Source of the DNA: an uncultured Acidimicrobiales bacterium
GTDB lineage: Bacteria > Actinomycetota > Acidimicrobiia > Acidimicrobiales > SZUA-35
DNA length: 64,000 nucleotides
Assembly (NCBI GenBank): GCA_937922045.1
Contig: CAKZXA010000032.1
Coordinates: forward strand, 133,710-197,709
Direction: 5' to 3'
Shown: one piece after another, positions 1 to 64,000 of the stretch
How the letters are laid out: every line of letters begins with the position of its first letter
Position numbering within the stretch: position 1 is the first letter of the stretch
Made by a program: the position numbers and the translations under genes
The notes under the pieces: model-generated
What the model saw: the letters and a program-made list of their open reading frames with translations, nothing else
Databases searched by the model: none
What the model was told of the DNA's origin: nothing

Positions 1-700
1 TGCTGTTTCGACAACGCTGGCTCCGAGCACCACTGGGTCGTCCACCGCCCATGGTGGCGAAGCAACGGACGGCGGCACTGAGGGCGACGCTGACTATTCG
101 AACGCCGGCGCCACCGGTGGCGACGCTGCTGGAGGCGAGGGATCGAGTGGGACAGCCGACTCGGGTCAAAGCCCCGTCGATCCGGCAATCTTGACCAACA
201 CCGGTGAAGGTCTTGAAGGCGAAGCCTTGAAGTCGTATCTTGCCGATCGGTATGAGGCGTTCTGGACCGCCTATGACGCGGCGAGGGCCGCCCCCAAGAG
301 CGACAATCTCACAGGGCACTCAGCCTTGAGCGAGCTGGCGTCAGGCGAGCAGCTCGACGCTACCTTCAGCGCTCTCGACGACCTTCGTTCCACCGGTCAG
401 GTTGTCCGTGAGTCTGATACCCCGGCGATTGCTGGCACCGATACCGATTCTGAGCACCGAGTGGCGGTCGAGCTCGTGGACGACGGACTGGCCGAAATCA
501 CGGCCTGTCTGGTAAACGATGATGTGCGTGTCGTCTCAGCGACTGGTGATGTCGCCTCGGCCAACACGGTCACCGTGAAATCCCGCAGCACGATGGTTCG
601 TGCGGACGGAACGTGGAAGCTGATCCGGAGCCAGGCTGTCGACATTGTGCAGGGTGTCGGTGGCTGCTGGGACGAAGGCGACGAGAACTACCCCTACTAG
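1..700 (+). CDS. Secreted or lipid-anchored hypothetical protein, C-terminal part
   Basis: The frame is open from base 2 of the window to the stop at 698-700, so the gene begins upstream of the window; the TTG at 191 is only an internal codon. The visible N-terminal part (to about 190) is a low-complexity Gly/Ala/Ser/Thr/Asp-rich linker, typical of a spacer behind a signal peptide or lipobox. The part from about 190 is a compact alpha/beta domain of about 165 residues with late sequence of the type KSRSTMVRADGTWKLIRSQ, which resembles the end of NTF2-like or Mce-associated folds (a property I infer from pattern only). The function is unknown. It converges on the next gene. Confidence 0.7.
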   Translation, partial: AVSTTLAPSTTGSSTAHGGEATDGGTEGDADYSNAGATGGDAAGGEGSSGTADSGQSPVDPAILTNTGEGLEGEALKSYLADRYEAFWTAYDAARAAPKSDNLTGHSALSELASGEQLDATFSALDDLRSTGQVVRESDTPAIAGTDTDSEHRVAVELVDDGLAEITACLVNDDVRVVSATGDVASANTVTVKSRSTMVRADGTWKLIRSQAVDIVQGVGGCWDEGDENYPY

Positions 701-743
701 GTGCGGTTGAGTCGCGGGGCCTGGAGAGCGAGGCCCATCTCGC

Positions 744-1208
744 CTACTCCTGGTTATCGTCGGCGGCTTGGCGACCAAACTGCAGGTGTCGGCGAAGCCA
801 GGCTTCGGTGGCCAACCTGGCTTCCACCTCAGCCCCGATCTGGCTGTAGGCGGCTTTCCATCTGCGGTTGGCCTGCAGGCCTCGACCGAAATCGCTCACG
901 TAGCCCATCGAGAAGCCGACGATCCCAAGCTCGTGCCATTGCCGAACGTGGACGAGCTCATGAGCCAATAAGGGGCTCTTCCCGTCGGGTGCTACATCGG
1001 TGGCGAGAAAGATTCGGTGCCCAAGCGTGATGCCAAGATAATCGCTAGGTAGCCACCGGATACGGAAGATTCGTGCCCGCTTGGCGAGCTCGGGTGAAAG
1101 CACGTCGTACGCATCGAGCTCGGTGTCGGTGAGACGCCGTCCTCGAAGTTCAGTCTTGACCGTGGTGATGAGGGAACGGGCGAGCGGCACGTACCTAACC
1201 TTAGCCAA
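744..1208 (-). CDS. Small HExxH metallopeptidase-like protein (DUF4157-like)
   Basis: This 154-residue protein carries the zinc-peptidase motif HELVH (His83, Glu84, His87), followed by an Arg/Trp-rich stretch. It resembles the small putative metallopeptidases of the DUF4157 type, in which HExxH is the main conserved feature. The preceding strand reads GHRIFLATDVAPDGKSPLLA, an arrangement usual just ahead of such a helix. No signal peptide is visible, so a cytoplasmic or membrane-peripheral location is likely. The start is a TTG at 1208, because no ATG or GTG lies in frame upstream; this makes the exact N-terminus uncertain. It is transcribed divergently from the AarF kinase gene. The substrate is unknown. 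Confidence 0.65.
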   Translation of the reverse strand: MAKVRYVPLARSLITTVKTELRGRRLTDTELDAYDVLSPELAKRARIFRIRWLPSDYLGITLGHRIFLATDVAPDGKSPLLAHELVHVRQWHELGIVGFSMGYVSDFGRGLQANRRWKAAYSQIGAEVEARLATEAWLRRHLQFGRQAADDNQE

Positions 1209-1306
1209 TCGGAGCGAAGGACTCGACGTCAGGGTCGAGCCTGAGCCGCCACGGCAAGGAGGGAACCGCTACCCTTACATTCTCATCGTCGATGAGATCG
1301 GGAGCC

Positions 1307-2830
1307 ATGGCCAAAGCGTCAGATCTGCAATCCAAGCGAAGCACGAGCCTGACGCCGTTGCTGAAACTGGCCGGGGTGGCCGGTCTTGGCGCAACGGTCA
1401 TCGAAGCGGTGCGGAGGCGTCGAGGATTGGCGGACTCGTCCCGCTCTTCTTCGTCGATGAAGAGTGGCGGTTCGCTGCGACAGCTCTTGCAGCGCGATCT
1501 GAAGTTGGTAAGGCTCGGGCTCCGTGGTGGACGACGCTACACCACCTACCGGGCTCGCCAGACCTTTGCTTCAGCCGGCCGCAAGGAGGAGTTGGTAACC
1601 CAATTCCAGATGGAGACCGCCGAAGACGTCACCCGAGAGCTCGGCAATATGAAGGGTGCGATGATGAAGCTCGGCCAGATGGCCAGCTATATCGACACCG
1701 GCCTGCCCGACAATGTGCGTTCCACGCTTGCCGCGCTCCAACGAGATGCACCGCCGATGTCTCCCGAGCTCGCCGCCGAGCAGATCGAGAATGAGCTCGG
1801 CGCACCCCCTGAAAAAATCTTCCTCGAGTGGGATCGGGTGCCGATCGCAGCGGCCTCGATCGGACAGGTGCATCGGGCCCTAACCCACGAGGGGCAGGCG
1901 GTAGCGGTCAAGGTGCAGTATCCCGGAGTGGCCGAGGCGGTGGCCGCCGATCTTCGTAATGCCAACTGGCTCTTTGCCGGGCTGTCCAACCTCTTTCCCG
2001 GGATGGAACCTGGTCCGGTTGCCGATGAGATCAAGGAACGGTTGGCCGAAGAGCTTGACTACGAGATTGAGGCCGCGAACCAGCGCTACTTTGCCGCCAG
2101 CTTCGCCGGTCACCCAACCATCCATGTGCCCGGCGTTGTGGATCAGTACTGCACAGCGAAGATACTCACCACCGAGCTTGCGACTGGATCGACCTTTGAG
2201 GAGGCAACGACCTGGGATCAGGAGCAACGAAACCTTGCGGCGGAAACGCTTTTCCGGTTCTCGTTCGGCGCTATCTACCGACTCCACGCCTTCAACGGAG
2301 ACCCTCATCCTGGTAACTATCTCTTCAACCCGGATGGCAAGGTAACGTTTCTCGACTTCGGCCTGGTCAAGCGGTTTTCGGAGGCTGAGACAAAACTGTT
2401 TGAATCGATGATCACCGAGATGATCTTCAATCGAGATATGGCCGCTTTCCGAGAGGTTGTCGTCGGCGCTGGCCTTCTCAGTCCGACGGCGCCCTTTTCT
2501 GACGACGACGTTGGCGACTACTTCAGCTACTACTACAAGTATTTGCAGCAAGACAGCCCCACCTCGATCGACGAGGCCTACGCCGCCGCAGGCGTAGCCC
2601 ATCTGCTCGACACCTCCGGACACTTTGGGGAGCTCATGAAAGAGCTCAATGTTCCACCGGCGTTCGTCGTGGTCCAACGCATAACGCTGGGCTTGATGGG
2701 CCTCTTTGCACAACTCAGGGCCACCGCAAACTGGCAGGCGATCGCCAAGGAACTCTGGACCTTCATAGATGCCGAGCCGTCGACGGCGATGGGTGTTGCC
2801 ATCGCCGAATGGGAACGCACGAAGGGCTAA
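1307..2830 (+). CDS. ABC1/AarF/UbiB atypical kinase family protein
   Basis: The protein of about 507 residues has the hallmarks of the ABC1/UbiB family: an Ala-rich nucleotide loop (AAASIGQVH), the invariant lysine in AVAVKVQYPG, the catalytic loop FNGDPHPGNYLF and the metal-binding LDFGLVKRF. In other bacteria and mitochondria these proteins support isoprenoid-quinone or lipid biosynthesis as atypical ATPases; the substrate here is not evident. Two starts are possible: ATG 1307, preceded closely by GGGAG, or ATG 1292, which has no Shine-Dalgarno sequence. The stop codon overlaps the stop codon of the convergent ferrochelatase gene (2827-2830). Confidence 0.88.
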   Translation: MAKASDLQSKRSTSLTPLLKLAGVAGLGATVIEAVRRRRGLADSSRSSSSMKSGGSLRQLLQRDLKLVRLGLRGGRRYTTYRARQTFASAGRKEELVTQFQMETAEDVTRELGNMKGAMMKLGQMASYIDTGLPDNVRSTLAALQRDAPPMSPELAAEQIENELGAPPEKIFLEWDRVPIAAASIGQVHRALTHEGQAVAVKVQYPGVAEAVAADLRNANWLFAGLSNLFPGMEPGPVADEIKERLAEELDYEIEAANQRYFAASFAGHPTIHVPGVVDQYCTAKILTTELATGSTFEEATTWDQEQRNLAAETLFRFSFGAIYRLHAFNGDPHPGNYLFNPDGKVTFLDFGLVKRFSEAETKLFESMITEMIFNRDMAAFREVVVGAGLLSPTAPFSDDDVGDYFSYYYKYLQQDSPTSIDEAYAAAGVAHLLDTSGHFGELMKELNVPPAFVVVQRITLGLMGLFAQLRATANWQAIAKELWTFIDAEPSTAMGVAIAEWERTKG

Positions 2831-3846
2831 GGCTCCGAACGGGCTGGGCGTCGCTTAGGCGCGGGGCAATGGCCCTCAGGGCACATGTCCGGCCATGGGC
2901 CGCTGGAGCCGAGGGCGACCGGCGTCGGCCGTGTAGGAAGATAGCGCTCTTCGATGAGCTCGCGAATCATCGAGACGAACGGTGGGGCGACCCCCACCGT
3001 TTGGAGTCTTGTGAAGCCGAGCCCCAAACGCGATGCGGTGGCCGCAGCCTGTGTGTCGAGGTCGAAAAGAACTTCCATGTGGTCGCTCACGAAACCGAGA
3101 GGTAAGAGCGCAACCTCCGAGATGCCCTCTTGGGCCAGCGACTCGAGGTGATCGTTGATGTCTGGTTCCAGCCAGGGAATCTGTGGCGGGCCGCTTCGGC
3201 TCTGGTAAACGAGGTCATAGGGTCGCCCAGTGTGGCCTGCCAGCTCAAGCAGGATGGTGGCCGCCTCGTCCAGCTGCTGGGTGTAGTCACACCCCTGCGC
3301 CATAGAGACAGGGATGGAATGCGCGGTGAAGATCATCCGCGCCTCGGGTCGCTCTGCTAGGCATTGGCCGATGCGCTCGGCTAAGGGGTGCAGAAACCCA
3401 GGATGATTGTAGAAAAGGCGGAGCTTATCGAGGCGTGGTGTGCTCGGCCCGAGGGCGAGGGTGACCTCTTCCAAAGCCTCGCGGTACTGGCGGCAGCCGC
3501 TGTAGGAACCAAAGGCCGAGGTGACGAAAACGGCGGCGTGTGTGACGCCGTCATCGCTCATCGTCTTCACGGTGTCGGCCAGGAATGGATGCCAATGCCG
3601 ATTGCCGAAATAGACCGGTAGATCATGGCCGTGAGCCTTCAGCTCGATGCTGAGAGCTTCGACCAGCATGCGGCCGTGGTCGTTGATCGGGGAGCGGCCG
3701 TTGAAGAGTCGATACTGTTCGGCGACCTCTACAAGTCGCTCCCGGGGGACATTGCGTCCCGCGGTTACGTTCTCAAGAAAGGGCAGTACGTCGTCGGGGC
3801 CTTCAGGTCCTCCGAAAGAGAAGACGAGTACGGCGTCGACGGCTAG
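2827..3846 (-). CDS. hemH: Ferrochelatase (coproporphyrin or protoporphyrin type), start codon not identified
   Basis: Ferrochelatase inserts Fe2+ into a porphyrin in haem synthesis; in Actinobacteria the usual substrate is coproporphyrin III. The frame encodes the family's N-terminal VFSFGGPEGPDDV, SPIN, the VYFGNRHWHPF region, the catalytic-type FTAHSIP and a late LPLGFVSDHMEVLFD. The C-terminus has a Cys-containing tail (PDMCPEGHCPAP), a possible 2Fe-2S ligand remnant seen in several actinobacterial enzymes. The frame is open upstream to a stop near 3949-3951. Between there and ATG 3669 I find no in-frame ATG, GTG or TTG, yet starting at 3669 would remove about 50 conserved residues. The start must be unusual (given as about 3846) or the sequence has an error. 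It lies directly downstream of whiB, 41 nt from its stop. Confidence 0.85.
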   Translation of the reverse strand, partial: LAVDAVLVFSFGGPEGPDDVLPFLENVTAGRNVPRERLVEVAEQYRLFNGRSPINDHGRMLVEALSIELKAHGHDLPVYFGNRHWHPFLADTVKTMSDDGVTHAAVFVTSAFGSYSGCRQYREALEEVTLALGPSTPRLDKLRLFYNHPGFLHPLAERIGQCLAERPEARMIFTAHSIPVSMAQGCDYTQQLDEAATILLELAGHTGRPYDLVYQSRSGPPQIPWLEPDINDHLESLAQEGISEVALLPLGFVSDHMEVLFDLDTQAAATASRLGLGFTRLQTVGVAPPFVSMIRELIEERYLPTRPTPVALGSSGPWPDMCPEGHCPAPKRRPARSEP

Positions 3847-3887
3847 CTTGCTGTCGGCGGGCCTAGAACGTGAGGTGGTGTTGGGTG

Positions 3888-4292
3888 CTACTTCGATGAA
3901 TCGGAGCCTATCGCCCCGGCCAAGGCGCTCGGTCGTGATGGGCCGAGGTCAGCGGTAGCTGCAGCCCATGTGAGTGGAACCGGCTTTGCGGAGTCTCGAG
4001 CGGCAATCACGGCCCGACGGCTTGGTGAGCGAGGAGCAAAGCCAGCGGCTGCTCGTTCTTCGTCGTTCTCGCCACCCCAGAATCCATGCTCCCGGTTGAG
4101 CCGGGCCGCAGTGCGACATTCGAGGAGTACCGGGCATGCCATGCAGTAGCTGGTCGCAATCGTTTCCCGCTCAACCCGTCGTTCGGGTCGCTCGGCAGCA
4201 GCGCCGAAGAACACATGGGTAAGGCCCTTGCAGATGCCCTCATCGGCCCAATCGATAGTCGTCTCGGGGTGCAGTGCGAATTCGACGTCCAT
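3888..4292 (-). CDS. WhiB-family iron-sulfur transcriptional regulator
   Basis: The 134-residue protein has the WhiB cysteine pattern: one Cys in GICKG, then YCMACPVLLEC, giving C..CxxCxxxxxC for a 4Fe-4S cluster, followed by the turn GFWGG that contacts the sigma factor. WhiB proteins are confined to Actinobacteria and their phages; they bind the principal sigma factor and respond to redox signals or NO. The C-terminal 60 residues are Ala/Ser/Pro/Arg-rich and may contact DNA. A good Shine-Dalgarno sequence (AGGAG, 5-6 nt before ATG) supports the start. The gene directly precedes ferrochelatase and is probably co-transcribed with it, which would tie haem or iron-sulfur status to this regulator. 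I cannot tell which WhiB subgroup it is. Confidence 0.92.
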   Translation of the reverse strand: MDVEFALHPETTIDWADEGICKGLTHVFFGAAAERPERRVERETIATSYCMACPVLLECRTAARLNREHGFWGGENDEERAAAGFAPRSPSRRAVIAARDSAKPVPLTWAAATADLGPSRPSALAGAIGSDSSK

Positions 4293-4332
4293 ACAAGCTC
4301 CTACAACCTCGGCGACTCGTTCGGCGCCGTTT

Positions 4333-4356
4333 AGTTTTCGACTGTAACGGAAAACT
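4333..4356. promoter_or_regulatory. Inverted repeat in the whiB upstream region
   Basis: AGTTTTC (4333-4339) and GAAAACT (4350-4356) form a perfect 7-bp inverted repeat separated by 10 nt, 41 bp before the whiB start. The location and two-turn-like spacing suit a dimeric regulator or whiB autoregulation. The whole gap 4293-4538 between whiB and the divergent gene is otherwise non-coding and AT-richer than its surroundings. Confidence 0.35.
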
Positions 4357-4538
4357 GAGCGGTCGATTAAATTATCCCGGTGTGCTTTTGGTCACGCCAG
4401 CGGTTGATAACGGGCTGGTCATGACCACTCCTTTTGCACACTCGGCACCGAGCCGGTCTGGGTTGAGCTATGGCACCAAACTTTTTCGATTGTCGACCTT
4501 TCCTGGTCTCAGTGCCTCGGCCGTGGGACCATGCCTAG

Positions 4539-5357
4539 GTGCGAGTTATGACGTGGAACCTCTGGTGGCAATTCGGGCCGTGGCAGCAGCGGCAGGAGCC
4601 GATTCTTGCCGAGCTGGCCCAAAGCAAGCCGGACATCTTAATGTGCCAGGAGGTCTGGTCTGATGGCGATCGCGATCAGGCCGAAGAGATTGCGGTTGCG
4701 CTGGGCCTGGGAGTGGTCCGCACAACCGGCGCCGATGACAAACCTCAACGCTTCGGCAATGCCATTTTTAGTCGTTGGCCGATCCAGCTGGCGGCCCAGC
4801 GAAATCTGCCCGGACCCGACGGACAGCCCTCTTTTCGAACCGTACTCGCTGTCTGGATCGACGCACCGGGTGGGCGTCAGCTTGCGTGTACCACGCATCT
4901 CGACTGGAGCTATGGAGGATCGACGATCCGCCAGGCACAACTCGACGCTGTCGTAGGGCTGATCGCCGAGCTCGACGACGATCGTAGGACCCCTCGTGAG
5001 CCCAGCCAGAACCCGCCTCCGCTTCTGGCTGGCGACTTGAACGCGGTCCCGGAATCAGACGAGATCCGCCGTCTCACTGGAGCGGCCGAACCTTACCGTT
5101 CGCCGATGGTGTTTACCGACTGCTGGGCTGCGGTCGGAGACGGAACCGGCGAGACCTGGGTTCGTGAAAACCCCCATGCTGCAGATGCTCTGTTTCCTCG
5201 CCGCAGGCTCGACTACGTCTTCGTCGCCTGGCCGCGGACAAAACCCTATCTGAACCCGCAAGGTGCTTTTCTTGCCGGTACAACCGCACACAACGGTATG
5301 GTTCCGTCGGACCACTATGCGGTGGTTGTCGAGCTCGACGACCGCTCTACGCTTTGA
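4539..5357 (+). CDS. Endonuclease/exonuclease/phosphatase family protein
   Basis: The 272-residue protein begins VRVMTWNLWW and shows the EEP-fold signature in order: TWNLWW, the metal-binding Glu in MCQEVW, the THLDW strand with catalytic His, AGDLNAVPES with the Asp-x-Asn pair, and the terminal SDHYAVVVEL. This arrangement is shared by exonuclease III, sphingomyelinases and inositol-phosphate phosphatases; the sequence does not say whether DNA, lipid or phosphate ester is cleaved. No signal peptide is present. The GTG at 4539 is chosen because it gives the usual short lead to the first strand; ATG 4548 is the alternative. The stop lies 9 nt before the DUF2510 gene, so the two are probably one operon. 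Confidence 0.85.
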   Translation: MRVMTWNLWWQFGPWQQRQEPILAELAQSKPDILMCQEVWSDGDRDQAEEIAVALGLGVVRTTGADDKPQRFGNAIFSRWPIQLAAQRNLPGPDGQPSFRTVLAVWIDAPGGRQLACTTHLDWSYGGSTIRQAQLDAVVGLIAELDDDRRTPREPSQNPPPLLAGDLNAVPESDEIRRLTGAAEPYRSPMVFTDCWAAVGDGTGETWVRENPHAADALFPRRRLDYVFVAWPRTKPYLNPQGAFLAGTTAHNGMVPSDHYAVVVELDDRSTL

Positions 5358-5366
5358 GCGGAACCT

Positions 5367-6533
5367 ATGACAGAACCCACTGAATCCCAAGACGCGACCG
5401 ACGAAAAGCCGGCACCGCTCGGCGGTTTGCCGAAGGCTGGCTGGTACGCCGATCCTGCCGATGAGTCGCGTCAGCGATGGTGGGACGGTCAGCAGTGGGG
5501 TACCCAGCTGAGCACAGACGATGCCTACAGCTCTACCCGGCGCGTCGCAAGGTCGACGACCGGCCTCCGTCGGGCAGGGGATTGGCTTCGGGAGGCCATC
5601 GCCCAATCGCTCGGCCGTTTCGGTCACTTTCTACCGCTGATCCTGCTCCTCGTCTTGCCGACCGCCCTGTTGTCTTCGGTTGCGGCCTGGTGGGTTTTTC
5701 GCGAAGCGATCTTCATTGTCGATGTCGATTCCGGTGTCGTCGAGTCGACCGGTTTGCCGTCGAGCCCCGCACCCTGGGTTGCCTTTGTGGCACTGCAAAT
5801 CGTCGCCCTCTTTGGCTCGTACTGGCTCTTTGGTTCCGCAACCCATCAGAGCGAAGCGGCTCTTGACGACGAACCGGTGAGCTGGTCTGAATCGGCACGG
5901 GCCGGACTGCGGATGCTGCCACGGGTAGCGCTCGCCTTCCTCAGCCGACTGTTGGTGCTTGCCCTGGCGTGTGTGCTGGTCGGATTACTCACTTTTGCTT
6001 TGAGCCTGATCGGGCCCGCCCTGGTCGTTGGCTTCGTCGCCCTTGCTCTGCCAGCAGTTCTGATTGGACTCTGGCTGCGCCTGTCATTGGTCGGTACGAT
6101 CGCCGCCAGGAGCGCCAACAGTTCGGTTGCCGCCACCATGGACGAAGCTGGCGTCGTCGTCGAGTCGGGCACCCCAGCCCGGGGCCAGCGAACAAATCCG
6201 TTGGCTGCTAGCTGGCGTATGACATCTGGATTCAGCCTCGATCTCTTCGTGCGATTTCTTTTGATCCTCTTCGTCTATGTTGGGATCTGGATTGTCGCCT
6301 CGACCCTAAGTTCGTTGTTCGGGGTGTCGACGGAAGCGGGAACGCCGCCCTACGTTCCCGGCGAGCCGCTAGAGTTTAAGGTTTCGGACGTTCTTCCCGC
6401 CAACATTGCGCTGCAGGCCATCGGAGCGCTCTTTGGCGGCCTAGGTTCTGGTGCACGTCAGATTGTTCTGGCCGTGGCTTCCCTGGGTCTACATCGCGAT
6501 ATCAGCGACGTCCGACTTCGCGACCACCGATAG
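5367..6533 (+). CDS. DUF2510-domain polytopic membrane protein
   Basis: After about 20 acidic residues the protein has a DUF2510 motif, recognisable as GWYADP followed by RWWDGQQWG (residues about 25-47), a small domain typical of actinobacterial membrane proteins. The rest (about residues 85-380) holds six or so hydrophobic segments with short charged loops, beginning with FLPLILLLVLPTALLSSVAAW, written here only in part: FLPLILLLVLPTALL. No catalytic motif is visible; it may be a transport or envelope scaffold protein. It is 67 nt upstream of the helicase gene and follows the EEP gene closely, so the three may be read together. Function unknown. Confidence 0.8.
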   Translation: MTEPTESQDATDEKPAPLGGLPKAGWYADPADESRQRWWDGQQWGTQLSTDDAYSSTRRVARSTTGLRRAGDWLREAIAQSLGRFGHFLPLILLLVLPTALLSSVAAWWVFREAIFIVDVDSGVVESTGLPSSPAPWVAFVALQIVALFGSYWLFGSATHQSEAALDDEPVSWSESARAGLRMLPRVALAFLSRLLVLALACVLVGLLTFALSLIGPALVVGFVALALPAVLIGLWLRLSLVGTIAARSANSSVAATMDEAGVVVESGTPARGQRTNPLAASWRMTSGFSLDLFVRFLLILFVYVGIWIVASTLSSLFGVSTEAGTPPYVPGEPLEFKVSDVLPANIALQAIGALFGGLGSGARQIVLAVASLGLHRDISDVRLRDHR

Positions 6534-6600
6534 CGCCCGAAGCCGACTCTGCAACGTTTGCCTTTCACTCCGGGTCCTTTCGATTGACCTAGGGAGTGCC

Positions 6601-8808
6601 GTGACGGCCAAGAACAAGGAAACACGTAGCAAATCAAGCACTGAATCAAGCACTGAATCAAGCACTGAATCGGACGGAGCATTGGGCGGTGGTCGGCGCG
6701 ACGATCTGCCTGGCGAACAGGCCTGGCTCGATGATGCCTACCGCCATCTGGAACGGATGCAGGAGAGAGCGCAGGAAGGTGTGGCCATCGCCGACCGCAT
6801 GGTGGTGTCTGAGAACACCGCAGATGCCCACGTGGCGCGGCTCAAGCTTGAGAGGAGGGTTGAGATGCTCGACGTTCGGTCGGGCCCACTTTGCTTTGGC
6901 CGAATCGATACCGAGGATGACGAGCGCTGGTACATAGGGCGTCGGCACGTCGAGGATGCTGAAACCGCGCCGGTGATGGTCGATTGGCGGGCACCGGTGG
7001 CAGCCGCCTTCTACCGGGCCACCGCAGCGGACCCCTTCGGCCTTCGCTACCGGCGTCGTTTCAGCCTCGAAGACCGAACGATCACCGCCCTTTTCGACGA
7101 AGACTTCGAAGACCCCGACTCGCTGTCCGCCGCTGGAATCCCCGATCCACTTCTCGCCGAGCTGGACCGCTCCCGATCGGGACAGATGCGTGACATTGTC
7201 GCCACCATCGCCTCCGAGCAGGACGAGATCATTCGAGCCCCGCTCGAAGAACTGCTGGTCGTCCAAGGCGGACCAGGAACCGGGAAGACGGCTGTCGGAC
7301 TCCATCGGGCCGCCTACCTTCTCTATGAGTATCGTCGTGAGCTGTCGTCGGGCGGTCCCGGCGCGGTGGCTGATGCTGGCGTCCTGGTGCTGGGGCCAAA
7401 CCCTCTGTTTCTGCGGTACATCTCCGAGGTGCTTCCATCACTCGGAGAGGTAGCGGTGCGCCAGGCGACGCTGTCGACGCTCGTGGCCGCTAGCTATCGA
7501 GTGCGCAGCGAAGATACCGACGAATTGCGTTCACTGAAAGGCCGCCCGGTCATGGCATCGCTGGTGAAGTCGGCCTGCCGGGCCTACATCAGACCACCAT
7601 CTGACGGGCTTGAGTTGCGATCAGGGCTGGCGGTTGTGCGCTTTGACCGGAGCGACATTGAGACCTTGATCAAGTCGGTATTGAGCGGAGGTATCGCTCA
7701 GAACAGTGGCCGGGAGGTCTTTCGGCGGCGCATTGTGGCCGAGGCATGGCACCGCCATGCTGCGAGGTCTGACGTCGACCCGGGGCAGGAGCCGTTGTTC
7801 AGCTCCCAGCTCAACGCCGATCGGTCGAATCGGGCCCTGATCGACAAGATCTGGCCCACGGTCAGCCCAACGACCGTGGTTCGACGCCTGTACGCTTCTG
7901 GCGCTTTCAGATCTCAGGTGTGTAGCGGCATGCTTTCCGAAGACGAGCAAAAGCTGCTGGCTACCAGCGCTGTCCTGAACCCGAGCGGGAAGAACGCTCG
8001 GCGAAACGCGGAACCGTGGAGCGACGCCGACATCTGGCTGCTCGACGAAGCCGAATCAGTGGCCAACGGTATCGCCGTGACCTACGGCCACATCGTGGTC
8101 GACGAGGCACAGGACTTGTCGCCTATGGCGCTTCGCATGGTCGGACGGCGATCAGCCCGGGGATCGATGACGATTCTTGGCGATCTGGCCCAAGCCACAC
8201 GACCGGGTTCGGTCGACTCATGGCCAGGAGCGGTTGAAATCCTGACCTCGACGGGCCGTCTGGCCGAGGCCTCTCGCCAACCGTCGATCCACCACACCGA
8301 GCTAACGGTCGGCTACCGGGTTCCTGCTTCCATCATCGATCTCGCCAACCGGCTGCTGCCCGAGGCAGCACCAGACGTAACGCCGGTGGTATCTGTTCGC
8401 GATGGTGGCCACCCGCCTCAGATCACGCCCGTCGCCGATGATGACACCCTGGCCGATGTCGCCGTGAGAGAGGCCTCGCGGCTACAAGCTGGCGGCCTCA
8501 GTGTTGGGGTAGTAGCCGTGGCTGATCTCCACCAAGCCCTGGTCGATGCTGCCGAGGCTGAGGGCACGACGTGGCGGCGGTCGCTTGGAACGGGCGGGGG
8601 AGCCGGACTGCCAGGCCAGGAGGCTGTCGTGGTGCTCGACCCGCAGGGGGTAAAGGGTCTCGAGTTCGATGGTGTTGTGGTGGTGGAACCAGCCGACATC
8701 GCCGACAGACCAGCGGGACTACGTCATCTCTACGTGGCCATGACCCGGTCGGTGCACTGGCTGGTCGTGGTTCATCAACGTCCGCTCCCGTCCGCTCTGG
8801 TGTCCTGA
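6601..8808 (+). CDS. HelD/HelR-like UvrD-type ATPase (RNA polymerase recycling)
   Basis: A superfamily-1 helicase-like ATPase of 735 residues. It has a Walker A (GGPGTGKTAVGLHRAAYLL), the HelD-type GPNPLFLRYISEVLPSLGE, Walker B VVDEAQDLSP, motif III GDLAQAT and the late motifs VKGLEFDGVVVV and LYVAMTRS. The family works on stalled RNA polymerase rather than unwinding DNA; HelR of Streptomyces and Mycobacterium displaces rifampicin-bound polymerase. The N-terminal coiled part (RHLERMQERAQEG) matches the arm that enters the secondary channel. The chosen GTG at 6601 follows AGGGAG by 5-6 nt; an earlier in-frame start would run into the preceding gene. Residues near the N-terminus consist of a three-fold SSTE repeat (see repeat at 6634). 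Confidence 0.86.
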   Translation: MTAKNKETRSKSSTESSTESSTESDGALGGGRRDDLPGEQAWLDDAYRHLERMQERAQEGVAIADRMVVSENTADAHVARLKLERRVEMLDVRSGPLCFGRIDTEDDERWYIGRRHVEDAETAPVMVDWRAPVAAAFYRATAADPFGLRYRRRFSLEDRTITALFDEDFEDPDSLSAAGIPDPLLAELDRSRSGQMRDIVATIASEQDEIIRAPLEELLVVQGGPGTGKTAVGLHRAAYLLYEYRRELSSGGPGAVADAGVLVLGPNPLFLRYISEVLPSLGEVAVRQATLSTLVAASYRVRSEDTDELRSLKGRPVMASLVKSACRAYIRPPSDGLELRSGLAVVRFDRSDIETLIKSVLSGGIAQNSGREVFRRRIVAEAWHRHAARSDVDPGQEPLFSSQLNADRSNRALIDKIWPTVSPTTVVRRLYASGAFRSQVCSGMLSEDEQKLLATSAVLNPSGKNARRNAEPWSDADIWLLDEAESVANGIAVTYGHIVVDEAQDLSPMALRMVGRRSARGSMTILGDLAQATRPGSVDSWPGAVEILTSTGRLAEASRQPSIHHTELTVGYRVPASIIDLANRLLPEAAPDVTPVVSVRDGGHPPQITPVADDDTLADVAVREASRLQAGGLSVGVVAVADLHQALVDAAEAEGTTWRRSLGTGGGAGLPGQEAVVVLDPQGVKGLEFDGVVVVEPADIADRPAGLRHLYVAMTRSVHWLVVVHQRPLPSALVS
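6634..6669 (+). repeat. Three tandem copies of a 12-bp unit at the helicase N-terminus
   Basis: The unit tcaagcactgaa occurs three times without change at 6634-6645, 6646-6657 and 6658-6669. It is in frame and encodes Ser-Ser-Thr-Glu three times, lengthening a disordered N-terminal tail. Perfect identity suggests recent slippage and a possible length-variable site. Confidence 0.9.
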
Positions 8809-8893
8809 GCGGTAACGACCACTGAGGATGGAGCGTCGACGGTCTCGTCAACGTCGACCGCGGACCTAGCCGATAGAGGGTTGCGTGGTCGGT

Positions 8894-11041
8894 CTAGATG
8901 TCGAGCCTGTCGCGATCGACGAGATGTGAATTGGTGATGATGTAGTCCTTACGGGTCGCCACATCGCTACCCATAAGAACACCAAACAGTTCGGCCGCTT
9001 GTGTCGCCTGCCGGCCATCGTCCATCGTCATGCGCTTCAGGATCCGCGTTTCGCGATTGAGGGTCGTTTCCGCTAGCTCGTCGACGTTCATCTCGCCGAG
9101 GCCCTTGAACCGTTTCCACCGATCGAGTCCGATGTTGATCTCCGTGCTGATCGTCGCTCGTTGAGCTTCGTCGTAGGCGTAGTACAGCTGCCCTCTCTGC
9201 TTGGTGGCGAAGAGAGGTGGCTGGGCCGCATACACCATGCCAGCCTCGAGGAGAGGCCGCATGTGATGGTAGATCAGGGTTAACAGCAGGCAGCGAATAT
9301 GGCTCCCGTCTACGTCGGCGTCACAAAGAATAATGATCCGGCCGTAGCGGCAGTTGGCGAGATCGAAATCCTTGCCCGACCCGCCGCCGATGGCGGTGAT
9401 GAGGGCCTGAGCTTCGGTATTCTCGATCACCTGCTTCAAGCTGGCTTTGCCCGCGTTGACAACCTTGCCTCGCAGAGGCAGGACCGCCATCGTCTCGGCG
9501 TCTCGGCCAGCCTTGGCCGGTCCGGCGGCCGAGTTGCCCTCCACGATCAGAAGCTCCGAATCGGGCCCGTGTAGTCGACAGTCAGCCAACTTGTCTGGCA
9601 TGCCAGCCGATGTGAGCGAGGCTGCCTTGCGCCGATTCTCCAGCTGTTGCTTCGCCGCCACACGAGTGAGTACGGCGTGGGCGATCTTGTCTCGGAGGGC
9701 ATTGACTTGCGACCGCTTGCCTCCGCCCGCTATCCAGTCGGCGAATCCTAGCTTCACGGTTTCGTAGACCAGATTTTGGATCGCTGGTGTGCCGAGCTCC
9801 TGTTTGGTTTGGCCCTTGAATTGGGGCTCGGGGAAGGTGACCTTCACCGCCGCCACGAGGCCCTCCTGGATGTCGGAGGGCGTGGCCCGGTCATTGCCTT
9901 GTTTCGCCAGCTTCTTGAGCTTCTTGGTATCGGTTAGTAGCTCGTCGTTGGCGATCTTTGACAGGGCTCGCTCAAAGCCAGCCACATGGGTTCCGCCGTC
10001 TGAGGTCGGAATCGTGTTGACGAAGCTCACGATCTTGGTGTCGTAGCCCTTGACCCAGCGGGATGCAATGTCGATGGCGCAGGGACGGGTCACGGTAGCC
10101 ATGGTCCCGTCTACCGGGACGCGTTCTTCGAAGGTTGCCTCCGCATGGATGGTGACGACATCGGTCACGGTTTCACCGATCGAGAGGTAGTCGACGTAGT
10201 CGGCGAGACCTCCGGCTGCGACGAACTCTTCAGCCTTCTTGCCCGGTGTGCGTTTGTCGTGCAGCTTTAGGTGCAGGCCAGGGACGAGGAAACAGACCCG
10301 AGCCACATGATCGCGAACCTGCTCGTAGTCGATTTGGGCTTCATCATCGAAGATTTGACGGTCGGGCCAAAACCGCACCGTCGTGCCCGTGCGCGAGGCC
10401 GGGATAGACCTGACCTTGGCCAGCTTGGATGTCGGTTTGAACTTGCCGGACGAGAGGTAGTTGCCGGGAACTCGCTCAAGGAAAACGAGGCGCCACGTAG
10501 CGCCGTCACGGTCAACCTCAGCAACGACCTTTGATGAAAGGGCATTTACCACCGAAGCACCAACGCCGTGGAGACCGCCTGAGGCGCTATAGGCACCTGA
10601 TCCGAATTTGCCGCCAGCATGGAGCTCGGTGAACACCACTTCGAGAGCGGTCCGTCCGTCGGACTTGCGTCCGGTTGGAATGCCACGGCCGTCGTCGGAT
10701 ACCTCGATCGATCCATCCTTGTGCAGGGTGACGTCGATATTGGAGCCGAAGCCGCCCGCTGCTTCATCGACGGCATTGTCAACAATCTCCCAAACCAGAT
10801 GGTGAAGTCCTTCTGGCCCGGTGCCGCCGACATACATGCCAGGGCGTTTGCGAACAGCATCGAGACCTTCGAGGATCTGGATCTTCGACTGATCGTAGTC
10901 ATCGCTGCTGCTGCGTTTGGCCTGCTTCTTGGCTGTTGGCGTTTTTCCTGTTGGCTTTTTGGCTGCCGCCTTGGCCGCAGGCTTCTTCACCGCCTTCTTG
11001 GCGGTGGCGGCTTTCTTGGCTGCTGGTTTCTTCGTTGCCAT
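8894..11041 (-). CDS. parE: Type IIA topoisomerase subunit B (ParE/GyrB-like) with Lys/Ala-rich N-terminal tail
   Basis: ATPase subunit of a type IIA topoisomerase. The GHKL ATPase motifs (EIVDNAVDEA, DDGRGIPTG, GLHGVGASVVNALS) are followed by the transducer and a TOPRIM domain with the catalytic Glu in VEGNSAAGPAK and the LCDADVDGSHI metal site, then the terminal KGLGEMN. The usual EGDSAGGSAK is altered to EGNSAAGPAK; the acidic residues needed for Mg2+ remain. The first 45 residues are built from AKK/PAAK units, like histone H1 or actinobacterial HU tails, and probably bind DNA nonspecifically. It lies 21 nt downstream of the A subunit and is co-transcribed. The pair is more ParE/ParC-like than the gyrase usually found at oriC; gyrA/gyrB are not in the window. 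Confidence 0.88.
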   Translation of the reverse strand: MATKKPAAKKAATAKKAVKKPAAKAAAKKPTGKTPTAKKQAKRSSSDDYDQSKIQILEGLDAVRKRPGMYVGGTGPEGLHHLVWEIVDNAVDEAAGGFGSNIDVTLHKDGSIEVSDDGRGIPTGRKSDGRTALEVVFTELHAGGKFGSGAYSASGGLHGVGASVVNALSSKVVAEVDRDGATWRLVFLERVPGNYLSSGKFKPTSKLAKVRSIPASRTGTTVRFWPDRQIFDDEAQIDYEQVRDHVARVCFLVPGLHLKLHDKRTPGKKAEEFVAAGGLADYVDYLSIGETVTDVVTIHAEATFEERVPVDGTMATVTRPCAIDIASRWVKGYDTKIVSFVNTIPTSDGGTHVAGFERALSKIANDELLTDTKKLKKLAKQGNDRATPSDIQEGLVAAVKVTFPEPQFKGQTKQELGTPAIQNLVYETVKLGFADWIAGGGKRSQVNALRDKIAHAVLTRVAAKQQLENRRKAASLTSAGMPDKLADCRLHGPDSELLIVEGNSAAGPAKAGRDAETMAVLPLRGKVVNAGKASLKQVIENTEAQALITAIGGGSGKDFDLANCRYGRIIILCDADVDGSHIRCLLLTLIYHHMRPLLEAGMVYAAQPPLFATKQRGQLYYAYDEAQRATISTEINIGLDRWKRFKGLGEMNVDELAETTLNRETRILKRMTMDDGRQATQAAELFGVLMGSDVATRKDYIITNSHLVDRDRLDI

Positions 11042-11062
11042 CTGTCGTCCTTCTGCCCCGTG

Positions 11063-13489
11063 CTACCAGCGCAGCGAACCGACGGCCAAGATCCGCTGGG
11101 CGGTCTTGGTCGAGGTTCCATCTCGTCGGGTCGGTCGTAGTTTGAGTGGCTGAGGAGTGTTGTCCGGTTTGGTCGGAGCGTCTGGCTGGCCGACCATGCA
11201 CATCGTCCGGTCCGATGGGCCGACCCATGCGTAGTCGATACGCGTCTCGTCCTTGAACTTGGTGAGTCTGACACCGCCAGCCCCTCGACCCTTGCTCGGG
11301 ATCTCGGCCACAGATGTTGCCTTCGCTGTTCCGCGGTCGGTCACGGTCACCACCAGGGGGTCGCTCGTCGCGGGGCCGACTCCTGCCGCCCCGGCTCCGA
11401 CCACCTTTGCCTTGCCCTTGAGCTTGATCGCGGTAACCCCCTTGGCCGCTGGCCCCTGAAGGCTGATATTCGACACCGGGGTCCGCAATGCTTGGGCATC
11501 GTCGGCAACGAGGACCAACTCGTCGGACTCGGCGGCAGCGAAGGCGGTGAGAACACGATCGGTCGGGGCCAGCTTGATAACGGTCTTGCCGGCTCGGAGC
11601 TCAGCCAACACCGAGCGTTCGATCCGCTTGGCCATACCTTGAGCAGTGACGACGAGAACCTGGTCGCCTTCGTGGCTAAACAGACCGACGACGCGATCGT
11701 TTCGATCAGAACCGACGACCTCGCCAGCATCCTTGCCCCGGCTACGGCCACCAACCTCGGGAATGTCGGTCGCTGTCACCTTCAGCAGCTTGCCTCCAGC
11801 AGTGATGGCCAGAACTGGCTGACGGAGCGTCGTGACGACGACCGAAGAGATCACGTCGTGGCGCGACGGGCTGTAGGAGCGCGAAGTGCCTTGCGGCTCC
11901 CGTCCTAAGACGCCCGAGGCTGTGAGCGAGACGATGCAGGGATCGTCTGGCACGTCGGCGACTATCAGCTCCTCGAGCTCATCGACGTCCGGCACGTCGT
12001 CGGAGGTGATGATTCGAGTGCGGCGGGGGTAACCGTACTTCTCGACCACCTCAGCGAGTTCGTTCAGCACGATCGTCCGTTGTCGTTGTTCGGAGCCGAG
12101 AATCTTCTTCAGGTCGGCGATCGTTTTCTTGAGCTCTTCCTTCTCCGCTACCAACTCGTCATAGGAGAGGGCGGTGAGGCGTCGAAGCTGCATGTCGAGC
12201 ACATACTCGGCCTGCACATCGCTGAGCTTCAGCCTCTTCATCAAGCCGGTCTTGGCTTCCTTGCCGTTGGCCGAGTTTCTGATGATGCGGACAACCTCGT
12301 CGATGTTGTCGATCGCTATGAGGAGGCCCTCGACCAGGTGGAGTCGTTCCTCCGCCTTGCGCAGGCGATACTCGGTTCGTCGTACGACGATGTCGAGCCG
12401 GTGGTTTACGTAGTGCAGGCAGAGGTCGTAGAGGCCGAGCGTGGTTGGTACGCCGCGAACAAGCACCACGTTGTTGATACCGAAGGACTCTTCCAGCGGG
12501 GTGAGCTTGTACAGCCGTTCGAGAAGCAGCTCAGGGTTAATCCCCGTCTTGCATTCGATGATCAGCCGGAGACCAGCTGTACGGTCGGAAAGATTTTTGA
12601 CGTCGCTGATGCCGGTAAGCCGTCCGGAAGCGAGAAGATCGTTGATTTTGGTGATGACTCGCTCGGGGCCGACGAGGTAGGGGAGTTCGGTGACCTCGAT
12701 GCCCTTACGAGCTCGAGTAATCGATACGATCTCGGCCTTGGCTCTGATGCGGATCGAGCCTCGACCGGTCTCGTAGGCATCGCGAACCCCGTCAGCGATG
12801 AGCACACCGCCGGAAGGAAAGTCTGGGCCCGGTACCTTCTCCATCAGCTCTTCGAGCGTTGGCTTCGGGCGGCGCTTCGTCATCACCAGCTTGATGGCTT
12901 CGAAGATTTCGCGGAGATTATGCGTCGGCATGTTGGTGGCCATGCCGACCGCGATTCCAGTGGTTCCGTTGACCAGCAGGTTTGGCAACAGCCCGGGGAG
13001 ATAGGAGGGTTCGGTCGACTCACCGTCATAGGTAGGTACGAACTCGACGGTGTCCTCGTCGATCTCGCCCAGCAGGTCGAGCGCTGCATCGCTGAGGCGG
13101 CACTCGGTGTAGCGGTAGGCGGCCGGCGGGTCATCGAGGCTGCCAAAGTTTCCCTGAGGGTGGACGAGAGGAACCGTTCGAGCAAAATCCTGTCCCATAC
13201 GGACCAGAGTGTCGTAGATTGCACCATCGCCGTGGGGATGAAACTTGGCCATCACGTTGCCGACCACGTGAGCACACTTGCGGTGGGGTCGATCCGGCAT
13301 GAGACGCATCTCAAGCATCGAATACAGAATGCGTCGTTGGACAGGCTTGAGGCCATCGCGCACGTCGGGGATGGCCCGAGCGGTGATCACCGATAGGGAG
13401 TAGGCCAGGAATGAATCTCCAAGCTCCTCGTCGACCGGGACGTCTATGATCTCGCGGGCAAAGGGCAGAAGTTCGCCTTGTTGTGCCAT
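11063..13489 (-). CDS. parC: Type IIA topoisomerase subunit A (ParC/GyrA-like)
   Basis: DNA-cleaving subunit, 808 residues. The N-terminal winged helix has [12 protein letters not shown], the quinolone region [14 protein letters not shown] (Gly at the position of E. coli Ser83) and the catalytic tyrosine in [10 protein letters not shown] tower and coiled-coil gate follow (residues about 330-500), then beta-pinwheel blades to about 760. A gyrase-type GyrA box is not evident; the corresponding loop reads [12 protein letters not shown]. This suggests decatenation rather than wrapping-dependent supercoiling. Residues 765-808 form a Pro/Thr/Arg tail. It is the first gene of the parC-parE operon, read divergently from the AAA ATPase. 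Confidence 0.88.
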
Positions 13490-13815
13490 GTGAACCTTTC
13501 AACGCTTGCAGGACATCCGCAGGAGCCGGCCCGTGCGGGAGCGGAAGCCTTGCCGAACCTCTACTTCGAGGTGTCTTTCCAACTAAGTGTATCTAAACCG
13601 AACTGGTGTTCTCTGAGGGCGCGTAGCCACCGGGCAACGACGAACCGCCACTTCGATGATGGCCGCTGATCGGCCGCGAAGGGTGGCAATCGAGGGTGAA
13701 AGTTTCATGACGCACCCGCAAACGAGTGGTCGACGGCTGCTAGGCGGGCGATGTCGTGTGACCCGAGGAGGACACGGTCCGCAGCTCTTGGGGCCTGTGG
13801 GCCTAGCCTGATGGA
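13490..13815. other. Intergenic region between parC and the AAA ATPase gene
   Basis: This 326-bp divergent region has no convincing gene in any frame. It should hold the parC promoter on the minus strand. On the plus strand a TAGCCT box (13804-13809) lies exactly 6 nt before the GTG at 13816. A short inverted repeat GGCCG/CGGCC lies near 13663-13677. Nothing else recognisable. Confidence 0.5.
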
Positions 13816-13818
13816 GTG
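13804..13818 (+). promoter_or_regulatory. -10 box of a leaderless promoter for the AAA ATPase gene
   Basis: TAGCCT at 13804-13809 is followed by 6 nt and then GTG 13816. In Actinobacteria, transcription starting 6-7 nt after a TAnnnT box would begin on the start codon itself, giving a leaderless mRNA. No Shine-Dalgarno sequence is needed or seen. Confidence 0.55.
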
Positions 13819-14787
13819 CCCCCTGGACGTGACGAATGGCGAAAAAAACTGCTCGATGCCTCGGAGGCCGTACGTTCGGCGGCTGCCGACCGGGGTCTTG
13901 AGGACAAGCTGAAGGATCTGCCGATCAACCTGCCGATCAAGGCGCGCCCCTTGGAAGAGATCCAAGCCGACCTCGATCGACTCGTCGGGCTCGACTCCGT
14001 GAAGGAGCAGGTTCGTACTCAGATCGCGTTCTTGCAGATTCAGGCCCGTCGCCAGGAGCATGGCCTATCCGACGTCCCGACCAGCCAACATCTGGTGTTT
14101 CTCGGTAATCCAGGTACCGGCAAGACGACGGTTGCTCGCTTGCTGGCCGAAATGTATCAGTCGATCGGACTGCTGAAGAAGGGCCATCTGGTCGAGGTCG
14201 ATCGGGCTGGTTTAGTCGGGCAATACGTCGGCCACACCGCCACCAAGACCAACAAGGCGGTCAAGAAGGCGCTCGACGGCGTGTTGTTCATCGACGAGGC
14301 GTACGCCCTGTCGCCGGCAGGAATGCGACGGGGGAATGATTTTGGTGGCGAAGCGATCGAAACCCTCCTCAAACGGATGGAAGACTACCGAGATCGGCTG
14401 GTCGTAATCGTCGCTGGCTATCCGAAGTTGATGGATCAGTTCCTGCAATCCAACCCGGGCCTTCGCTCACGGTTCGCCCGAGAGATCCAGTTCCCGGACT
14501 ACAGCTCTGAAGATCTGGTGGAGATCCTGGTCAAGATGACCGAGGATGCGGACTATACGATCGATGAAGACGCGATTGTGACGGCACGTAAGATTCTGCG
14601 ACAGGCGGTACGAACCCAAGGATTCGCCAATGCTCGCTATGCGCGGACCCTCTTCGAGCAGGCCATTAATCGGCAGGCCTATCGACTGTCGGCCCGTGGG
14701 GGAGTGGACATGCTCGGTCGTGACGCCGTCTCGATGATTACGGCCGACGATCTACGTGAGGCAGCCGCTCTTCTGGACAATCGCTAG
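13816..14787 (+). CDS. CbbX/SpoVK-type AAA+ ATPase
   Basis: The 323-residue protein is a single AAA+ module of the CbbX/SpoVK family. It has a pre-ATPase helical segment with [16 protein letters not shown], Walker [20 protein letters not shown], Walker [11 protein letters not shown], sensor 1 VVIVAGYPK, the Arg finger [12 protein letters not shown] and a small lid domain with [11 protein letters not shown]. The classical CbbX activates Rubisco; relatives in non-autotrophic Actinobacteria often act with type VII secretion (EccA) or have unknown remodelling targets. No Rubisco or ESX gene is in the window. The GTG start is supported by the -10 box 6 nt upstream. A strong hairpin follows 66 nt after the stop. 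Confidence 0.88.
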
Positions 14788-14852
14788 CTTAGAGCGCTCG
14801 TAGCGGTACCTCTAGGCAAGCGGTTTCCAAGCTCCATAAAACGGCGAGTGAC

Positions 14853-14888
14853 CTTCCAAGGCACGAGTAAAGACCCGTGCCTTGGAAG
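14853..14888. terminator. Perfect 13-bp hairpin, probable bidirectional terminator
   Basis: cttccaaggcacg (14853-14865) pairs perfectly with cgtgccttggaag (14876-14888) around a 10-nt loop, 66 nt after the AAA ATPase stop. There is no T-tract on either side, so it may act as an actinobacterial hairpin-only terminator or an mRNA 3'-end stabiliser. The rest of 14788-15087 shows no gene. Confidence 0.6.
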
Positions 14889-15058
14889 ACTCGACTTCTG
14901 ACATATCACCTAGTGCGCCGAATGAACCCGTCGCTATAGCCGGTTGTTCGCAGATCGCTCTGCCTCTCCCAACCTCCGCGTCTCGAGTTGTGTCTTGCTC
15001 GGTCGCCCCAGACGATCCCTACTCCTGATGAGAGACAAGGGCGTCTGTCTTGGCTAAC

Positions 15059-15086
15059 GAGTTGACGGTAACGAAACCGTCGACTC
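15059..15086 (-). terminator. Hairpin directly after the small RHH-like gene
   Basis: gagttgacggt (15059-15069) pairs with accgtcgactc (15076-15086) with one G-U wobble around a 6-nt loop. It begins 2 nt past the stop codon of the minus-strand gene at 15088, as expected of its terminator. No T-run follows. Confidence 0.5.
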
Positions 15087-15087
15087 C

Positions 15088-15324
15088 TTAGCGTCGACGG
15101 CGACGCCTCTGCGCATCGATTTTCCGTGCAGACTTGACCACGGTATTGAGCCGTTGGCCGAGCTGTTCATGACTCATTGCAGCTTCCAGGTCGAGCTCCG
15201 GAGCGAGAGCTTCCAGGATTGCACTCACGGAGACCCCTTGCTCGGCTGCGAAGCCGTGCCAGTGGTCGTGAGCATCGTCACTTACGTATGCATGGAGGGC
15301 TTTCCGACCATTGTCATCAGACAT
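15088..15324 (-). CDS. Small ribbon-helix-helix-like protein
   Basis: The 78-residue protein begins with a short strand-like stretch (RKALHAYVSD) followed by two predicted helices (AHDHWHGFAAEQG; SVSAILEALAPEL). This order matches a ribbon-helix-helix/CopG DNA-binding fold. It ends in a basic tail (KSARKIDAQRRRRRR). Such proteins usually repress their own operon. No toxin gene lies next to it, so an antitoxin role is not supported. The ATG start at 15324 gives a sensible N-terminus. Hairpin-forming repeats lie both after the stop and about 80 bp upstream (15403-15420). The fold call is by pattern only. Confidence 0.55.
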   Translation of the reverse strand: MSDDNGRKALHAYVSDDAHDHWHGFAAEQGVSVSAILEALAPELDLEAAMSHEQLGQRLNTVVKSARKIDAQRRRRRR

Positions 15325-15402
15325 TAATGGTTCACCTTTGTTTCTCAGTGCGGCGGGTTACTGGCGCACAGGACCGTGCTGCAACACCTTCCGACACGAC
15401 GG

Positions 15403-15420
15403 CCGATCGAACCCGATCGG
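15403..15420. promoter_or_regulatory. Palindrome upstream of the RHH-like gene
   Basis: CCGATCG (15403-15409) and CGATCGG (15414-15420) form a perfect 7-bp inverted repeat with a 4-nt centre, about 80 bp before the start of the RHH-like gene. It could be an operator. A second perfect 7-bp repeat, TCTCAAG/CTTGAGA, lies at 15502-15522 and may end the glutaredoxin transcript. The region 15325-15618 has no other recognisable gene. Confidence 0.3.
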
Positions 15421-15618
15421 ACATTCATTGGCGGCGGCGCTGCAACTCTCTGCCCCACGCATCAAGCCAGCCCAAAGGACACTAGCGGCACTCAGCAGCA
15501 ATCTCAAGGCCCAATCTTGAGAATAGTCAACAATCCATCTCTTCGATTGGGACTGAATGCACAAGGTCGGCGTCTCTCTCACGCACCAGCACTTCGATTT
15601 GTTGGCCCAGCAACAGGG

Positions 15619-15903
15619 TTACGACACCAGATGCGGTGCTAGTTCGTCGACCAGCAGCGCCACCTGTTCCCCGCTCGGGTTCACCATCGACCGGCCCCCC
15701 AAAGACACGGTAGGAACCGTCTCGTTGCCGTTCGCTACCGACTTCACGAAGTCGGCAGCCTCGGGATCTTCCCAAATGTTTCGCTTATTGAGGGGGATTC
15801 CGCGCTTGAGAAGATCTCGCTCGAGCATCATGCTGAACCCGCAGCCGGGCCGCCAGTAGAAATCGACGCCGGTTGAATTTTCAGGGGGAGACTGGTTGCT
15901 CAT
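15619..15903 (-). CDS. Mycoredoxin/NrdH-like glutaredoxin with a CGFS active site
   Basis: A 94-residue thioredoxin-fold protein. After DFYWRPGCGFSMMLERDL the fold continues with NIWEDPEAADFV, the cis-Pro strand ETVPTVSLG and a C-terminal helix. Actinobacterial mycoredoxins normally have CxxC, here the second Cys is Ser, giving the monothiol CGFS. It may therefore act through mycothiol or as a cluster carrier rather than by a dithiol mechanism. The start at 15903 is chosen from the fold; a longer open frame upstream lies inside the protease gene. It overlaps the 3' end of the site-2 protease gene by 23 nt, so the two are translationally coupled. Confidence 0.8.
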   Translation of the reverse strand: MSNQSPPENSTGVDFYWRPGCGFSMMLERDLLKRGIPLNKRNIWEDPEAADFVKSVANGNETVPTVSLGGRSMVNPSGEQVALLVDELAPHLVS

Positions 15904-17104
15904 GGGTTGTAGAACCCGTTTCAAGAGCACTCTGTTCCCCAGCGGGCCGAAAAGAACCTCGGTCTGGCGACGCCGTACGTCCCCAGAGATCTGGTTTCTC
16001 AAACAGAGGTCGCAGATCCGATTCGCCGATAGTGCCGACGACCGCTCCGTTCGGTTCGTGGATTGCCACCGTGGCCGGACTGTCTTCGGGTAAACGACTG
16101 AGGATCGTTTCGATGCTTTCGGTCGTCCATGCCCGATCAATCTCGTTGGCTGGGATCGTCTCCTCCGTCACGCGGGTCCAGGAGAGCTCAGCCTCGCTTC
16201 GTCGGTACAACGAATCAACCGCCAGGTAGCCGACCGGCTCCAGGCCCCAACGGGTAACGGGCAGCACCTTGCCTTTGGTCTTGAATCCGAAATCGTCCAG
16301 CAGGTCGATGGCCAACATCTGATCCGAAACCGCAGGAGGGTGGGCAAACATGACGTCGCCAGCTGTCGTGGTCGCCAACCGGCCCCGCACAAAGGCACCG
16401 GCAACCTCGCTACGAGCGCCTGAGATGATGAAGAGGCCGACAAGAACGCCCAACACGGCCTCTTGGGGCAACCAGCGTAAGGCCGCTAGCGAGGCCACGA
16501 TGAGGGCCGCCCCTCCGACCAGTCCAGCCCGCCCGGCTAGGAGCCGTGCCCGCTCGGCATCGCCCATACGCCACCACAGCAGGGCCGTGAGCACCCGACC
16601 GCCGTCGAGCGGTGCGACCGGTACGAGATTCAGCAGAGCGAGCAGCAGATTTACGCCAGCCAGCCACACGATCGCGCCGAAGAGCAGGGGGATCTCGACG
16701 TTGACCTGGTGGTACAGCCAGCCGCCACCAGCGAAACAGGCAGCGAGCAGCAGATTGGCAAAAGGCCCGCCGACCGCGATCGTGAACTCCGAACGAGGAG
16801 ACCTTGCGTGACCCCCAAGAATCGCTGAACCACCGTAGATCGAGAGGACGATACCGAGCACCGCGATATCAGCCTTGCGGGCCTGGCGAGCATGCCCTAG
16901 CTCGTGGGCCAGAACACAACAAAGGAACACAAAGACCGTGACGGTAGCGACCGCCAGCCGGGCCGCCAGGCTGGAGCCCGGTTCGAACTGGGGCAGCACT
17001 TGGCCGGTTAGGCCAGCTATGAAAAGGAGTCCGATGACGGCCAGACCCCAATCGACCGAGATCGGTACGGCGCCGATCGAAGGCAGGCGGAGGCTACGGC
17101 TCAT
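15881..17104 (-). CDS. Site-2 protease (M50 family) with C-terminal CBS-like region
   Basis: A 407-residue intramembrane zinc metalloprotease. The catalytic HELGH (His67, Glu68, His71) lies in an early membrane helix and the third metal ligand is Asp167 in PVAPLDGGRV. About six hydrophobic segments lie between residues 10 and 230, followed by a soluble part (about 240-390) with VMFAHPPAV and a later VGTIGESDLRPL, which look like paired CBS repeats that sense nucleotides. Such Rip-type proteases cleave membrane-anchored anti-sigma factors or other single-pass proteins; no anti-sigma gene is nearby. It follows the SDR gene by 22 nt and overlaps the glutaredoxin gene, forming a three-gene operon. 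Confidence 0.88.
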   Translation of the reverse strand: MSRSLRLPSIGAVPISVDWGLAVIGLLFIAGLTGQVLPQFEPGSSLAARLAVATVTVFVFLCCVLAHELGHARQARKADIAVLGIVLSIYGGSAILGGHARSPRSEFTIAVGGPFANLLLAACFAGGGWLYHQVNVEIPLLFGAIVWLAGVNLLLALLNLVPVAPLDGGRVLTALLWWRMGDAERARLLAGRAGLVGGAALIVASLAALRWLPQEAVLGVLVGLFIISGARSEVAGAFVRGRLATTTAGDVMFAHPPAVSDQMLAIDLLDDFGFKTKGKVLPVTRWGLEPVGYLAVDSLYRRSEAELSWTRVTEETIPANEIDRAWTTESIETILSRLPEDSPATVAIHEPNGAVVGTIGESDLRPLFEKPDLWGRTASPDRGSFRPAGEQSALETGSTTHEQPVSP

Positions 17105-17126
17105 CCCTCCAGTTAAGCGCCTGAAG

Positions 17127-17882
17127 TTAGCCCTCAGCGAAGTTAATCAGTCCGCCACCGTCAGCGACGATGGCCTGACCCGTGATCCAGGAGCTGGCAT
17201 CGGAAGCGAGAAACATGGCGGCGTTCGCTATGTCTTCGGTCTCACCTAGGCGTTTTAGCGGGTAACCCTCGGCCACCTCATCGCCCCGCTCGCCCTCCCA
17301 CAGGACGCGAGCAAAGTCGGTTTTGATCAGGCCAGGACAAATGGCGTTGACCCGAACCCCAGGTCCAACTTCTGCCGCCAATTGACTTGTGAGATACAAC
17401 ATGGCCGACTTCGTCATGCCGTAGACACCCAACATGCGGCTCGTTTTAAGGGCGCCGACCGAGGAAATGTTGACGATGGATCCACCGTTGTCTTTCATCC
17501 AGCGGTTCCAAGCCAGCTGGCTCCAGACCAACGGAGCGGTCACGTTGACTTGAATCGTCTTGTTCCACCGGCCGAGATCGGCATCAATCATGGGGCCGGC
17601 ATAGGGGTTTGCGGCTGCGTTGTTGACCAGGATGTCTAGCGAACCGAAGGCTTCGAGCGTGGCGTCGATAGCTGCTTCGGCCGCTTCGGGATCACCCGTG
17701 TTCGCCGCCGTCCACTGGCAGCCTTGACCGATTTTCGCCGCCGCTTGCTCAAGCCCTTCGGGCTTGCGGGACACGATCATTACCTTTGCTCCTGCGTCGG
17801 CGAAAGCCTGAGCGATGGCCTCGCCGATACCGCGAGAACCACCCGTGACCAAAGCGGTCTTGCCGTCGAGTCTGATGTCCAT
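17127..17882 (-). CDS. Short-chain dehydrogenase/reductase (FabG-like)
   Basis: A classical SDR of 251 residues. It has the cofactor loop TGGSRGIGEAIA, the NNAAAN motif, catalytic Ser in NISSVGA, Tyr-x-x-x-Lys in YGMTKSAM, and a C-terminal GQAIVADGGG. The Arg after the first strand (IVSRKPEG) favours NADP(H). The substrate is unknown; FabG-like enzymes reduce 3-oxoacyl groups or oxidise alcohols. A longer frame runs upstream to 18644, but that part is the shadow of the HEPN gene; ATG 17882 follows GAGGAGGAG. It is the first gene of the SDR-protease-glutaredoxin operon. Confidence 0.88.
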   Translation of the reverse strand: MDIRLDGKTALVTGGSRGIGEAIAQAFADAGAKVMIVSRKPEGLEQAAAKIGQGCQWTAANTGDPEAAEAAIDATLEAFGSLDILVNNAAANPYAGPMIDADLGRWNKTIQVNVTAPLVWSQLAWNRWMKDNGGSIVNISSVGALKTSRMLGVYGMTKSAMLYLTSQLAAEVGPGVRVNAICPGLIKTDFARVLWEGERGDEVAEGYPLKRLGETEDIANAAMFLASDASSWITGQAIVADGGGLINFAEG

Positions 17883-17985
17883 GATGTAGCTGTCTCCTCC
17901 TCGGCACCGCCCCAGTACGATCTGCGGTGCGCCAACGAGTCGAAGATTAGGCGTGGCCCAGCGTTTCGTCGATTTGAGCGGAAGA

Positions 17986-18876
17986 CTAGGTGTTCGACAA
18001 CACCATGAAGAGAAGCAGCGTGGCCAGCAGGGCGACGAACAACCACTCAATCCTGTATCGAGTATGACGTTCTTCAGCGAGGAAGGCCTCAGCTGCGAGC
18101 GACCTTCCCTCGATCTCCACCAGCTGGCGTTCGAGGGTGGCGAGCCGGAGCTGCTTGCGGGCCGCCACCTGACGAGAATCGCGGAGCTCGGTCTCAAGGC
18201 TCCCGTAGCGATCTTGGAGCTCCTTGAAGACCGATTCAGTCTCCGAGAGTTGTGCTTCGAGGCCGACCACGTCGATCTCGGTCGATTGTTGGGCATCGGC
18301 AGTGAGTCGTTCGGCGTCCTCATCGGCTGAGGTGGTGGCCGACACTGCGTCGAGAGCATCGTCTGAAGCGGCACGGCTTGTGCCAGCCGAGCGCAACTGG
18401 GAGCGCAGCCGCCGCAGGTCACTGGTCGCCCCCGGCGAAACCGGGGCCAGGAGTCGTTCGACGGCGAGTACCGCTCGTTCCAGATGATCCAAGTTCTCGG
18501 GTAGACGGAAATGGGCCCACTGATTGCGTATGTCGATGAGCTGACCAACAATCTTGCGCAAGTCGTCGCGGTAAAAGTCCGCAAATACGGGTCCCCAAAA
18601 CCGTCGAACGACCAGCAATTGGAAAAGGGGGTCTGTTGCGCCATGCTCGGCCGGACGTCCGAGCCTGTTGGCCGCTGCTTCCGCCCACGACGACTCGTCG
18701 GGAAAGTAGTCTTTCATCCGATCATCGATGAAGGGTCCAAGGTTTTCAGCCAGAATCTCGAACGCCTCGGCCACGACCCCATGTCGGGATACCTGTTGCG
18801 CCAGCTGTTCGGATCTCGATTTGGCCATAAGGAGAAGGTCTCGGAAGGGTCGTGATGTGTTCCTGACAAACTTCAT
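17986..18876 (-). CDS. Swt1-type HEPN protein with coiled coil and C-terminal membrane anchor
   Basis: The N-terminal part (residues about 25-145) matches the Swt1-like HEPN family: VVAEAFEILAENLGPFIDDRMK, a middle DPLFQLLVVRRFWGPVFADF, and the motif RNQWAH, which fits the HEPN nuclease signature R-N-x-x-x-H. Residues about 150-265 are charged and heptad-like (ETESVFKELQDRYGSLETEL), and the protein ends with one hydrophobic helix (LFVALLATLLLFMVLSN). It is thus a tail-anchored, probably oligomeric HEPN RNase candidate facing the cytoplasm. HEPN domains of this type occur in antiviral and stress systems. It stands alone, without a visible antitoxin or helicase partner. Confidence 0.75.
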   Translation of the reverse strand: MKFVRNTSRPFRDLLLMAKSRSEQLAQQVSRHGVVAEAFEILAENLGPFIDDRMKDYFPDESSWAEAAANRLGRPAEHGATDPLFQLLVVRRFWGPVFADFYRDDLRKIVGQLIDIRNQWAHFRLPENLDHLERAVLAVERLLAPVSPGATSDLRRLRSQLRSAGTSRAASDDALDAVSATTSADEDAERLTADAQQSTEIDVVGLEAQLSETESVFKELQDRYGSLETELRDSRQVAARKQLRLATLERQLVEIEGRSLAAEAFLAEERHTRYRIEWLFVALLATLLLFMVLSNT

Positions 18877-18993
18877 CGGCTCTTCTCGACGGGATCTGAG
18901 GGAGAATAGCTAGCTCGTCTGTCGGAATGTACGAACCTGCCGCTGTGTTTGCTCTTGCACTTAAGAATCGCGGTGGAAAGCCGTAGGGAGGAT

Positions 18994-20610
18994 GTGAACG
19001 AGCAGCGAATCATCGTTTCTCCCGCAGCGGCGCTCTTCTTTGGCATCGTGGCGTCGTTGTTGTGGATCATCGCGCTCAACTTCATCTACGACCTCCCAAC
19101 AACCGAACTGTTGCGCCTCATGACCACAGGTGCGTTCGGCGCGGTCGGTGGCTCGATCGGCGCCCTCGTCATGTCGATGTCTGCTCGGGGAACGCAGGAC
19201 AAGCTGGATCAGGCCCAGCACGAAGCCAAACACGATGCCCTCACCGGCCTAGCCAATAGAGCTGAGCTCTTCCGAGAGCTCGACCGCTCACTCGAATACT
19301 CGGCGGAGCAAGATATGGTGCTCGGCGTCTTGTTCCTTGACCTCGACCGCTTCAAGTCGATCAACGATTCGATGGGTCATGACGCTGGCGACGAACTTCT
19401 TCGCATCGTTGCCGACCGTTTGCGATCGACGGTGCGCAATACCGACGTGGTCGCCCGCCTCGGCGGTGACGAATTTGTCGTCGTCTGTCGAGGCTTGCTG
19501 GCTGGTGAATCGGTGGTGGCGATGGCCCGTCAGATCATGAAACGCTTTGGTGAACCGATCACCCTCCACGGAAAAGAGCACCGGGTCACCACGAGTATCG
19601 GTGTCGCCATCGCTCATCCCGGTGACACCCGCCACGCCGACGATCTCGTAAGCGACGCTGATGCCGCTATGTATCGGGCCAAGCGCACCAAGTCTGGGTT
19701 TGCTGTGTTCGATGAGGACCAGCGCCGACAAGCCATGGACCGTCTCGAGATCGAGCGCGGACTCACCGAAGCACTTGAAGCGAATCAGATCATCGTTCAC
19801 TACCAGCCCATCGTGAACACGCACAGCAAGTCGTTGTACGGCTTTGAAGCGTTGGTGCGATGGAACCATCCTCAGAAGGGCCTCATTTCGCCCGGCCAGT
19901 TCCTACCCGTGGCTGAAGAGGCTGGCATGATGGCAACGATCGGCAACCTCGTGCTGCGGGAGGCGTGCGCCCAGGCCGCTGTCTGGAGCCACGTTTCGCC
20001 TGCGGCCAAGAAGGTCAAGATGGGTGTGAACATCGCTGAGCAGCAGCTGATCGGCAACGATCTGCCGGGCTATGTGGCGGAGATTCTCGACTGGTCGGGT
20101 CTCGAGCCCGAGCAGCTCGTGCTCGAAATCACCGAGGACGTGATCGTCGATCATCTCGATGGACTCGACATCCTGCGCGAGCTTCGAGGCCTTGGCGTGA
20201 CCCTGGCCATCGACGACTTCGGCACCGGTCAATCATCGCTGAGCTACGTGAAGCAGTTCGACATGTGTTCGACGATCAAAATTGACCAGTCATTTGTGCG
20301 CGACATGCGGTCTGGCAATGTCGACCGCGCCATCATTGAGGCGGTCGTGGCCATGGCGTCGGTGCTCGATCTCAGCGTTGTGGCTGAAGGGGTCGAACAT
20401 CTCGACCAGCTCGAGCAGCTCTCCGAGCTCGGGATCGAACTGATGCAGGGCTACCTCTTTGAAAGCCCGGTTGGGCCGGAGATGATCGATCCAGCGGTGT
20501 GGTTCCCCGAGAAGTCATCCCAGAAACCGGCCGACAATGATCTCGCCCTCCAGCCGGTCGAGGCTGGCGATGAGCTCGCCACCAGCGGCGACGTGCCGGT
20601 TCGAGACTGA
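18994..20610 (+). CDS. Membrane diguanylate cyclase/phosphodiesterase (GGDEF-EAL)
   Basis: The protein has two N-terminal transmembrane segments (about residues 8-60), then a GGDEF domain with an intact GGDEF at residue 157 and DLDRFKSIND, then an EAL domain with EALVRW at residue 285, LEITEDVI, IDDFGTGQSSL, IKIDQSFV and VVAEGVE. All catalytic motifs of both domains are present, so it could make and degrade cyclic di-GMP; in such hybrids one activity often regulates the other. There is no periplasmic sensor of any size. The GTG 18994 follows GGAGG closely; TTG 18949 is an alternative. The stop is 4 nt from the stop of the convergent DUF3097 gene. Confidence 0.92.
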   Translation: MNEQRIIVSPAAALFFGIVASLLWIIALNFIYDLPTTELLRLMTTGAFGAVGGSIGALVMSMSARGTQDKLDQAQHEAKHDALTGLANRAELFRELDRSLEYSAEQDMVLGVLFLDLDRFKSINDSMGHDAGDELLRIVADRLRSTVRNTDVVARLGGDEFVVVCRGLLAGESVVAMARQIMKRFGEPITLHGKEHRVTTSIGVAIAHPGDTRHADDLVSDADAAMYRAKRTKSGFAVFDEDQRRQAMDRLEIERGLTEALEANQIIVHYQPIVNTHSKSLYGFEALVRWNHPQKGLISPGQFLPVAEEAGMMATIGNLVLREACAQAAVWSHVSPAAKKVKMGVNIAEQQLIGNDLPGYVAEILDWSGLEPEQLVLEITEDVIVDHLDGLDILRELRGLGVTLAIDDFGTGQSSLSYVKQFDMCSTIKIDQSFVRDMRSGNVDRAIIEAVVAMASVLDLSVVAEGVEHLDQLEQLSELGIELMQGYLFESPVGPEMIDPAVWFPEKSSQKPADNDLALQPVEAGDELATSGDVPVRD

Positions 20611-20614
20611 ACCT

Positions 20615-21457
20615 CTACCCGACCTCGTCGGTCGGGGGTGGGGCGACGAAATCGATGAGCTGTTCGACCGCCCCGACAAGGGACGGGTCGAGATCGCGAA
20701 ACGATTTCACGCGGCTGAGAATGACTTTCCAGAGGGCTCCGGTAGGACCCTCGAAACCCAAGGATGAACGCACGCCTTCCTTCCAGTCGATGCCCATCGG
20801 CACGTCAGGCCAGCCTTCGATGCCAACCACCGATGGCTTGACCGCAGCCCAGATATCGATGAAATCGTGCCCGGTGATGAGGACGGCATCGGGGCCAGCT
20901 ACCTCGATGGCCCGTCGAGCGATCTTCGACTCTTTGGTGTCGGCAATGAGATGATCGAGCAAGATGCCAAGCCGCCGCTCAGGAGTAGGCGCAAAGGCGG
21001 AGACGACGGCGGCTAGATCATCGGCGCCATGCAAAGGCTCGACGACTACTCCCTCCTGCCTCAGGTCGTCGCCCCAGATTTTCTCGACGAGTTCGGCGTC
21101 GTGCAATCCTTCAACCATGATCCGGCTGGCGGCCGCAACTCTCGCCTCTCGGCGTTCAGGCATGATTGAGCCAGAGGCGGAGAAGGCCGGCTCGGTTGAG
21201 CGCGGCTGCGGTTTCGGTCGAACGAGTGTGACGTTGCGGCCCCCGACGGAGAAGGCGCCAGGAGCAAGCGGCAGCTGATGTTCCCGTCCGGCCTTGTCAC
21301 GGATGACAACCTGTGTGGGCGAGAAACGCACGATCTGGCCCACGTATCCGGTGGTTCGGTGCCGGACCGTTAGCCCTTTCGTCGCGGGCTCGTTGCGCCA
21401 TTGAGGGCGCCTGCGATCACCGTCGGATCCCATCGGCTCGCTGAGTATTCCGGACAC
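20615..21457 (-). CDS. DUF3097 family protein (TOPRIM-like core)
   Basis: This 280-residue protein belongs to the actinobacterial family DUF3097. An N-terminal beta region (residues about 28-80, GYVGQIVRFSPTQVVIRDK) precedes a TOPRIM-like core with IMVEGLHDAELVEKIWGDD and a later ILLDHLIADTKE, resembling the EG...DxD acidic layout of OLD or primase nucleases. The biochemical role is unknown; a nucleic-acid function is inferred only from the TOPRIM-like arrangement. The GTG start at 21457 has a TAGTCT box exactly 6 nt upstream on the minus strand, indicating its own leaderless promoter just before the end of the SGNH gene. Confidence 0.82.
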   Translation of the reverse strand: MSGILSEPMGSDGDRRRPQWRNEPATKGLTVRHRTTGYVGQIVRFSPTQVVIRDKAGREHQLPLAPGAFSVGGRNVTLVRPKPQPRSTEPAFSASGSIMPERREARVAAASRIMVEGLHDAELVEKIWGDDLRQEGVVVEPLHGADDLAAVVSAFAPTPERRLGILLDHLIADTKESKIARRAIEVAGPDAVLITGHDFIDIWAAVKPSVVGIEGWPDVPMGIDWKEGVRSSLGFEGPTGALWKVILSRVKSFRDLDPSLVGAVEQLIDFVAPPPTDEVG

Positions 21458-21469
21458 GATTGCAGACTA
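21455..21469 (-). promoter_or_regulatory. -10 box of a leaderless promoter for the DUF3097 gene
   Basis: On the minus strand TAGTCT (21469-21464) is followed by 6 nt and then GTG 21457-21455. The geometry is identical to that before the AAA ATPase, tldD, moeA, moaC and mannosyltransferase genes. Confidence 0.5.
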
Positions 21470-21474
21470 GCAAG

Positions 21475-22179
21475 CTAGTGCGGCAAGTCGGGCTCGGGGG
21501 CGTCAACATGACGGGCGAGTGGGCGGGCCATGAGTGCATAGCCGAGATCGTTGGGATGGAACCGGTCGCCCGCAAGCCGTTCGAACGCTCCGGGTCCCGG
21601 CTCGCCCCAGGGGTTCACGAAGGCCAGACCTCGGCCGGTGGCCGTGGTGCGAGCGACCTTGTTGACCGACCGGGCTCTTTGTGAAGCGCCAGCAGCCGGA
21701 CACACGATCGTCTCCGGTGGAAGAGCCTCGATCAACGCCTCCATCTGTTTATGGATCTTGGACGAGTCGATCCCCCACGTGAGGTCGTTGCTTCCCAGGC
21801 AGCAGACCGTGAGATCAGGCGTCGGCAGTTCGTGGGCGATCGGTAGTTGCCGTTCGAGACCATCTTTAAGCCGGGCCCCCGACTGAGACAGGTTGATGAT
21901 GCGCCACTCGGTGCCATCTCGTAGCGACAGCGCTTCGCCCAGCCGTCCGATGTAGCTATTGACAGCCTGAGAGGCACCGACGCCGAGAGCTGTCGAGTCG
22001 CCGAAGGCCAGTAGCAGAGGCCCGTCGCCGTCGACGTCGGTCTGGTTCCTCGCGTCCCAGTAGCGGGTGTAGGGCTCGATCTGGTCGACCACTTCCCGCA
22101 GGCCGGTAAACACCGTTGATGCGGCCAACACAGCAGCTCCTGGCCGTTTGACCTTCAAGGTGGGAACGGTCGACCTCAT
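21475..22179 (-). CDS. SGNH/GDSL-type hydrolase
   Basis: The protein of 234 residues carries the SGNH blocks: block I LLAFGDSTALGVGAS (nucleophile Ser), block II Gly in LSQSGARL, block III GSNDLTWG and block V DRFHPNDLGYALM with the Asp-His pair. These enzymes are serine esterases or lipases acting on acyl or acetyl esters. The N-terminal stretch (GAAVLAASTVFTGL) is weakly hydrophobic and could be an anchor. The start at 22179 is ATG. It is divergent from the ABC-F gene and lies 17 nt before the DUF3097 gene on the same strand. Confidence 0.85.
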   Translation of the reverse strand: MRSTVPTLKVKRPGAAVLAASTVFTGLREVVDQIEPYTRYWDARNQTDVDGDGPLLLAFGDSTALGVGASQAVNSYIGRLGEALSLRDGTEWRIINLSQSGARLKDGLERQLPIAHELPTPDLTVCCLGSNDLTWGIDSSKIHKQMEALIEALPPETIVCPAAGASQRARSVNKVARTTATGRGLAFVNPWGEPGPGAFERLAGDRFHPNDLGYALMARPLARHVDAPEPDLPH

Positions 22180-22236
22180 GGCTTCAACCAGCTCAGGGCG
22201 CCCGAGGAGGCGCGGCGCTCGCTACCGTCGTGTGTT

Positions 22237-24087
<1,851 letters not shown>

Positions 24088-24143
24088 AACCGGTCCGATC
24101 GGGCACGGGTGCAACGACGAACAGGAAAGAGGTCGCTTCGACC

Positions 24144-25322
24144 ATGGCTGATGAGATCCAAACCCGTTCGGTTGAAGAGCTGGTCGCTCTCGGTGGTGTC
24201 AAGTGGGCTAGGCATGGCGCCGACGTCTTGGCCAGTTGGGTCGCCGACATGGACCTGCGTCCACCAGAAGTAGCGACCAATGCCATTACCAATCTGATCA
24301 AGACTGGTGATCTGGGATACAACTTCGCCGCTGCTGACCAGCTGCCCGAGGCCTTTTCTCGCTGGCAACAACGACGTCATGGCTGGGCGCCAGATCCAGA
24401 ACAGGTTCGCCTCTTTGGCAGCGTCTTGCACGCCATCGACAACATCCTGTGGCTCACGACCGAGCCGGGTGACGGGATCGTGTTGTTCACACCGATCTAT
24501 CCGCCGTTCCTCAAGGCGGTCGAGGGGACAGGGCGACGTCTGATCGATGTGCCGCTCGATCCGAACGGGTGGCGCCTCGACCCCCAACGATTGGCCGACG
24601 CCATCGACTCGACGACCAAGGTCATCTTGTTCTGCAACCCTCACAATCCGACAGGGCGAACCTTCGACGCAGAAGAATGCCGAGCGGTAGCCCAGATCGC
24701 TATCGAAAACGATCTCTTGCTGATCAGCGATGAGGTTTGGGCTGACATCGTGCATCCCGAAGGTCAGCATCTCCCGATGTCGCACCAGTTCGACAAGCTT
24801 TCCGACCTTGGCGATGAGCTGAGGGATCGTTTGGTGACGCTCTCATCTTGTTCGAAGACGTTCAACCTGGCAGGTCTGCGGTCGGCGGTTGCCCACATCG
24901 AGTCGCCGCTCGTAACCAAGCAGCTCGACCAGCTACCCGCCCACCTCCTAGGTTGGGCCAACGGCCCTGGGGCGGCTGCCAACCTGGCTTGTTGGGACCA
25001 GGGAGAGCTGTGGTATCAGCGCCTGATGGCCTGGCTCACCGAACGGCGGGATCAGCTTGCGACCCGTCTTGCCGCCGAAGCTCCTGCGGTGGGATTCCAG
25101 CTACCCGAATCGACCTATTTGGCCTGGCTGGACTTCTCCGCCTATGACCTGGGGGAGGATGCGGGAGACTGGCTATTGGAACACGCTGGCGTTGCCTTCA
25201 ACCCCGGTCGCGACTTTGGCGAGCATGGTCATGGGTTCGCCCGAATGAATCTCGCCACGTCTCCCGAGATCGTAGACCTGGTGCTCGATCGGGTTCTGGA
25301 AGCCCTTCCAGACCGCTCCTGA
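24144..25322 (+). CDS. PatB/MalY-like PLP-dependent C-S lyase or aminotransferase
   Basis: A fold-type I PLP enzyme of 392 residues related to PatB/MalY cystathionine beta-lyases. It has WVADMDLRPP near the N-terminus, NPHNPTGRTF, LISDEVWADIVH and the PLP lysine in SSCSKTFNLAGLR, with the C-terminal phosphate-binding Arg in GFARMNLA. PatB enzymes release homocysteine, pyruvate and ammonia from cystathionine or cleave cysteine S-conjugates. ATG 24144 is preceded by AGGAAAGAGG. It starts 56 nt after the ABC-F gene and may share its transcript. Confidence 0.86.
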   Translation: MADEIQTRSVEELVALGGVKWARHGADVLASWVADMDLRPPEVATNAITNLIKTGDLGYNFAAADQLPEAFSRWQQRRHGWAPDPEQVRLFGSVLHAIDNILWLTTEPGDGIVLFTPIYPPFLKAVEGTGRRLIDVPLDPNGWRLDPQRLADAIDSTTKVILFCNPHNPTGRTFDAEECRAVAQIAIENDLLLISDEVWADIVHPEGQHLPMSHQFDKLSDLGDELRDRLVTLSSCSKTFNLAGLRSAVAHIESPLVTKQLDQLPAHLLGWANGPGAAANLACWDQGELWYQRLMAWLTERRDQLATRLAAEAPAVGFQLPESTYLAWLDFSAYDLGEDAGDWLLEHAGVAFNPGRDFGEHGHGFARMNLATSPEIVDLVLDRVLEALPDRS

Positions 25323-25358
25323 GGTAGGTTTCGACTCCCGGTCGGCGACCGGTGGTGA

Positions 25359-25373
25359 TAGTTTGTGTGCATG
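25359..25373 (+). promoter_or_regulatory. -10 box of a leaderless promoter for the mannosyltransferase gene
   Basis: TAGTTT (25359-25364) is followed by 6 nt and ATG 25371. The start is therefore likely the first base of the transcript. Confidence 0.5.
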
Positions 25374-27746
25374 TCCGTACGGCACGGCTTCGCCCAGGCG
25401 TTTGCCCGCGACACACGTTCGATGACTATCAGAGGCTCCACCGGAGCCACTCGCCGTCGCGATATCGACCCCTCGTCTCTGCAATCGATCTGCCTTCTAG
25501 GATTCGTGGCCGCCGTTTTGGTCGTGCTCGGCGGTGCGCTCTCCGGTGCGGCCGATCCTGAAGGAACCGGACGGCTCTGGTCTGTTCCAGCCATACCGGT
25601 CCGACCAGCTGGCTATCTCGTGCCGAGTCTCTTCGTCTACTTCGGCGGACTCATCGTGATGGTGCGGGCCTGGTTGCTCCTACGCCGCTATCACCTGACC
25701 TACGGTCTGCCGCTGGCCGCGGTCGTTGTCGTCGTCGGCATGTGGAGCCTGCCCTTTCTCGTCGGGCCTCCTCTCGGCAGTCGCGACGTCTACGCCTACG
25801 CGGCCCAGGGGAGGCTCGCTGAGCAGGGCCACGATGTCTACAGCCACGGGCCAGCAGAGCTCGGAGAAGGCGATCCGCTTCTGGCCCCCGTCGACCCCCT
25901 GTATCGCAACGCTCCCTCGCTTTACGGCCCGATCTTCGTCACTGCATCATCGATCATCGCTGGTGTGGCTGGCGATCATGTCATCAATGCGGTGATGGCC
26001 TTTCGTCTGCTTGCGCTTGCTGGCTTGACGCTGACCGCTTTCGCTGTTTTTGATTTGTCGAGAGGGCTTGGTCGCGATCCCGTCGATGCGCTGATTTTGA
26101 CCATGGCCAATCCGCTGATTTTGCTGCATCTTGTCTCGGGAGCCCACAACGAGGCCATGATGCTCGGCTTTCTGCTTTCCGGCGTGGCGCTCGCTCGCCG
26201 CGGTCGCCCTCTGCTCGGCGTTGCCCTCTGTGTGATCGCGGCTGCGGTTAAGTTGCCCGCGATCCTGGCGGTCGCCTTTCTCGGGTTTGCCTGGGTTTTT
26301 GAAGCGGCGCAGTGGAGCCGTCGGATGTTGCGGGCCGGCATCGTCGCTGGCGAAACCGTAGCTATCTTCGGCGTCGCTGGCTGGCTTACCGGTTGGGGTT
26401 GGGGTTGGATCGATGCCATGGTGGCATCCAAACCGGTCGACGCCTACCTCAGCATCACCCGCGTGGTCGGCGGCGGTGTATCGCTCTTGTTCGGCATGGA
26501 GCCCGATCGAGTTCTTGCCGCAGCCCGGCTCGTCGGCATGGTGGGGGCCGCCGGTTTCACCGGTGTCCTTCTGCTTAGGCGCTATCGCAGCTGGCCGACG
26601 GCCTTGGCGTGGAGCCTTGTTGTTGCCGCAGTACTGCATCCAACCACGCAGCCTTGGTATCTCACGTGGGGCCTGGTTCTGTTGGCGGCGACGACGGCTG
26701 GTGAGCGGAATCGTGCCCTGGTTGCGGCCTGTGCTGCCGCCGTGTTTGTGGTGTTGCCGATGGGCCCACAGCTGGGTCTGGTGGTGCTCGATCGTGCAGG
26801 GCCAACCAGCCTTATCATCGGTGGGCTCCTGCTCTCGCTTCTGACCTTCAGTCCGGCCGGCAACAAGACGGAACGGCGTTTGGCCAGCCTCGATCCAGGC
26901 ACGGTGACCCTCGTGGTTCCTACGCGCCATGAAGGGCCGAACATCCACGCCTTCGTCGACATGATCGACGAGATGTCGAGGCAGCCGAGTTGGACCGACG
27001 CCGATGGTGCGACCAAAGATCGTCGCCTTCATGTGCTTTTCGTCGACGACAGCGACGACGAGACACCGGACGTCGTTCGCAAACTGATGGCACGTCGGGC
27101 CGCTACCGGCGAGGGGCTGGTCGACGTCGATTTACTCCACCGCCATCCCCAGCAACGTTGGGGCGGGCTCGGTGGGGCCGTTGTCGATGGATTCGCCCTC
27201 GCCCGCGGCACGATCGCGGTGGTGATGGATGGCGACCTTCAGCACCCCGCATCGAAGGTGCCCGAGCTCGTGTCCGGCCTCGGTGACAGTGTTTCTGTGG
27301 TCGTGGCGAGCCGGCGAGTTCCGGGTGGATCCTTCGGCGAAGGCTTGACCGAGTTCCGACGTTTGCTCTCTGTCTGGTCGGCAGCGCTGGCCACCCTCTT
27401 CTTTCCGTCTCGGATTGGCCCCATCGCCGATCCTTTGTCGGGCTTCTTCGCTGTGCGACTTGATCGCCTCGACCTGAACCGGCTTCACCCTGACGGTTTC
27501 AAGATCCTGATCGAGGTAGCAGCGACCCACGGCGAGCTCGTCGTGGATGAGGTTCCGTTCGAATTCTCCGGCCGGGTGCAAGGAGTGTCGAAGGCCTCGG
27601 CGTCCGAGGGTGCCCGGTACCTAGGCCACCTGGTCGATCTTCGGGTGCGTATGTCGCGGGTATGGGCTGGAGCGCCGATTACTCAACGAGCCTTTGGCGT
27701 TGGTTCAGGTGTCGTAAACAGGCAGCCGCGACCAGAAACAGGCTGA
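25371..27746 (+). CDS. Fused MptB-like alpha-1,6-mannosyltransferase and polyprenol-phosphate mannose synthase
   Basis: A two-domain protein of 791 residues. The first about 490 residues form 10-12 membrane helices of the GT-C MptB type, with a luminal Asp-rich loop (PPLGSRDVYAYAAQGRLAE) after the second or third helix. Residues about 505-760 form a GT2 domain with VVPTRHEGPN, VLFVDDSDDETP and MDGDLQHP (the DxD donor site), typical of polyprenol-phosphate mannose synthase (Ppm1/DPM1). One chain could thus make the lipid donor from GDP-mannose and use it at the outer face, as in the Ppm1 fusion known from mycobacteria, but there joined to another domain. The 3' end overlaps the convergent GT87-like gene by 68 nt. 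Confidence 0.85.
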   Translation: MSVRHGFAQAFARDTRSMTIRGSTGATRRRDIDPSSLQSICLLGFVAAVLVVLGGALSGAADPEGTGRLWSVPAIPVRPAGYLVPSLFVYFGGLIVMVRAWLLLRRYHLTYGLPLAAVVVVVGMWSLPFLVGPPLGSRDVYAYAAQGRLAEQGHDVYSHGPAELGEGDPLLAPVDPLYRNAPSLYGPIFVTASSIIAGVAGDHVINAVMAFRLLALAGLTLTAFAVFDLSRGLGRDPVDALILTMANPLILLHLVSGAHNEAMMLGFLLSGVALARRGRPLLGVALCVIAAAVKLPAILAVAFLGFAWVFEAAQWSRRMLRAGIVAGETVAIFGVAGWLTGWGWGWIDAMVASKPVDAYLSITRVVGGGVSLLFGMEPDRVLAAARLVGMVGAAGFTGVLLLRRYRSWPTALAWSLVVAAVLHPTTQPWYLTWGLVLLAATTAGERNRALVAACAAAVFVVLPMGPQLGLVVLDRAGPTSLIIGGLLLSLLTFSPAGNKTERRLASLDPGTVTLVVPTRHEGPNIHAFVDMIDEMSRQPSWTDADGATKDRRLHVLFVDDSDDETPDVVRKLMARRAATGEGLVDVDLLHRHPQQRWGGLGGAVVDGFALARGTIAVVMDGDLQHPASKVPELVSGLGDSVSVVVASRRVPGGSFGEGLTEFRRLLSVWSAALATLFFPSRIGPIADPLSGFFAVRLDRLDLNRLHPDGFKILIEVAATHGELVVDEVPFEFSGRVQGVSKASASEGARYLGHLVDLRVRMSRVWAGAPITQRAFGVGSGVVNRQPRPETG

Positions 27747-28929
27747 GGTTACGAACCGTTAGGAGCAGGGCGGGCACCGGTTGATCAACCCCGCTGGGGC
27801 CGTAGGCGGCGAGCGTCGCCCCGGTCAGAAGGAAGGCACCGCCCGCCATCAGACCGAGGTGCCGAGTTTGCCGTTCCGCCAGACAAAGAGCGGCGAACGG
27901 AACGAGCCAGAGCAAGAACTGGGGCGAAAGTAATGCCGACGTGCCCAAGAGCATGGCGAGCGACCCCAACACAGCTGCGGCTGCGTCGGTTGTGGCTGGC
28001 GGGTTCGAGCGGCGCTCAGGCTCTTTGCTAGCGGCGAGACGCCGCAGGCTTGCGGGTTTTACGATAATGAAGCCGATGTAGCCAACGATCAGCACACGAC
28101 CCAGGGCTACAAGCAATGGGTCGAGTGAGCCAATGCGGAAGGCGTTTAGTTCAAGGCGGGCCGTCTCCTCGGTGAACATCGCCACGAGCGCCCCAACCGT
28201 CGATTCGACGTGCCACCCTGTGGCGCCTCGAAGGGCCGTGACCTGTGCGACGGGGTTGAAGCCTGCGGCCGCCCAGATGAGCCAGGCCGCAGCCAACACC
28301 AGCCCGCCAGCGGTTGCGTAGGCGACGTGGGACCAGCGGCAGAACCGAACCGCAGCCGCTATGAGAAGCACCGGCCAGAGCTTGATGGAAGCACCCAGCG
28401 CTACGAGTGACCCAAACCCGAGCGAAGCCAGACCAAACGTTCGCCGATCGCGCCCGCTAGACGGTTGTGACAACAGGAGCAGGGCGGCTAGTCCCATCGT
28501 TGCCGTTACGAGATCAAGTCGTAGGTAGCCCATCGGGAGGAGTGGCGTGCCGAGAATCAGGTAGGCCAGGGCTGCCGTCGTAGAGATCGATCGCCACAGC
28601 AAGCCGACGGCTAGCAGATCGGCGATGAGGCCGAGAACGACGAGTGAACGATTCATACCGACGACGTTCGGGCCGCCGACCGTGGACGGATCGCCGATGC
28701 GGTGAACCGCCTCGAAGATGACGACAGAGCCGGGCGGATACTCGATCTCAGCATCGGCCCAGTGGGTGCGGTCGTCGGCCGCGATCATGGCGAATCGTTC
28801 AGCGTCCCAACCCTGCAGTTCCGAGGCCTCGTCGGTCCAGGGGCCGAAACCGATGACGAGGGCAGCCGCCACACGGCCGGCGATGAGGATGGTGATCAGC
28901 CAGCCACGCCAGCTGTTCAGCGCACTCAT
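27679..28929 (-). CDS. GT87-like polyprenol-phosphate-dependent glycosyltransferase (GT-C)
   Basis: An integral membrane protein of 416 residues with about ten helices and the early luminal motif EIEYPPGSVV, similar to the D/E-YPP signature of DUF2029/GT87 mannosyltransferases such as PimE. It has WDAERFAMIA near the N-terminus and GASIKLWPVLLIAA in the middle, another GT87-type segment with the Lys/Trp pair. The donor is probably polyprenol-phosphate mannose supplied by the adjacent fused gene; that is inference from context. Its 3' end overlaps the fused gene on the opposite strand by 68 nt. A tandem 12-bp repeat array begins 17 nt upstream of its start. Confidence 0.8.
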   Translation of the reverse strand: MSALNSWRGWLITILIAGRVAAALVIGFGPWTDEASELQGWDAERFAMIAADDRTHWADAEIEYPPGSVVIFEAVHRIGDPSTVGGPNVVGMNRSLVVLGLIADLLAVGLLWRSISTTAALAYLILGTPLLPMGYLRLDLVTATMGLAALLLLSQPSSGRDRRTFGLASLGFGSLVALGASIKLWPVLLIAAAVRFCRWSHVAYATAGGLVLAAAWLIWAAAGFNPVAQVTALRGATGWHVESTVGALVAMFTEETARLELNAFRIGSLDPLLVALGRVLIVGYIGFIIVKPASLRRLAASKEPERRSNPPATTDAAAAVLGSLAMLLGTSALLSPQFLLWLVPFAALCLAERQTRHLGLMAGGAFLLTGATLAAYGPSGVDQPVPALLLTVRNLSLFLVAAACLRHLNQRQRLVE

Positions 28930-28945
28930 CGCTCAATCCGGGCCC

Positions 28946-29029
28946 GGTGTCGGGAACTGTGTCGCTCACAGAGTCGCTCACAGTGTCGCTCACGGTGTCG
29001 CTCACGGTGTCGGGCACGGTGTCGGGCAC
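28946..29029. repeat. Seven tandem copies of a degenerate 12-bp unit, intergenic
   Basis: Seven units of 12 bp run from 28946 to 29029 with consensus ggtgtcgctcac (variants ggtgtcgggcac, agagtcgctcac). It lies between the divergent GT87-like gene and the NfuA-like gene, and is not in frame with either. The two strands encode Asp-Thr-Val-Ser or Val-Ser-Leu-Thr repeats only in chance frames. It could modulate promoter spacing for both genes. Confidence 0.85.
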
Positions 29030-29072
29030 GGTGATGAGGAACGCCGATAGGCGTGTTCTGGGTAGGCGCCAT

Positions 29073-29088
29073 TATCCTGGATCCTATG
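29073..29088 (+). promoter_or_regulatory. -10 box before the NfuA-like gene
   Basis: TATCCT (29073-29078) lies 7 nt before ATG 29086, consistent with a leaderless transcript. It is 44 bp after the end of the 12-bp repeat array. Confidence 0.45.
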
Positions 29089-29772
29089 AGCACGACCGAA
29101 GCATCGAACCCCGAGACCGCACCGGCAACAGAAGCCCCGGCCGAGGTTTCTGGCGACCCGAAAGCGCCGCTCCAGGTTTCGGCCGAGGCGCTCGCCACCG
29201 TGCTCGACGTGCGGGCGACCGAGGACGACCCGGGCAACACCGCTCTGCGAGTGGGAATAACCGGCGCCACGATGACCGACTTTACCTACGCCCTCGACCT
29301 CGTGCCGATCAGCGAGCTCGACGACGACGACATCACCTACCCCCAGGGAAGCCATGGTGAGCTTACGGTCGCGGTCCCCGGCTCCTCAGTGGCCAACATG
29401 ACCGGGGCCACGCTCGACGTTCCGTCTCACGCCGGTGCTTCCGGCGGCCTCGTGATCAAGAACCCGAACCCGCCAGACCCTCTGCTCGGACTCGACCTCG
29501 ATCTGAGCGGTGAGCTCCCGCAGAAGGTACAAACCGTGCTCGACCAGGCGGTCAACCCGGCACTGGCCTCCCACGGTGGCTACGCCACCCTGGTAGCAAT
29601 CAAGGGCACGGTAGCAGAGGTCACGATGGGTGGCGGTTGCCAGGGTTGCGCCGCCAGCGCCATGACCCTTCGGGACGGCATCAAGAAGATGCTGATGTCG
29701 GCCCTGCCGGAGATCACCGATGTGGTCGATGCCACCGACCATGAGGCCGGAGAAAATCCCTTCTATACCTGA
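29086..29772 (+). CDS. NfuA-like Fe-S carrier (NifU C-terminal domain, degenerate A-type domain)
   Basis: The protein of 228 residues has an A-type (HesB/IscA-like) beta domain at residues about 35-140 that contains no cysteine, followed by a NifU-C domain with the cluster-binding pair in GGGCQGCAASAMTL. The layout is that of NfuA, a carrier that hands 4Fe-4S clusters to apo-enzymes such as aconitase or lipoyl synthase. The lack of A-domain Cys is normal for NfuA. The first 30 residues are Glu/Ala/Pro-rich and disordered. Users in this window would include MoaA, WhiB and the ferredoxin. The start at 29086 is chosen over an upstream GTG because of the -10 box. Confidence 0.85.
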   Translation: MSTTEASNPETAPATEAPAEVSGDPKAPLQVSAEALATVLDVRATEDDPGNTALRVGITGATMTDFTYALDLVPISELDDDDITYPQGSHGELTVAVPGSSVANMTGATLDVPSHAGASGGLVIKNPNPPDPLLGLDLDLSGELPQKVQTVLDQAVNPALASHGGYATLVAIKGTVAEVTMGGGCQGCAASAMTLRDGIKKMLMSALPEITDVVDATDHEAGENPFYT

Positions 29773-29942
29773 GTCGGCGCCGAGGTGAGTTGGCAATCAC
29801 CTCCGTTGGAACCTCTGGATACGTCAGCACCGCACGACGGTGGTCGCTCCCTGCTTTGGCGAGCCTGACGTTCGGCGAACTACGCTCGTAGTGATCTGTT
29901 TGTTGTACCTCACCACGGGTGAAGAGGGGATCTGACCGAGCG

Positions 29943-31382
29943 ATGACCGAGACTAGGCGGCCCCGTCGGGGCATCATCGGCTACGGCACGTACGTGCCGT
30001 ACTACCGCTTGCAGCGTTCGGCTATCACCGACGCCTTGGGCACAGGGGGTGGGCGCGGGACGAGGGCCGTGGCTTCCTTCGATGAAGACGCGACCTCCAT
30101 GGCTGTGGAGGCCGCACGTAGAGCGGTCAGGAACCTGGAAGCCAACGGATCACCGTTTGCGCTGGATGCGCTCTACTTTGCTACCGCCACGCCGCCTTAT
30201 CTCGACAAGACAAACGCCAACGTGATCCACGCCGCATTGGATTTACCGTCGGCGGTGTTTGCAGCCGACATGGTTGGTTCCTCCCGCTCACTCGGCGGCG
30301 CCTTGCGGGCCGCGATGGGCTCGCCCCACCCCACGATGGTAGCTTCAGCCGATCTGCGTTCGGGGCGCCCTGGATCGACCGATGAAGCCAGCACCGGTGA
30401 TGCCGGTGTTGCCCTCATCTTCGGAAACGAGACCGATGCTCCCGTTCTGGCGGAACCGATCGCATCGGCCTCGGCGACCGCCGAGTTCCTTGACCGCTGG
30501 CGCCTTCCCGCCTGGAATTACTCCCGCCAGTGGGAGGAGCGGTTCGGCGAGCACGCCTACCTGCCACTCGTGACCGAAGCCGTCGACGCCGCCTTGAAGC
30601 AGGCCGAGCTCGAGCCGTCCGACCTCGATCTGGTGCTGGTCACCGGCCTCCATGCCCGGGCCGTTCGCGGTGCCGTGGCCGCCGCTGGGCTCGGGGCGGT
30701 AACGGTCGGCGATGATCTCGTGGCTGTCCTCGGGAATACAGGAACACCTCACCTCGGTGTCGTGCTCGCTTCTGCGCTCGATCGGGCCGAGCCAAACCAG
30801 ACGATCATGACGATCCATCTGGCCGATGGCGCCGACGTTGGCGTGTTCCGAACCACCGATGCCCTAGCGAACTACACCAACGGTTCGCCCGTCGCGACCC
30901 AGCTCGGTAGCGGAACCGACGGGCTGGACTACAACACCTTCTTGACCTGGCGTGGCTTCCTCGATCGCGAACCGCCTCGTCGCCCCGATCCTGTCGCACC
31001 GGCGGCGCCTCCGTCGTTGCGATCCCAGCGGTGGAAATATGGTTTCGTCGGCTCACGCGACGAATCCAGCGGTGCGATCCATCTTCCACCTCAGCGGGTC
31101 TCGGTCAAGGGTGGCGCGGTCGACGAAATGGAGCCGGTTCCGATGGCCGACGTGCCGGCCACCGTCGTCACCTTTACGATCGACCGCCTTGCCTACTCGT
31201 TGTCACCCCCCGTCGTCGCAGTCGTCATCGACTTCGACGGGGGCGGGCGTTTCCAATGCCAGCTCACCGATGTAAACCCAGATGATGTCAGCATTGGCGA
31301 CCGAGTGACGATGACGTTCCGAAAGTTGTCGACCGCCGAAGGTGTGCACAACTATTTCTGGAAAGCCCGTCCCGCTGCCTGA
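29943..31382 (+). CDS. HMG-CoA-synthase-like protein fused to an OB-fold (DUF35) domain, active-site Cys replaced
   Basis: A 479-residue fusion. Residues 1-330 match archaeal-type HMG-CoA synthase: GIIGYGTYVPYYRL, SFDEDATSMAVEAAR, TATPPYL and VTGLHARAVRG. In the family a nucleophilic Cys sits after the AAD strand; here the segment reads AADMVGSSRSLG, placing Ser114 there. The C-terminal 110 residues are a DUF35-like OB-fold (VTFTIDRLAYSLSPP, DVSIGDRVTMTFRK) whose usual zinc-ribbon cysteines are missing. In archaea thiolase, DUF35 and HMG-CoA synthase form one complex; here the thiolase gene follows 72 nt later. With dxs in the window, a mevalonate role is unlikely; a lipid or steroid side-chain role is inferred. 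ATG 29943 is preferred to GTG 29919. Confidence 0.78.
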   Translation: MTETRRPRRGIIGYGTYVPYYRLQRSAITDALGTGGGRGTRAVASFDEDATSMAVEAARRAVRNLEANGSPFALDALYFATATPPYLDKTNANVIHAALDLPSAVFAADMVGSSRSLGGALRAAMGSPHPTMVASADLRSGRPGSTDEASTGDAGVALIFGNETDAPVLAEPIASASATAEFLDRWRLPAWNYSRQWEERFGEHAYLPLVTEAVDAALKQAELEPSDLDLVLVTGLHARAVRGAVAAAGLGAVTVGDDLVAVLGNTGTPHLGVVLASALDRAEPNQTIMTIHLADGADVGVFRTTDALANYTNGSPVATQLGSGTDGLDYNTFLTWRGFLDREPPRRPDPVAPAAPPSLRSQRWKYGFVGSRDESSGAIHLPPQRVSVKGGAVDEMEPVPMADVPATVVTFTIDRLAYSLSPPVVAVVIDFDGGGRFQCQLTDVNPDDVSIGDRVTMTFRKLSTAEGVHNYFWKARPAA

Positions 31383-31454
31383 TCTCCATCACCAGCAACC
31401 AATCCACCAGCAAACGAGAACACGAAAGCTCGAGACACAAGGACCAAAAGAACC

Positions 31455-32657
31455 ATGGCCTCAAAAGGAATCAAAGACCAAGTAGCCATCGTCGGTATGG
31501 GGTGCACCCCCTTCGGCGAGCACTGGGATAAATCGGTTGATGACATGCTCATCGAAGCCTCGTCGGAGGCCTATGCCGATGCTGGCATAGCTCAGGACGA
31601 TGTCGACGCCTACTGGTTCGGTACGCTCGGTTCGGGCGTTTCGGGCCTCACCCTGAGTAGGGCACTGAAGATCGATTACAAGCCGGTGACCCGGGTCGAA
31701 AACATGTGTGCGACCGGTTCTGAAGCCTTCCGCAACGCGTGCTATGCCGTTGCTTCGGGGGCCTACGACCTTGTGGCTGCCATCGGTGTTGAGAAACTGA
31801 AAGACAATGGCATGTCGGGCCTCGTCGGCGCTCCGCTCCCGAGCGATGGGACCCGACCTGAGCTTACTGCGCCTGCCATGTTCTCACTTCTGGCGCCCGC
31901 CTATGCCAAGAAGTACGGGGTGGACGAGGCCGAGATGAAGGATGTGTTGACGCGCATCGCCTGGAAGAATCACTACAACGGCGCTCGCAATCCTCGGGCC
32001 CAGTTCCGCAAGGAAGTGAGCAAGGAAAAGATCTGTAATGCGCCCCTGATCGCTGGTCAGCTCGGAATTTTCGACTGCTCGGGTGTCTCCGATGGCTCGG
32101 CCATGGCCATCATCTGTCGGGCTGAGGACGCGCACAAGTACACCGACAAGCCACTGTACGTGAAGGCGTTGGCCTTCGCCGCAGGGCCTGCTGCTGGCCC
32201 GATCGACCCGGACTATGACTACACCACCTTCAACGAGGTTTCGGCGAGCGTCGCCGACGCCTACGCCCAGGCCGACATAACCGACCCTCGGGCTGAGATC
32301 GCCATGGCTGAGGTGCATGATTGCTTCACGCCAACCGAGCTGGTGCTCATGGAAGATCTCGGCTTTGCTGAGCGAGGATTGGGCTGGAAGGAGGTGCTGG
32401 CCGGAACCTTTGATCTCGACGGCGAACTACCGATCAACCCCGACGGCGGCCTCAAGAGCTTCGGCCACCCCATTGGAGCGTCCGGCCTGCGAATGTTGTT
32501 CGAATGCTGGCTGCAGTTGCGCCAGGAGGCTCCCGATGATCGTCAGATCCGGTCGGTAACCGAGGATGGCAAGACGCTGGGGATGACCCACAACCTGGGC
32601 GGAGCGCCTGGCGAGTGCGTTAGCTTCGTGTCCATCGTCGGGAGCGAGTTGGGCTAA
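31455..32657 (+). CDS. Thiolase (SCP2/SCPx-type acetyl-CoA acetyltransferase)
   Basis: A thiolase-superfamily enzyme of 400 residues. The nucleophilic Cys is in VENMCATGSEAFRN, the His in AEVHDCFTPTEL, and the C-terminal block GGLKSFGHPIGASGLRM precedes HNLGGAPGECVSFVS. This is the SCPx/archaeal type used in beta-oxidation of branched acyl-CoA or sterol side chains and in partner complexes with DUF35 proteins. It probably works with the preceding HMGS-like/OB-fold protein. ATG 31455 is preceded by AGGA about 10 nt upstream. Confidence 0.9.
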   Translation: MASKGIKDQVAIVGMGCTPFGEHWDKSVDDMLIEASSEAYADAGIAQDDVDAYWFGTLGSGVSGLTLSRALKIDYKPVTRVENMCATGSEAFRNACYAVASGAYDLVAAIGVEKLKDNGMSGLVGAPLPSDGTRPELTAPAMFSLLAPAYAKKYGVDEAEMKDVLTRIAWKNHYNGARNPRAQFRKEVSKEKICNAPLIAGQLGIFDCSGVSDGSAMAIICRAEDAHKYTDKPLYVKALAFAAGPAAGPIDPDYDYTTFNEVSASVADAYAQADITDPRAEIAMAEVHDCFTPTELVLMEDLGFAERGLGWKEVLAGTFDLDGELPINPDGGLKSFGHPIGASGLRMLFECWLQLRQEAPDDRQIRSVTEDGKTLGMTHNLGGAPGECVSFVSIVGSELG

Positions 32658-32667
32658 GGGCCCGGTC

Positions 32668-33381
32668 TCAGCAGGCGAGCGGCAGCGGTTCGGCGCCGCC
32701 GGGTGCCGTCGCTCGCAGCTCATCCAACGCATCGACAAGTTCAACGGCAGCAATAGCCCAACCGCGCGTGTCGGAACGGGTGGTAGCGAAGATCATGCCG
32801 ACGACCGAACCCTGCTCGTCGAGTACGGCGGCGCCCGAGTCGCCGCGTTCGATGTCGGCGTCGAGCTCGATGGCCTCACGGCGCCCCTCGCCATCTAGCG
32901 TGACGGTCACCGCTCTGCGCACGGATGCTGATTTGGGCTCAAGCCCGTCGCCTTTGGAGACGGTGGCTACCGTTAGCGGCTGCTGTTCTACCACGGTTGA
33001 ACCTTGCTCTTCGAGGACGAGCGACCCGGATAGCGGCACTGAACGACTCGACCGCAAGCGGAAGATCGCTATGTCTTTAGCCTCGTCCCGGTAGACGAGA
33101 TCGGCGGCGACAGGCTCGCCGTCAGGTTCGGCGACGGTAATCGATTTCGCCTTCTCGAGAGGGTGGGCTGCCGAGAAGACAAGCGACGCCGAGATGGCGA
33201 ACCCGTTTGCCACCTGGGGGCCGCCCCCACACTCGCCGATCTCCACATAGAGCGCGCCGGCGAACGGTTCTCGGTCGCCTTGATCGCTACAGCCGGCCCC
33301 CGCTGCGAGCAGCACAACAAGCAGGGAAAGGCCTACAGCGAGATGCCTAGCAGGAGGCCATCGAGTCGACGTAGGAACCAC
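32668..33381 (-). CDS. Trypsin-like serine protease, lipoprotein
   Basis: The N-terminus is a signal peptide ending in LLAAGAGC, a lipobox-like site with Cys, so the protein is lipid-anchored outside the membrane. The body has the trypsin triad: His in FSAAHPL, Asp in AKDIAIFRL, Ser in ERGDSGAAVLD. It is a short HtrA-like domain without PDZ, about 200 residues. The role may be envelope protein quality control. GTG 33381 is chosen since TAGCCT lies 7 nt upstream of it (33394-33389); GTG 33387 is two codons earlier. The stop lies 11 nt from the convergent thiolase stop. Confidence 0.82.
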   Translation of the reverse strand: MVPTSTRWPPARHLAVGLSLLVVLLAAGAGCSDQGDREPFAGALYVEIGECGGGPQVANGFAISASLVFSAAHPLEKAKSITVAEPDGEPVAADLVYRDEAKDIAIFRLRSSRSVPLSGSLVLEEQGSTVVEQQPLTVATVSKGDGLEPKSASVRRAVTVTLDGEGRREAIELDADIERGDSGAAVLDEQGSVVGMIFATTRSDTRGWAIAAVELVDALDELRATAPGGAEPLPLAC

Positions 33382-33488
33382 GAGCACGAGGCTACATCGT
33401 CGTGGCTCATCTTCGGCTCCGTCATGTAGGTGTCATGACCCCGTCTGCGACGTTGGAATTTGGGCATACTTTGGTGCACGCTTCATGA

Positions 33489-34001
33489 GTGTCAACGAAT
33501 TCGGCGGGGTACTCGATACTGGGCCTCGATGCTTCGGCGCTCGTCGGCGCAACCTGGTTACCGGATGATTCTCTGATGTTGAGCGACATCCTGAGCTCGA
33601 CCGGAATTCCGTTCGAGGGCGCGGCCATACCGGTGGCCTTGCACGAGGCGCGTTCCTCGGAGGCCACCTTTGATGCCGCCGAGTGGGCTGCTGAGCTGAT
33701 CGTCACCCAGGGGGGCCGGTTCTTTGTCTGTCTGCCGACGGCAATCCGAGATGCAACCGCTCTATCTCACCCGCTGGCTGTTGGTCCCCGATCCTGGAAT
33801 CACGCGATCGCCATGGTGCGTCGCCTCGAAGCGATGTGCCAGCGTTACGGTCTCGAACTAGTCGTTCCGGAGGAACGCAACGGAGCGTTGGTCGACGATA
33901 GTCGACTCGATCTTCACAAGCCGATCGGCTATGTTCTCGATACCGCCGGGTTGGCGAAGCAGGGCATGGAACCACGCCGGCTCACCGCCCGTCCAGCCTG
34001 A
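33489..34001 (+). CDS. Short TIM-barrel-like protein (sugar isomerase/epimerase-like fragment)
   Basis: The protein of 170 residues has strand-helix units such as GGRFFVCLPTAIR, GLELVVPEERNGALVDD and a final PIGYVLDTAG, which resemble the middle strands of xylose-isomerase-like TIM barrels (family of about 260-280 residues). The last strands, with their metal-binding His and Glu, are missing, so it is either a half-barrel remnant or a distinct small family. It starts at GTG 33489; an ATG at 33485 is in another frame. It precedes the dehydrogenase gene by 50 nt and is probably co-transcribed. The function is not known. Confidence 0.5.
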   Translation: MSTNSAGYSILGLDASALVGATWLPDDSLMLSDILSSTGIPFEGAAIPVALHEARSSEATFDAAEWAAELIVTQGGRFFVCLPTAIRDATALSHPLAVGPRSWNHAIAMVRRLEAMCQRYGLELVVPEERNGALVDDSRLDLHKPIGYVLDTAGLAKQGMEPRRLTARPA

Positions 34002-34051
34002 GCGGCGACACCGCCATCCCAGGGAGTTCGAGGAAGTTTGAGGACGTTTTG

Positions 34052-34999
34052 GTGAATACCGTTTCGATCGCCCATGTCGACCGGACCTATGAGAGCCTGG
34101 ACCGTTGGACAAAGGGTCGGCTTCACGTGGTCGGACCCGAGGATGAAGCCCTCAGCGAGGCTGTCGTGGCTATCGTCGGCGGACCAACCTGGGACGCGGC
34201 TCGATTCGATCTTGCACCAAAACTCAAGGTATTGGCCCGTACGGGGATCGGTGTGGACGCTGTCGACCTTGAAGAAGCAACCCGCCGCGGCGTGTTGGTC
34301 ACCAACACTCCTGAGGGCCCGACGGTTTCGACCGCCGAACATGCCATCGCCCTGCTCTTCGCAGTAGCGAAGACATTGCCCGCCCACCAGCGAAGGTTGC
34401 GTGAGGCGACGGGAGGATATGCCGGCGTGAGCACGGCTGTCGAGCTCGACGGTCTGACTATCGGATTGTTGGGATTCGGGCGTATCGCTCGCCGAACCGC
34501 TCGTATCGCGGCCGCCGTCGGCATGGAGGTTTTGGCCCACGATCCTTATCTGGCTGCAAGCGATCTCGTCGATGGCCCGCCGGTACGTCTGGTCGACTTC
34601 GATGGGCTATTGGCCGAGTCACATGTCCTCTCGCTGCACGCCCCGCTAACCGAGGCGACCACCGGATTGTTCTCGGCGCCTATCCTTGCGCGCTGTCGGC
34701 CTGGGGCAATCCTGATCAACGCCGCTCGCGGCGGCCTGGTCGACACCGACGCTCTGGTCGAGGCGTTGCGCTCTGGCCAGCTCGCCGCCGCCGGCCTCGA
34801 TGTGACGGAGCCGGAACCTCTCGACCCTGATCACCCCTTGCTGGCGATGGAAAACGTCGTCGTGACCCCCCACATAGCGTCGTCGACGGTGGTCGGGCGC
34901 GATCGCATGATGCGCATGGCGATCGAGCAGGCCCTGCTGGCGCTCGATGGCGAGCGACCAACCCATCTCGTCAACGAGGCGGCCTGGTCAAACCGCTGA
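34052..34999 (+). CDS. NAD-dependent D-2-hydroxyacid dehydrogenase (phosphoglycerate dehydrogenase-like)
   Basis: The 315-residue protein has the D-2-hydroxyacid dehydrogenase layout: KVLARTGIGVDAVD, NTPEGPTVSTAEHAI, the NAD loop GLLGFGRIARRTARIA, catalytic Arg in NAARGGLVD, Glu in DVTEPEPL and His in VVTPHIASS. It lacks the SerA regulatory domain. The substrate could be 3-phosphoglycerate or another 2-hydroxyacid such as glyoxylate; the sequence does not decide. GTG 34052 has AGGA at a good distance. It is probably read with the TIM-barrel-like gene. Confidence 0.85.
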   Translation: MNTVSIAHVDRTYESLDRWTKGRLHVVGPEDEALSEAVVAIVGGPTWDAARFDLAPKLKVLARTGIGVDAVDLEEATRRGVLVTNTPEGPTVSTAEHAIALLFAVAKTLPAHQRRLREATGGYAGVSTAVELDGLTIGLLGFGRIARRTARIAAAVGMEVLAHDPYLAASDLVDGPPVRLVDFDGLLAESHVLSLHAPLTEATTGLFSAPILARCRPGAILINAARGGLVDTDALVEALRSGQLAAAGLDVTEPEPLDPDHPLLAMENVVVTPHIASSTVVGRDRMMRMAIEQALLALDGERPTHLVNEAAWSNR

Positions 35000-35009
35000 G
35001 CCGAGGATG

Positions 35010-35768
35010 CTAGAAGGCGGTGCCCCCGTCGATCTTCAGGATCGAGCCGGTCGTATAGCTTGAGGCGTCGGATGCGAAATAGAGAGCGGCGCCGACAATT
35101 TCGTCGGCCTCGCCGCCTCGCTGGAGTGGGATCTCACGTTGGGCGGTGCGTTCGAACTCATCCAAGTTCCATGCCTTCGAGATGTCGGTCATGAAGGGCC
35201 CGGGCATGATGGTGTTGACCCGAACGGTTGGGGCGTAGGCACGGGCGAACGACTGAGTCATGTTGTTGACCGCTGCCTTGGCGCCGCCATAGATCGCCTC
35301 ATTGGGCGTTGGTCTTACAGAGGCGATCGAGCTCACGTTGATGATGGACCCGCCGCCCTCGGCGGCCATTCGTTCTCCAAAGAGGGCCGACAAGCGAAAC
35401 GGTCCCTTGAAGTTGACGTCGAGCACCTTGTCGAACAGGGCCTCGGTCACGTTGGTTAGAGAATCGTAGAGAGGCGACATGCCCGCATTGTTGACCAGGA
35501 TGTCGCAGCGACCGAATCGCTCATAGACGGTTTCGAAGAGCGTGTCGCACTGATCCCAATGGCCGACATGGCACGCCACCGGGAGCGCCTGGCGTTCGGT
35601 CTGGTTCGTTACCTCGGCTGCCAGCAGTTCACAGGCCGGAAGTTTACGGCTGGCGATGACTACGTCGGCCCCTGCTTCAGCGAAGGCGCGGACCATAGAG
35701 CGTCCGAGTCCCCGGCTTCCACCGGTTACCACGGCCACCTTGCCGGTGAGGTCGAAGAGGTCGTTCAT
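35010..35768 (-). CDS. Short-chain dehydrogenase/reductase
   Basis: A classical SDR of 252 residues with TGGSRGLGRSMV, NNAGMS, Ser in NVSSIAS and Tyr-x-x-x-Lys in YGGAKAAV, and GSILKIDGG at the end. The Arg in IASRKLP suggests NADP(H). It converges on the dehydrogenase gene and is divergent from the thioesterase gene, so it has its own promoter. The substrate is unknown; the thioesterase next door hints at acyl-CoA or steroid metabolism. Confidence 0.88.
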   Translation of the reverse strand: MNDLFDLTGKVAVVTGGSRGLGRSMVRAFAEAGADVVIASRKLPACELLAAEVTNQTERQALPVACHVGHWDQCDTLFETVYERFGRCDILVNNAGMSPLYDSLTNVTEALFDKVLDVNFKGPFRLSALFGERMAAEGGGSIINVSSIASVRPTPNEAIYGGAKAAVNNMTQSFARAYAPTVRVNTIMPGPFMTDISKAWNLDEFERTAQREIPLQRGGEADEIVGAALYFASDASSYTTGSILKIDGGTAF

Positions 35769-35908
35769 GGGTGCTTCCTACCTGTCGTTTCTCGCCCCCA
35801 GCGGCATGTCGGGTTCTGGGCATCTACCGTTCCGCTGGGATCGTAGCGGCAAGATCACCTTGTGATCCATCTAGGCTGGACGCTCGAACGCCGGAGAAAG
35901 CGCCCATC

Positions 35909-36814
35909 GTGGAGAAGTCGAAGCACGTGAGAGACAACGCCGACACCACCCTGTCGCCATCCGAGCCGGTCCCGATCGCTGAGGTCGACTTCGGTGACCT
36001 CATGGACTTGCGCAAACACGGTCCAGACACGTTCATGGGCCTGTCGCCCCGCTATCCGTGGGGTCGACTCTTCGGCGGCCAGGTCATCGCCCAGAGTTTG
36101 CGGGCTGCCCAGCTTTCGGTAGCCGACAGCTACAACATTCACTCTCTGCATGCCTATTTCATCAGAGGGGGAACGCACAAGGAGCCGGTTCGCTTCGAGG
36201 TTGATCGAATCCGTAATGGTCGCTCCTTCGTGACCCGCCGCGTGGTGGCTCGCCAATCGTCAGGCGCCATTCTGAACCTCTCGTGCTCGTTTCAAGTAAC
36301 CGAGGCCGAGGCCGATGTGCAAACCGCCCAACCGCCGTTGGAGGTGCCAGGACCGGAGTCAGCGGCCGATACGGGGTGGGGACAGGGCTTGCTTGAAAGG
36401 CGACCGGTGCTAACCGAGCACGCCCACACACTCACCTGGGTGAAGCTGCGTGCTGCCGATATCACCGATCCATCTCTGATGGCATGTGCGCTGGCTTTCA
36501 TGTCGGACTCCGTACCTACCGGAGGGGTTCGTTCGGCCCATCCGATCCAGGTCGAACGCTCGAAAGTGCGAGAAACATTCGTCGGTGCCAGCCTTGATCA
36601 CGTCGTGTACTTTCAGCGTCTCCCCACGACCTTGGATCAATGGTTCTTGGCCGATGTTCGCTGCCATGGGCTGGTCGGAGGCCGCGGTGTTTCCGTCGGC
36701 GATCTCTACGACCCGGCCGGGACGCAGGTTCTGACCATTGTCCAGGAAGTCCTGTTGCGGCAACGGCGCCGCGAAACCGGGGGAGAAGCCGGGCTCAGCG
36801 GTAAAGATATTTAG
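35909..36814 (+). CDS. tesB: Acyl-CoA thioesterase II (TesB-like)
   Basis: The protein of about 301 residues is a double hotdog thioesterase of the TesB family. It has RYPWGRLFGGQVIAQSL with the N-terminal hotdog, SLHAYFIRGGTHKEPVRFEV, RNGRSFVTRRVVARQ, a later LDHVVYFQR and QWFLADVRCHGLVGGRG with the second Gln/Asp area. It hydrolyses acyl-CoA to free acid. GTG 35909 is chosen because GGAGAAAG lies about 9 nt upstream; the longer frame to 35771 would run into the SDR gene upstream region. It converges on dxs with a 6-nt gap. Confidence 0.88.
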   Translation: MEKSKHVRDNADTTLSPSEPVPIAEVDFGDLMDLRKHGPDTFMGLSPRYPWGRLFGGQVIAQSLRAAQLSVADSYNIHSLHAYFIRGGTHKEPVRFEVDRIRNGRSFVTRRVVARQSSGAILNLSCSFQVTEAEADVQTAQPPLEVPGPESAADTGWGQGLLERRPVLTEHAHTLTWVKLRAADITDPSLMACALAFMSDSVPTGGVRSAHPIQVERSKVRETFVGASLDHVVYFQRLPTTLDQWFLADVRCHGLVGGRGVSVGDLYDPAGTQVLTIVQEVLLRQRRRETGGEAGLSGKDI

Positions 36815-36820
36815 CCGTTG

Positions 36821-38659
36821 TCAGCCAGCGAGTAGCTGGCGCACGGTGGAGGCCACGCCGATGGCGTCGAGGCCGATGTTGGCCAGGATCACGTCGGCCT
36901 TGGCATGGGCGAGGTAGCGGGTTGGGACACCGAGAACTCGTACGAGAGGATCCGATGGTCCGTTGCGGGCCAGATGGCTTGCGACCATTGAACCGATGCC
37001 CCCGTCGGCTAGACCGTCCTCGATGGTGACGACGATCCGGTGACCGTATGCGTCGTCGAGCATGACAGGATCGAGGGGCTTGGCCACCCGAGGATCCCAG
37101 ACCGTAGCTGAGATGCCCTCCTCGGCAAGCAGATCGGCAGCGCCTTGAGCCGCGGCGAACATCTTGCCAACACCTATCAGGCAGACATCGGAACCTTCGC
37201 GATCTCTACGGGCGCTAAGACCACGGCCGACCTCGTCGTCGCCGACCGATGGGGCAGGGGTCTTCGGCCAGCGGATGGTGACAGGGCCGGAGGTGATTTC
37301 GTAGGCGTCGTTCAGCATCTGCTGGAGTTCCTGGTACGACGACGGACAGAAAATGGTCATACCGGAGATCTTCGACATGAGCACCATGTCGAAGATGCCG
37401 TGATGGGAGGGTCCGTCGTCGCCGGTGATGCCAGCCCGATCGAGGCAGAAGATCACCGGTTGTTCGTGCAACCCGACGTCGAGATTCGCCTGGTCGAAGG
37501 CTCTGCTGAGAAAGGTCGAGTAGAGGGCGACGACCGGGCGCAGGCCACCCATTGCCATACCAGCGGCGGCGGTGACAGCGTGTTGTTCGGCGATACCAAC
37601 GTCGATGAGCCGGTCAGGAAATCGTTCGCAGAAGGGGAGCAGGCCGGTCGAATCGGGCATCGCCGCAGTAATGGCGATGAGATCTTCGTGTTCTTCGGCC
37701 AGCTTGAGCATGGCCTCGGTAAAGGCAGCGGTGTAGCTCTCGGGCTTGACGCCACCGATGTCGTGCATATTCTTTATCGGGTCGTTCTCAGCCGGTGCGT
37801 AGCCGCGCCCTTTTTGCGTCTGTACGTGGAGTACCACCGGGCCGGTGAACTGACCAGCGTTGGCCAGAGCGGTTTCGATCTGCTCGATGTCGTGTCCGTC
37901 GAAGGGGCCCATGTAGCGGACGCCGAGAGGTTCGAAGAAGGCTTGGGGCTCGAGCGCTTCACGGATCGCAGCCTTTGAGGCCTGGATGCCGGTCATCGAC
38001 CATCGGCCTACAAGGGGGAGTTTGGCGGCCAGGCTCTCAAGCCGACGCTGACGTTTCATGTACACAGGGTTGGATCGGATCTTGACGAGGCTCTCAGAGA
38101 GAAGCGAGATCGTTGGAGCGTAAGATCTTCCGTTGTCGTTGAGAACAATGGTGACGTTGGCCTGTGAATGTCCAAGGTTGTTGAGACCCTCAAAGGCCAT
38201 ACCGCCTGTGAGCGAACCGTCGCCCAGGAGAGCGACCACCCGTCGATCGCTGTCTCCCTTGGCCGCGAAGGCGGTGGCGAGCCCATGGGCATAGCCGAGA
38301 ACGGTCGAGGCGTGGCTGTTTTCGATCCAGTCGTGGGTGGATTCGACCTGGCTGGGGTAGCCGGACATGCCACCCTCTTCCCTCAGGTTGTCGAATCCGC
38401 CGGTGCGCCCGGTCAGCATTTTGTGGACGTAGGCCTGATGGCCGGTATCGAACAGCAGCACATCCTTCGGCGAGTCCAACACGCGGTGCAGGGCCACCGT
38501 CAGTTCGACGATGCCGAGATTCGAACCGAGGTGGCCACCGGATTTGCTGGCGTTTACCTTGTCGACGATGAAGGAACGGATCTCCGCGCACAGCTGATTC
38601 AGCTGGTCATCATCGAGCGTCCGAAGGTCCGAAGGGGTGGAGATCTGCTGCAGAATCAT
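36821..38659 (-). CDS. dxs: 1-deoxy-D-xylulose-5-phosphate synthase
   Basis: A thiamine-dependent transketolase-like enzyme of 612 residues that condenses pyruvate and glyceraldehyde 3-phosphate, the first step of the MEP pathway to isoprenoids. It has GGHLGSNLGIVELTVALH, HQAYVHKMLTGR, the ThDP site GDGSLTGGMAFEGLNN, NDNGRSYAPT, and IGIAEQHAVTAAAGMA with the Glu that activates ThDP. Then RAGITGDDGPSHHG. The segment GYPSQVESTHDWIENSHAST replaces the usual SPYD...GHSST, so it belongs to a divergent actinobacterial branch. It supplies polyprenol for the transferases in this window. ATG 38659 is used; GTG 38668 is three codons earlier. Confidence 0.9.
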   Translation of the reverse strand: MILQQISTPSDLRTLDDDQLNQLCAEIRSFIVDKVNASKSGGHLGSNLGIVELTVALHRVLDSPKDVLLFDTGHQAYVHKMLTGRTGGFDNLREEGGMSGYPSQVESTHDWIENSHASTVLGYAHGLATAFAAKGDSDRRVVALLGDGSLTGGMAFEGLNNLGHSQANVTIVLNDNGRSYAPTISLLSESLVKIRSNPVYMKRQRRLESLAAKLPLVGRWSMTGIQASKAAIREALEPQAFFEPLGVRYMGPFDGHDIEQIETALANAGQFTGPVVLHVQTQKGRGYAPAENDPIKNMHDIGGVKPESYTAAFTEAMLKLAEEHEDLIAITAAMPDSTGLLPFCERFPDRLIDVGIAEQHAVTAAAGMAMGGLRPVVALYSTFLSRAFDQANLDVGLHEQPVIFCLDRAGITGDDGPSHHGIFDMVLMSKISGMTIFCPSSYQELQQMLNDAYEITSGPVTIRWPKTPAPSVGDDEVGRGLSARRDREGSDVCLIGVGKMFAAAQGAADLLAEEGISATVWDPRVAKPLDPVMLDDAYGHRIVVTIEDGLADGGIGSMVASHLARNGPSDPLVRVLGVPTRYLAHAKADVILANIGLDAIGVASTVRQLLAG

Positions 38660-38716
38660 GCTACTCACTTACCGTTATCGGTACTGGCTAAGATCCAGCG
38701 TATCGGTGCCACGCTA

Positions 38717-38732
38717 ACCGTCGAGCAACGGT
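38717..38732. promoter_or_regulatory. Inverted repeat between dxs and tldD
   Basis: ACCGT (38717-38721) and ACGGT (38728-38732) form an inverted repeat with a 6-nt spacer, about 60 bp upstream of dxs. A similar ACCGTTATCGGT lies at about 38671-38682. A shared operator is possible, but the repeats are short. Confidence 0.25.
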
Positions 38733-38901
38733 CAGCTCGGAGGCGTGCGAATGCTGCGCTGGCCATCCGGACGGGCCCGCATTCCTACTAACCGTATCCG
38801 TTTCGTCGCCTGGCCTTGTGTCGACGGCGTGCGGTTCTTGCGCAGGTCTGAAGCTGTCGACTGCCATCCGAGGATGATTCGAGGGAACAGATGTGCGGCG
38901 C

Positions 38902-38916
38902 TATGCTAAAAACGTG
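38902..38916 (+). promoter_or_regulatory. -10 box of a leaderless promoter for tldD
   Basis: TATGCT (38902-38907) is followed by 6 nt and GTG 38914, so the mRNA probably starts at the codon. This start is used in place of the upstream GTG at 38893. Confidence 0.5.
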
Positions 38917-40338
38917 AGCATCATAGAGACGGACACCGCCGACAATCCGCTGGTAGATCGCGGGCTAGTAGCCGAACTTCTTGACGGAGCGATGACGGCT
39001 GGCGCCGAGTTCGCCGAGGTCTTTGCCGAGGATGTTGAGCGCAACTCCGTCTATTTCGACGATGGTCGGATCGAGACCTTGTCGTCGACCAGGGATCGAG
39101 GCGTTGGAATTCGTGTTGTGTCAGACGGAGCGACCGGCTTTGCTCACACCGCAGATCTGAGTGCCAAGGGCCTGCGATCAGCAGCCCAGGCGGCCACCGA
39201 CGCGGCCCGGTCGACGGCTGGCCAGATGCGAGCACCGATCGCCTTCGACGCTGGTGGCGACTACGTTTCGGCTGCCTCGAAACCTCCTGGCGCAGTGGGG
39301 AAGTCGGCCAAGGTCGACCTGGTCAAGCTGGCCGATTCCCAAGCTCGTTCGGTCGGGACTGCCATCAGCCAGGTCTCGGCCCGCTATGGAGATAATCGGC
39401 GCCGGATTCTGGTGGCGAACTCAGACGGTGTGTTCGGAACAGACGACCAGACGCGTACCTCCTTTGGAGTCAGCTGTGTCGCCGAGGGCGACACCGGTTT
39501 ACAGACCGGCAGCGAGACCGTAGGCCTGACCGTCGGCTATGAGATCTTTGACCGCTACGACGTCGCTGAGATGGCGACGAGGGCGGCCGAACGGGCACTG
39601 ACCAAGCTGCAAGCTCGTCCAGCACCGTCCGGTACCCTGCCGGTCGTTATCGGCCCCGGATCCGGTGGTGTGCTGTTCCACGAAGCCTGCGGCCATGGTC
39701 TGGAAGCAGATCTGGTTCGTAAGGGGGCGTCGGCCTTCGCTGGCAAGGTCGGTGAATTGGTCGCCTCGCCTCTCGTGACCTTGATCGACGACGGCACCAT
39801 GAACGACGAGTGGGGCCGCTACAACATCGACGACGAAGGTAACCCTGCCCGTTGCAACGTTCTGATCGAAGACGGTGTTCTCGTCGACTACATGTGGGAT
39901 GGTTTGCGATCTCGTGACGCCGGTAGGGCTAGCTCGGGGAATGGTCGTCGTGAAAGCTACCGATGCCTCCCGATGGTTCGGATGACCAACACCTACCTGG
40001 CCGGTGGCGACTCCGCTCCCGCCGACATCATCGCGGGCGTCGATCACGGTGTGTATGTGGCCCGCCTCGGTGGTGGGCAGGTCAACACCGCGTCGGGAGA
40101 CTTCGTCTTTGGCATGGTCGAGGCTTACATGATCGAGAACGGTGAACTTGGTGCGCCGCTTCGTGAAGGCCAGCTGATCGGCAACGGCCCGAGTGTGCTG
40201 CACAACATTGAAGCCATCGGCAATGACTTCGCCATGGGTCCTCCTGGTACCTGCGGGAAGGACGGGCAGGGGGTACCTGTGGGTGATGGTGTGCCGACCT
40301 TGCGAGTGGCCGAACTAACGATTGGTGGAACAGCCTGA
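38914..40338 (+). CDS. tldD: TldD-type zinc metalloprotease subunit
   Basis: The protein of 474 residues is the catalytic subunit of the TldD/TldE protease. The metal motif HEACGH (His256, Glu257, His261) lies in SGGVLFHEACGHGLEAD. The N-terminal part has RGVGIRVVSDGATGFAH. The TldD/E heterodimer digests unfolded or leader peptides, for example in microcin B17 and modified-peptide maturation, and assists antitoxin degradation in E. coli. Its stop overlaps the start of tldE (TGATG), so subunits are translationally coupled. Confidence 0.92.
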   Translation: MSIIETDTADNPLVDRGLVAELLDGAMTAGAEFAEVFAEDVERNSVYFDDGRIETLSSTRDRGVGIRVVSDGATGFAHTADLSAKGLRSAAQAATDAARSTAGQMRAPIAFDAGGDYVSAASKPPGAVGKSAKVDLVKLADSQARSVGTAISQVSARYGDNRRRILVANSDGVFGTDDQTRTSFGVSCVAEGDTGLQTGSETVGLTVGYEIFDRYDVAEMATRAAERALTKLQARPAPSGTLPVVIGPGSGGVLFHEACGHGLEADLVRKGASAFAGKVGELVASPLVTLIDDGTMNDEWGRYNIDDEGNPARCNVLIEDGVLVDYMWDGLRSRDAGRASSGNGRRESYRCLPMVRMTNTYLAGGDSAPADIIAGVDHGVYVARLGGGQVNTASGDFVFGMVEAYMIENGELGAPLREGQLIGNGPSVLHNIEAIGNDFAMGPPGTCGKDGQGVPVGDGVPTLRVAELTIGGTA

Positions 40339-41723
40339 TGGCGGCCAGAGGCAACACAGCAGTCGATTCGATCACCGCTCCTCAGGAATTGCTCGACATC
40401 GCCAGCGAGATCGTTGCCAGAGCGCGGCCTGACGAACAGGTTGAGGTAGCGTGTTCGCATCGCCAGACAACCTCGGTGAAAACCTATGACGGTGCCCTGG
40501 AATCGTTGACCGTGGCCGACAGCTTCGGGGTTGGCATACGAGTTCTCATCGACGGCCGGGAAGGATTTGCCAGCGCCGGATCGCTCGATCCCACCGTGAT
40601 CGACAGCATGCTGGCCAACGCTCGTGATAACGCCACGTTCGCCGAGGCCGACGACTACGCCGGCATCGCCGAGGACGACGGTGTCCAAGCCGTCGAGATC
40701 GACCTCTGGCGAGACGAGCTTGGCGAGGTAACCAACGAAGAAAAGATCAACACTGCTCTGCGCCTTGAACAGATGGTGCGCGACGCCGACACCAGAATCA
40801 CCGGTGTGCGCAACGCCGGCTATGGCGACAGTTTTGGAGCTTTCGCCTTGGCTAGTTCGTCGGGAATTCGAGCGGCTACTCGGGCTACATCGTCCAGCGT
40901 GTCGGTTAGCGCCCTAGCCCCTGACGGCGATAAGACACAAACTGGGTACGCCTACGACGGGGCTCGCCAACCCGGAGATCTGGATCTACAAAAGGTGGCC
41001 GATCGCGCTGTTCGCCACACGGTCGACATGATCGGGGCGACCAAGCCAAAGTCAGGCAAAATTCGTCTCCTGCTCGATCAACACGTCGCCGCCACCATCT
41101 TGGGTCTTATAGCCTCAACCCTCTCCGGCGATCGCGTGATCAAGGGCCGATCGCCCTACGTCGATCGCGTTGATGAGACCATCGGCGCCGAGATCTTGAC
41201 CTTCGCTGATGACCCGACCGATCCTGCTTCGCTTGGCGCCGATTCTCATGATGGCGAAGGCCTGGCTTGCCGCCGCAATGCGCTCGTCACCAATGGTGTG
41301 CTACGAGGGTTCATCCATGACTCCTACACCGGCCGTCGCTCAGGTGAGGGTTCGACGGCATCGGCGATACGGGGGGCCAGAGGCCTACCCGGACCCGGCA
41401 TTCAAGCCCTTTGTGTCGCCCCCGGTTCGGGGAGCTTCGAGAGCTTTGTCGACGATACCGAAGTCGGCCTCGTCGTCTACAACCTGGCTGGCTTGCACTC
41501 CGGCGTCAACCCTGTGTCTGGCGATTTCTCGGTCGGGGTTCAGGGACGCATGGTACGCGACGGACAGCTGGCTGAACCGGTGAGCGAGTGCACGATTGCA
41601 TCTACCCTGCAACGTCTCTTGCTCGACGTTGAAGCGATCGGTGACGATCTCGTCCACCTGCCGAATGGCGTCAGTACCCCATCGGTGGTTATCGGAGGCA
41701 TGTCACTCTCAGGAGCAGCGTGA
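40338..41723 (+). CDS. tldE: TldE/PmbA-type protease subunit
   Basis: A 461-residue TldE/PmbA homologue, the non-catalytic partner of TldD. The N-terminus has DSFGVGIRVLIDGREGFAS, the same fold as TldD, and the C-terminal half has LLDQHVAATILGLIAS and later RNALVTNGVLRGFIHDSYT and PVSGDFSVGVQG. It lacks the HExxxH motif, as expected. It is coupled to tldD at its start and overlaps the PHP gene by 4 nt at its end, giving a three-gene operon. Confidence 0.92.
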   Translation: MAARGNTAVDSITAPQELLDIASEIVARARPDEQVEVACSHRQTTSVKTYDGALESLTVADSFGVGIRVLIDGREGFASAGSLDPTVIDSMLANARDNATFAEADDYAGIAEDDGVQAVEIDLWRDELGEVTNEEKINTALRLEQMVRDADTRITGVRNAGYGDSFGAFALASSSGIRAATRATSSSVSVSALAPDGDKTQTGYAYDGARQPGDLDLQKVADRAVRHTVDMIGATKPKSGKIRLLLDQHVAATILGLIASTLSGDRVIKGRSPYVDRVDETIGAEILTFADDPTDPASLGADSHDGEGLACRRNALVTNGVLRGFIHDSYTGRRSGEGSTASAIRGARGLPGPGIQALCVAPGSGSFESFVDDTEVGLVVYNLAGLHSGVNPVSGDFSVGVQGRMVRDGQLAEPVSECTIASTLQRLLLDVEAIGDDLVHLPNGVSTPSVVIGGMSLSGAA

Positions 41724-42445
41724 AGCCGAGCCCAGAAGCGATAGAACGGCACGCCCATCTGGGCGACGAGCTACCCGCAGGCTGGATCCGCGTCGATTTC
41801 CATAGTCACACGATGTGGTCGGGTGATTGCACGACGACGCCGGACGAACTCGTCGAGTCTGTGCAGGCTGCAGCCATCGACGTCTTGTGTATAACCGACC
41901 ACAATGAGGTCGTTGGGGCCCAACGGCTGAAAGACGAGTTGTCCTGTCGCGTCGTCGTCGGCGAAGAGGTGCGCGTCGGGCAAGGCGAGATCATCGGTCT
42001 GTTTCTCGAAGATCGAATACCGGCTGGCCTGTCGCCGGTGCAGGCAGCTCAACGCATCCGAGATCAGGGCGGATTGGTTTACGTTCCGCATCCGTTCGAC
42101 CCGATGAGGAACTGTTTGTCGCCAGCCGAGATCGACGAGCTTAACGAACTCGATCTATTGGACGGGATCGAAGGTTGGAACGCTAAGACGAGTCTGGCCA
42201 GCCTCAACCGCCGTGCCGCCGACTACGGCGAAGTGCATGGCCTATGGGTTGGGGCTGGCAGCGATGCTCATGTGCCCGATGCCCTCGGTGCTGCCTACCT
42301 TCAGATGCCCGATGTCGCTCTTGAAGGCCCGGGAGCGGCCCAACGGTTTGCTGCTGCCGCTCGTCATGGCAGGGTGGTCGGCCATCATTACGATGCCCCG
42401 CGACGTTGGTCAGCCCGCATCGTGCCCTCGGTCTACGATGGTTGA
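41720..42445 (+). CDS. PHP-domain metal-dependent phosphoesterase
   Basis: The protein of 241 residues has the four PHP metal motifs in order: DFHSHTMWSGD, CITDHNEVVGA, the Glu in VVGEEVRVGQGE, and VYVPHPFDP, with a last GAGSDAHVPDALG. PHP phosphoesterases cleave phosphate esters such as 3'-phosphoadenosine phosphate, histidinol phosphate or short nucleic acids; the substrate is not predictable here. It starts with GTG at 41720 overlapping the tldE stop (GTGA). Confidence 0.87.
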   Translation: MKPSPEAIERHAHLGDELPAGWIRVDFHSHTMWSGDCTTTPDELVESVQAAAIDVLCITDHNEVVGAQRLKDELSCRVVVGEEVRVGQGEIIGLFLEDRIPAGLSPVQAAQRIRDQGGLVYVPHPFDPMRNCLSPAEIDELNELDLLDGIEGWNAKTSLASLNRRAADYGEVHGLWVGAGSDAHVPDALGAAYLQMPDVALEGPGAAQRFAAAARHGRVVGHHYDAPRRWSARIVPSVYDG

Positions 42446-42478
42446 TCAGGCACCGTTCGACACCATGGCGTTCGAGCG

Positions 42479-42958
42479 CTAGGGGAGTCCGAGGAGTCTG
42501 ACGACGCCGTTGGCTTGGACGCGAACAAGCTCGATCGCCGACCGCTGGTCTACGGCGACGAGCACGATCTCGTCGTCGACGTGAAGCACCCTTGCTGTGG
42601 TCACCATCTCGGCCACGTCGTCGAGCGGTCCGGGGACGACGGCCACAAGTTCCACTCGATCGCCAACATCGAGCGGGAGGTGTTGATCGTTGGCCAATGG
42701 CACCGCCCGCTCGTCGGTGCCGAGCTCCCAACGGTCGAGCCTCTCGGGTTGCAAGACCGGCGCTTCTCCCGGAGCTTGGAGCTTTGTTTCGGAGGTGCCC
42801 TCTTGTGAAATGGCCTCGATGCCGCCATAGGTGCCGAGCGCGATGCCAAGGCCGGTGAGCACGGCGAGCAAGATCCGCCGCCCACCGGTTCTGATCAGCT
42901 GATGAGCTTGTCGGACCAGGCGGTCAGGTCCGGAGCGAGATGGTCGTTCGATTGGCAT
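42479..42958 (-). CDS. SAF-domain membrane-anchored protein (CpaB-like)
   Basis: A 159-residue protein with one transmembrane helix (residues about 27-48, RILLAVLTGLGIALGTYGG) followed by a domain with PLANDQHLPLDVGDRVELVAVV and VLHVDDEIVLVAVDQRSA, the pattern of the SAF domain of CpaB/RcpC pilus proteins and related actinobacterial proteins. A role in pilus or envelope assembly is possible, but no other pilus gene is near. It is 97 nt downstream of FmdB on the same strand, an order common in Actinobacteria. Longer upstream frames are shadows of low quality. Confidence 0.75.
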   Translation of the reverse strand: MPIERPSRSGPDRLVRQAHQLIRTGGRRILLAVLTGLGIALGTYGGIEAISQEGTSETKLQAPGEAPVLQPERLDRWELGTDERAVPLANDQHLPLDVGDRVELVAVVPGPLDDVAEMVTTARVLHVDDEIVLVAVDQRSAIELVRVQANGVVRLLGLP

Positions 42959-43055
42959 TGTGGGCCCTCCCTGAGAGCAGCCGAGCACCGGTAGCGGTGG
43001 GTAGCAGCTGGCTGGCGCCGGGACGTGGCGCGAGGAGGGGGACCGGCGAGCCGGT

Positions 43056-43451
43056 CTAGTCGGCGGAGGAACTACTCGTCGAAGAACTCGACGAATCGGA
43101 CCCGCTCGACGACGTCGATGGGGAAGAACTCGACGAGCTGGTCGATGAGGAGTCGGTTGAAGAACTCGAACTCGAACTGGATGTCGAATCGGTTGAGTCC
43201 TTCTTCGACTCCTTGTTCGAATCGCTCGTCGACGTCGATTTCGACGATCCCGATGATGATCGTGCGTCGTTGCGGTAGAAACCTGATCCCTTGAAGGCGA
43301 TGCCGGGTGCGGCGAAGACCTTCTTAAGCTGATGCGAACCGGATGTATCGGTGGCGCAGCCATCCAGAACCGTCAGAGCGTCGTCGCTGAACGACTGCTC
43401 TACGTCGAAGTGTTCGTCGCATACCGTGCACTTGTACTCGTAGGTCGGCAC
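43056..43451 (-). CDS. FmdB-type zinc-ribbon protein with Ser-rich tail
   Basis: The 131-residue protein starts with MPTYEYKCTVCDEHFDVEQSF, given here only as MPTYEYKCTVC, the mark of FmdB-type zinc ribbons. The first CxxC is present. The second metal pair is usually CPxC; here only one Cys is visible in DGCATDTSGSH, so zinc may be bound by Cys and His, or not at all. Residues about 60-131 are an extreme Ser/Thr/Asp/Lys tail. The function is unclear; it is a putative regulator of fmd-type genes. In many Actinobacteria it lies next to galU. Confidence 0.8.
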   Translation of the reverse strand: MPTYEYKCTVCDEHFDVEQSFSDDALTVLDGCATDTSGSHQLKKVFAAPGIAFKGSGFYRNDARSSSGSSKSTSTSDSNKESKKDSTDSTSSSSSSSSTDSSSTSSSSSSPSTSSSGSDSSSSSTSSSSAD

Positions 43452-43781
43452 TTCTAACTTCCTAAGGAACGTTTGCTTGCTCTTGCTGCGGTCGATTGAT
43501 CGCCTCAGAAAGCGTAGCGGCGACCTCCCCGGTTGCGCCGTTTACGGTGCCGACAGATCATGGCGGATTCGGTCGGGTCCGCCATCGCGGCCAAACTCGC
43601 TAGAATCTACAGGGGTTCAGGCCGGTTCGAAGAGATTCGTCGTGGTCTCCATAAAGTCCTTGTAATCGAACGCCGATGCGAGACATGGAGACTCTCAGCC
43701 GCATTCTGAACAATGCCGACGATGCGGGTCCGGCCCCTGTGGGCTCCCACCATCCACCGATCAGCCAACGGAGGCTCGAAC
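43452..43781. other. Intergenic region between fmdB and galU
   Basis: The 330-bp divergent region shows no convincing gene. A 5-formyltetrahydrofolate cyclo-ligase gene often sits here in Actinobacteria, but I see no trace of it. GGAGG at 43770-43774 serves galU. Confidence 0.5.
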
Positions 43782-44669
43782 GTGTCACCCAAACCTGTAC
43801 GGAAAGCCGTCATACCCGCAGCCGGGCTTGGCACAAGGTTTCTGCCCTTCTCAAAGGCCGTCCCCAAAGAGATGCTTCCGGTCGTAGATCAGCCTGTTAT
43901 CCAGTATGTGGTTGAAGAGGCGGTCGATGCGGGGATCGAAGACATCTTGATCGTTACCTCCCGCTACAAGAAGTCGATCGAGGATCACTTCGACCGGTTG
44001 TTGGAGATCGAAAAGCAGCTCGCCGACAAGGGTAAAGAAGCCGAAGCCGAGCAGATCCGCTCCATCGCGGAGCTGGCACAGCTGCATTTTGTCCGGCAGG
44101 GACAACCCCTCGGTTTAGGACATGCGATCGGCATGGCCCGCAACCACATCGGTGACGAGCCATTCCTGGTCCTTTTGGGCGACGACATCATGCACCCAGA
44201 GGCTGGTGTGGTGAAGGGCATGATCGAGGCGTACCAAGAACATGCCTGCTCGGTCGTTGCGCTCATGGAAGTTCCGAAGCAGGACATTTCCTCGTACGGC
44301 TGCGCCGCCGTCAGCGAGGTCAGCGATCGCCTCGTCGAGGTCTCCGAACTGGTCGAGAAGCCGGCCCCTGAGGTTGCGCCATCAAATCTGGCCATCATGG
44401 GTCGCTACCTGTTCACTCCGACCATTTTTGAAGAAATCGCCCAAACCAAACCTGGTGTCGGTGGCGAAATTCAGATCACCGATGCGATGAGCTCCTTGCT
44501 CGGTCGAGAGAAGATGCTTGGCTACACGTTCGCTGAAGGCCGGTTTGATACGGGTAAGAAGATCGATTACCTCCGTGCCGTCGTCGAGCTCGCGCTTGAG
44601 CGTGATGACCTGGGAGACGAGTTTCGATCGATTCTTGGCACCATCGCAAAACGCGAAGGCCTGACCTAG
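43782..44669 (+). CDS. galU: UTP-glucose-1-phosphate uridylyltransferase
   Basis: A nucleotidyltransferase of 295 residues. It has the N-terminal AVIPAAGLGTRFLPFSKAVPKEM, abbreviated here as PAAGLGTRFLP, then KEMLPVVDQPVIQYVVEEA, VRQGQPLGLGHA and VLLGDDIM with the metal Asp. The family makes UDP-glucose for envelope glycans and trehalose. GTG 43782 is chosen because GGAGG lies 7 nt upstream. It stands ahead of moeA as in many Actinobacteria. Confidence 0.92.
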   Translation: MSPKPVRKAVIPAAGLGTRFLPFSKAVPKEMLPVVDQPVIQYVVEEAVDAGIEDILIVTSRYKKSIEDHFDRLLEIEKQLADKGKEAEAEQIRSIAELAQLHFVRQGQPLGLGHAIGMARNHIGDEPFLVLLGDDIMHPEAGVVKGMIEAYQEHACSVVALMEVPKQDISSYGCAAVSEVSDRLVEVSELVEKPAPEVAPSNLAIMGRYLFTPTIFEEIAQTKPGVGGEIQITDAMSSLLGREKMLGYTFAEGRFDTGKKIDYLRAVVELALERDDLGDEFRSILGTIAKREGLT

Positions 44670-44759
44670 GCGGGTAATCGAGACCCGACATAGCGGTTAC
44701 AGAGGCGGACTGACTTCGGTTCCACGCTCGACGGGTGGCCAAAACCACCGAGCTACGCG

Positions 44760-44774
44760 TACATTTGGACCATG
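44760..44774 (+). promoter_or_regulatory. -10 box of a leaderless promoter for moeA
   Basis: TACATT (44760-44765) is followed by 6 nt and ATG 44772, matching the same geometry as other leaderless starts in the window. Confidence 0.5.
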
Positions 44775-46004
44775 ATTGCTTTGGAAGAAGCCCAGGCCAG
44801 GGTAAATCGTGACCTTCCCGTGCTGGCTCCTACCCAAGTCAACCTCGCTGACAGTCTTGGGATGGTGTTAGCCGAGACGGTTGCGGCGGCCGAAGCTATT
44901 CCACCGTTCGCCAACACGGCTATGGACGGATTCGCCATCAAGGCCTCAGACACGGTGGGGGCGTCCAAGACATCGCCAGTCACACTGCCGGTTGTCGGCA
45001 CGATTGCTGCGGGCTCCGAAGCCACAACCCGCCTCTCGGCTGGTGAGGCGATGCGGATCATGACCGGTGCGCCGCTGCCTCCTGGGGCTGACGCCGTAAT
45101 CATGGTCGAGCTGACCAGGCCAGCTGGTTTCGACGTCCAGCTGCTGGCACAGGTAGATGTAGGTAACCATGTGCGCCCCGCCGGCGACGACATCCAACGG
45201 GGAGCCGAGATCATGCATCCCGGAACGGTGCTTGGCCCCGGCCACCTTGGCGTGCTCGCCAGCCTGGGCCGACAAGAGGTAACGGTCTACCGGCGACCTC
45301 GCGTCGGTGTGATGTCAACCGGTGATGAGTTGATGGAGGGTCCGGAGCCGCTGAAGCCGGGTCAGATCCGAGATTCGAATCGCATCACCTTGCTGTCGCT
45401 GCTGACCGAGGCCGGTCTCCAACCGGTCGATCTCGGGCTCGTCCGAGACGATGAGGACGCAATTGAGACCGCAATGCGACGCGGCGCTGAGTCGTGTGAC
45501 GCCGTCCTGACTTCGGGTGGCGTGAGCATGGGAGACTTCGACTTCGTGAAGGCCGTGCTCACCAGGCTTGGCGACTTCACCTGGATGCAGGTGGCGATCA
45601 AGCCAGCAAAGCCGCTGGTCTTCGGCTACCTCGATGAGACGCCCATTTTCGGACTTCCTGGCAACCCGGTGTCGTCGATGGTGAGCTTTGAGCTGTTCGC
45701 CCGACCAGGTCTGCGCCGCATGATGGGCCTACTCGACGCCGAACGTCCGGTCGTCACCGCAGTAGCCAACGGCGGACTGCCTCGGCGCCCCGACGGCAAG
45801 ACCCATTTCCAGCGCATTATTCTTCAGCGCGACGACGCTGGTGTGTTGGTTGTACGGTCCGCTGGGGGTCAGGGATCACACCAGCTGATGTCGATGGCGA
45901 CGGCCAATGCCCTAGCCATTGTGACCGATGGTGAGGGTGTCGCTGATGGTGGAACGGTCGAGGTGATGTATCTTGGCAGTGATCAATCATTGATCGCCCG
46001 CTGA
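44772..46004 (+). CDS. moeA: Molybdopterin molybdenumtransferase
   Basis: The protein of 410 residues is MoeA, which inserts molybdate into adenylylated molybdopterin. It has FANTAMDGFAIKA, IMTGAPLPPGADAV, VGVMSTGDEL, the MPT-binding TSGGVSMGDFDFV and GLPGNPVSSMVSFELF. All expected domains are present. It is followed by moaA and moaC, forming a molybdenum-cofactor cluster, and could supply the sulfite-oxidase-like enzyme at 60 kb. Confidence 0.93.
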   Translation: MIALEEAQARVNRDLPVLAPTQVNLADSLGMVLAETVAAAEAIPPFANTAMDGFAIKASDTVGASKTSPVTLPVVGTIAAGSEATTRLSAGEAMRIMTGAPLPPGADAVIMVELTRPAGFDVQLLAQVDVGNHVRPAGDDIQRGAEIMHPGTVLGPGHLGVLASLGRQEVTVYRRPRVGVMSTGDELMEGPEPLKPGQIRDSNRITLLSLLTEAGLQPVDLGLVRDDEDAIETAMRRGAESCDAVLTSGGVSMGDFDFVKAVLTRLGDFTWMQVAIKPAKPLVFGYLDETPIFGLPGNPVSSMVSFELFARPGLRRMMGLLDAERPVVTAVANGGLPRRPDGKTHFQRIILQRDDAGVLVVRSAGGQGSHQLMSMATANALAIVTDGEGVADGGTVEVMYLGSDQSLIAR

Positions 46005-46075
46005 GCGGAACCTGAATCGCAAAGAGCCCGATGCGCTACGTATCGGCACGAGTCGGTAAGGAAAGAGGGCACGAC

Positions 46076-47089
46076 ATGGATAGTGACCGCGTTGCCAACG
46101 AGGACCCAACGACCACGCTTATAGATCGGTTTGGGCGAGTCCACACCGACCTTCGTATTTCGGTTACCGATCGATGCAACTTCCGATGCCAATATTGCAT
46201 GCCTGAGGAAGGCCTCGAGTGGCTTGAACGTTCCGAGCTCCTGAGTTTTGAAGAGATAGAACGCACCGCCCGGGTCTTGGTCGAGAATGCTGGGGTGCGG
46301 TCGATCCGTCTCACCGGCGGCGAACCAACAGTTCGGGCTCGCTTGCCGCTCCTGGTCGAAAAGCTGGCCAAACTCGACGTCGAGATTTCGATGACCACCA
46401 ACGGCGCAACGCTTCCCCTGATCGCCGACGACCTCTACAAGGCTGGCCTTACCCGCATCAACATCAGTCTCGACACACTCGACGCTGATCGATTCCACGA
46501 GTTAACGAGGCGCCAGGATCTCGACAAGGTGCTGGAGGGCATCGACGCTGCCGTTGCCGCCGGTTTCAACCCCGTGAAGCTCAACGCTGTCCTCATGCGA
46601 GGGATCAATCATGATGAGGTGCTCGACTTCCTCCGCCTTGGCCGCGAACGGGGCGTCATCGTACGATTCATCGAGTTCATGCCTCTCGATGCCCAGGGCG
46701 ATTGGTCGGCCGATCGCGTGGTTGGGTACGACGAAATTCTTGAGATCGTGTCATCGGAGTATTCCTTCGAGCCGGTCACTCGAGGCTCCAGCCCTGCCGA
46801 GCGTTTCGTCTACACCGATGGCGAAGGGGAGTTTGGGATCATTGCCTCGGTAAACGAGCCATTCTGCGGAAGCTGTGACCGCATCCGGCTAACCGCGGAT
46901 GGTCAGCTCCGGAACTGCCTGTTTGGCCTTGATCATCTTGATGTTCGGAAGATGCTGCGTGGTGGCGCGAGCGACGCCGATCTGGTGTCGGCGGTCGCTG
47001 GTGAGGTCGACCGAAAGTGGGCCGGGCACGCCATCGGCCAGGTTCACTTCCTGCGCCCGTCGAAGTCGATGAGCCAGCTAGGCGGCTGA
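46076..47089 (+). CDS. moaA: GTP 3',8-cyclase
   Basis: A radical-SAM enzyme of 337 residues that converts GTP to the 3',8-cyclo form in the first step of molybdopterin synthesis. The N-terminal cluster motif is CNFRCQYC (Cys34, Cys38, Cys41), and the C-terminal cluster ligands are in CGSCDRIRLTADGQLRNC. The protein ends in LGG, the conserved double glycine needed for catalysis. ATG 46076 is chosen because AAGGAAAGAGG lies upstream; the earlier ATG 46031 has none. It is 71 nt downstream of moeA. Confidence 0.95.
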   Translation: MDSDRVANEDPTTTLIDRFGRVHTDLRISVTDRCNFRCQYCMPEEGLEWLERSELLSFEEIERTARVLVENAGVRSIRLTGGEPTVRARLPLLVEKLAKLDVEISMTTNGATLPLIADDLYKAGLTRINISLDTLDADRFHELTRRQDLDKVLEGIDAAVAAGFNPVKLNAVLMRGINHDEVLDFLRLGRERGVIVRFIEFMPLDAQGDWSADRVVGYDEILEIVSSEYSFEPVTRGSSPAERFVYTDGEGEFGIIASVNEPFCGSCDRIRLTADGQLRNCLFGLDHLDVRKMLRGGASDADLVSAVAGEVDRKWAGHAIGQVHFLRPSKSMSQLGG

Positions 47090-47119
47090 ATGATCCCCGC
47101 TCAATGGGCCAAATGCCGC

Positions 47120-47134
47120 TAGGTTAGCTGTGTG
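47120..47134 (+). promoter_or_regulatory. -10 box of a leaderless promoter for moaC
   Basis: TAGGTT (47120-47125), 6 nt, then GTG 47132. The gene can thus be transcribed apart from moaA. Confidence 0.5.
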
Positions 47135-47647
47135 GCCGAGCGTGAACTTACTCATCTTGATCCGCTAGGACGAGCGCGGATGGTCGATGTGACCCCCAAG
47201 GATCCGACCTACAGACGTGCTGTCGCCCGCGGGCGTGTGCACATGGAACCAGAAACCACCGCATTGGTGGCGCGAGGTGCGATCACCAAAGGCGACGTGC
47301 TGGCGGTGGCGCGAGTGGCGGGTATACAGGCCGCGAAACGAACCGCTGATCTGCTGCCACTGTGTCATTCGGTAATGATTGGCGCCATCATCGTCAACTT
47401 CGATATCCAGGACGACTTCATCGAGGTCGAAGCCTCGGTGGACACGGTGGATAGAACCGGTGTTGAGATGGAAGCGTTGACGGCCTGTTCGATTGCGGCC
47501 CTCACGATCTACGACATGTGTAAGTCGGCCGATAAGGCGATGGTGATCGGCGACCTGGCGCTGTGGGAGAAGACGGGCGGCAAGTCTGGCCCCTATCGTC
47601 GTGCTGCGGGTCCTTCCGACAGCGGAGACCGGACCCGATTGATGTGA
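47132..47647 (+). CDS. moaC: Cyclic pyranopterin monophosphate synthase
   Basis: A 171-residue MoaC protein, acting just after MoaA to form cyclic pyranopterin monophosphate. It has the conserved LLPLCHSVMIG, EVEASVDTVDRTGVEMEALT, written here in part as VDTVDRTGVEMEALTA, and YDMCKSADKAM. The C-terminal 20 residues (PSDSGDRTRLM) are a short extension. The start at GTG 47132 is backed by the -10 box. The stop overlaps the start of the next gene by 4 nt. Confidence 0.94.
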   Translation: MAERELTHLDPLGRARMVDVTPKDPTYRRAVARGRVHMEPETTALVARGAITKGDVLAVARVAGIQAAKRTADLLPLCHSVMIGAIIVNFDIQDDFIEVEASVDTVDRTGVEMEALTACSIAALTIYDMCKSADKAMVIGDLALWEKTGGKSGPYRRAAGPSDSGDRTRLM

Positions 47648-48543
47648 CGTCGGCGGCGTGGCAGTTTGTGGCAGCAACCGTGCTACTCGCAGCCTGGGCC
47701 TGGGTTTTAGGCAAACCGGTGCTGACAAACTGGAGTCGTCGCCGTCGGAACGATCGATTCGACTATCGGCGCGCCGAGGGCGGCCCCGAAACCAGGTGGT
47801 CTCGTCGATGGCGTGGCCGGCCACGCCCTGTAATGACCTGGCGAGCACAGCCCTTGTTTGCTCGTCGCCTCCAGTTCATGCTGGCGCTCGCCTTATCAAG
47901 CGTCTTTTCCCTCTTCCTGGCCATCGCCTTTGGCGGACAGTTCGTCCGACTCTTCATCACGATGATCGCAAGTCTCGGGATCTCTCTGGTCGTCGCCGTG
48001 ATTGTTGGCACCGTCCAACTTCGACAAGCCGAATGGGACCGTGACCTCGACCTGGCCTGGCAGGTGCATGGCAGTAAGCCCGTGTCGGGGGATGTCGGGG
48101 TAGCGCCGCTAGAGGCCGACGATCTTGGCCTCGCCAGCTACCTCGCTGGCCAGGAGGCCGGGTGGCGATCGGACGGCCTTGAACCGCTGGTCTTCGAGCC
48201 CCTCGACTTCGACGATGTCTTCGACGGCATGAGGGTTGCCGCCGCCTACGACGAGCTCCGCACCCTGTCGGCCGGCATTGAGGATGAGGATGAGGATGAG
48301 CCGGTAGAGAACGATGAGGATGAACCGGTAGAGATCGATGACGGTGATATTGGGGTCGATGATGCTGGGGTCGATGATGCTGAGGACGAGGGGCAGGGTC
48401 CGGTATTCACCGCCGCGCCCGAGGCTGGCGCAAAGCAGGCTTCGGCCCGTGCTCGCCGCTCAAAGCGCCGAAAGGCACGACCGATCCACATCGAGTCGAG
48501 CCTCGATGAACACGACGATCAACGTACCTCGGGCAACCGGTAG
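47644..48543 (+). CDS. Actinobacterial membrane protein with acidic tail, unknown function
   Basis: The protein of 299 residues has a first hydrophobic helix (residues about 3-22), an Arg-rich loop, and two further helices (about 75-125, FMLALALSSVFSLFLAIAF and LFITMIASLGISLVVAVIV). The rest is soluble with an acidic run EDEDEDEPVENDEDEPVE and a Lys/Arg-rich patch (RARRSKRRKARP) near the C-terminus. The acidic part is made by repeated gat/gag triplets and a near-perfect 15-nt direct repeat (ggggtcgatgatgct). The GTG start overlaps the moaC stop. I do not recognise a family. Confidence 0.75.
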   Translation: MTSAAWQFVAATVLLAAWAWVLGKPVLTNWSRRRRNDRFDYRRAEGGPETRWSRRWRGRPRPVMTWRAQPLFARRLQFMLALALSSVFSLFLAIAFGGQFVRLFITMIASLGISLVVAVIVGTVQLRQAEWDRDLDLAWQVHGSKPVSGDVGVAPLEADDLGLASYLAGQEAGWRSDGLEPLVFEPLDFDDVFDGMRVAAAYDELRTLSAGIEDEDEDEPVENDEDEPVEIDDGDIGVDDAGVDDAEDEGQGPVFTAAPEAGAKQASARARRSKRRKARPIHIESSLDEHDDQRTSGNR

Positions 48544-48627
48544 TTGGCCGATGCCGGACGCCCTGTTTGGCCGCGTGAATCGAAACGCGAAGGCGTCGAC
48601 AGCGCGCTATCCTGACGTTTCGTATTT

Positions 48628-48702
<75 letters not shown>

Positions 48703-48706
48703 TTTT

Positions 48707-48733
48707 ACGAAGTCCGTCCTCGACGGACTTCGT
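48707..48733 (+). terminator. Perfect 12-bp hairpin after tRNA-Ala
   Basis: acgaagtccgtc (48707-48718) pairs perfectly with gacggacttcgt (48722-48733) around a ctc loop, 5 nt past the tRNA. A short T-rich stretch follows. It should end the tRNA transcript. Confidence 0.75.
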
Positions 48734-48766
48734 CTGGGTTTAGGGGTGCACTAGCCTTGAGGGACC

Positions 48767-49753
48767 GTGACTGTGCCCGAGAAAAGGACCCCTGCCCCTG
48801 TGGTTGAGGCGGTCGACGCTCATCACCACCTGTGGGATGTCGAAACCCGCTTTGGGTCCTACACGCTGGATGATCTCCAGGCCGACGTACGCCTCTTCCC
48901 AGCGGTGACCCAGACGGTGTTTGTCGACTGTGGATCGAGCTACCGCATCGATGGCCCCGAACACCTGAAGCCGGTGGGAGAAACAGAATACGTCGCCCGA
49001 TACGCCTCCGAGGCGGCCGCCGGCTCCGGGGTGCGTATCGCTGGCATTGTCGGCCATGCTGATCTATGTCTGGGCGATGGGGTAGAAGAAGTGCTCGAGG
49101 CACACCTCGAGGCGGCAAACGGGCTCTTTCGAGGTATCAGGCAGAGCGGAGCTCACGACCCTACGGGCACCGTGGATTCGCCGCGTCATCGCCGACCGCT
49201 GGATCTTTATCGTCAGGACGGTTTCCGACGTGGCGCCGCGGCCTTGGCCGAACGAGGCTTGAGCTTCGACGCCTGGCAGTACTACTTCCAGCTCGACGAC
49301 CTCTACGAGCTTGGAGTAGCCGTTCCCGCTCTGCCCATCATCGTCAACCACCTTGGAGGCCCCCTCGGCGTCGGGCCTTATGCCGGACGGCGTGAGGAGA
49401 TCTGGACGGAGACAAAACGAGGCCTTGCTCGTCTCGCCCAGCTCGACAACACCACCGTAAAGCTTGGAGGTATCGGCATGGTCCGATACGGGACGGGGTG
49501 GGAACAGCGGGATCGAGCGGTTGTGCCGGAAGAGATCGCTGCCCACTGGGCCGAGATGATCTCCTGGACGATTGATTGCTTTGGGCCCGACCGGTGCATG
49601 TTTGAGTCGAATTTCCCGGTCGACGCGGAAACGGTGACCTACGACAGCCTGTGGCAAGCATTTACGCTGCTGGCCGCACAGTACAGCCCGGCTGAGCGCC
49701 ACCAACTCTTCGCCGGTACCGCTCGCAGGGTGTACGACCTGCCGTCGCCTTGA
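48767..49753 (+). CDS. Amidohydrolase-family TIM-barrel hydrolase
   Basis: The protein of 328 residues belongs to the amidohydrolase-2 family. It starts with the metal motif DAHHHLWDVE, has PIIVNHLGGPLG at the sixth strand, and FESNFPVDAETV with the last catalytic Asp. The family includes 2-pyrone-4,6-dicarboxylate lactonase and 4-sulfomuconolactone hydrolase; the substrate here is unknown. The start is GTG 48767, 9 nt after TAGCCT. Confidence 0.85.
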   Translation: MTVPEKRTPAPVVEAVDAHHHLWDVETRFGSYTLDDLQADVRLFPAVTQTVFVDCGSSYRIDGPEHLKPVGETEYVARYASEAAAGSGVRIAGIVGHADLCLGDGVEEVLEAHLEAANGLFRGIRQSGAHDPTGTVDSPRHRRPLDLYRQDGFRRGAAALAERGLSFDAWQYYFQLDDLYELGVAVPALPIIVNHLGGPLGVGPYAGRREEIWTETKRGLARLAQLDNTTVKLGGIGMVRYGTGWEQRDRAVVPEEIAAHWAEMISWTIDCFGPDRCMFESNFPVDAETVTYDSLWQAFTLLAAQYSPAERHQLFAGTARRVYDLPSP

Positions 49754-49875
49754 GGCGGTTGACGGCTCCAACGAAGCTCTATACTCAACTTCGCTAGGTG
49801 GGTGTGGCGGGACGTGTGTTTTTACATGTGCCGTCGCGGCCCGCCTCCATGTTCCGGAAGGATGAGAGCCACGAG

Positions 49876-50955
49876 ATGAGCATCGCAATTGTGACAGGAT
49901 CAGCTGGTCTGATCGGGTCGGAGGCAAGTCGTCACTTTGCCGCAAAAGGCATGACGGTCGTTGGGGTTGACAACGACATGCGACAGGAGTTCTTTGGGCC
50001 TGAGGCCTCGACGAGATGGCAGCAGCAGCAGCTCGAGTCGGAACTGGGCAACGACTACGTACATGTCGACGGCGATATCCGCGATATGGACCTGATCGAC
50101 AATCTGTTCGCCAAGTACGGCAACGACATCGAGCTCGTCGTTCATACCGCAGCCCAACCATCGCACGATTGGGCGGCTTCCGCTCCTCACATCGATTTCA
50201 CCGTGAACGCCAACGGAACGCTCAACATGCTCGAGGCCACTCGGGCTCACTGTTCAGACGCTGTGTTCGTCTTCACCTCGACCAATAAGGTCTACGGAGA
50301 CACGCCGAATCGGCTGCCCCTTCACGAGACCGAAACCCGCTGGGAGATTGCAGACGATCATCCCTACGCTGATGGCATCAGCGAGGACATGTCGATCGAC
50401 AATACGCTGCACAGCCTTTTCGGCGCTTCCAAAGTAGCTGCTGATGTGCTCGTCCAGGAGTATGGCCGCTACTTCGATATGAAGACCTCAATCTTCCGCG
50501 GTGGCTGTCTCACCGGACCTAACCATTCAGGCACGCAGCTCCACGGCTTTCTGGCCTACCTCATGAAGTGCACCGTGACCGGAAACCCGTACACCGTGTT
50601 CGGCTACAACGGCAAGCAGGTCCGCGACAACATCCACAGTCACGACTTGATCCAGGCCTTCGACCACTTCTTTCAGGCGCCTCGTAGCGGTGAGGTGTAC
50701 AACATGGGTGGGGCCCGGTTTAGCCACTGCTCGATGCGTGAGGCAATCTCGTTGTGCCAGGAGATTGCGGGCCGTGAACTTCAGCACAGCTACGCCGAAG
50801 ACAATCGGGTAGGCGACCACATCTGGTATGTGAGCGATGTCTCGAAGTTCCAGTCTCACTATCCCGGCTGGCAGCTCACGAAGAACGTGAATGACATTCT
50901 CACCGAGATGTACGAGGCAAATGTGGAGCGGTGGTCTGCTGAAGGCGTGTCATAG
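49876..50955 (+). CDS. NAD-dependent epimerase/dehydratase (CDP-paratose 2-epimerase-like)
   Basis: An extended SDR of 359 residues. It has the NAD loop [37 protein letters not shown], and the Tyr-x-x-x-Lys site replaced by a FGASKVAAD segment with Ser-Lys. The STNKVYGD motif and long C-terminal half point to the CDP-paratose 2-epimerase (tyvelose) branch, but the exact sugar is not decided. ATG 49876 is preceded by GGAAGGATGAGAG. The WecG-like gene follows 3 nt later, so both probably serve one surface glycan. Confidence 0.8.
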
Positions 50956-50958
50956 TTC

Positions 50959-51771
50959 ATGATCGACAAGGGTAAGAAGAACGTTCTTGGCGTTGGTATC
51001 GATGCGGTCGACTACGAAGCCGTCGTGTCCAGGATTGTCGACGCCGCCGAGCGTCGGGTCCCTCTCGCCGTCTCGGCTACTGCTGTGCACGGCCTGATGG
51101 AAGCTGTCACCGACCCGGTACATCGACACCGGCTCAACAGCCTCGAACTTGTCGTACCCGATGGTCAACCGGTTCGATGGGCGCTCAACATCCTTCACGG
51201 CACCGAGCTCGTCGATCGAGTCTACGGGCCGAACCTCATGCTGGAGACGTGTCGAGCCGCCGCTGAACACGACCTTGGTGTCTACCTTTTCGGTGGAACC
51301 GATGATCTCCTGGCCGAGCTGCAACGAAATCTCGTCACCAAGTTTCCGACCCTGCGGATCGTTCGAGCGAGGGCTTCGAGGTTCCGCACCCTCGATGAGG
51401 CAGAGAAACAGGAGCTCGTCGACGACATCAACGCCAGCGGGGCTTCGATCCTCTGCGTTGGCCTTGGCTGTCCCCGGCAGGAGGTGTGGGCTTACGAGTT
51501 CAAGGACGAGGTTCGCATGCCGGTACTAGCCGTGGGCGCTGCGTTCAACTTCCATGCTGGCCTGCTGGATCAGGCCCCTTCAAAACTTGGCGACTGGGGA
51601 CTCGAATGGGCGTATCGGTTTTTCAAAGAGCCCAAGCGCCTGTGGCGGCGTTACATGATCCTCAACCCGTACTATCTCGCCCTTCTCGCCCGGCAAAAGC
51701 TGGGTTTTGGTACCGCGCGATTTGACCTGTCAAACACGATCGAACCGGTGGATGAAGTGCTCTATGGCTGA
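50959..51771 (+). CDS. WecG/TagA/CpsF-family glycosyltransferase
   Basis: A GT26 transferase of 270 residues. It has VPDGQPVRWAL, RVYGPNLMLETCRAAAEH, VYLFGGTDDLL and CVGLGCPRQEVWAYEF, followed by GAAFNFHAGLLDQAPS and a WAYRFFKEPKRLWRRY C-terminus. The family transfers N-acetylmannosamine or related sugars to undecaprenyl-linked intermediates in teichoic acid, enterobacterial common antigen or capsule pathways. It follows the epimerase in one operon. Confidence 0.9.
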   Translation: MIDKGKKNVLGVGIDAVDYEAVVSRIVDAAERRVPLAVSATAVHGLMEAVTDPVHRHRLNSLELVVPDGQPVRWALNILHGTELVDRVYGPNLMLETCRAAAEHDLGVYLFGGTDDLLAELQRNLVTKFPTLRIVRARASRFRTLDEAEKQELVDDINASGASILCVGLGCPRQEVWAYEFKDEVRMPVLAVGAAFNFHAGLLDQAPSKLGDWGLEWAYRFFKEPKRLWRRYMILNPYYLALLARQKLGFGTARFDLSNTIEPVDEVLYG

Positions 51772-51943
51772 CAACTTTCGTCGAATGTAGGGACCTGGGT
51801 AAAAGCTCCTTTCACGCCCTGAGTCGGCCCACTCACCGGTTCTCGTCGACTATGTTTATTGTTGCCCACGAATGGGCGGTGTTGGTTGAGGCGTAAACAA
51901 GCATGCCTCGGTCTACATGATGCGGCGAGAAAGGTACATCAGC

Positions 51944-52765
51944 ATGGATACTGGTGACGGTTCTTTACCGTACCCCGGTCTGGGCAGACTGTTCTTATTG
52001 ATGGGAATAGCGTCTGTGGTGGCGCTGGCTTGGTTAGGCCTTCAGATGGCCCCCTCAGCGATTGCCCAAGGCCAAAACCAGGACGCTGTTCCTGACGAAG
52101 AGCACGCCAGCGTGCTCTCAAACCAGGCACGGTTTACGGGCCCCGGTGAGGTGTGGCCCCCTCAGCCTGTTGGTGCCATCGACATGGTTGATGGCGACCT
52201 GCCAGCGGCTGAAACGGCTAGCGAACGGCTGGCAGAGGTCGAGCTGCGGGTGCAAGCCGCACAGGCCAACGCTGCCAACGGCGCTGAGCCAGCCGCAGCT
52301 GGCCCCTCGCAGATCTTCCTGAACGATGCGGGCGTTGCTGAAGCCCTCGGCGATGACTATCGATTGGTCGGCTTTGAGAACCGGGACGGATCAGGCAAAG
52401 GTCGCTCTGGAGCGGCGCTCGTCTATTTCAGTCGATCCAACAACGCGACGGTTAGGGGCATCGTTGCCAACGGCCGAGTCAACGATCTAGAGATCCTGCC
52501 CGCCGATACCTACCAACCCGCCCTGCTCAGCTCTGAAGAGGTCGAGGCGGTGGAGCTCGCTCGCCAGCATTGGCGTGCGGCCGGCGACAACCGTATTGAT
52601 TCGTTGGCTGGGTTCGGCATTCTCGCCTTCCAGCCCGATGGCGAGTATTTCGACACCCGCATGGTGTATGTAAGTTTCCACGTCGACGAAGACGCTCGCC
52701 CAGAACTTTTGGCCTGGGTCGATCTCAGTCGTGGCGAAATCGTTGATGCCGAGGTGGAACGATGA
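51944..52765 (+). CDS. Secreted protein, probable N-domain partner of the copper-amine-oxidase-like protein
   Basis: The protein of about 273 residues has one N-terminal membrane segment (LFLLMGIASVVALAWLGL) ending near PSAIAQ, a Pro/Glu/Ala-rich spacer, then an alpha/beta domain with LSSEEVEAVELARQHW, VYVSFHVDEDARPELLAWVD and LSRGEIVDAEVE. The last part resembles the N2/N3-type domains that precede the catalytic part of copper amine oxidases. ATG 51944 has GAGAAAGG upstream; ATG 51917 is an alternative. Its stop overlaps the start of the next gene by 4 nt. Confidence 0.65.
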   Translation: MDTGDGSLPYPGLGRLFLLMGIASVVALAWLGLQMAPSAIAQGQNQDAVPDEEHASVLSNQARFTGPGEVWPPQPVGAIDMVDGDLPAAETASERLAEVELRVQAAQANAANGAEPAAAGPSQIFLNDAGVAEALGDDYRLVGFENRDGSGKGRSGAALVYFSRSNNATVRGIVANGRVNDLEILPADTYQPALLSSEEVEAVELARQHWRAAGDNRIDSLAGFGILAFQPDGEYFDTRMVYVSFHVDEDARPELLAWVDLSRGEIVDAEVER

Positions 52766-54576
52766 ACCGTTCAGAATCCAAGATGAGCCGTCTAGGCGTG
52801 CGACTGGGCACGATCGTGGTGGCTGTTGCAGCCCTTGCCTCGGTCGTCGTCGGGACGACGCCTTCACCTGCGAGCGCCGCATCGGGCTCGTTCGGCCCGT
52901 GGGCCTTCGACTATTCGGTTGATTCGACGTACTTCGATGGCTTGTCGCTCACCGACGTGACATTGAATGGTACGAAGATGTTCGAACGCATAGGTGTTCC
53001 CGCGATGACGGTCTACTACGACAACAACGTTTGTGGCCCCTACGTCGACCGCCTCGGCGGCACCTTGCAGGATGGCCCCTTCTCAAGCACATTTACTCAA
53101 GATGGTGTGCGATGGATGTCGCTCGGTATTACCGATCGCATCGGAAGTTACATCATCACTCAGATGTACTATTTCGGCGAGAACGGTGAGCTCGATTTGC
53201 ACATGTTCTCGAAGGGAATGCAGTGCAACATCCGCCACGACCACTACCCCTTCTGGCGGATGGACTTCGACGTGGCCGGTTCCGCCGACGACGTGCTTGA
53301 ACGCCGCACCAGCAACGGCTACGTGAGCGAGTCCCGAGAGTTCTCTCGTTCTGCCACGGCTGCCATCGACCATGACTGGCGGGTCCGAGACACGCAGACC
53401 GGCGACTACATTTCGATCCAGTTTGACGATGGCAGCTTCGACGTGGGTGGCGTCGTGATACCGGAGACTCAATACGTCAACAATCAGGTGTTCGCTCGTC
53501 AGTTCCGGTCGTCGGAGATCGAATGGGTAGGCGGGGCATCCCGCACGCTCGGCGGCGACAATGACGAACTCATGACCGACCTTGTCGTCTACTACAACGG
53601 TTTCATGCCGCACACGCCGGCTGAGGGACCAGACCTCTGGCACTCCACCGGTGTACGTCTTGGCGTGAATGGCGCCGGAGGCGGCGGTGGTGGCGGTGGC
53701 GAAGCAACGATCGGTGATCGCGTTTCGAACCAGGCTGACCAAGGGGTCGGAGGCGTAGACATCGATCTCTTCAGCGAGGGACGCTCCAACTGGCTCGACT
53801 ATACGACCACAGCGTCTGATGGTTCCTACAGCTTCACCGTCGACCCCGGATGCTATGTCATCACCTTCATCGCCCCGGCTGGAGACAGCTTCTCCAGCGG
53901 GACCTACGCCAACACCCCCGTGTGTGTATCGGCGGGGGAGACGAACACGACGATTGACGCCCAACTCCTTAGCGGAGCCGGAACGACGACCAGCATCGGG
54001 GACGCGGTGACAACCACAGCCGGAGCGGCCGCACCAGGGGTCCAAGTCGACCTCTTTTCGGCGACAGCTGACGGTGGTCGAGACGGCTATCTGCGATCAA
54101 CACAGACCGACAGCCAAGGGCGCTACAGCTTTCCGGTTGGCGGCGCTGGTTGTTATGTCGTGACCTTCGTTGCTCCCCAAGGCCAGACCTTCACCAATGG
54201 TTCCCAATGGCTCAACCGCTATCGGTGCGTGCAGAACGGGGAACAGGCAACCGATGTTGATGCCGTCCTCGCCGTCGCCGATGGTTCGGCCCGAATTGGC
54301 GATCGCGTAACCGACCGAAACGGCAATGCTGTCGCCGGTGTCGGAACCGATCTGTTCACGGCCAACGGCGATGGGTCGCGCGGAAGCTACTTGCGCTCCG
54401 ATGCGACCGACGGAAGCGGGTTCTACGGGTACGACGTTGGTGCTGGCTGCTATGTCGTCACCTTCATCGCTCCCTCCGGACGCACCTTCGTGGACAGCGG
54501 AACACCATGGTTGAATCGTTCGAGCTGTGTCGTTGCTGGAGAGGTCGACAACGCTGTCGACGCTGTTCTCAACTAG
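52762..54576 (+). CDS. Secreted copper-amine-oxidase-like protein with three SdrD-B-like repeats
   Basis: A signal peptide ending near PASA is followed by a domain (residues about 42-300) resembling the copper amine oxidase catalytic core: RIGSYIITQMYYFGENGEL with Tyr130 where the TPQ-forming Tyr would stand, RHDHYPFWRMDFDV with His159-x-His161 as copper ligands, and LVVYYNGFMPHTPAEGPDLW near the end. The consensus N-Y-D/E is S-Y-I, so TPQ formation is doubtful. A Gly linker precedes three B-repeats (about 314-405, 410-508, 509-604), each with IGD...GVDLF, YSF and two Cys. It is coupled to the previous gene. It is probably a surface or secreted protein. Confidence 0.62.
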   Translation: MNRSESKMSRLGVRLGTIVVAVAALASVVVGTTPSPASAASGSFGPWAFDYSVDSTYFDGLSLTDVTLNGTKMFERIGVPAMTVYYDNNVCGPYVDRLGGTLQDGPFSSTFTQDGVRWMSLGITDRIGSYIITQMYYFGENGELDLHMFSKGMQCNIRHDHYPFWRMDFDVAGSADDVLERRTSNGYVSESREFSRSATAAIDHDWRVRDTQTGDYISIQFDDGSFDVGGVVIPETQYVNNQVFARQFRSSEIEWVGGASRTLGGDNDELMTDLVVYYNGFMPHTPAEGPDLWHSTGVRLGVNGAGGGGGGGGEATIGDRVSNQADQGVGGVDIDLFSEGRSNWLDYTTTASDGSYSFTVDPGCYVITFIAPAGDSFSSGTYANTPVCVSAGETNTTIDAQLLSGAGTTTSIGDAVTTTAGAAAPGVQVDLFSATADGGRDGYLRSTQTDSQGRYSFPVGGAGCYVVTFVAPQGQTFTNGSQWLNRYRCVQNGEQATDVDAVLAVADGSARIGDRVTDRNGNAVAGVGTDLFTANGDGSRGSYLRSDATDGSGFYGYDVGAGCYVVTFIAPSGRTFVDSGTPWLNRSSCVVAGEVDNAVDAVLN

Positions 54577-54729
54577 CCGCGGTTACTCATGGGCCACAAG
54601 CGCTTCGTCTGTGGTGGGCGAATCGCTTGTGCCCATCGTGGTTTCGGGCCCCGTTAGCGTCACTCCATCGTTAGAGATAGTCTCTGGCCTGTAGACCAGA
54701 ACGCTAGCTATCCATGTGGGATTGAAACG

Positions 54730-55986
54730 ATGCAACCTGTGTACCCGCCCGAGGCCGATACCTACCGGCAAACGATTCGGGCCTTTCTCGACAAGAACCT
54801 CCCCGAAGGATGGGAGGGCATCGGAGCTCTCTCCCCTCAGGACCGGGGTGCCTTCCATCAGCAATGGCGCTCGACGTTGGCAGCCAACAACCTGCTGGCT
54901 CCGAATTGGCCGACGCAGTATGGCGGGGGAGGGTTGTCACACATCGAGCACGTGATCCTGAACGAGGAGTTCGCCCGACGAGGAGTACCGACCTCGGGAC
55001 CCAACGATGGCTTCAGTATCGGCATGGTGGGCAACACCATCCTGTTTTGGGGCACCGACGAGCAGAAAGAGCAGTACATCCCCCGGATTCTCTCAGGGGA
55101 AGATCTCTGGTGTCAGGGCTACTCCGAGCCGAACGCAGGCTCCGACCTGGCAAACCTTGGCTGTCGAGCCGACCTCGACGGTGACGAATGGACGATTAAC
55201 GGCCAGAAGATCTGGACCTCGAGCGGACAGTCGGCCAACATGGTCTTCGTCTTGGCCCGCACCGACCCTGATGTGCGCAAGCACAAGGGCATCTCGTTTC
55301 TGCTGGTTCCTATGGATCAACCTGGCGTGGAGGTCAGGCCGATTACGAACATCGGACGCCACGACCACTTCAACGAGGTCTTCTTCACGGACGCTGTTTG
55401 CCCCAAGGACAATGTTCTAGGCGGCGTCAACAATGGCTGGGCTGTCGGCAACACGCTGTTGGGCTTCGAGCGAGGTGTGGGAGCGACAACAACCCACCTT
55501 CGCTACCGAGCGGAGATCGACCAGTTCATCGAACTTGCTCGCGAGCGCGACCGGCTCGACGATCCGTTGGTTCGCCAAGACATCGCCCGGTTCCATTCGA
55601 AGGTTGAGATCATGCGCTATCAGGGCATGCAGGCCCTAACTCGCTATCTGGGCGGGGATCAACCCGGCCCAGAGTCGTCGATCGGCAAGCTCTTTTGGAG
55701 CCACTACCACCAAGAGATCACCGAATCGGCTATCAACCTGCTCGGGATGGAGGGCCAGATTGGCTTCGGGGAGGAGACCCGTTCGGGTCTGCAGACCGCT
55801 GAGCTGGGTACGCCGAACACAGCGGCAAACTGGATGAATAGCTTCTTCGTCGCTCGTCCTGGCACCATCTACGCCGGCACCTCAGAGGTGCAGCGAAACA
55901 TTATCGGGGAACGAGTGCTGGGCTTGCCTAAAGAACCGCGGGCCGACACCGGCTCGTGGAAGGAAAGCCAGGCTGCTTACTCCTAG
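54730..55986 (+). CDS. Acyl-CoA dehydrogenase
   Basis: An FAD-dependent acyl-CoA dehydrogenase of 418 residues. It has APNWPTQYGGGG, QGYSEPNAGSDLA, a central WTINGQKIWTSSGQ and PGTIYAGTSEVQRNIIGERVLGLP. It shows the features of the FadE-type enzymes used for long-chain or steroid-derived acyl-CoA in Actinobacteria. The catalytic base is not evident by inspection. The ATG start at 54730 fits the N-terminal helix. The gene has its own promoter region (54577-54729). Confidence 0.9.
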   Translation: MQPVYPPEADTYRQTIRAFLDKNLPEGWEGIGALSPQDRGAFHQQWRSTLAANNLLAPNWPTQYGGGGLSHIEHVILNEEFARRGVPTSGPNDGFSIGMVGNTILFWGTDEQKEQYIPRILSGEDLWCQGYSEPNAGSDLANLGCRADLDGDEWTINGQKIWTSSGQSANMVFVLARTDPDVRKHKGISFLLVPMDQPGVEVRPITNIGRHDHFNEVFFTDAVCPKDNVLGGVNNGWAVGNTLLGFERGVGATTTHLRYRAEIDQFIELARERDRLDDPLVRQDIARFHSKVEIMRYQGMQALTRYLGGDQPGPESSIGKLFWSHYHQEITESAINLLGMEGQIGFGEETRSGLQTAELGTPNTAANWMNSFFVARPGTIYAGTSEVQRNIIGERVLGLPKEPRADTGSWKESQAAYS

Positions 55987-56047
55987 CTCGTGCCGCTCCT
56001 CGTTCCTAGAGCGGCCGAGACGAGATGAGATCAGAGAGCGCTTAAGC

Positions 56048-57655
56048 CTAGAGGTGGCTGGCAAAGCCGTTCAGCGGGGCCGCGTGTCCGTGGCCGGAAA
56101 CCTCATAGACGGGTTGCGGTTCGACCGGCTCATCGATGGTGGGCAGGTCGATGACATCGGCGGCCTCGTTGGCTCTAGCGCGCTCGACCATGAGTTTTTC
56201 CATGTCCGTTTTCGCCGACTCAGGGGAGAGTAGACCGGTGTAGTACGTCCGAGGGGCCGGGGCATGTTTGCGCTCGTCGAAGAGTTCCACTGGGCCGAGA
56301 TCGAGCTGTTGTTGGGGAAGATCGGGGCTGCCACCAGCAAGGATGAGCTTCCGTAGTTCGGTTGAGGTAAAGGCGACATAGACCATGGTGCGAACGTCGC
56401 GGTCGGTGATCGGACCAGCGGTTGACAGCATCCCCTGCTCGATGAGTGTTTTGATGACCTCGCTCTCGCCAACCCGGATGGCGGCATCGACGCTGTCTTC
56501 TCTGCCGACTCGATCGAGCTCGCGAAGGTCGATCACCGATTCCAACGAGTCGTCGGTTTCGGCGATTGCTGCGGCCGGCCCGACGGTCTCGATGCTTGGC
56601 ACGACCTGCAAGGTGCCGTCGTGCGTGGCCAGATCGCTCTCTACAGGATTTGCGAGGCTTGAGGCGATCGTGGCGACAGCAGGGTGTTCCGCTGTGAGCG
56701 AGGCGGTCTTAGAGGGGCCGCTTGGGCCATCGAAGTGCTCGACCGGAGCAATGGGGGCACTGAAGGGTCCGAGGTCTTGCGTGAGGCCAGCCTGCATGGC
56801 CATGGCCTCCTCGGCGATCTCAGGTGTTTCGGGCAATGGTTCGGTGGCCCGTGGCCAGGAATCGTCGACCACATTGATTTCGCCCGAATACTGGAAGCTG
56901 CCGGTGGTTGTAGCTGGTGACGGTTCGCCAATCCCGGTTTCGGGCAACGGCTGAATCGGGGGTAGGTCGCCTGGTGAGACCGTTACCGGTAGACCTGCCA
57001 TAACCGGCGGCGGGAACGACATCGTCTCTTCCCACTCGGTGGCGACAGTGTTGGTTTCCGCCTCGGTCGACTGGGTAACTTCGGTGGCAACGTCGTGATC
57101 GATGACGACCATGGGCAGTGGCTGCGGTGCTGCCAGCGACTCGACATTCTCCTGAGCGGTGAAGTTCCTGGTCATGGTGAGTTCATCGGGAACAACACTG
57201 GTGGTGGCGGGAGCAACGGCTGGAAGGGGAGCGGTGGCCTCGGTTTGGAACCGGATTGGTTCCGATTCGGGCCCGGCTGGCTCAAGTATCCCAGTCCGGT
57301 CTTGTGATGCGCCTGGTTCAGCTGTTGACAGGCTAAGCGAGCCGACCGGAATGCCGTAGTCTGAATCGCGGCTGAAGGAGACGTCGCTCTGACTGTCAGC
57401 GGCCATGAAGGCAGCTGTGCTGTTCGGCGGCGCCTTCATGGTGGTCATGCCCTGGCGGCCGTTTCGGCTGGCAGCGTCCTCGTCGGCCTGCAGACGAAGA
57501 TCACTGATCACATAGAGACCTAGCCCGGCCACGATCACGGCGGTGAGAAAGCGCACAATGAGCTGCTCCCCGCTGGTGAGGGCGCCAGCCAGGATGACGC
57601 CAAGGGCGCCAAGGGCGGCGAGGATGAAGATGCCGGACACGATTCGTTTCGTCAT
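56048..57655 (-). CDS. Large membrane-anchored protein with disordered acidic region, unknown function
   Basis: The protein of 535 residues starts with two membrane helices (IFILAALGALGVILAGAL and FLTAVIVAGLGLYVIS). Residues about 70-380 are Pro/Thr/Glu/Ala-rich and disordered. The last 150 residues form a folded part with SVIDLRELDRVGREDSVDAA and ITDRDVRTMVYVAFTSTEL. I do not recognise a family. GGAGG lies 8 nt before ATG 57655, which is preferred to ATG 57670. A short AT-rich stretch, 57680-57735, precedes it and may carry the promoter. Confidence 0.65.
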   Translation of the reverse strand: MTKRIVSGIFILAALGALGVILAGALTSGEQLIVRFLTAVIVAGLGLYVISDLRLQADEDAASRNGRQGMTTMKAPPNSTAAFMAADSQSDVSFSRDSDYGIPVGSLSLSTAEPGASQDRTGILEPAGPESEPIRFQTEATAPLPAVAPATTSVVPDELTMTRNFTAQENVESLAAPQPLPMVVIDHDVATEVTQSTEAETNTVATEWEETMSFPPPVMAGLPVTVSPGDLPPIQPLPETGIGEPSPATTTGSFQYSGEINVVDDSWPRATEPLPETPEIAEEAMAMQAGLTQDLGPFSAPIAPVEHFDGPSGPSKTASLTAEHPAVATIASSLANPVESDLATHDGTLQVVPSIETVGPAAAIAETDDSLESVIDLRELDRVGREDSVDAAIRVGESEVIKTLIEQGMLSTAGPITDRDVRTMVYVAFTSTELRKLILAGGSPDLPQQQLDLGPVELFDERKHAPAPRTYYTGLLSPESAKTDMEKLMVERARANEAADVIDLPTIDEPVEPQPVYEVSGHGHAAPLNGFASHL

Positions 57656-57741
57656 ATTGGTGGCCTCCATTCTCGTAGAATAGCCTGTATGACGATCTCA
57701 TGTATACACCTAATTTAACTAAATAACTATCGACATACGTG

Positions 57742-58254
57742 TTACGCGTCGAGCACGGTTGTTGAACCTTCCGCACCGGTGATCGGAGGTTCGCTCGACC
57801 ACGGGAAGTTGACCCACTGGTCGGTCTTCTTCCATGTGTAGTCGCATTTCACCAGAGAGTGTGACTTTTCATAGAGAACGGCGGTGCGCGCCTCGGCCAC
57901 GACCTCTTGGCAGAATTCATGGACAACCTTCAAGGTGTGTCCCGTATCAGCAACATCGTCGGCCACCAGAATTTTGGCGTCCTTAAGGTCGAATTTGTCG
58001 AGGTATGGCGGAAGCATCACGGGAACATCGAGACGCTCATCAACGCCCGAATAGAACTCTAGGTTCATGACATAGAGGTTCTTGACACTGAGGGCGTAGC
58101 CCAGCGAGCCAGCGATGAAAAGTCCGCCGCGAGCAATCGCCAGGATCAAATCGGGCTGAAAGCCGCTATTGGCAACCATCTGGGCCAGCTCACGAGCAGC
58201 AACCCCGTAGAGGTCCCAAGTCATGATCTCTCGTTCGGCCTGTTCATCACTCAT
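57742..58254 (-). CDS. Phosphoribosyltransferase (xanthine/guanine type)
   Basis: A type I phosphoribosyltransferase of 170 residues. The PRPP loop is ILVADDVADTGHTLKVV, and an N-terminal PDLILAIARGGLFIAGSL gives the phosphate-binding turn. The aromatic WKKTDQWVNFPW near the C-terminus resembles xanthine-guanine phosphoribosyltransferases that salvage purines. The start is ATG 58254, after GAGG; the upstream ATG 58293 is less likely. It is on the same strand as the large membrane protein and divergent from the M23 gene. Confidence 0.82.
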   Translation of the reverse strand: MSDEQAEREIMTWDLYGVAARELAQMVANSGFQPDLILAIARGGLFIAGSLGYALSVKNLYVMNLEFYSGVDERLDVPVMLPPYLDKFDLKDAKILVADDVADTGHTLKVVHEFCQEVVAEARTAVLYEKSHSLVKCDYTWKKTDQWVNFPWSSEPPITGAEGSTTVLDA

Positions 58255-58407
58255 CGGTTCCTCGTTCTCTCTCGGTGAATCCATTTCACGCAAGGTCGAC
58301 GATCGCGGTCAACCTTGTTCCTGCCGAGACTAGGAGCTGGCAGGCCCGACGCCACCGTGGCTTAAACGGCTGCGGTGATCGTGCCGAATGCCGATGCTGC
58401 TAGGGCG

Positions 58408-58469
58408 CGAACCGGGGGTCGGTTCGATACGGAAGGAGGTCCTATAAGCTTGTGAGGTCGATTCGATGA
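58408..58469 (+). promoter_or_regulatory. Leader with hairpin, strong Shine-Dalgarno and five-codon mini-ORF before the M23 peptidase
   Basis: CGAACC (58408-58413) pairs with GGTTCG (58421-58426). AAGGAGG follows at 58433-58439, then a GTG (58452) opening a five-codon frame whose TGA (58467-58469) overlaps ATG 58466 (ATGA). The main start has GAGG at 58454-58457. This may couple translation of the peptidase to a leader. A structured riboswitch is possible upstream; I cannot confirm one. Confidence 0.3.
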
Positions 58470-60004
58470 AATGGTTGGAGAATTGGTTGGATTCGATTCG
58501 ACGAACCGGTCAGATCGAGAGTGAATACAGGCGGATCCATATTGTCACCCGAAGGCTTGATGTGTTCTTGAACGCCCTAAGGAATCGCATGGAAGCACCA
58601 GACGGCCACGCTCCATGGGCTGAACCGCATCAGCGGTCGGCGTTTGAGCGTTCCCGCGGTCTGGCCAGCGCTCGCTACGTCGCGGGGCTGGGGCTGGGTC
58701 TTGCCCTGCTGCTCGCCAGTTTCACAGCCGATGCTCAGGAGTCGACCACCACGACGGCTGCTCAGACGACAACCGAATCGACGACAACTTCGACAACAAC
58801 CGAGTCGAGCAGCACGACGGCGGCCGCTCAGTCGACGAGTACAACGGCGCCAGCCACAACAGCACCACCGACAACCACGCCTTCGACGACGGTGGCCGGA
58901 GCCACGAGCTCGACCGAGACGCCAACAACGGTGCCCGAAGGGACGACGAACACAAGCACGCAGGCCGAAAAGAATCGTGCTCTAGCCAACCTGAGTTTGG
59001 CCAGGGCGGCCGATGAGGAGGTTGCCCGCAGCCTCAACGCCATCAACAGTTCGGCAAACGCAACCCTTGAGAAAATCGACCGTGCTCAACAGCAGCTCGA
59101 GATAGCTCAGATCACCGAGAGTCGCACTGGCGAGGCCTTGGCTGCGACCAACGAGCGCCAGGATGAGATTGAGTCGGCTCTCCGGCGCCAGGCTGTTGAG
59201 GGTTTTCGATCACAACGGGTCGACGGCAGGGTTGCCTTGCTCTCGTCTGCGAGCCTGGGTGATGCCGTGCGGCAGGAGCAGATGCTTTCACAGGCAAACG
59301 CATCAACCGGCGATCTTTTGGAAGAGCTGCGCGTACTGAATGAGGACCGAAGGCTGGCCAACGCCGAGGCCGCCAACGCCAAGGCCGAAGCCGAGGAAGC
59401 CCAACGGATTCTCACCGAGGAGTTCGAGGTCCTCGAGTCCCAGCGCCGCAGCCAGCTCGGCCTGAAAGCGGAAGCCGAGCGGCGTATCGACCAGTGGGCG
59501 GGCGAGCTAAACAACTACGCCAAGTCCGACCAGGCCGTTCAAGCCGTCATCGCCAACTCATCGAACAAGGCCGACGTGACGATTGGGATCAATAGCGTCG
59601 GTAGTACTTCGGTCTCTGGTTTCCAGTGGCCGGTCACCGGCAAGGCAACGAGCGAGTTTGGGTACCGAGTTCACCCGGTCTACGGTACGCGACGACTCCA
59701 TGCTGGTCTCGATGTCGGCGCACCGAACGGCACCGATATTTGGGCTGCAGCCGACGGTGTTGTGATCTTCTCGGGTGTTCAGGGTGGCTACGGACGCACG
59801 GTCATCATCGATCACGGTGGTGGAATCACGACGCTCTACGCCCACCAGTCCACCATTCTCGTTCCAAAGGATGCCGTCGTGAAACGCGGCACCGCGATCG
59901 GGAAGGTCGGCTCGACCGGTACATCCACCGGAAATCACCTGCATTTTGAGGTTCGGGTCAACGGGCAACCGACAAATCCTCGCGACCACCTGCCCGCAGG
60001 CTGA
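58466..60004 (+). CDS. Secreted M23 peptidoglycan endopeptidase (EnvC/NlpD-like)
   Basis: The protein of 512 residues has a cytoplasmic lead of about 75 residues, one membrane segment (VAGLGLGLALLLASF), a Thr/Ser/Pro-rich linker to about residue 170, a long coiled coil (about 170-370) and a C-terminal M23 domain. The zinc motif is in RLHAGLDVGAPNG and GNHLHFEVRVN. The coiled coil and LytM domain together resemble EnvC-type activators or RipA-like cell separation enzymes. It cleaves or regulates peptidoglycan cleavage. Its stop abuts the stop of the convergent molybdoenzyme gene. Confidence 0.88.
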   Translation: MKWLENWLDSIRRTGQIESEYRRIHIVTRRLDVFLNALRNRMEAPDGHAPWAEPHQRSAFERSRGLASARYVAGLGLGLALLLASFTADAQESTTTTAAQTTTESTTTSTTTESSSTTAAAQSTSTTAPATTAPPTTTPSTTVAGATSSTETPTTVPEGTTNTSTQAEKNRALANLSLARAADEEVARSLNAINSSANATLEKIDRAQQQLEIAQITESRTGEALAATNERQDEIESALRRQAVEGFRSQRVDGRVALLSSASLGDAVRQEQMLSQANASTGDLLEELRVLNEDRRLANAEAANAKAEAEEAQRILTEEFEVLESQRRSQLGLKAEAERRIDQWAGELNNYAKSDQAVQAVIANSSNKADVTIGINSVGSTSVSGFQWPVTGKATSEFGYRVHPVYGTRRLHAGLDVGAPNGTDIWAAADGVVIFSGVQGGYGRTVIIDHGGGITTLYAHQSTILVPKDAVVKRGTAIGKVGSTGTSTGNHLHFEVRVNGQPTNPRDHLPAG

Positions 60005-61618
60005 TCAGGCGACTTCGACGTCGATCGTGTGCCAGCCAGTGGCGCCGTCGGGCGCTGGCGAGGCGAGATCGGGTGTCTGGCTGTAGCCGGATTCGTCGGT
60101 AGCTCGCACTCGCAGCGTGTGGTTGCCCGGTTCGGCATCCCAGGCGTAGAGCCACTGAACCCAGGCGTCGGCCCCGAGGCTTTCACCTAGCTGGGCTTGC
60201 TGCCACTCGCCATCATCGATCTGGACCTCGACCTTGGCGATACCGGTGTTGGGCGCCCAGGCGACGCCGGCGATAGCTGTCGTTCCCTGGCCAACACGAG
60301 ACCGATTGGATGGCGTGTCGATGCGGGATTGGGTCTTGACCGGCCCTACCTTCGACCAGCCGCGAGGGATCCAGTAGCCGTCGAAGTCTTCCCAGGTCGT
60401 GAGCTCGATCGTCTCGATCCATTTTGTGGCCGACACGTAGCCGTAGAGGCCACTGACAACGAGACGGGCTGGGAAGCCGTGAGCTACCGGGAGAGGCTCG
60501 TCGTTCATAGCCACCGCTAGCAGGGCGGTTCGCCCGTCATAGGCGGCTTCAGTGGGAAAGCCGCAGGTCCAACCGTCGACCGAGCTGCTGGCGATCTGGG
60601 TTGCTCCGGGTTGGACGCCAGCCTCATCGAGCAGCTCGCTCAGAGGGACCCCTCGCCAGATTGCGTTGCCTACGAGCTGGCCGCCTACCTCATTTGAAAC
60701 GCAGCTCAGGGTCACGGGGGCCACCGTCGACGCTCGATCGAGAAGCTCTTGGTAGGTGTAGGTGACCTCTTGATCGACCATTCCCTTGATCGTAAGCGTC
60801 CATGTGTCGGGGTTTACCTGAGGCTTGATGAGGGCGGTATCGATCAGGTAGAAGTCATCGCCGGGAACCACAAGCGGACTGATGCCAGGGGTTGAACCGA
60901 CATCGCTGGCCGTGGCGGCGTCGAGTACCTGGTCGAAAGCGGTGGAGGAGTCGACCGGCTCGAGCTGGACCGCATCGCGAGCGATGTCGACCGATGATCG
61001 TGATCGGATTGCCTGAGCGGCAGCACCAGCCGAGGCCGCGCCAAGTCCCGCCACACCAGCCCAGCCGAGAAAGCTGCGTCGAGAGACGTGGGGATTGGTC
61101 GGCGTGCCAAAGGGCGGTGTCTTGGCCGGCGTCGATCTTGGCCGGGCTCGATTCAGGAGGAAACTCAGCGTGAGCATGCCGCTAGCGGCGGCGATAGCAC
61201 TGCTGATGATGGCCCACAGCAATGAGCCCTGCGGGTCACTCGCTATAGCTAACAATCCCAGAATGGCGAAGCCGGCGAAGCCCAACAGGGCTGGGACAAC
61301 GCTCCGGCGAGCCACCACGCCCAGGGCCATAGCAAGGGCAACCGAGATGCAAATCGTTCCAATGATTAGGGCTGGCTTGTCGGCTAGGCCAAAGAGTGAC
61401 TTGCCGAGTTCGACAAACCAGCCAGGTGCGAGATCGATTACTCGGTTGGCGACGGCGACGACCGGACCCGGCGAAGGAGCGCCGAAGGCTCCAACAAATT
61501 CCCCGGACGCCAGCGCTAGGCCAGCTGCGAGCGCGCCAGCCAGGGCGGCGATCCATGTGCGAATGCCCTCGGTTTTGTCAATCGTCTTATCCAACGAGGC
61601 GCCTAGCTGTTCTCCCAT
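60005..61618 (-). CDS. Membrane-anchored sulfite-oxidase-like molybdopterin enzyme, Tat-exported
   Basis: The protein of 537 residues starts with about five membrane helices (residues 20-165), followed by a twin-arginine signal (SRRSFLGWAG), so the C-terminal part is moved outside by Tat. That part has DDFYLIDTALIKPQVNPDTW, the Mo-ligating Cys in LSCVSNEVGG, RGVPLSELLDEAGVQPG and HGFPARLVV, then an immunoglobulin-like dimer domain with WAPNTGIAKVEVQID. It is a sulfite-oxidase/YedY-related oxidoreductase. The electron acceptor is unknown. The moeA-moaA-moaC genes could supply its cofactor. It is divergent from the redoxin gene. Confidence 0.85.
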   Translation of the reverse strand: MGEQLGASLDKTIDKTEGIRTWIAALAGALAAGLALASGEFVGAFGAPSPGPVVAVANRVIDLAPGWFVELGKSLFGLADKPALIIGTICISVALAMALGVVARRSVVPALLGFAGFAILGLLAIASDPQGSLLWAIISSAIAAASGMLTLSFLLNRARPRSTPAKTPPFGTPTNPHVSRRSFLGWAGVAGLGAASAGAAAQAIRSRSSVDIARDAVQLEPVDSSTAFDQVLDAATASDVGSTPGISPLVVPGDDFYLIDTALIKPQVNPDTWTLTIKGMVDQEVTYTYQELLDRASTVAPVTLSCVSNEVGGQLVGNAIWRGVPLSELLDEAGVQPGATQIASSSVDGWTCGFPTEAAYDGRTALLAVAMNDEPLPVAHGFPARLVVSGLYGYVSATKWIETIELTTWEDFDGYWIPRGWSKVGPVKTQSRIDTPSNRSRVGQGTTAIAGVAWAPNTGIAKVEVQIDDGEWQQAQLGESLGADAWVQWLYAWDAEPGNHTLRVRATDESGYSQTPDLASPAPDGATGWHTIDVEVA

Positions 61619-61776
61619 ACACTCAGCGAACCATAGAAATGAGGGTGACATTCCAATCGGGTGTTCAAACCGAAGAAGGTTTCGCGAACGTTTCGGATCC
61701 GTTTATGGTGCATTTCGACCCGGCAGGGGATGCTAGAGATGCCGTCTACGTCGGCCCTCGAACCTTTGGAGCGCGT

Positions 61777-62598
61777 ATGCCTCATGAAGCCACACAGCGA
61801 CTACCCAGAAAGCGATCACAGAGCGGCAGCTCGCTCTGGTCGCTGGCGGTAGCAACCGGCCTCGCCTTGGTCTTGGCCGCCTGCGGCGGCACGACCACCG
61901 ACGAAAGCGCTGATGAATCGACCGCGGCCTCGGTGTCGGCTGCGACGGATGAATCGGCGGTCACCCCTGCCGATGAAACCCCGACGGCATCGAGTGACAC
62001 CACCGTCGCCGACGCAGCTTCGACCGCCCCAACAACGGCTCTGACCGCAACGTCGTCGGACTCCACGACGTCGTCGACAGCAGAAACCTCCGACTCTTCA
62101 GCGACTACCGCATCGTCGGAGAGCACGGCGTCATCGGAGGCGACGACCACACCGTCGACCGAGGCACCAACCACCACCAGTACCGAGACAGCGGTCAATC
62201 TGTTCCCCGATGTCGATGTGGTAAGCATCGTCGATGGTTCGAATGTCAATCTCGCCTCGAGACTCGGCGGAGGGCAAACTCCTGTCCTGCTCTGGTTCTT
62301 CGCCCCGCATTGACCTACCTGCAACGCCGAAGCACCGGCGGTTGAGCAGTTTGCTCAACAGAACACAGGCAAAGTGCGAGTTGTTGGCATGGGCGCTCAG
62401 GACAGCTTGGACCTGGCGAAGTCCTTCGTCCAACGCAACGGGACCGATACTCCGACGATGGTGTGGGATGCGTCCTTCGATTCGTGGAGCCACTACGGCG
62501 TTTCCGGCCAACCGTTCGTGATTCTTGTCGATGCCGAAGGCAACGAGTTGGGTCGCTGGTCGGGCCTCTCATCGGAGATCAGCGAACTGATCGGCTAA
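61777..62598 (+). CDS. Thioredoxin-like lipoprotein with in-frame TGA, probable selenoprotein (UxxC)
   Basis: A lipoprotein signal ending in LVLAAC (Cys36) follows ATG 61777, which has GGAG 5 nt upstream. A Ser/Thr/Ala/Glu linker runs to about residue 145. A thioredoxin-like domain follows: PVLLWFFAPH, then TGA at 62311-62313 (codon 179), then PTCNAEAPAVEQF. After this the frame stays open for 95 codons, with VRVVGMGAQDSLDL, the cis-Pro motif SGQPFVILVDAEG and a final LGRWSGL, and ends at TAA 62598. The TGA replaces the first Cys of the redox motif while the second (Cys182) is intact. The base after TGA is C, a weak stop context. Selenocysteine is the best reading; a nonsense mutation is the alternative. 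It may act as an extracytoplasmic reductase. Confidence 0.82.
62325..62359 (+). promoter_or_regulatory. Candidate bacterial SECIS: two adjacent hairpins after the TGA codon
   Basis: Hairpin 1: CGCCG (62325-62329) and CGGCG (62336-62340), loop AAGCAC, starting 11 nt after the TGA, the same distance as in E. coli fdhF. Hairpin 2: GTTGAGCA (62341-62348) and TGCTCAAC (62352-62359), loop GTT with G first, 35 nt after the TGA. Bacterial SECIS loops carry a G near the loop start, which favours hairpin 2, while spacing favours hairpin 1. Both lie in the coding region, as in bacteria. Confidence 0.55.
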
Positions 62599-62644
62599 AC
62601 CCTCCCGGTGGCAGGGATGTTCGCGGTCGGCTAGACCGGAGGGC

Positions 62645-63454
62645 ATGTCCGAACAACGAGAGTCAGATCAAGGATCACGCCTCAAGGCTGAGCCGAGTAC
62701 CGTCGTCAACCTTGCCGATCGCGTGGTATTGGTTACGGGTGGCAATGGTGGCATCGGGCTCGGCCTAGCGGAGGGCTGTGCGGCCGTGGGCGCCGACATC
62801 GTGATCTGGGGGACCAACGAGACCAAGCTGGCGGCAGCCGAGACCCGGCTCAAAGCGATGGGGGCCAAGGTCCTGGCCTCGCGCGTCGATGTGTCTGACG
62901 AGGAAGCCGTCATCGCTGGTATGGACGAGGTCATGGCGACGATGGGCCGCATCGACGCGGCCTTTGCCAACGCAGGAGTGAGTGGGTCCGCTCCCTTTCT
63001 CGACCAGACCACCGAGCTCTGGCGTCGCACGCTCGCCGTCAATCTCGATGGAGCGTTCTACACGCTTCGAGAGGCGGCTAGAAAGATGGTCGAGGGTGGT
63101 GGCGGTTCGCTCGTCGGCGTCTCTTCGGTGTCAGCCATCCATGGGGCGCCGCGTAGCCAGCCGTATGCCGCCAGTAAGGCTGCCCTGCTGGCCATCATGC
63201 GAGGGCTAGCCGTCGAGCTGGCGCCCCAAGGAATCAGGTGCAACTCGATCGTGCCAGGCTGGACCGAGACGGAGCTGACCGAGCCGAGCCGAGAGAACGA
63301 GAAGTTTGTGGCCAACACCACCTACCGAACGCCGATCCGCCGTTGGGGTCTCCCCGAGGACTACCGAGCCCTCGGTGCATTCCTAGCCGACCCGACCCTC
63401 GTCTATCACACGGGCGACGAGATCGTGATGGATGGTGGGTATACCCGCTTCTGA
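62645..63454 (+). CDS. Short-chain dehydrogenase/reductase
   Basis: A classical SDR of 269 residues with TGGNGGIGLGLAEG, NAGVSG, Ser in GVSSVSA, Tyr-x-x-x-Lys in YAASKAAL and GDEIVMDGG at the end. The first 25 residues are a polar extension. The substrate is unknown; it is 46 nt downstream of the redoxin and may share its transcript. ATG 62645 is preceded by GGAGG. Confidence 0.88.
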   Translation: MSEQRESDQGSRLKAEPSTVVNLADRVVLVTGGNGGIGLGLAEGCAAVGADIVIWGTNETKLAAAETRLKAMGAKVLASRVDVSDEEAVIAGMDEVMATMGRIDAAFANAGVSGSAPFLDQTTELWRRTLAVNLDGAFYTLREAARKMVEGGGGSLVGVSSVSAIHGAPRSQPYAASKAALLAIMRGLAVELAPQGIRCNSIVPGWTETELTEPSRENEKFVANTTYRTPIRRWGLPEDYRALGAFLADPTLVYHTGDEIVMDGGYTRF

Positions 63455-63508
63455 TCCTGCATCGTGGGTGTGGACAACCCTCCGGCGGGGTGGTCCGGCG
63501 CTAAACCG

Positions 63509-63536
63509 CTGTCTAGTATTTGCTGTCTAGTATTTG
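63509..63536. repeat. Perfect tandem duplication of 14 bp upstream of the ferredoxin gene
   Basis: ctgtctagtatttg occurs at 63509-63522 and again at 63523-63536 with no mismatch. Each copy contains TAGTAT, a -10-like hexamer. The duplication doubles a possible promoter element 66 bp before the ferredoxin start. Confidence 0.8.
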
Positions 63537-63602
63537 AAACGTGCCGCGGCCGAGTCGCCGTGGCGGGAGCGTCGATCGGGCGCTGAACCGAAAGGAACCA
63601 GC

Positions 63603-63797
63603 ATGAAGGTGAACGTCGATTTCGACCTTTGCGAGAGCAATGCGGTCTGTATGGCCGTGGCCCCCGAGACGTTTGAAGTGCGAGATGACGATTTCCTCTA
63701 CGTCTTAAACGAGAATCCCCCGGCTGAACATCACGAGAAGGTGAGAGAGGCAGCAGAACGTTGCCCGAAGCAAGCCATCACGCTGGAAGACGTTTGA
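63603..63797 (+). CDS. 3Fe-4S ferredoxin, P450-type
   Basis: A 64-residue ferredoxin. The first cluster segment reads CESNAVC and the last is RCPKQAI, the pattern of 3Fe-4S ferredoxins that serve cytochromes P450 in Actinobacteria. The middle position that carries the fourth Cys in 4Fe-4S proteins is occupied by Asn or Ala. AAAGGA precedes ATG 63603. The stop overlaps the start of the reductase gene by 4 nt, so both are translated together. Confidence 0.9.
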   Translation: MKVNVDFDLCESNAVCMAVAPETFEVRDDDFLYVLNENPPAEHHEKVREAAERCPKQAITLEDV

Positions 63798-64000
63798 TCC
63801 TCGTCGTTGGCGCGTCGCTTGCCGGTGTGCATGCAGCCCAGGCTGCTCGACGGGCTGGTTGGGAGGGTGAGCTTGTGGTCATCGGCGATGAGCCGCACCG
63901 GCCTTATGATCGCCCTCCACTCTCCAAAGAGTTTCTGACCGGCCCCTACGATGAGGACCGGCTCTTGCTGCGTCCGACCGCCGATCCGGCAAACCTCGAC
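63794..64000 (+). CDS. FAD-dependent ferredoxin reductase, N-terminal part (cut by the window end)
   Basis: The frame begins with TTG 63794, overlapping the ferredoxin stop, and stays open to the window end (69 codons). The start reads LILVVGASLAGVHAAQAARR, abbreviated VVGASLAGVHAA, the dinucleotide loop of ferredoxin-NAD(P) reductases, followed by ELVVIGDEPHRPYDRPPLSKE, in which RPYDRPPLSKE is typical for rhodocoxin/putidaredoxin-reductase relatives. It should reduce the preceding ferredoxin for a P450 beyond the right edge. Confidence 0.85.
   Translation, partial: MILVVGASLAGVHAAQAARRAGWEGELVVIGDEPHRPYDRPPLSKEFLTGPYDEDRLLLRPTADPANLD

Follow-up and report, generated by a model that had tools for sequence, protein, structure and literature searches.

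A predicted selenocysteine-containing redoxin lipoprotein with a conserved in-frame UGA in an uncultured Acidimicrobiales bacterium

The locus and its gene product

The window, i.e. the whole 64,000-nt stretch of DNA that was analysed, carries a lipoprotein gene that starts with the ATG at 61777, just downstream of a GGAG ribosome-binding site, and ends with the TAA at 62596-62598 (Table 1). In between, the frame is open except for a single TGA at residue 179, and the coordinates given for both in the original prediction are exact. Read as selenocysteine (Sec), the TGA yields a product of 273 residues, 94 of which follow the TGA before the stop codon is reached; the 95 further codons counted earlier are correct only if the stop is included. 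Scans for promoters and terminators over positions 61500-62700 found nothing.

The encoded protein is predicted to be exported as a lipoprotein and to consist of three parts. Its signal peptide ends in the lipobox VLAAC with Cys36 (TGC 61882-61884) as the predicted lipidated residue, and a lipobox-like motif is present in 35 of the 39 copies checked. A stalk follows, which in relatives of the Sec redoxin is rich either in Ser/Thr or in Asp/Glu, and the C-terminal part is a predicted thioredoxin fold. The active site reads WFFAPHUPTCNAEAP, a pattern (WFFAPH-U-PTC) that is invariant in relatives, so that the TGA occupies the place of the first Cys of a CxxC motif. The second Cys is retained as Cys182, and the SGQP motif supplies Pro246, which we take to be the cis-Pro facing the active site. 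Hence, the lipoprotein signal, the Ser/Thr linker, the thioredoxin fold and the position of the TGA within it were all recovered as originally proposed.

Table 1. Features of the Sec redoxin locus, in window coordinates
Feature	Position	Strand	Basis
Sulfite-oxidase-fold molybdoenzyme (PF00174), membrane-anchored, divergent neighbour	60005..61651	-	Pfam, 142.7 bits
Predicted Sec-containing redoxin lipoprotein, coding sequence	61777..62598	+	sequence; Pfam Redoxin above cut-off
Predicted signal peptide, ending at lipobox LAAC (VLAAC)	61777..61884	+	sequence
Low-complexity stalk, Ser/Thr-rich	61885..62193	+	sequence
Predicted TlpA/DsbF-like thioredoxin domain, unbroken across the TGA	62194..62595	+	AlphaFold2 model, PDB match
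UGA codon, predicted Sec179, residue 1 of the UxxC active site	62311..62313	+	codon comparison among copies
Cys182, second UxxC residue	62320..62322	+	invariant column
Predicted SECIS hairpin GUUGAGCA-GUU-UGCUCAAC	62341..62359	+	conserved pairing, compensatory changes
Presumed cis-Pro codon, Pro246, GQP motif (SGQP)	62512..62514	+	nearly invariant column
Short-chain dehydrogenase (SDR), downstream neighbour, often conserved	62645..63454	+	profile match, synteny
Small ferredoxin-like protein, downstream neighbour, often conserved	63603..63797	+	sequence, synteny

Fold and family assignment

The domain matches the Pfam Redoxin family (PF08534) over residues 143-256, a span that includes the TGA (42.1 bits; cut-off, 26.6), and it also exceeds the cut-offs of Pfam Thioredoxin_8, AhpC-TSA and Thioredoxin. 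A PF08534 match above the gathering score, combined with Sec in place of the first CxxC residue (UPTC), places the protein among the UxxC selenoproteins of the Redoxin family. In the AlphaFold2 model of the domain (mean pLDDT 95.3, pTM 0.90) the fold runs continuously through the TGA position, with the UxxC motif at a helix start and the cis-Pro opposite, as in TlpA/DsbE-like proteins. The top structural match in the PDB is DsbF of Mycobacterium tuberculosis (3ios, TM 0.82), with Mpt53/DsbE (1lu4) at TM 0.80; by sequence, too, these two are the nearest solved structures (E values of 3e-15 and 8e-12, respectively), and ResA and CcmG come next. The DsbE model TIGR00385 scored 39.8 bits, below its curated cut-off of 123.15.

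Exchange of Cys for Sec in redoxins, which the original prediction presented as known, is indeed catalogued: UxxC redoxins of PF08534 appear among the predicted prokaryotic selenoproteins (PMC13188914 Table 1), and the selenoprotein 'Prx-like 3' was described as pfam08534 with UxxC (PMC2398784). The 'Redoxin family protein' of the former catalogue shares with the window protein the best Pfam hit, the UxxC motif and Sec in place of the first CxxC Cys, while neither text describes a lipid anchor, a stalk or a molybdoenzyme pairing, the PMC13188914 entry being compared by its description only. The DsbG-like UxxC family NF041057 (Rcas_1661 family) likewise comprises thioredoxin-like lipoproteins in which Sec can stand at the first active-site Cys, but the window protein is not a member (20.4 bits against a curated cut-off of 190). 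DsbF and Mpt53 represent the same actinobacterial extracytoplasmic TlpA-like oxidoreductase type that is predicted for the window protein, though they carry Cys in their active sites (APWCPTC and TPWCPFC, respectively) where the latter has Sec (APH-U-PTC). With TlpA, ResA and CcmG (DsbE) it has the fold and the position of the CxxC motif in common.

Matches above cut-off to both Redoxin and AhpC-TSA would also suit a Sec-decoded peroxidase of the peroxiredoxin type rather than a disulfide oxidoreductase. This reading is nevertheless rather unlikely, as the peroxidatic motif PxxxTxxC/U is absent from the active site and the nearest structures are DsbF, Mpt53, ResA and CcmG. Instead, it is very probable that the gene encodes a lipid-anchored, extracytoplasmic TlpA/DsbE/DsbF-like Sec thiol-disulfide oxidoreductase, the UGA of which is decoded by means of SelB and a hairpin.

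Conservation of the in-frame UGA

Among the distinct copies from relatives and paralogues, codon 179 is TGA in 44 of 46 and TGC in the other two (L085 and L086). The loci from named genomes have TGA in 31 of 39 cases and TGC or TGT in eight (L112, L115, L116, L121, L123, L126, L127 and L129), and the homologues with Cys in this column, the presence of which had been proposed as a check, are the more distant ones. Copies with TGA span at least three dozen species-level genomes, and independent assemblies from many studies agree on the codon. A tree of 40 sequences requires about four changes between Sec and Cys, at least three of them forced by well-supported branches, as expected of residues that are interchangeable at one catalytic position. 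Moreover, among the matches listed from a search of 119 genomes, selA was present in 58 of the 58 genomes with a TGA copy as opposed to one of the 15 with TGA-free matches alone (Fisher p = 4e-14).

Two cases among the Cys forms deserve separate mention. L112, from a Sporichthya-labelled MAG, comprises two Cys-form copies (APHCTFC and APHCPFC) on one contig. The Microthrixaceae genome G056 (L085/L126) contains selA yet has a Cys redoxin; it would seem that Sec has been replaced here, or was never acquired, in spite of the machinery being there.

Beyond the TGA the sequence continues to evolve as a protein. In codons 16-50 after the TGA, pN/pS is 0.47 in frame, the two alternative frames giving 1.04 and 1.43, which, at the level of sequence comparison, indicates purifying selection in the gene's own frame only. 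The in-frame UGA is hence conserved in orthologues with coding continuing past it, a feature by which selenoproteins are recognised. This conservation also bears on the view that a truncated lipoprotein of 178 residues is the functional product and read-through incidental: termination normally competes with Sec insertion, but the short form would lack over half of the domain, including Cys182 and the cis-Pro, and the region past the TGA is conserved, which renders this explanation very unlikely. Even less credence can be given to a pseudogene in which an ordinary CxxC lipoprotein was cut short by a chance nonsense mutation. The standard code does assign a stop to TGA, and Sec is missing from many bacteria; nevertheless, chance or decay is excluded because 44 distinct related copies possess the TGA and the sequence past it remains open and evolves as protein, while the genome harbours the Sec machinery. 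With the TGA conserved together with the downstream protein the pseudogene reading is already refuted, in line with the original argument that a random nonsense mutation was improbable, and close relatives are not truncated at this codon.

Selenocysteine machinery of the source genome

The source genome is a 4.9-Mb draft assembly with a completeness of 97%, the relatives of which in public collections are labelled Acidimicrobiales or Acidimicrobiia. All four of the components whose search had been recommended are present. The selB gene (253.5 bits, above cut-off) adjoins selA (400 bits) on a common strand of contig C103, selD was found with 359.9 bits, and a tRNA-Sec with the anticodon TCA scored 67.1 bits, above its gathering score. 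The selD gene features an in-frame TGA of its own at the active-site position (HGAGU; L011, contig C14), and the gene for the alpha subunit of a formate dehydrogenase has a TGA at the expected place (RTUHAP; L143, G000 C36:5689-7563); both products are therefore predicted to be Sec proteins as well. Positions 1-50 of the formate dehydrogenase model match elsewhere on the same contig (C36, 3025-3174). In addition, contigs C12 (L080), C50 (L081) and C4 (2632-3012; L159) each encode a further redoxin lipoprotein in which the first active-site codon is TGA, so that four Sec redoxins, including that of the window, were found in a sampling of the selenoproteome.

Alternative UGA codes exist in bacteria, and the TGA might accordingly be read as Trp or Gly, genome-wide or otherwise. 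However, TGA is an ordinary stop for the neighbouring SDR (at 63454) and ferredoxin-like (at 63797) genes, homologues have Cys rather than Trp or Gly in this column, and the genome encodes tRNA-Sec and SelB, which leaves such recoding exceedingly improbable. Decoding of the UGA as Sec is strongly supported by these sequence data.

A hairpin downstream of the UGA

A predicted SECIS hairpin of 8 bp with the loop GUU occupies positions 31-49 (the U of the UGA being position 1), its loop G lying at 62349 after a gap of 35 nt between UGA and loop. In the various copies the loop is GUU or AGUUU at a distance of 35 or 34 nt. The bacterial SECIS model comprises a stem of 4-16 bp, a loop of 3-9 nt with G in one of its first two positions, a distance of 16-37 nt from the UGA and an energy of at most -7.5 kcal/mol (PMC13188914); the window hairpin lies within these limits of geometry and energy, with -7.6 kcal/mol for the consensus hairpin and -19.9 kcal/mol for the 50 nt after the UGA in all.

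The structure is conserved among the copies. Its inner five pairs are nearly always kept in the 44 with TGA, and compensatory changes occur at pair 33-47 (CG to UA in 14 copies), at pair 35-45 (AU to CG in four copies, which turns the encoded Glu into Ala) and at pair 36-44 (GC to AU). In the hairpin alignment 83.8% of cells are paired, as against 27-41% with the partner slid, and changes on both sides affect 24 cells compared with 9.1 in shuffles, none of 500 shuffles being as high, although these controls remove relatedness and codon constraint in part only. In the hairpin codons pS drops to 0.36 versus 0.64-0.67 around them, and the Ala codons within the hairpin are GCT in 40 of 43 cases, the background in window genes being 25%. 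With a model derived from the alignment, three strong places were found in the source genome, all of them in Sec redoxin genes. No SECIS family matched in an Rfam search of the gene, which often happens with divergent SECIS elements of bacteria. A nearer hairpin, 14-29 nt past the UGA, folds well in the window sequence; it was not taken as the SECIS since neither its position nor its form is conserved.

A one-base assembly or sequencing error concealing TGC or TGT, conceivable in a draft of metagenome type, can be practically dismissed in view of the agreement between independent assemblies from many studies and of the hairpin, which is missing from the TGC and TGT copies.

The divergent molybdoenzyme and related lipoproteins

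The molybdoenzyme next to the Sec redoxin, already noted in the original prediction, has membrane segments and an internal twin-arginine motif (SRRSFL). It adjoins the Sec redoxin in divergent orientation in 22 of the 24 orthologous loci whose flanks are sufficiently long, and the two exceptions (L064 and L069) keep the other neighbours. Beside redoxins outside the orthologous group it was looked for and is absent, so that the pairing marks a clade and not the whole family. The original prediction set the novelty too high, as UxxC redoxins and thioredoxin-like selenolipoproteins had already been catalogued (PMC13188914, NF041057). A functional tie between the Sec redoxin and the molybdoenzyme is plausible as a hypothesis drawn from synteny. 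Some 1.7 kb away from the source genome's paralogue on contig C12 (L080), another PF00174 protein is encoded, which is fused to cytochrome b561 and contains the motif CVEGWS (L080:2682-4286).

Related lipoproteins whose active site has two in-frame TGA codons, WFWAPW-U-PF-U-RAEAP (UxxU; L135-L142 and L151-L158), were observed within the family and the order, in no fewer than 14 genomes. The UxxU site possibly constitutes a diselenide centre; UxxU has been noted for Prx-like thiol:disulfide oxidoreductases (PMC13188914). In the literature searched, which was covered in part and included PMC5029168, no earlier description was found of this Acidimicrobiia group of lipoproteins, of its molybdoenzyme pairing or of its UxxU sisters. 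Within that partial coverage, the family-wide conservation in Acidimicrobiia, the divergent molybdoenzyme pairing and the double-Sec UxxU sister lipoproteins thus seem to be undescribed.

Proposed mechanism and implications

In the proposed mechanism, SelB with Sec-tRNA(Sec) would recognise the hairpin and thereby direct selenocysteine to the UGA. The protein would then be exported as a lipoprotein, with the lipid at Cys36 and the flexible stalk tethering it to the membrane's outer face. By analogy with TlpA/DsbE-type oxidoreductases, Sec179 is inferred to attack target disulfides (or oxidised thiols), while Cys182 would resolve the mixed selenide-sulfide. The usual electron source of TlpA, ResA and CcmG oxidoreductases is DsbD/CcdA. 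Neither this source nor VKOR, the partner to be compared in the case of DsbF and Mpt53, was found when sought in the source genome, and the redox cycle of the Sec redoxin is therefore incomplete.

With four Sec redoxins in this genome, and with DsbD/CcdA and VKOR undetected, one may ask how its extracytoplasmic thiols stay redox-active. It is conceivable, though doubtful, that the Sec redoxin and the divergent molybdoenzyme form a dedicated envelope redox pair, e.g. for Sec-driven repair of thiols or of methionine sulfoxide/sulfur, in one lineage of Acidimicrobiia that also uses UxxU lipoproteins, which would amount to a selenium-based extracytoplasmic network independent of DsbD/CcdA or VKOR. 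Automatic annotation normally ends such genes at the UGA, and the envelope selenoproteins of a large uncultured group of actinobacteria have hence likely been missed. Since the form of the SECIS is strict and searchable (GAGC-AGUU-N-GCUC at a fixed distance), cataloguing them is possible.

Follow-up and report, generated by a model that had tools for sequence, protein, structure and literature searches.

To our knowledge, the bacterial SECIS (bSECIS) is described as one stem-loop, and the prediction programs score one. The eukaryotic Sec redefinition element (SRE, e.g. that of SEPN1) is a stem-loop close to the UGA that enhances read-through even when the main SECIS is absent; in the SRE and the hymenopteran HRE alike, a stem-loop near the UGA supports recoding and specificity lies in another element. 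The SRE has been proposed to descend from a bSECIS that was demoted to a helper (Mariotti et al. 2015, PMC4561486). In the published bSECIS consensus model, the apical loop has 3–9 nt, the stem has 4–16 bp, and the MFE is −7.5 kcal/mol or lower (PMC13188914, Fig. 2 legend), with a G within the first two loop positions and 16–37 nt between the UGA and the apical loop (PMC13188914).

Here, we describe a thioredoxin-like gene in a 64-kb window (the whole stretch of DNA analysed) whose in-frame TGA is followed by two abutting hairpins (Table 1). Judged by comparison of genomes and without any experiment, this tandem pair looks like a selected element and an apparently undescribed variant of the bacterial SECIS signal. 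Hairpin 2 resembles bSECIS of the Escherichia coli fdhF type in stem, loop, distance, energy, and site within the ORF; the locus departs from the one-stem-loop model by a second, separately conserved hairpin that lies between the UGA and the SECIS hairpin and abuts the latter. It departs from the SRE and HRE systems in that both elements are bacterial, contiguous, and within ~50 nt of the UGA, and enhancer activity has not been measured. Searches of open-licence literature brought up no account of a tandem or double SECIS in bacteria, which does not prove that none has been published. A tandem conserved in two unrelated actinomycetotal genes would explain long UGA-to-loop distances, its architecture would improve selenoprotein gene finding in Actinomycetota, and it offers a natural system for asking what role the nucleotides between UGA and SECIS play on the ribosome.

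Table 1. Features of the tandem-hairpin locus, with positions in the window.
Feature	Position	Strand	Remark
Selenoprotein gene	61777..62598	+	start ATG inferred
In-frame TGA, read as selenocysteine (first position of UxxC)	62311..62313	+	
11-nt spacer, TGA to hairpin 1	62314..62324	+	includes resolving Cys codon TGC, 62320-62322
Hairpin 1, 5-bp stem CGCCG/CGGCG, loop AAGCAC	62325..62340	+	11 nt after TGA
Hairpin 2, GTTGAGCA-GTT-TGCTCAAC, 7-8 bp stem, loop (A)GUU(U)	62341..62359	+	

The hairpin pair and the bSECIS model

The first-pass annotation had placed two perfect hairpins directly after the TGA, the first 11 nt past it and the second beginning at the very next base, with a G-first apical loop 35 nt past the TGA. 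The sequence bears this out exactly, the spacer having the length claimed and the loop G lying at 62349, and a ViennaRNA fold of 62311–62370 consists of exactly both hairpins plus a weak closing helix, at −23 kcal/mol (z −3.02; equal stability in 2/200 shuffles). The window’s + strand has no other back-to-back pair of perfect hairpins of such size (first stem at least 5 bp, second at least 7 bp, gap at most 1 nt). In ten order-1 Markov sequences of the same length, three such pairs occurred in total, and the pair by itself is a mild surprise; what makes it significant is that it comes right behind a Sec-TGA and is conserved in relatives. Rfam at gathering thresholds matched nothing in the window but a tRNA; none of its SECIS families was hit.

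Hairpin 2 satisfies the bSECIS model in full, and hairpin 1 satisfies it in all points except the loop G. The former has a loop of 3 (or 5) nt, read as GUU or AGUUU, a stem of 8 (or 7) bp, an energy of −9.3 kcal/mol, and a loop 34–35 nt from the UGA. The latter has a loop of 6 nt, a stem of 5 bp, an energy of −7.6 kcal/mol, and a loop 16 nt from the UGA, but no G in the first two loop positions. The remaining criteria are satisfied as well: the element follows an in-frame Sec-UGA directly and inside the ORF, in an organism with tRNA-Sec, SelA, SelB, and SelD. The suggestion that the pair forms an unusual double SECIS is supported, with the refinement that only hairpin 2 fits the model as a SECIS.

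Proposed roles of the two hairpins

Among 90 thioredoxin-like (Trx) loci, 88 were grouped into 56 of type A (TGA and the hairpin-2 loop), 13 of type B (TGA and a different single hairpin, GGUC, ~26 nt from the UGA), and 19 with Cys; left out were L091 (codon ACT) and L085, whose alignment did not span the codon and which was later read as a single-hairpin gene. The MFE fold of the 60-nt stretch contains both hairpins in 47/56 type A genes (the other nine lack this fold), compared with 0/13 of type B and 0/19 with Cys. Addition of named relatives brought type A to 113 distinct sequences.

Pairing holds in 97.0% of the hairpin-2 cells, and four of the six pairs of hairpin 2 change on both sides. 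Double changes fill 35 cells, against 10.3 in shuffles (0/500 as high), and the signal is lost when the partner is shifted by sliding. Its loop reads AGUU[U/C/G/A] in 111/113 type A sequences, with GGUUC and AGGCU found once each. Hairpin 1 has no conserved loop, and its register slides among relatives (i+j mostly 40, 41, 43, 44, or 45), for which reason its natural halves were exchanged between relatives in a half-swap test. Native halves paired better in 102/113 type A sequences (−11.0 vs −7.7 kcal/mol), the controls giving 7/19 for Cys and 5/13 for type B. Within register classes, hairpin 1 also has more double changes than shuffles, but these classes were picked by best stem, so the percentage paired is circular there. 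The first-pass annotation had named two observations that would refute it, i.e. a lack of compensatory changes in relatives and the presence of the same hairpins in Cys homologues, and neither was made. Selection on both hairpins in type A genes is shown computationally. Having neither the loop G nor a fixed register, hairpin 1 looks like a helper helix and not like a second SelB site.

Several SECIS forms coexist in the window’s own genome. Its fdhA (L319) has a single hairpin with a GGUCU loop that starts 12 nt after the UGA, a spacing like that of E. coli fdhF, and a single close hairpin was found in 13/13 correctly framed fdhA genes (these 13 of 20 loci were used, and synonymous-codon z-scores were not). 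L319 itself (C36:5689–7563) is a Sec formate dehydrogenase-like gene (SCNRT-U-HAPSVVGL) that scores just below the TIGR01591 cut-off. A covariance model of the tandem (R1) matched three thioredoxin-like genes of this genome (on contigs C32, C12, and C50, the last with a first hairpin of only 4 bp) and gave two weak matches, one of which is the C4 thioredoxin-like gene, of type B, with its single GGUC hairpin. A model of hairpin 2 alone (R2) returned, besides the same three genes, nine weak matches with E values from 0.38 to 9.8; inspection of the middles of these nine loci revealed no obvious Sec gene, and they were treated as chance. As R2 missed selD, it is not a full census of the genome. 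In the selD gene of this genome (C14), the loop of hairpin 2 is GUU, and the first hairpin is weaker and farther off.

The conservation of the hairpin-2 loop and a count of effective spacing lead us to propose that hairpin 2 is recognized and that hairpin 1 compacts the interval and perhaps stacks. Not counting hairpin 1, the median distance from UGA to hairpin 2 is 11 nt in Trx genes and 8 nt in selD, vs 28 and 25 nt otherwise; for E. coli, a review gives 11 nt to the upper stem-loop (PMC8659212). The reading that we hold to be probable, though far from settled, is that hairpin 2 is the SelB-bound SECIS and hairpin 1 a SECIS-derived helper helix by which hairpin 2 comes near the canonical distance. 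The (R)GUU(N) loop of hairpin 2 hardly varies, and this hairpin would be the bacterial SECIS expected to bind SelB; hairpin 1 would occupy the ordinary position of a single SECIS without any longer carrying a G[GU] loop. By folding 16–19 nt away, hairpin 1 would bring hairpin 2, 25–28 nt off by sequence, to an effective ~8–11 nt from the UGA, near the 11–12 nt of E. coli fdhF and the fdhA of this genome, and, where the mRNA enters the ribosome, hairpin 2 would probably be stacked on hairpin 1. SelB binding, stacking, and the spacer role are inferences; what the computations show is the presence of the Sec machinery, selection acting on the two hairpins, a loop conserved in hairpin 2 alone, the return of the tandem in selD, and the spacing arithmetic. 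The arithmetic would, however, fit any hairpin of the same size at that place.

The main rival also has hairpin 2 bound by SelB but lets hairpin 1 act on the ribosome, by SRE-like slowing or by disfavouring the release factor at the UGA, instead of as a spacer. We consider it unlikely, yet it cannot be set aside lightly: hairpin 1 mostly starts 7–11 nt after the UGA, selection acts on its stem while loop and register are free, as would be the case for a roadblock that acts by stability only, and SRE-type helpers have been proposed to derive from bSECIS (Mariotti et al. 2015, PMC4561486). Position and stem-only conservation are consistent with an SRE, the activity being unmeasured. Hairpin 1 is, however, missing from genes whose SECIS hairpin lies near the UGA (fdhA, 13/13 examined; type B, 0/13 have it) and found in those whose SECIS hairpin lies far from it, which is unlike the prediction for a general read-through enhancer.

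Tests for selection in Sec and Cys homologues and in selD

Stability was assessed against a null in which amino acids were fixed and synonymous codons redrawn. For the hairpin-1 region, mean z is −1.98 in type A (27/56 at p ≤ 0.05), +0.88 in type B (0/13), and +0.20 in Cys genes (1/19); for the hairpin-2 region, the values are −3.05 (50/56), +0.22 (0/13), and −0.18 (0/19). The contrast for hairpin 2 is partly one of construction, type A having been defined by its loop; hairpin 1 was not used in the selection. Clustering leaves the hairpin-1 signal in place, with negative z in 54/55 clusters at 85% identity and 17/17 at 75% (mean over the 17, −2.15). The best hairpin-1 stem falls short of 5 bp in 16/113 Trx sequences by one stem finder and in 14 by another. 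A type A subgroup, the GICVREAP paralogues (L065–L067 and L072, with L066 being the C50 gene of the window’s own genome), combines a strong hairpin 2 with a hairpin 1 of only 4 bp that is set back by ~5 nt, and these paralogues provide a natural test of the importance of hairpin 1.

The tandem recurs in selD, a gene unrelated to the thioredoxin-like one. In L201, for instance, AGCTCGCC-CCG-GGCGAGCT is followed directly by GGCGCAG-GTC-CTGCGCC. In 34 selD-TGA genes of relatives, mean z is −1.52 for hairpin 1 (12 at p ≤ 0.05) and −3.32 for hairpin 2 (33), compared with −0.22 and −0.15 in ten Cys selD genes. The half-swap test does not discriminate here, since native hairpin-1 halves paired better in 30/34 TGA genes but also in 8/10 Cys controls. 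The relatives and a phylum-wide draw together gave 89 distinct actinomycetotal selD-TGA sequences. Hairpin 2 is present in 59, of which 54 also have a hairpin 1 of at least 5 bp, and absent from the other 30, in which the hairpin-2 region has a mean z of +0.13. Hairpin-1 z is negative in all tandem selD genes, both those of relatives (33/33) and those of the phylum-wide draw (26/26), and in fixed register the double changes in both hairpins exceed all 500 shuffles.

These results bear on the reading that hairpin 2 alone is a normal, long-spaced bSECIS and hairpin 1 a by-product of GC-rich coding sequence. It draws support from the fact that hairpin 2 alone satisfies all published bSECIS constraints and that some hairpin of at least 4 bp stands at the hairpin-1 place in 7/19 Cys homologues. 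The synonymous-codon null, the half-swap and cluster tests, and the recurrence in selD count against it, and on these comparisons the reading seems improbable and largely refuted. Less credible still is a switch, in which an alternative fold would pair the hairpin-1 region with hairpin 2 and so regulate Sec insertion: the MFE fold joins both regions in some relatives (L024, L027, L052, and L053), but these alternative pairings do not look shared, and the two separate hairpins of most type A folds rule out a switch or one long hairpin as the main fold.

As for the SECIS with a helper helix that we prefer, the selD genes also suggest where such a helper may have come from. They fall into a single-hairpin class and a tandem class (e.g. 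L250–L318), and the single hairpin sits at the hairpin-1 position. G[GU] occurs in the first two loop positions of 24/27 single hairpins vs 8/51 tandem hairpin 1s (and in 59/59 tandem hairpin 2s, where it is true by group definition); the corresponding Trx type A counts are 17/99 for hairpin 1 vs 109/113 for hairpin 2. If any G is counted, selD gives 16/54 tandem hairpin 1s vs 24/25 single hairpins (Fisher p 1.4e-8, a value that overstates independence because the groups follow lineages). It may be, although we would stop short of calling it probable, that the actinomycetotal SECIS was split: the ancestral hairpin would have lost its SelB-recognition loop and been kept as a helper, either structural or for read-through, and recognition would have moved to a second hairpin added immediately behind it. 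Two or more unrelated kinds of gene, selD and the thioredoxin-like genes, would have undergone this change. Were this true, bacteria would themselves show the helper-plus-recognition arrangement from which, as proposed, the eukaryotic SRE arose. The selD series, with its related single and tandem forms, makes the demotion of a SECIS to a helper directly testable.

The gene and its recoded TGA

In read-through translation, the gene begins with a lipoprotein signal with lipobox (..LVLAAC), and a TGA read as Sec joins this leader and the Ser/Thr-rich linker that follows it to a thioredoxin/redoxin domain (FFAPH-U-PTC). Pfam Redoxin (PF08534) matches at 41.2 bits (cut-off 26.6) and Sec takes the first Cys position of the domain, which meets the UxxC criterion for Redoxin/thioredoxin-like proteins. 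The gene is below the curated cut-off of NCBIfam NF041057 (Rcas_1661 thioredoxin-like (seleno)lipoprotein; 19.5 bits vs 190) and below that of TIGR00385. As a Redoxin-fold UxxC protein, its product resembles the UxxC thioredoxin-like/Redoxin selenoproteins. The protein itself is not the novel part; UxxC in Redoxin PF08534 is already listed in a 2026 selenoprotein inventory (PMC13188914). The upstream divergent gene (60005–61651, − strand) resembles a membrane-anchored sulfite-oxidase-type molybdopterin protein, judged from its translation only.

From its conservation, the TGA appears to encode selenocysteine. Exactly one in-frame TGA is present in each of the 38 best-scoring matches (61 genomes), and the codon is TGA in 97/97 matches of the search that covered named relatives, with the protein conserved downstream; the search patterns behind the latter set favour the Trx subfamily of the window gene, and a few of its rows are loci of the window’s own genome. 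The named relatives with the gene are mostly Acidimicrobiia MAGs but include the cultured Ilumatobacter nonamiensis YM16-303, in which two such genes (L134 and L182) were found. The genome, of Acidimicrobiia type, encodes tRNA-Sec with the anticodon UCA, SelA and SelB in neighbouring genes (a single SelB exceeded the family cut-off), and SelD, whose gene has one in-frame TGA of its own. The tRNA-Sec gene lies at the extreme end of a contig (C89:2–93). A single base separates TGA from a Cys codon, but the notion of a pseudogene, with the TGA either a true stop or the product of a sequencing error, is ruled out for practical purposes by the conservation of the TGA and of the downstream protein, with the Sec machinery present.

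Ten further thioredoxin-like genes (L075, L083, L086, and L339–L345) have Sec in place of both active-site Cys residues (UxxU), reading FWAPW-U-P[FHV]-U, or LWAPW in one of them. They have one GGUC hairpin, ~26 nt after the first UGA and 17 nt after the second, which would have to serve both.
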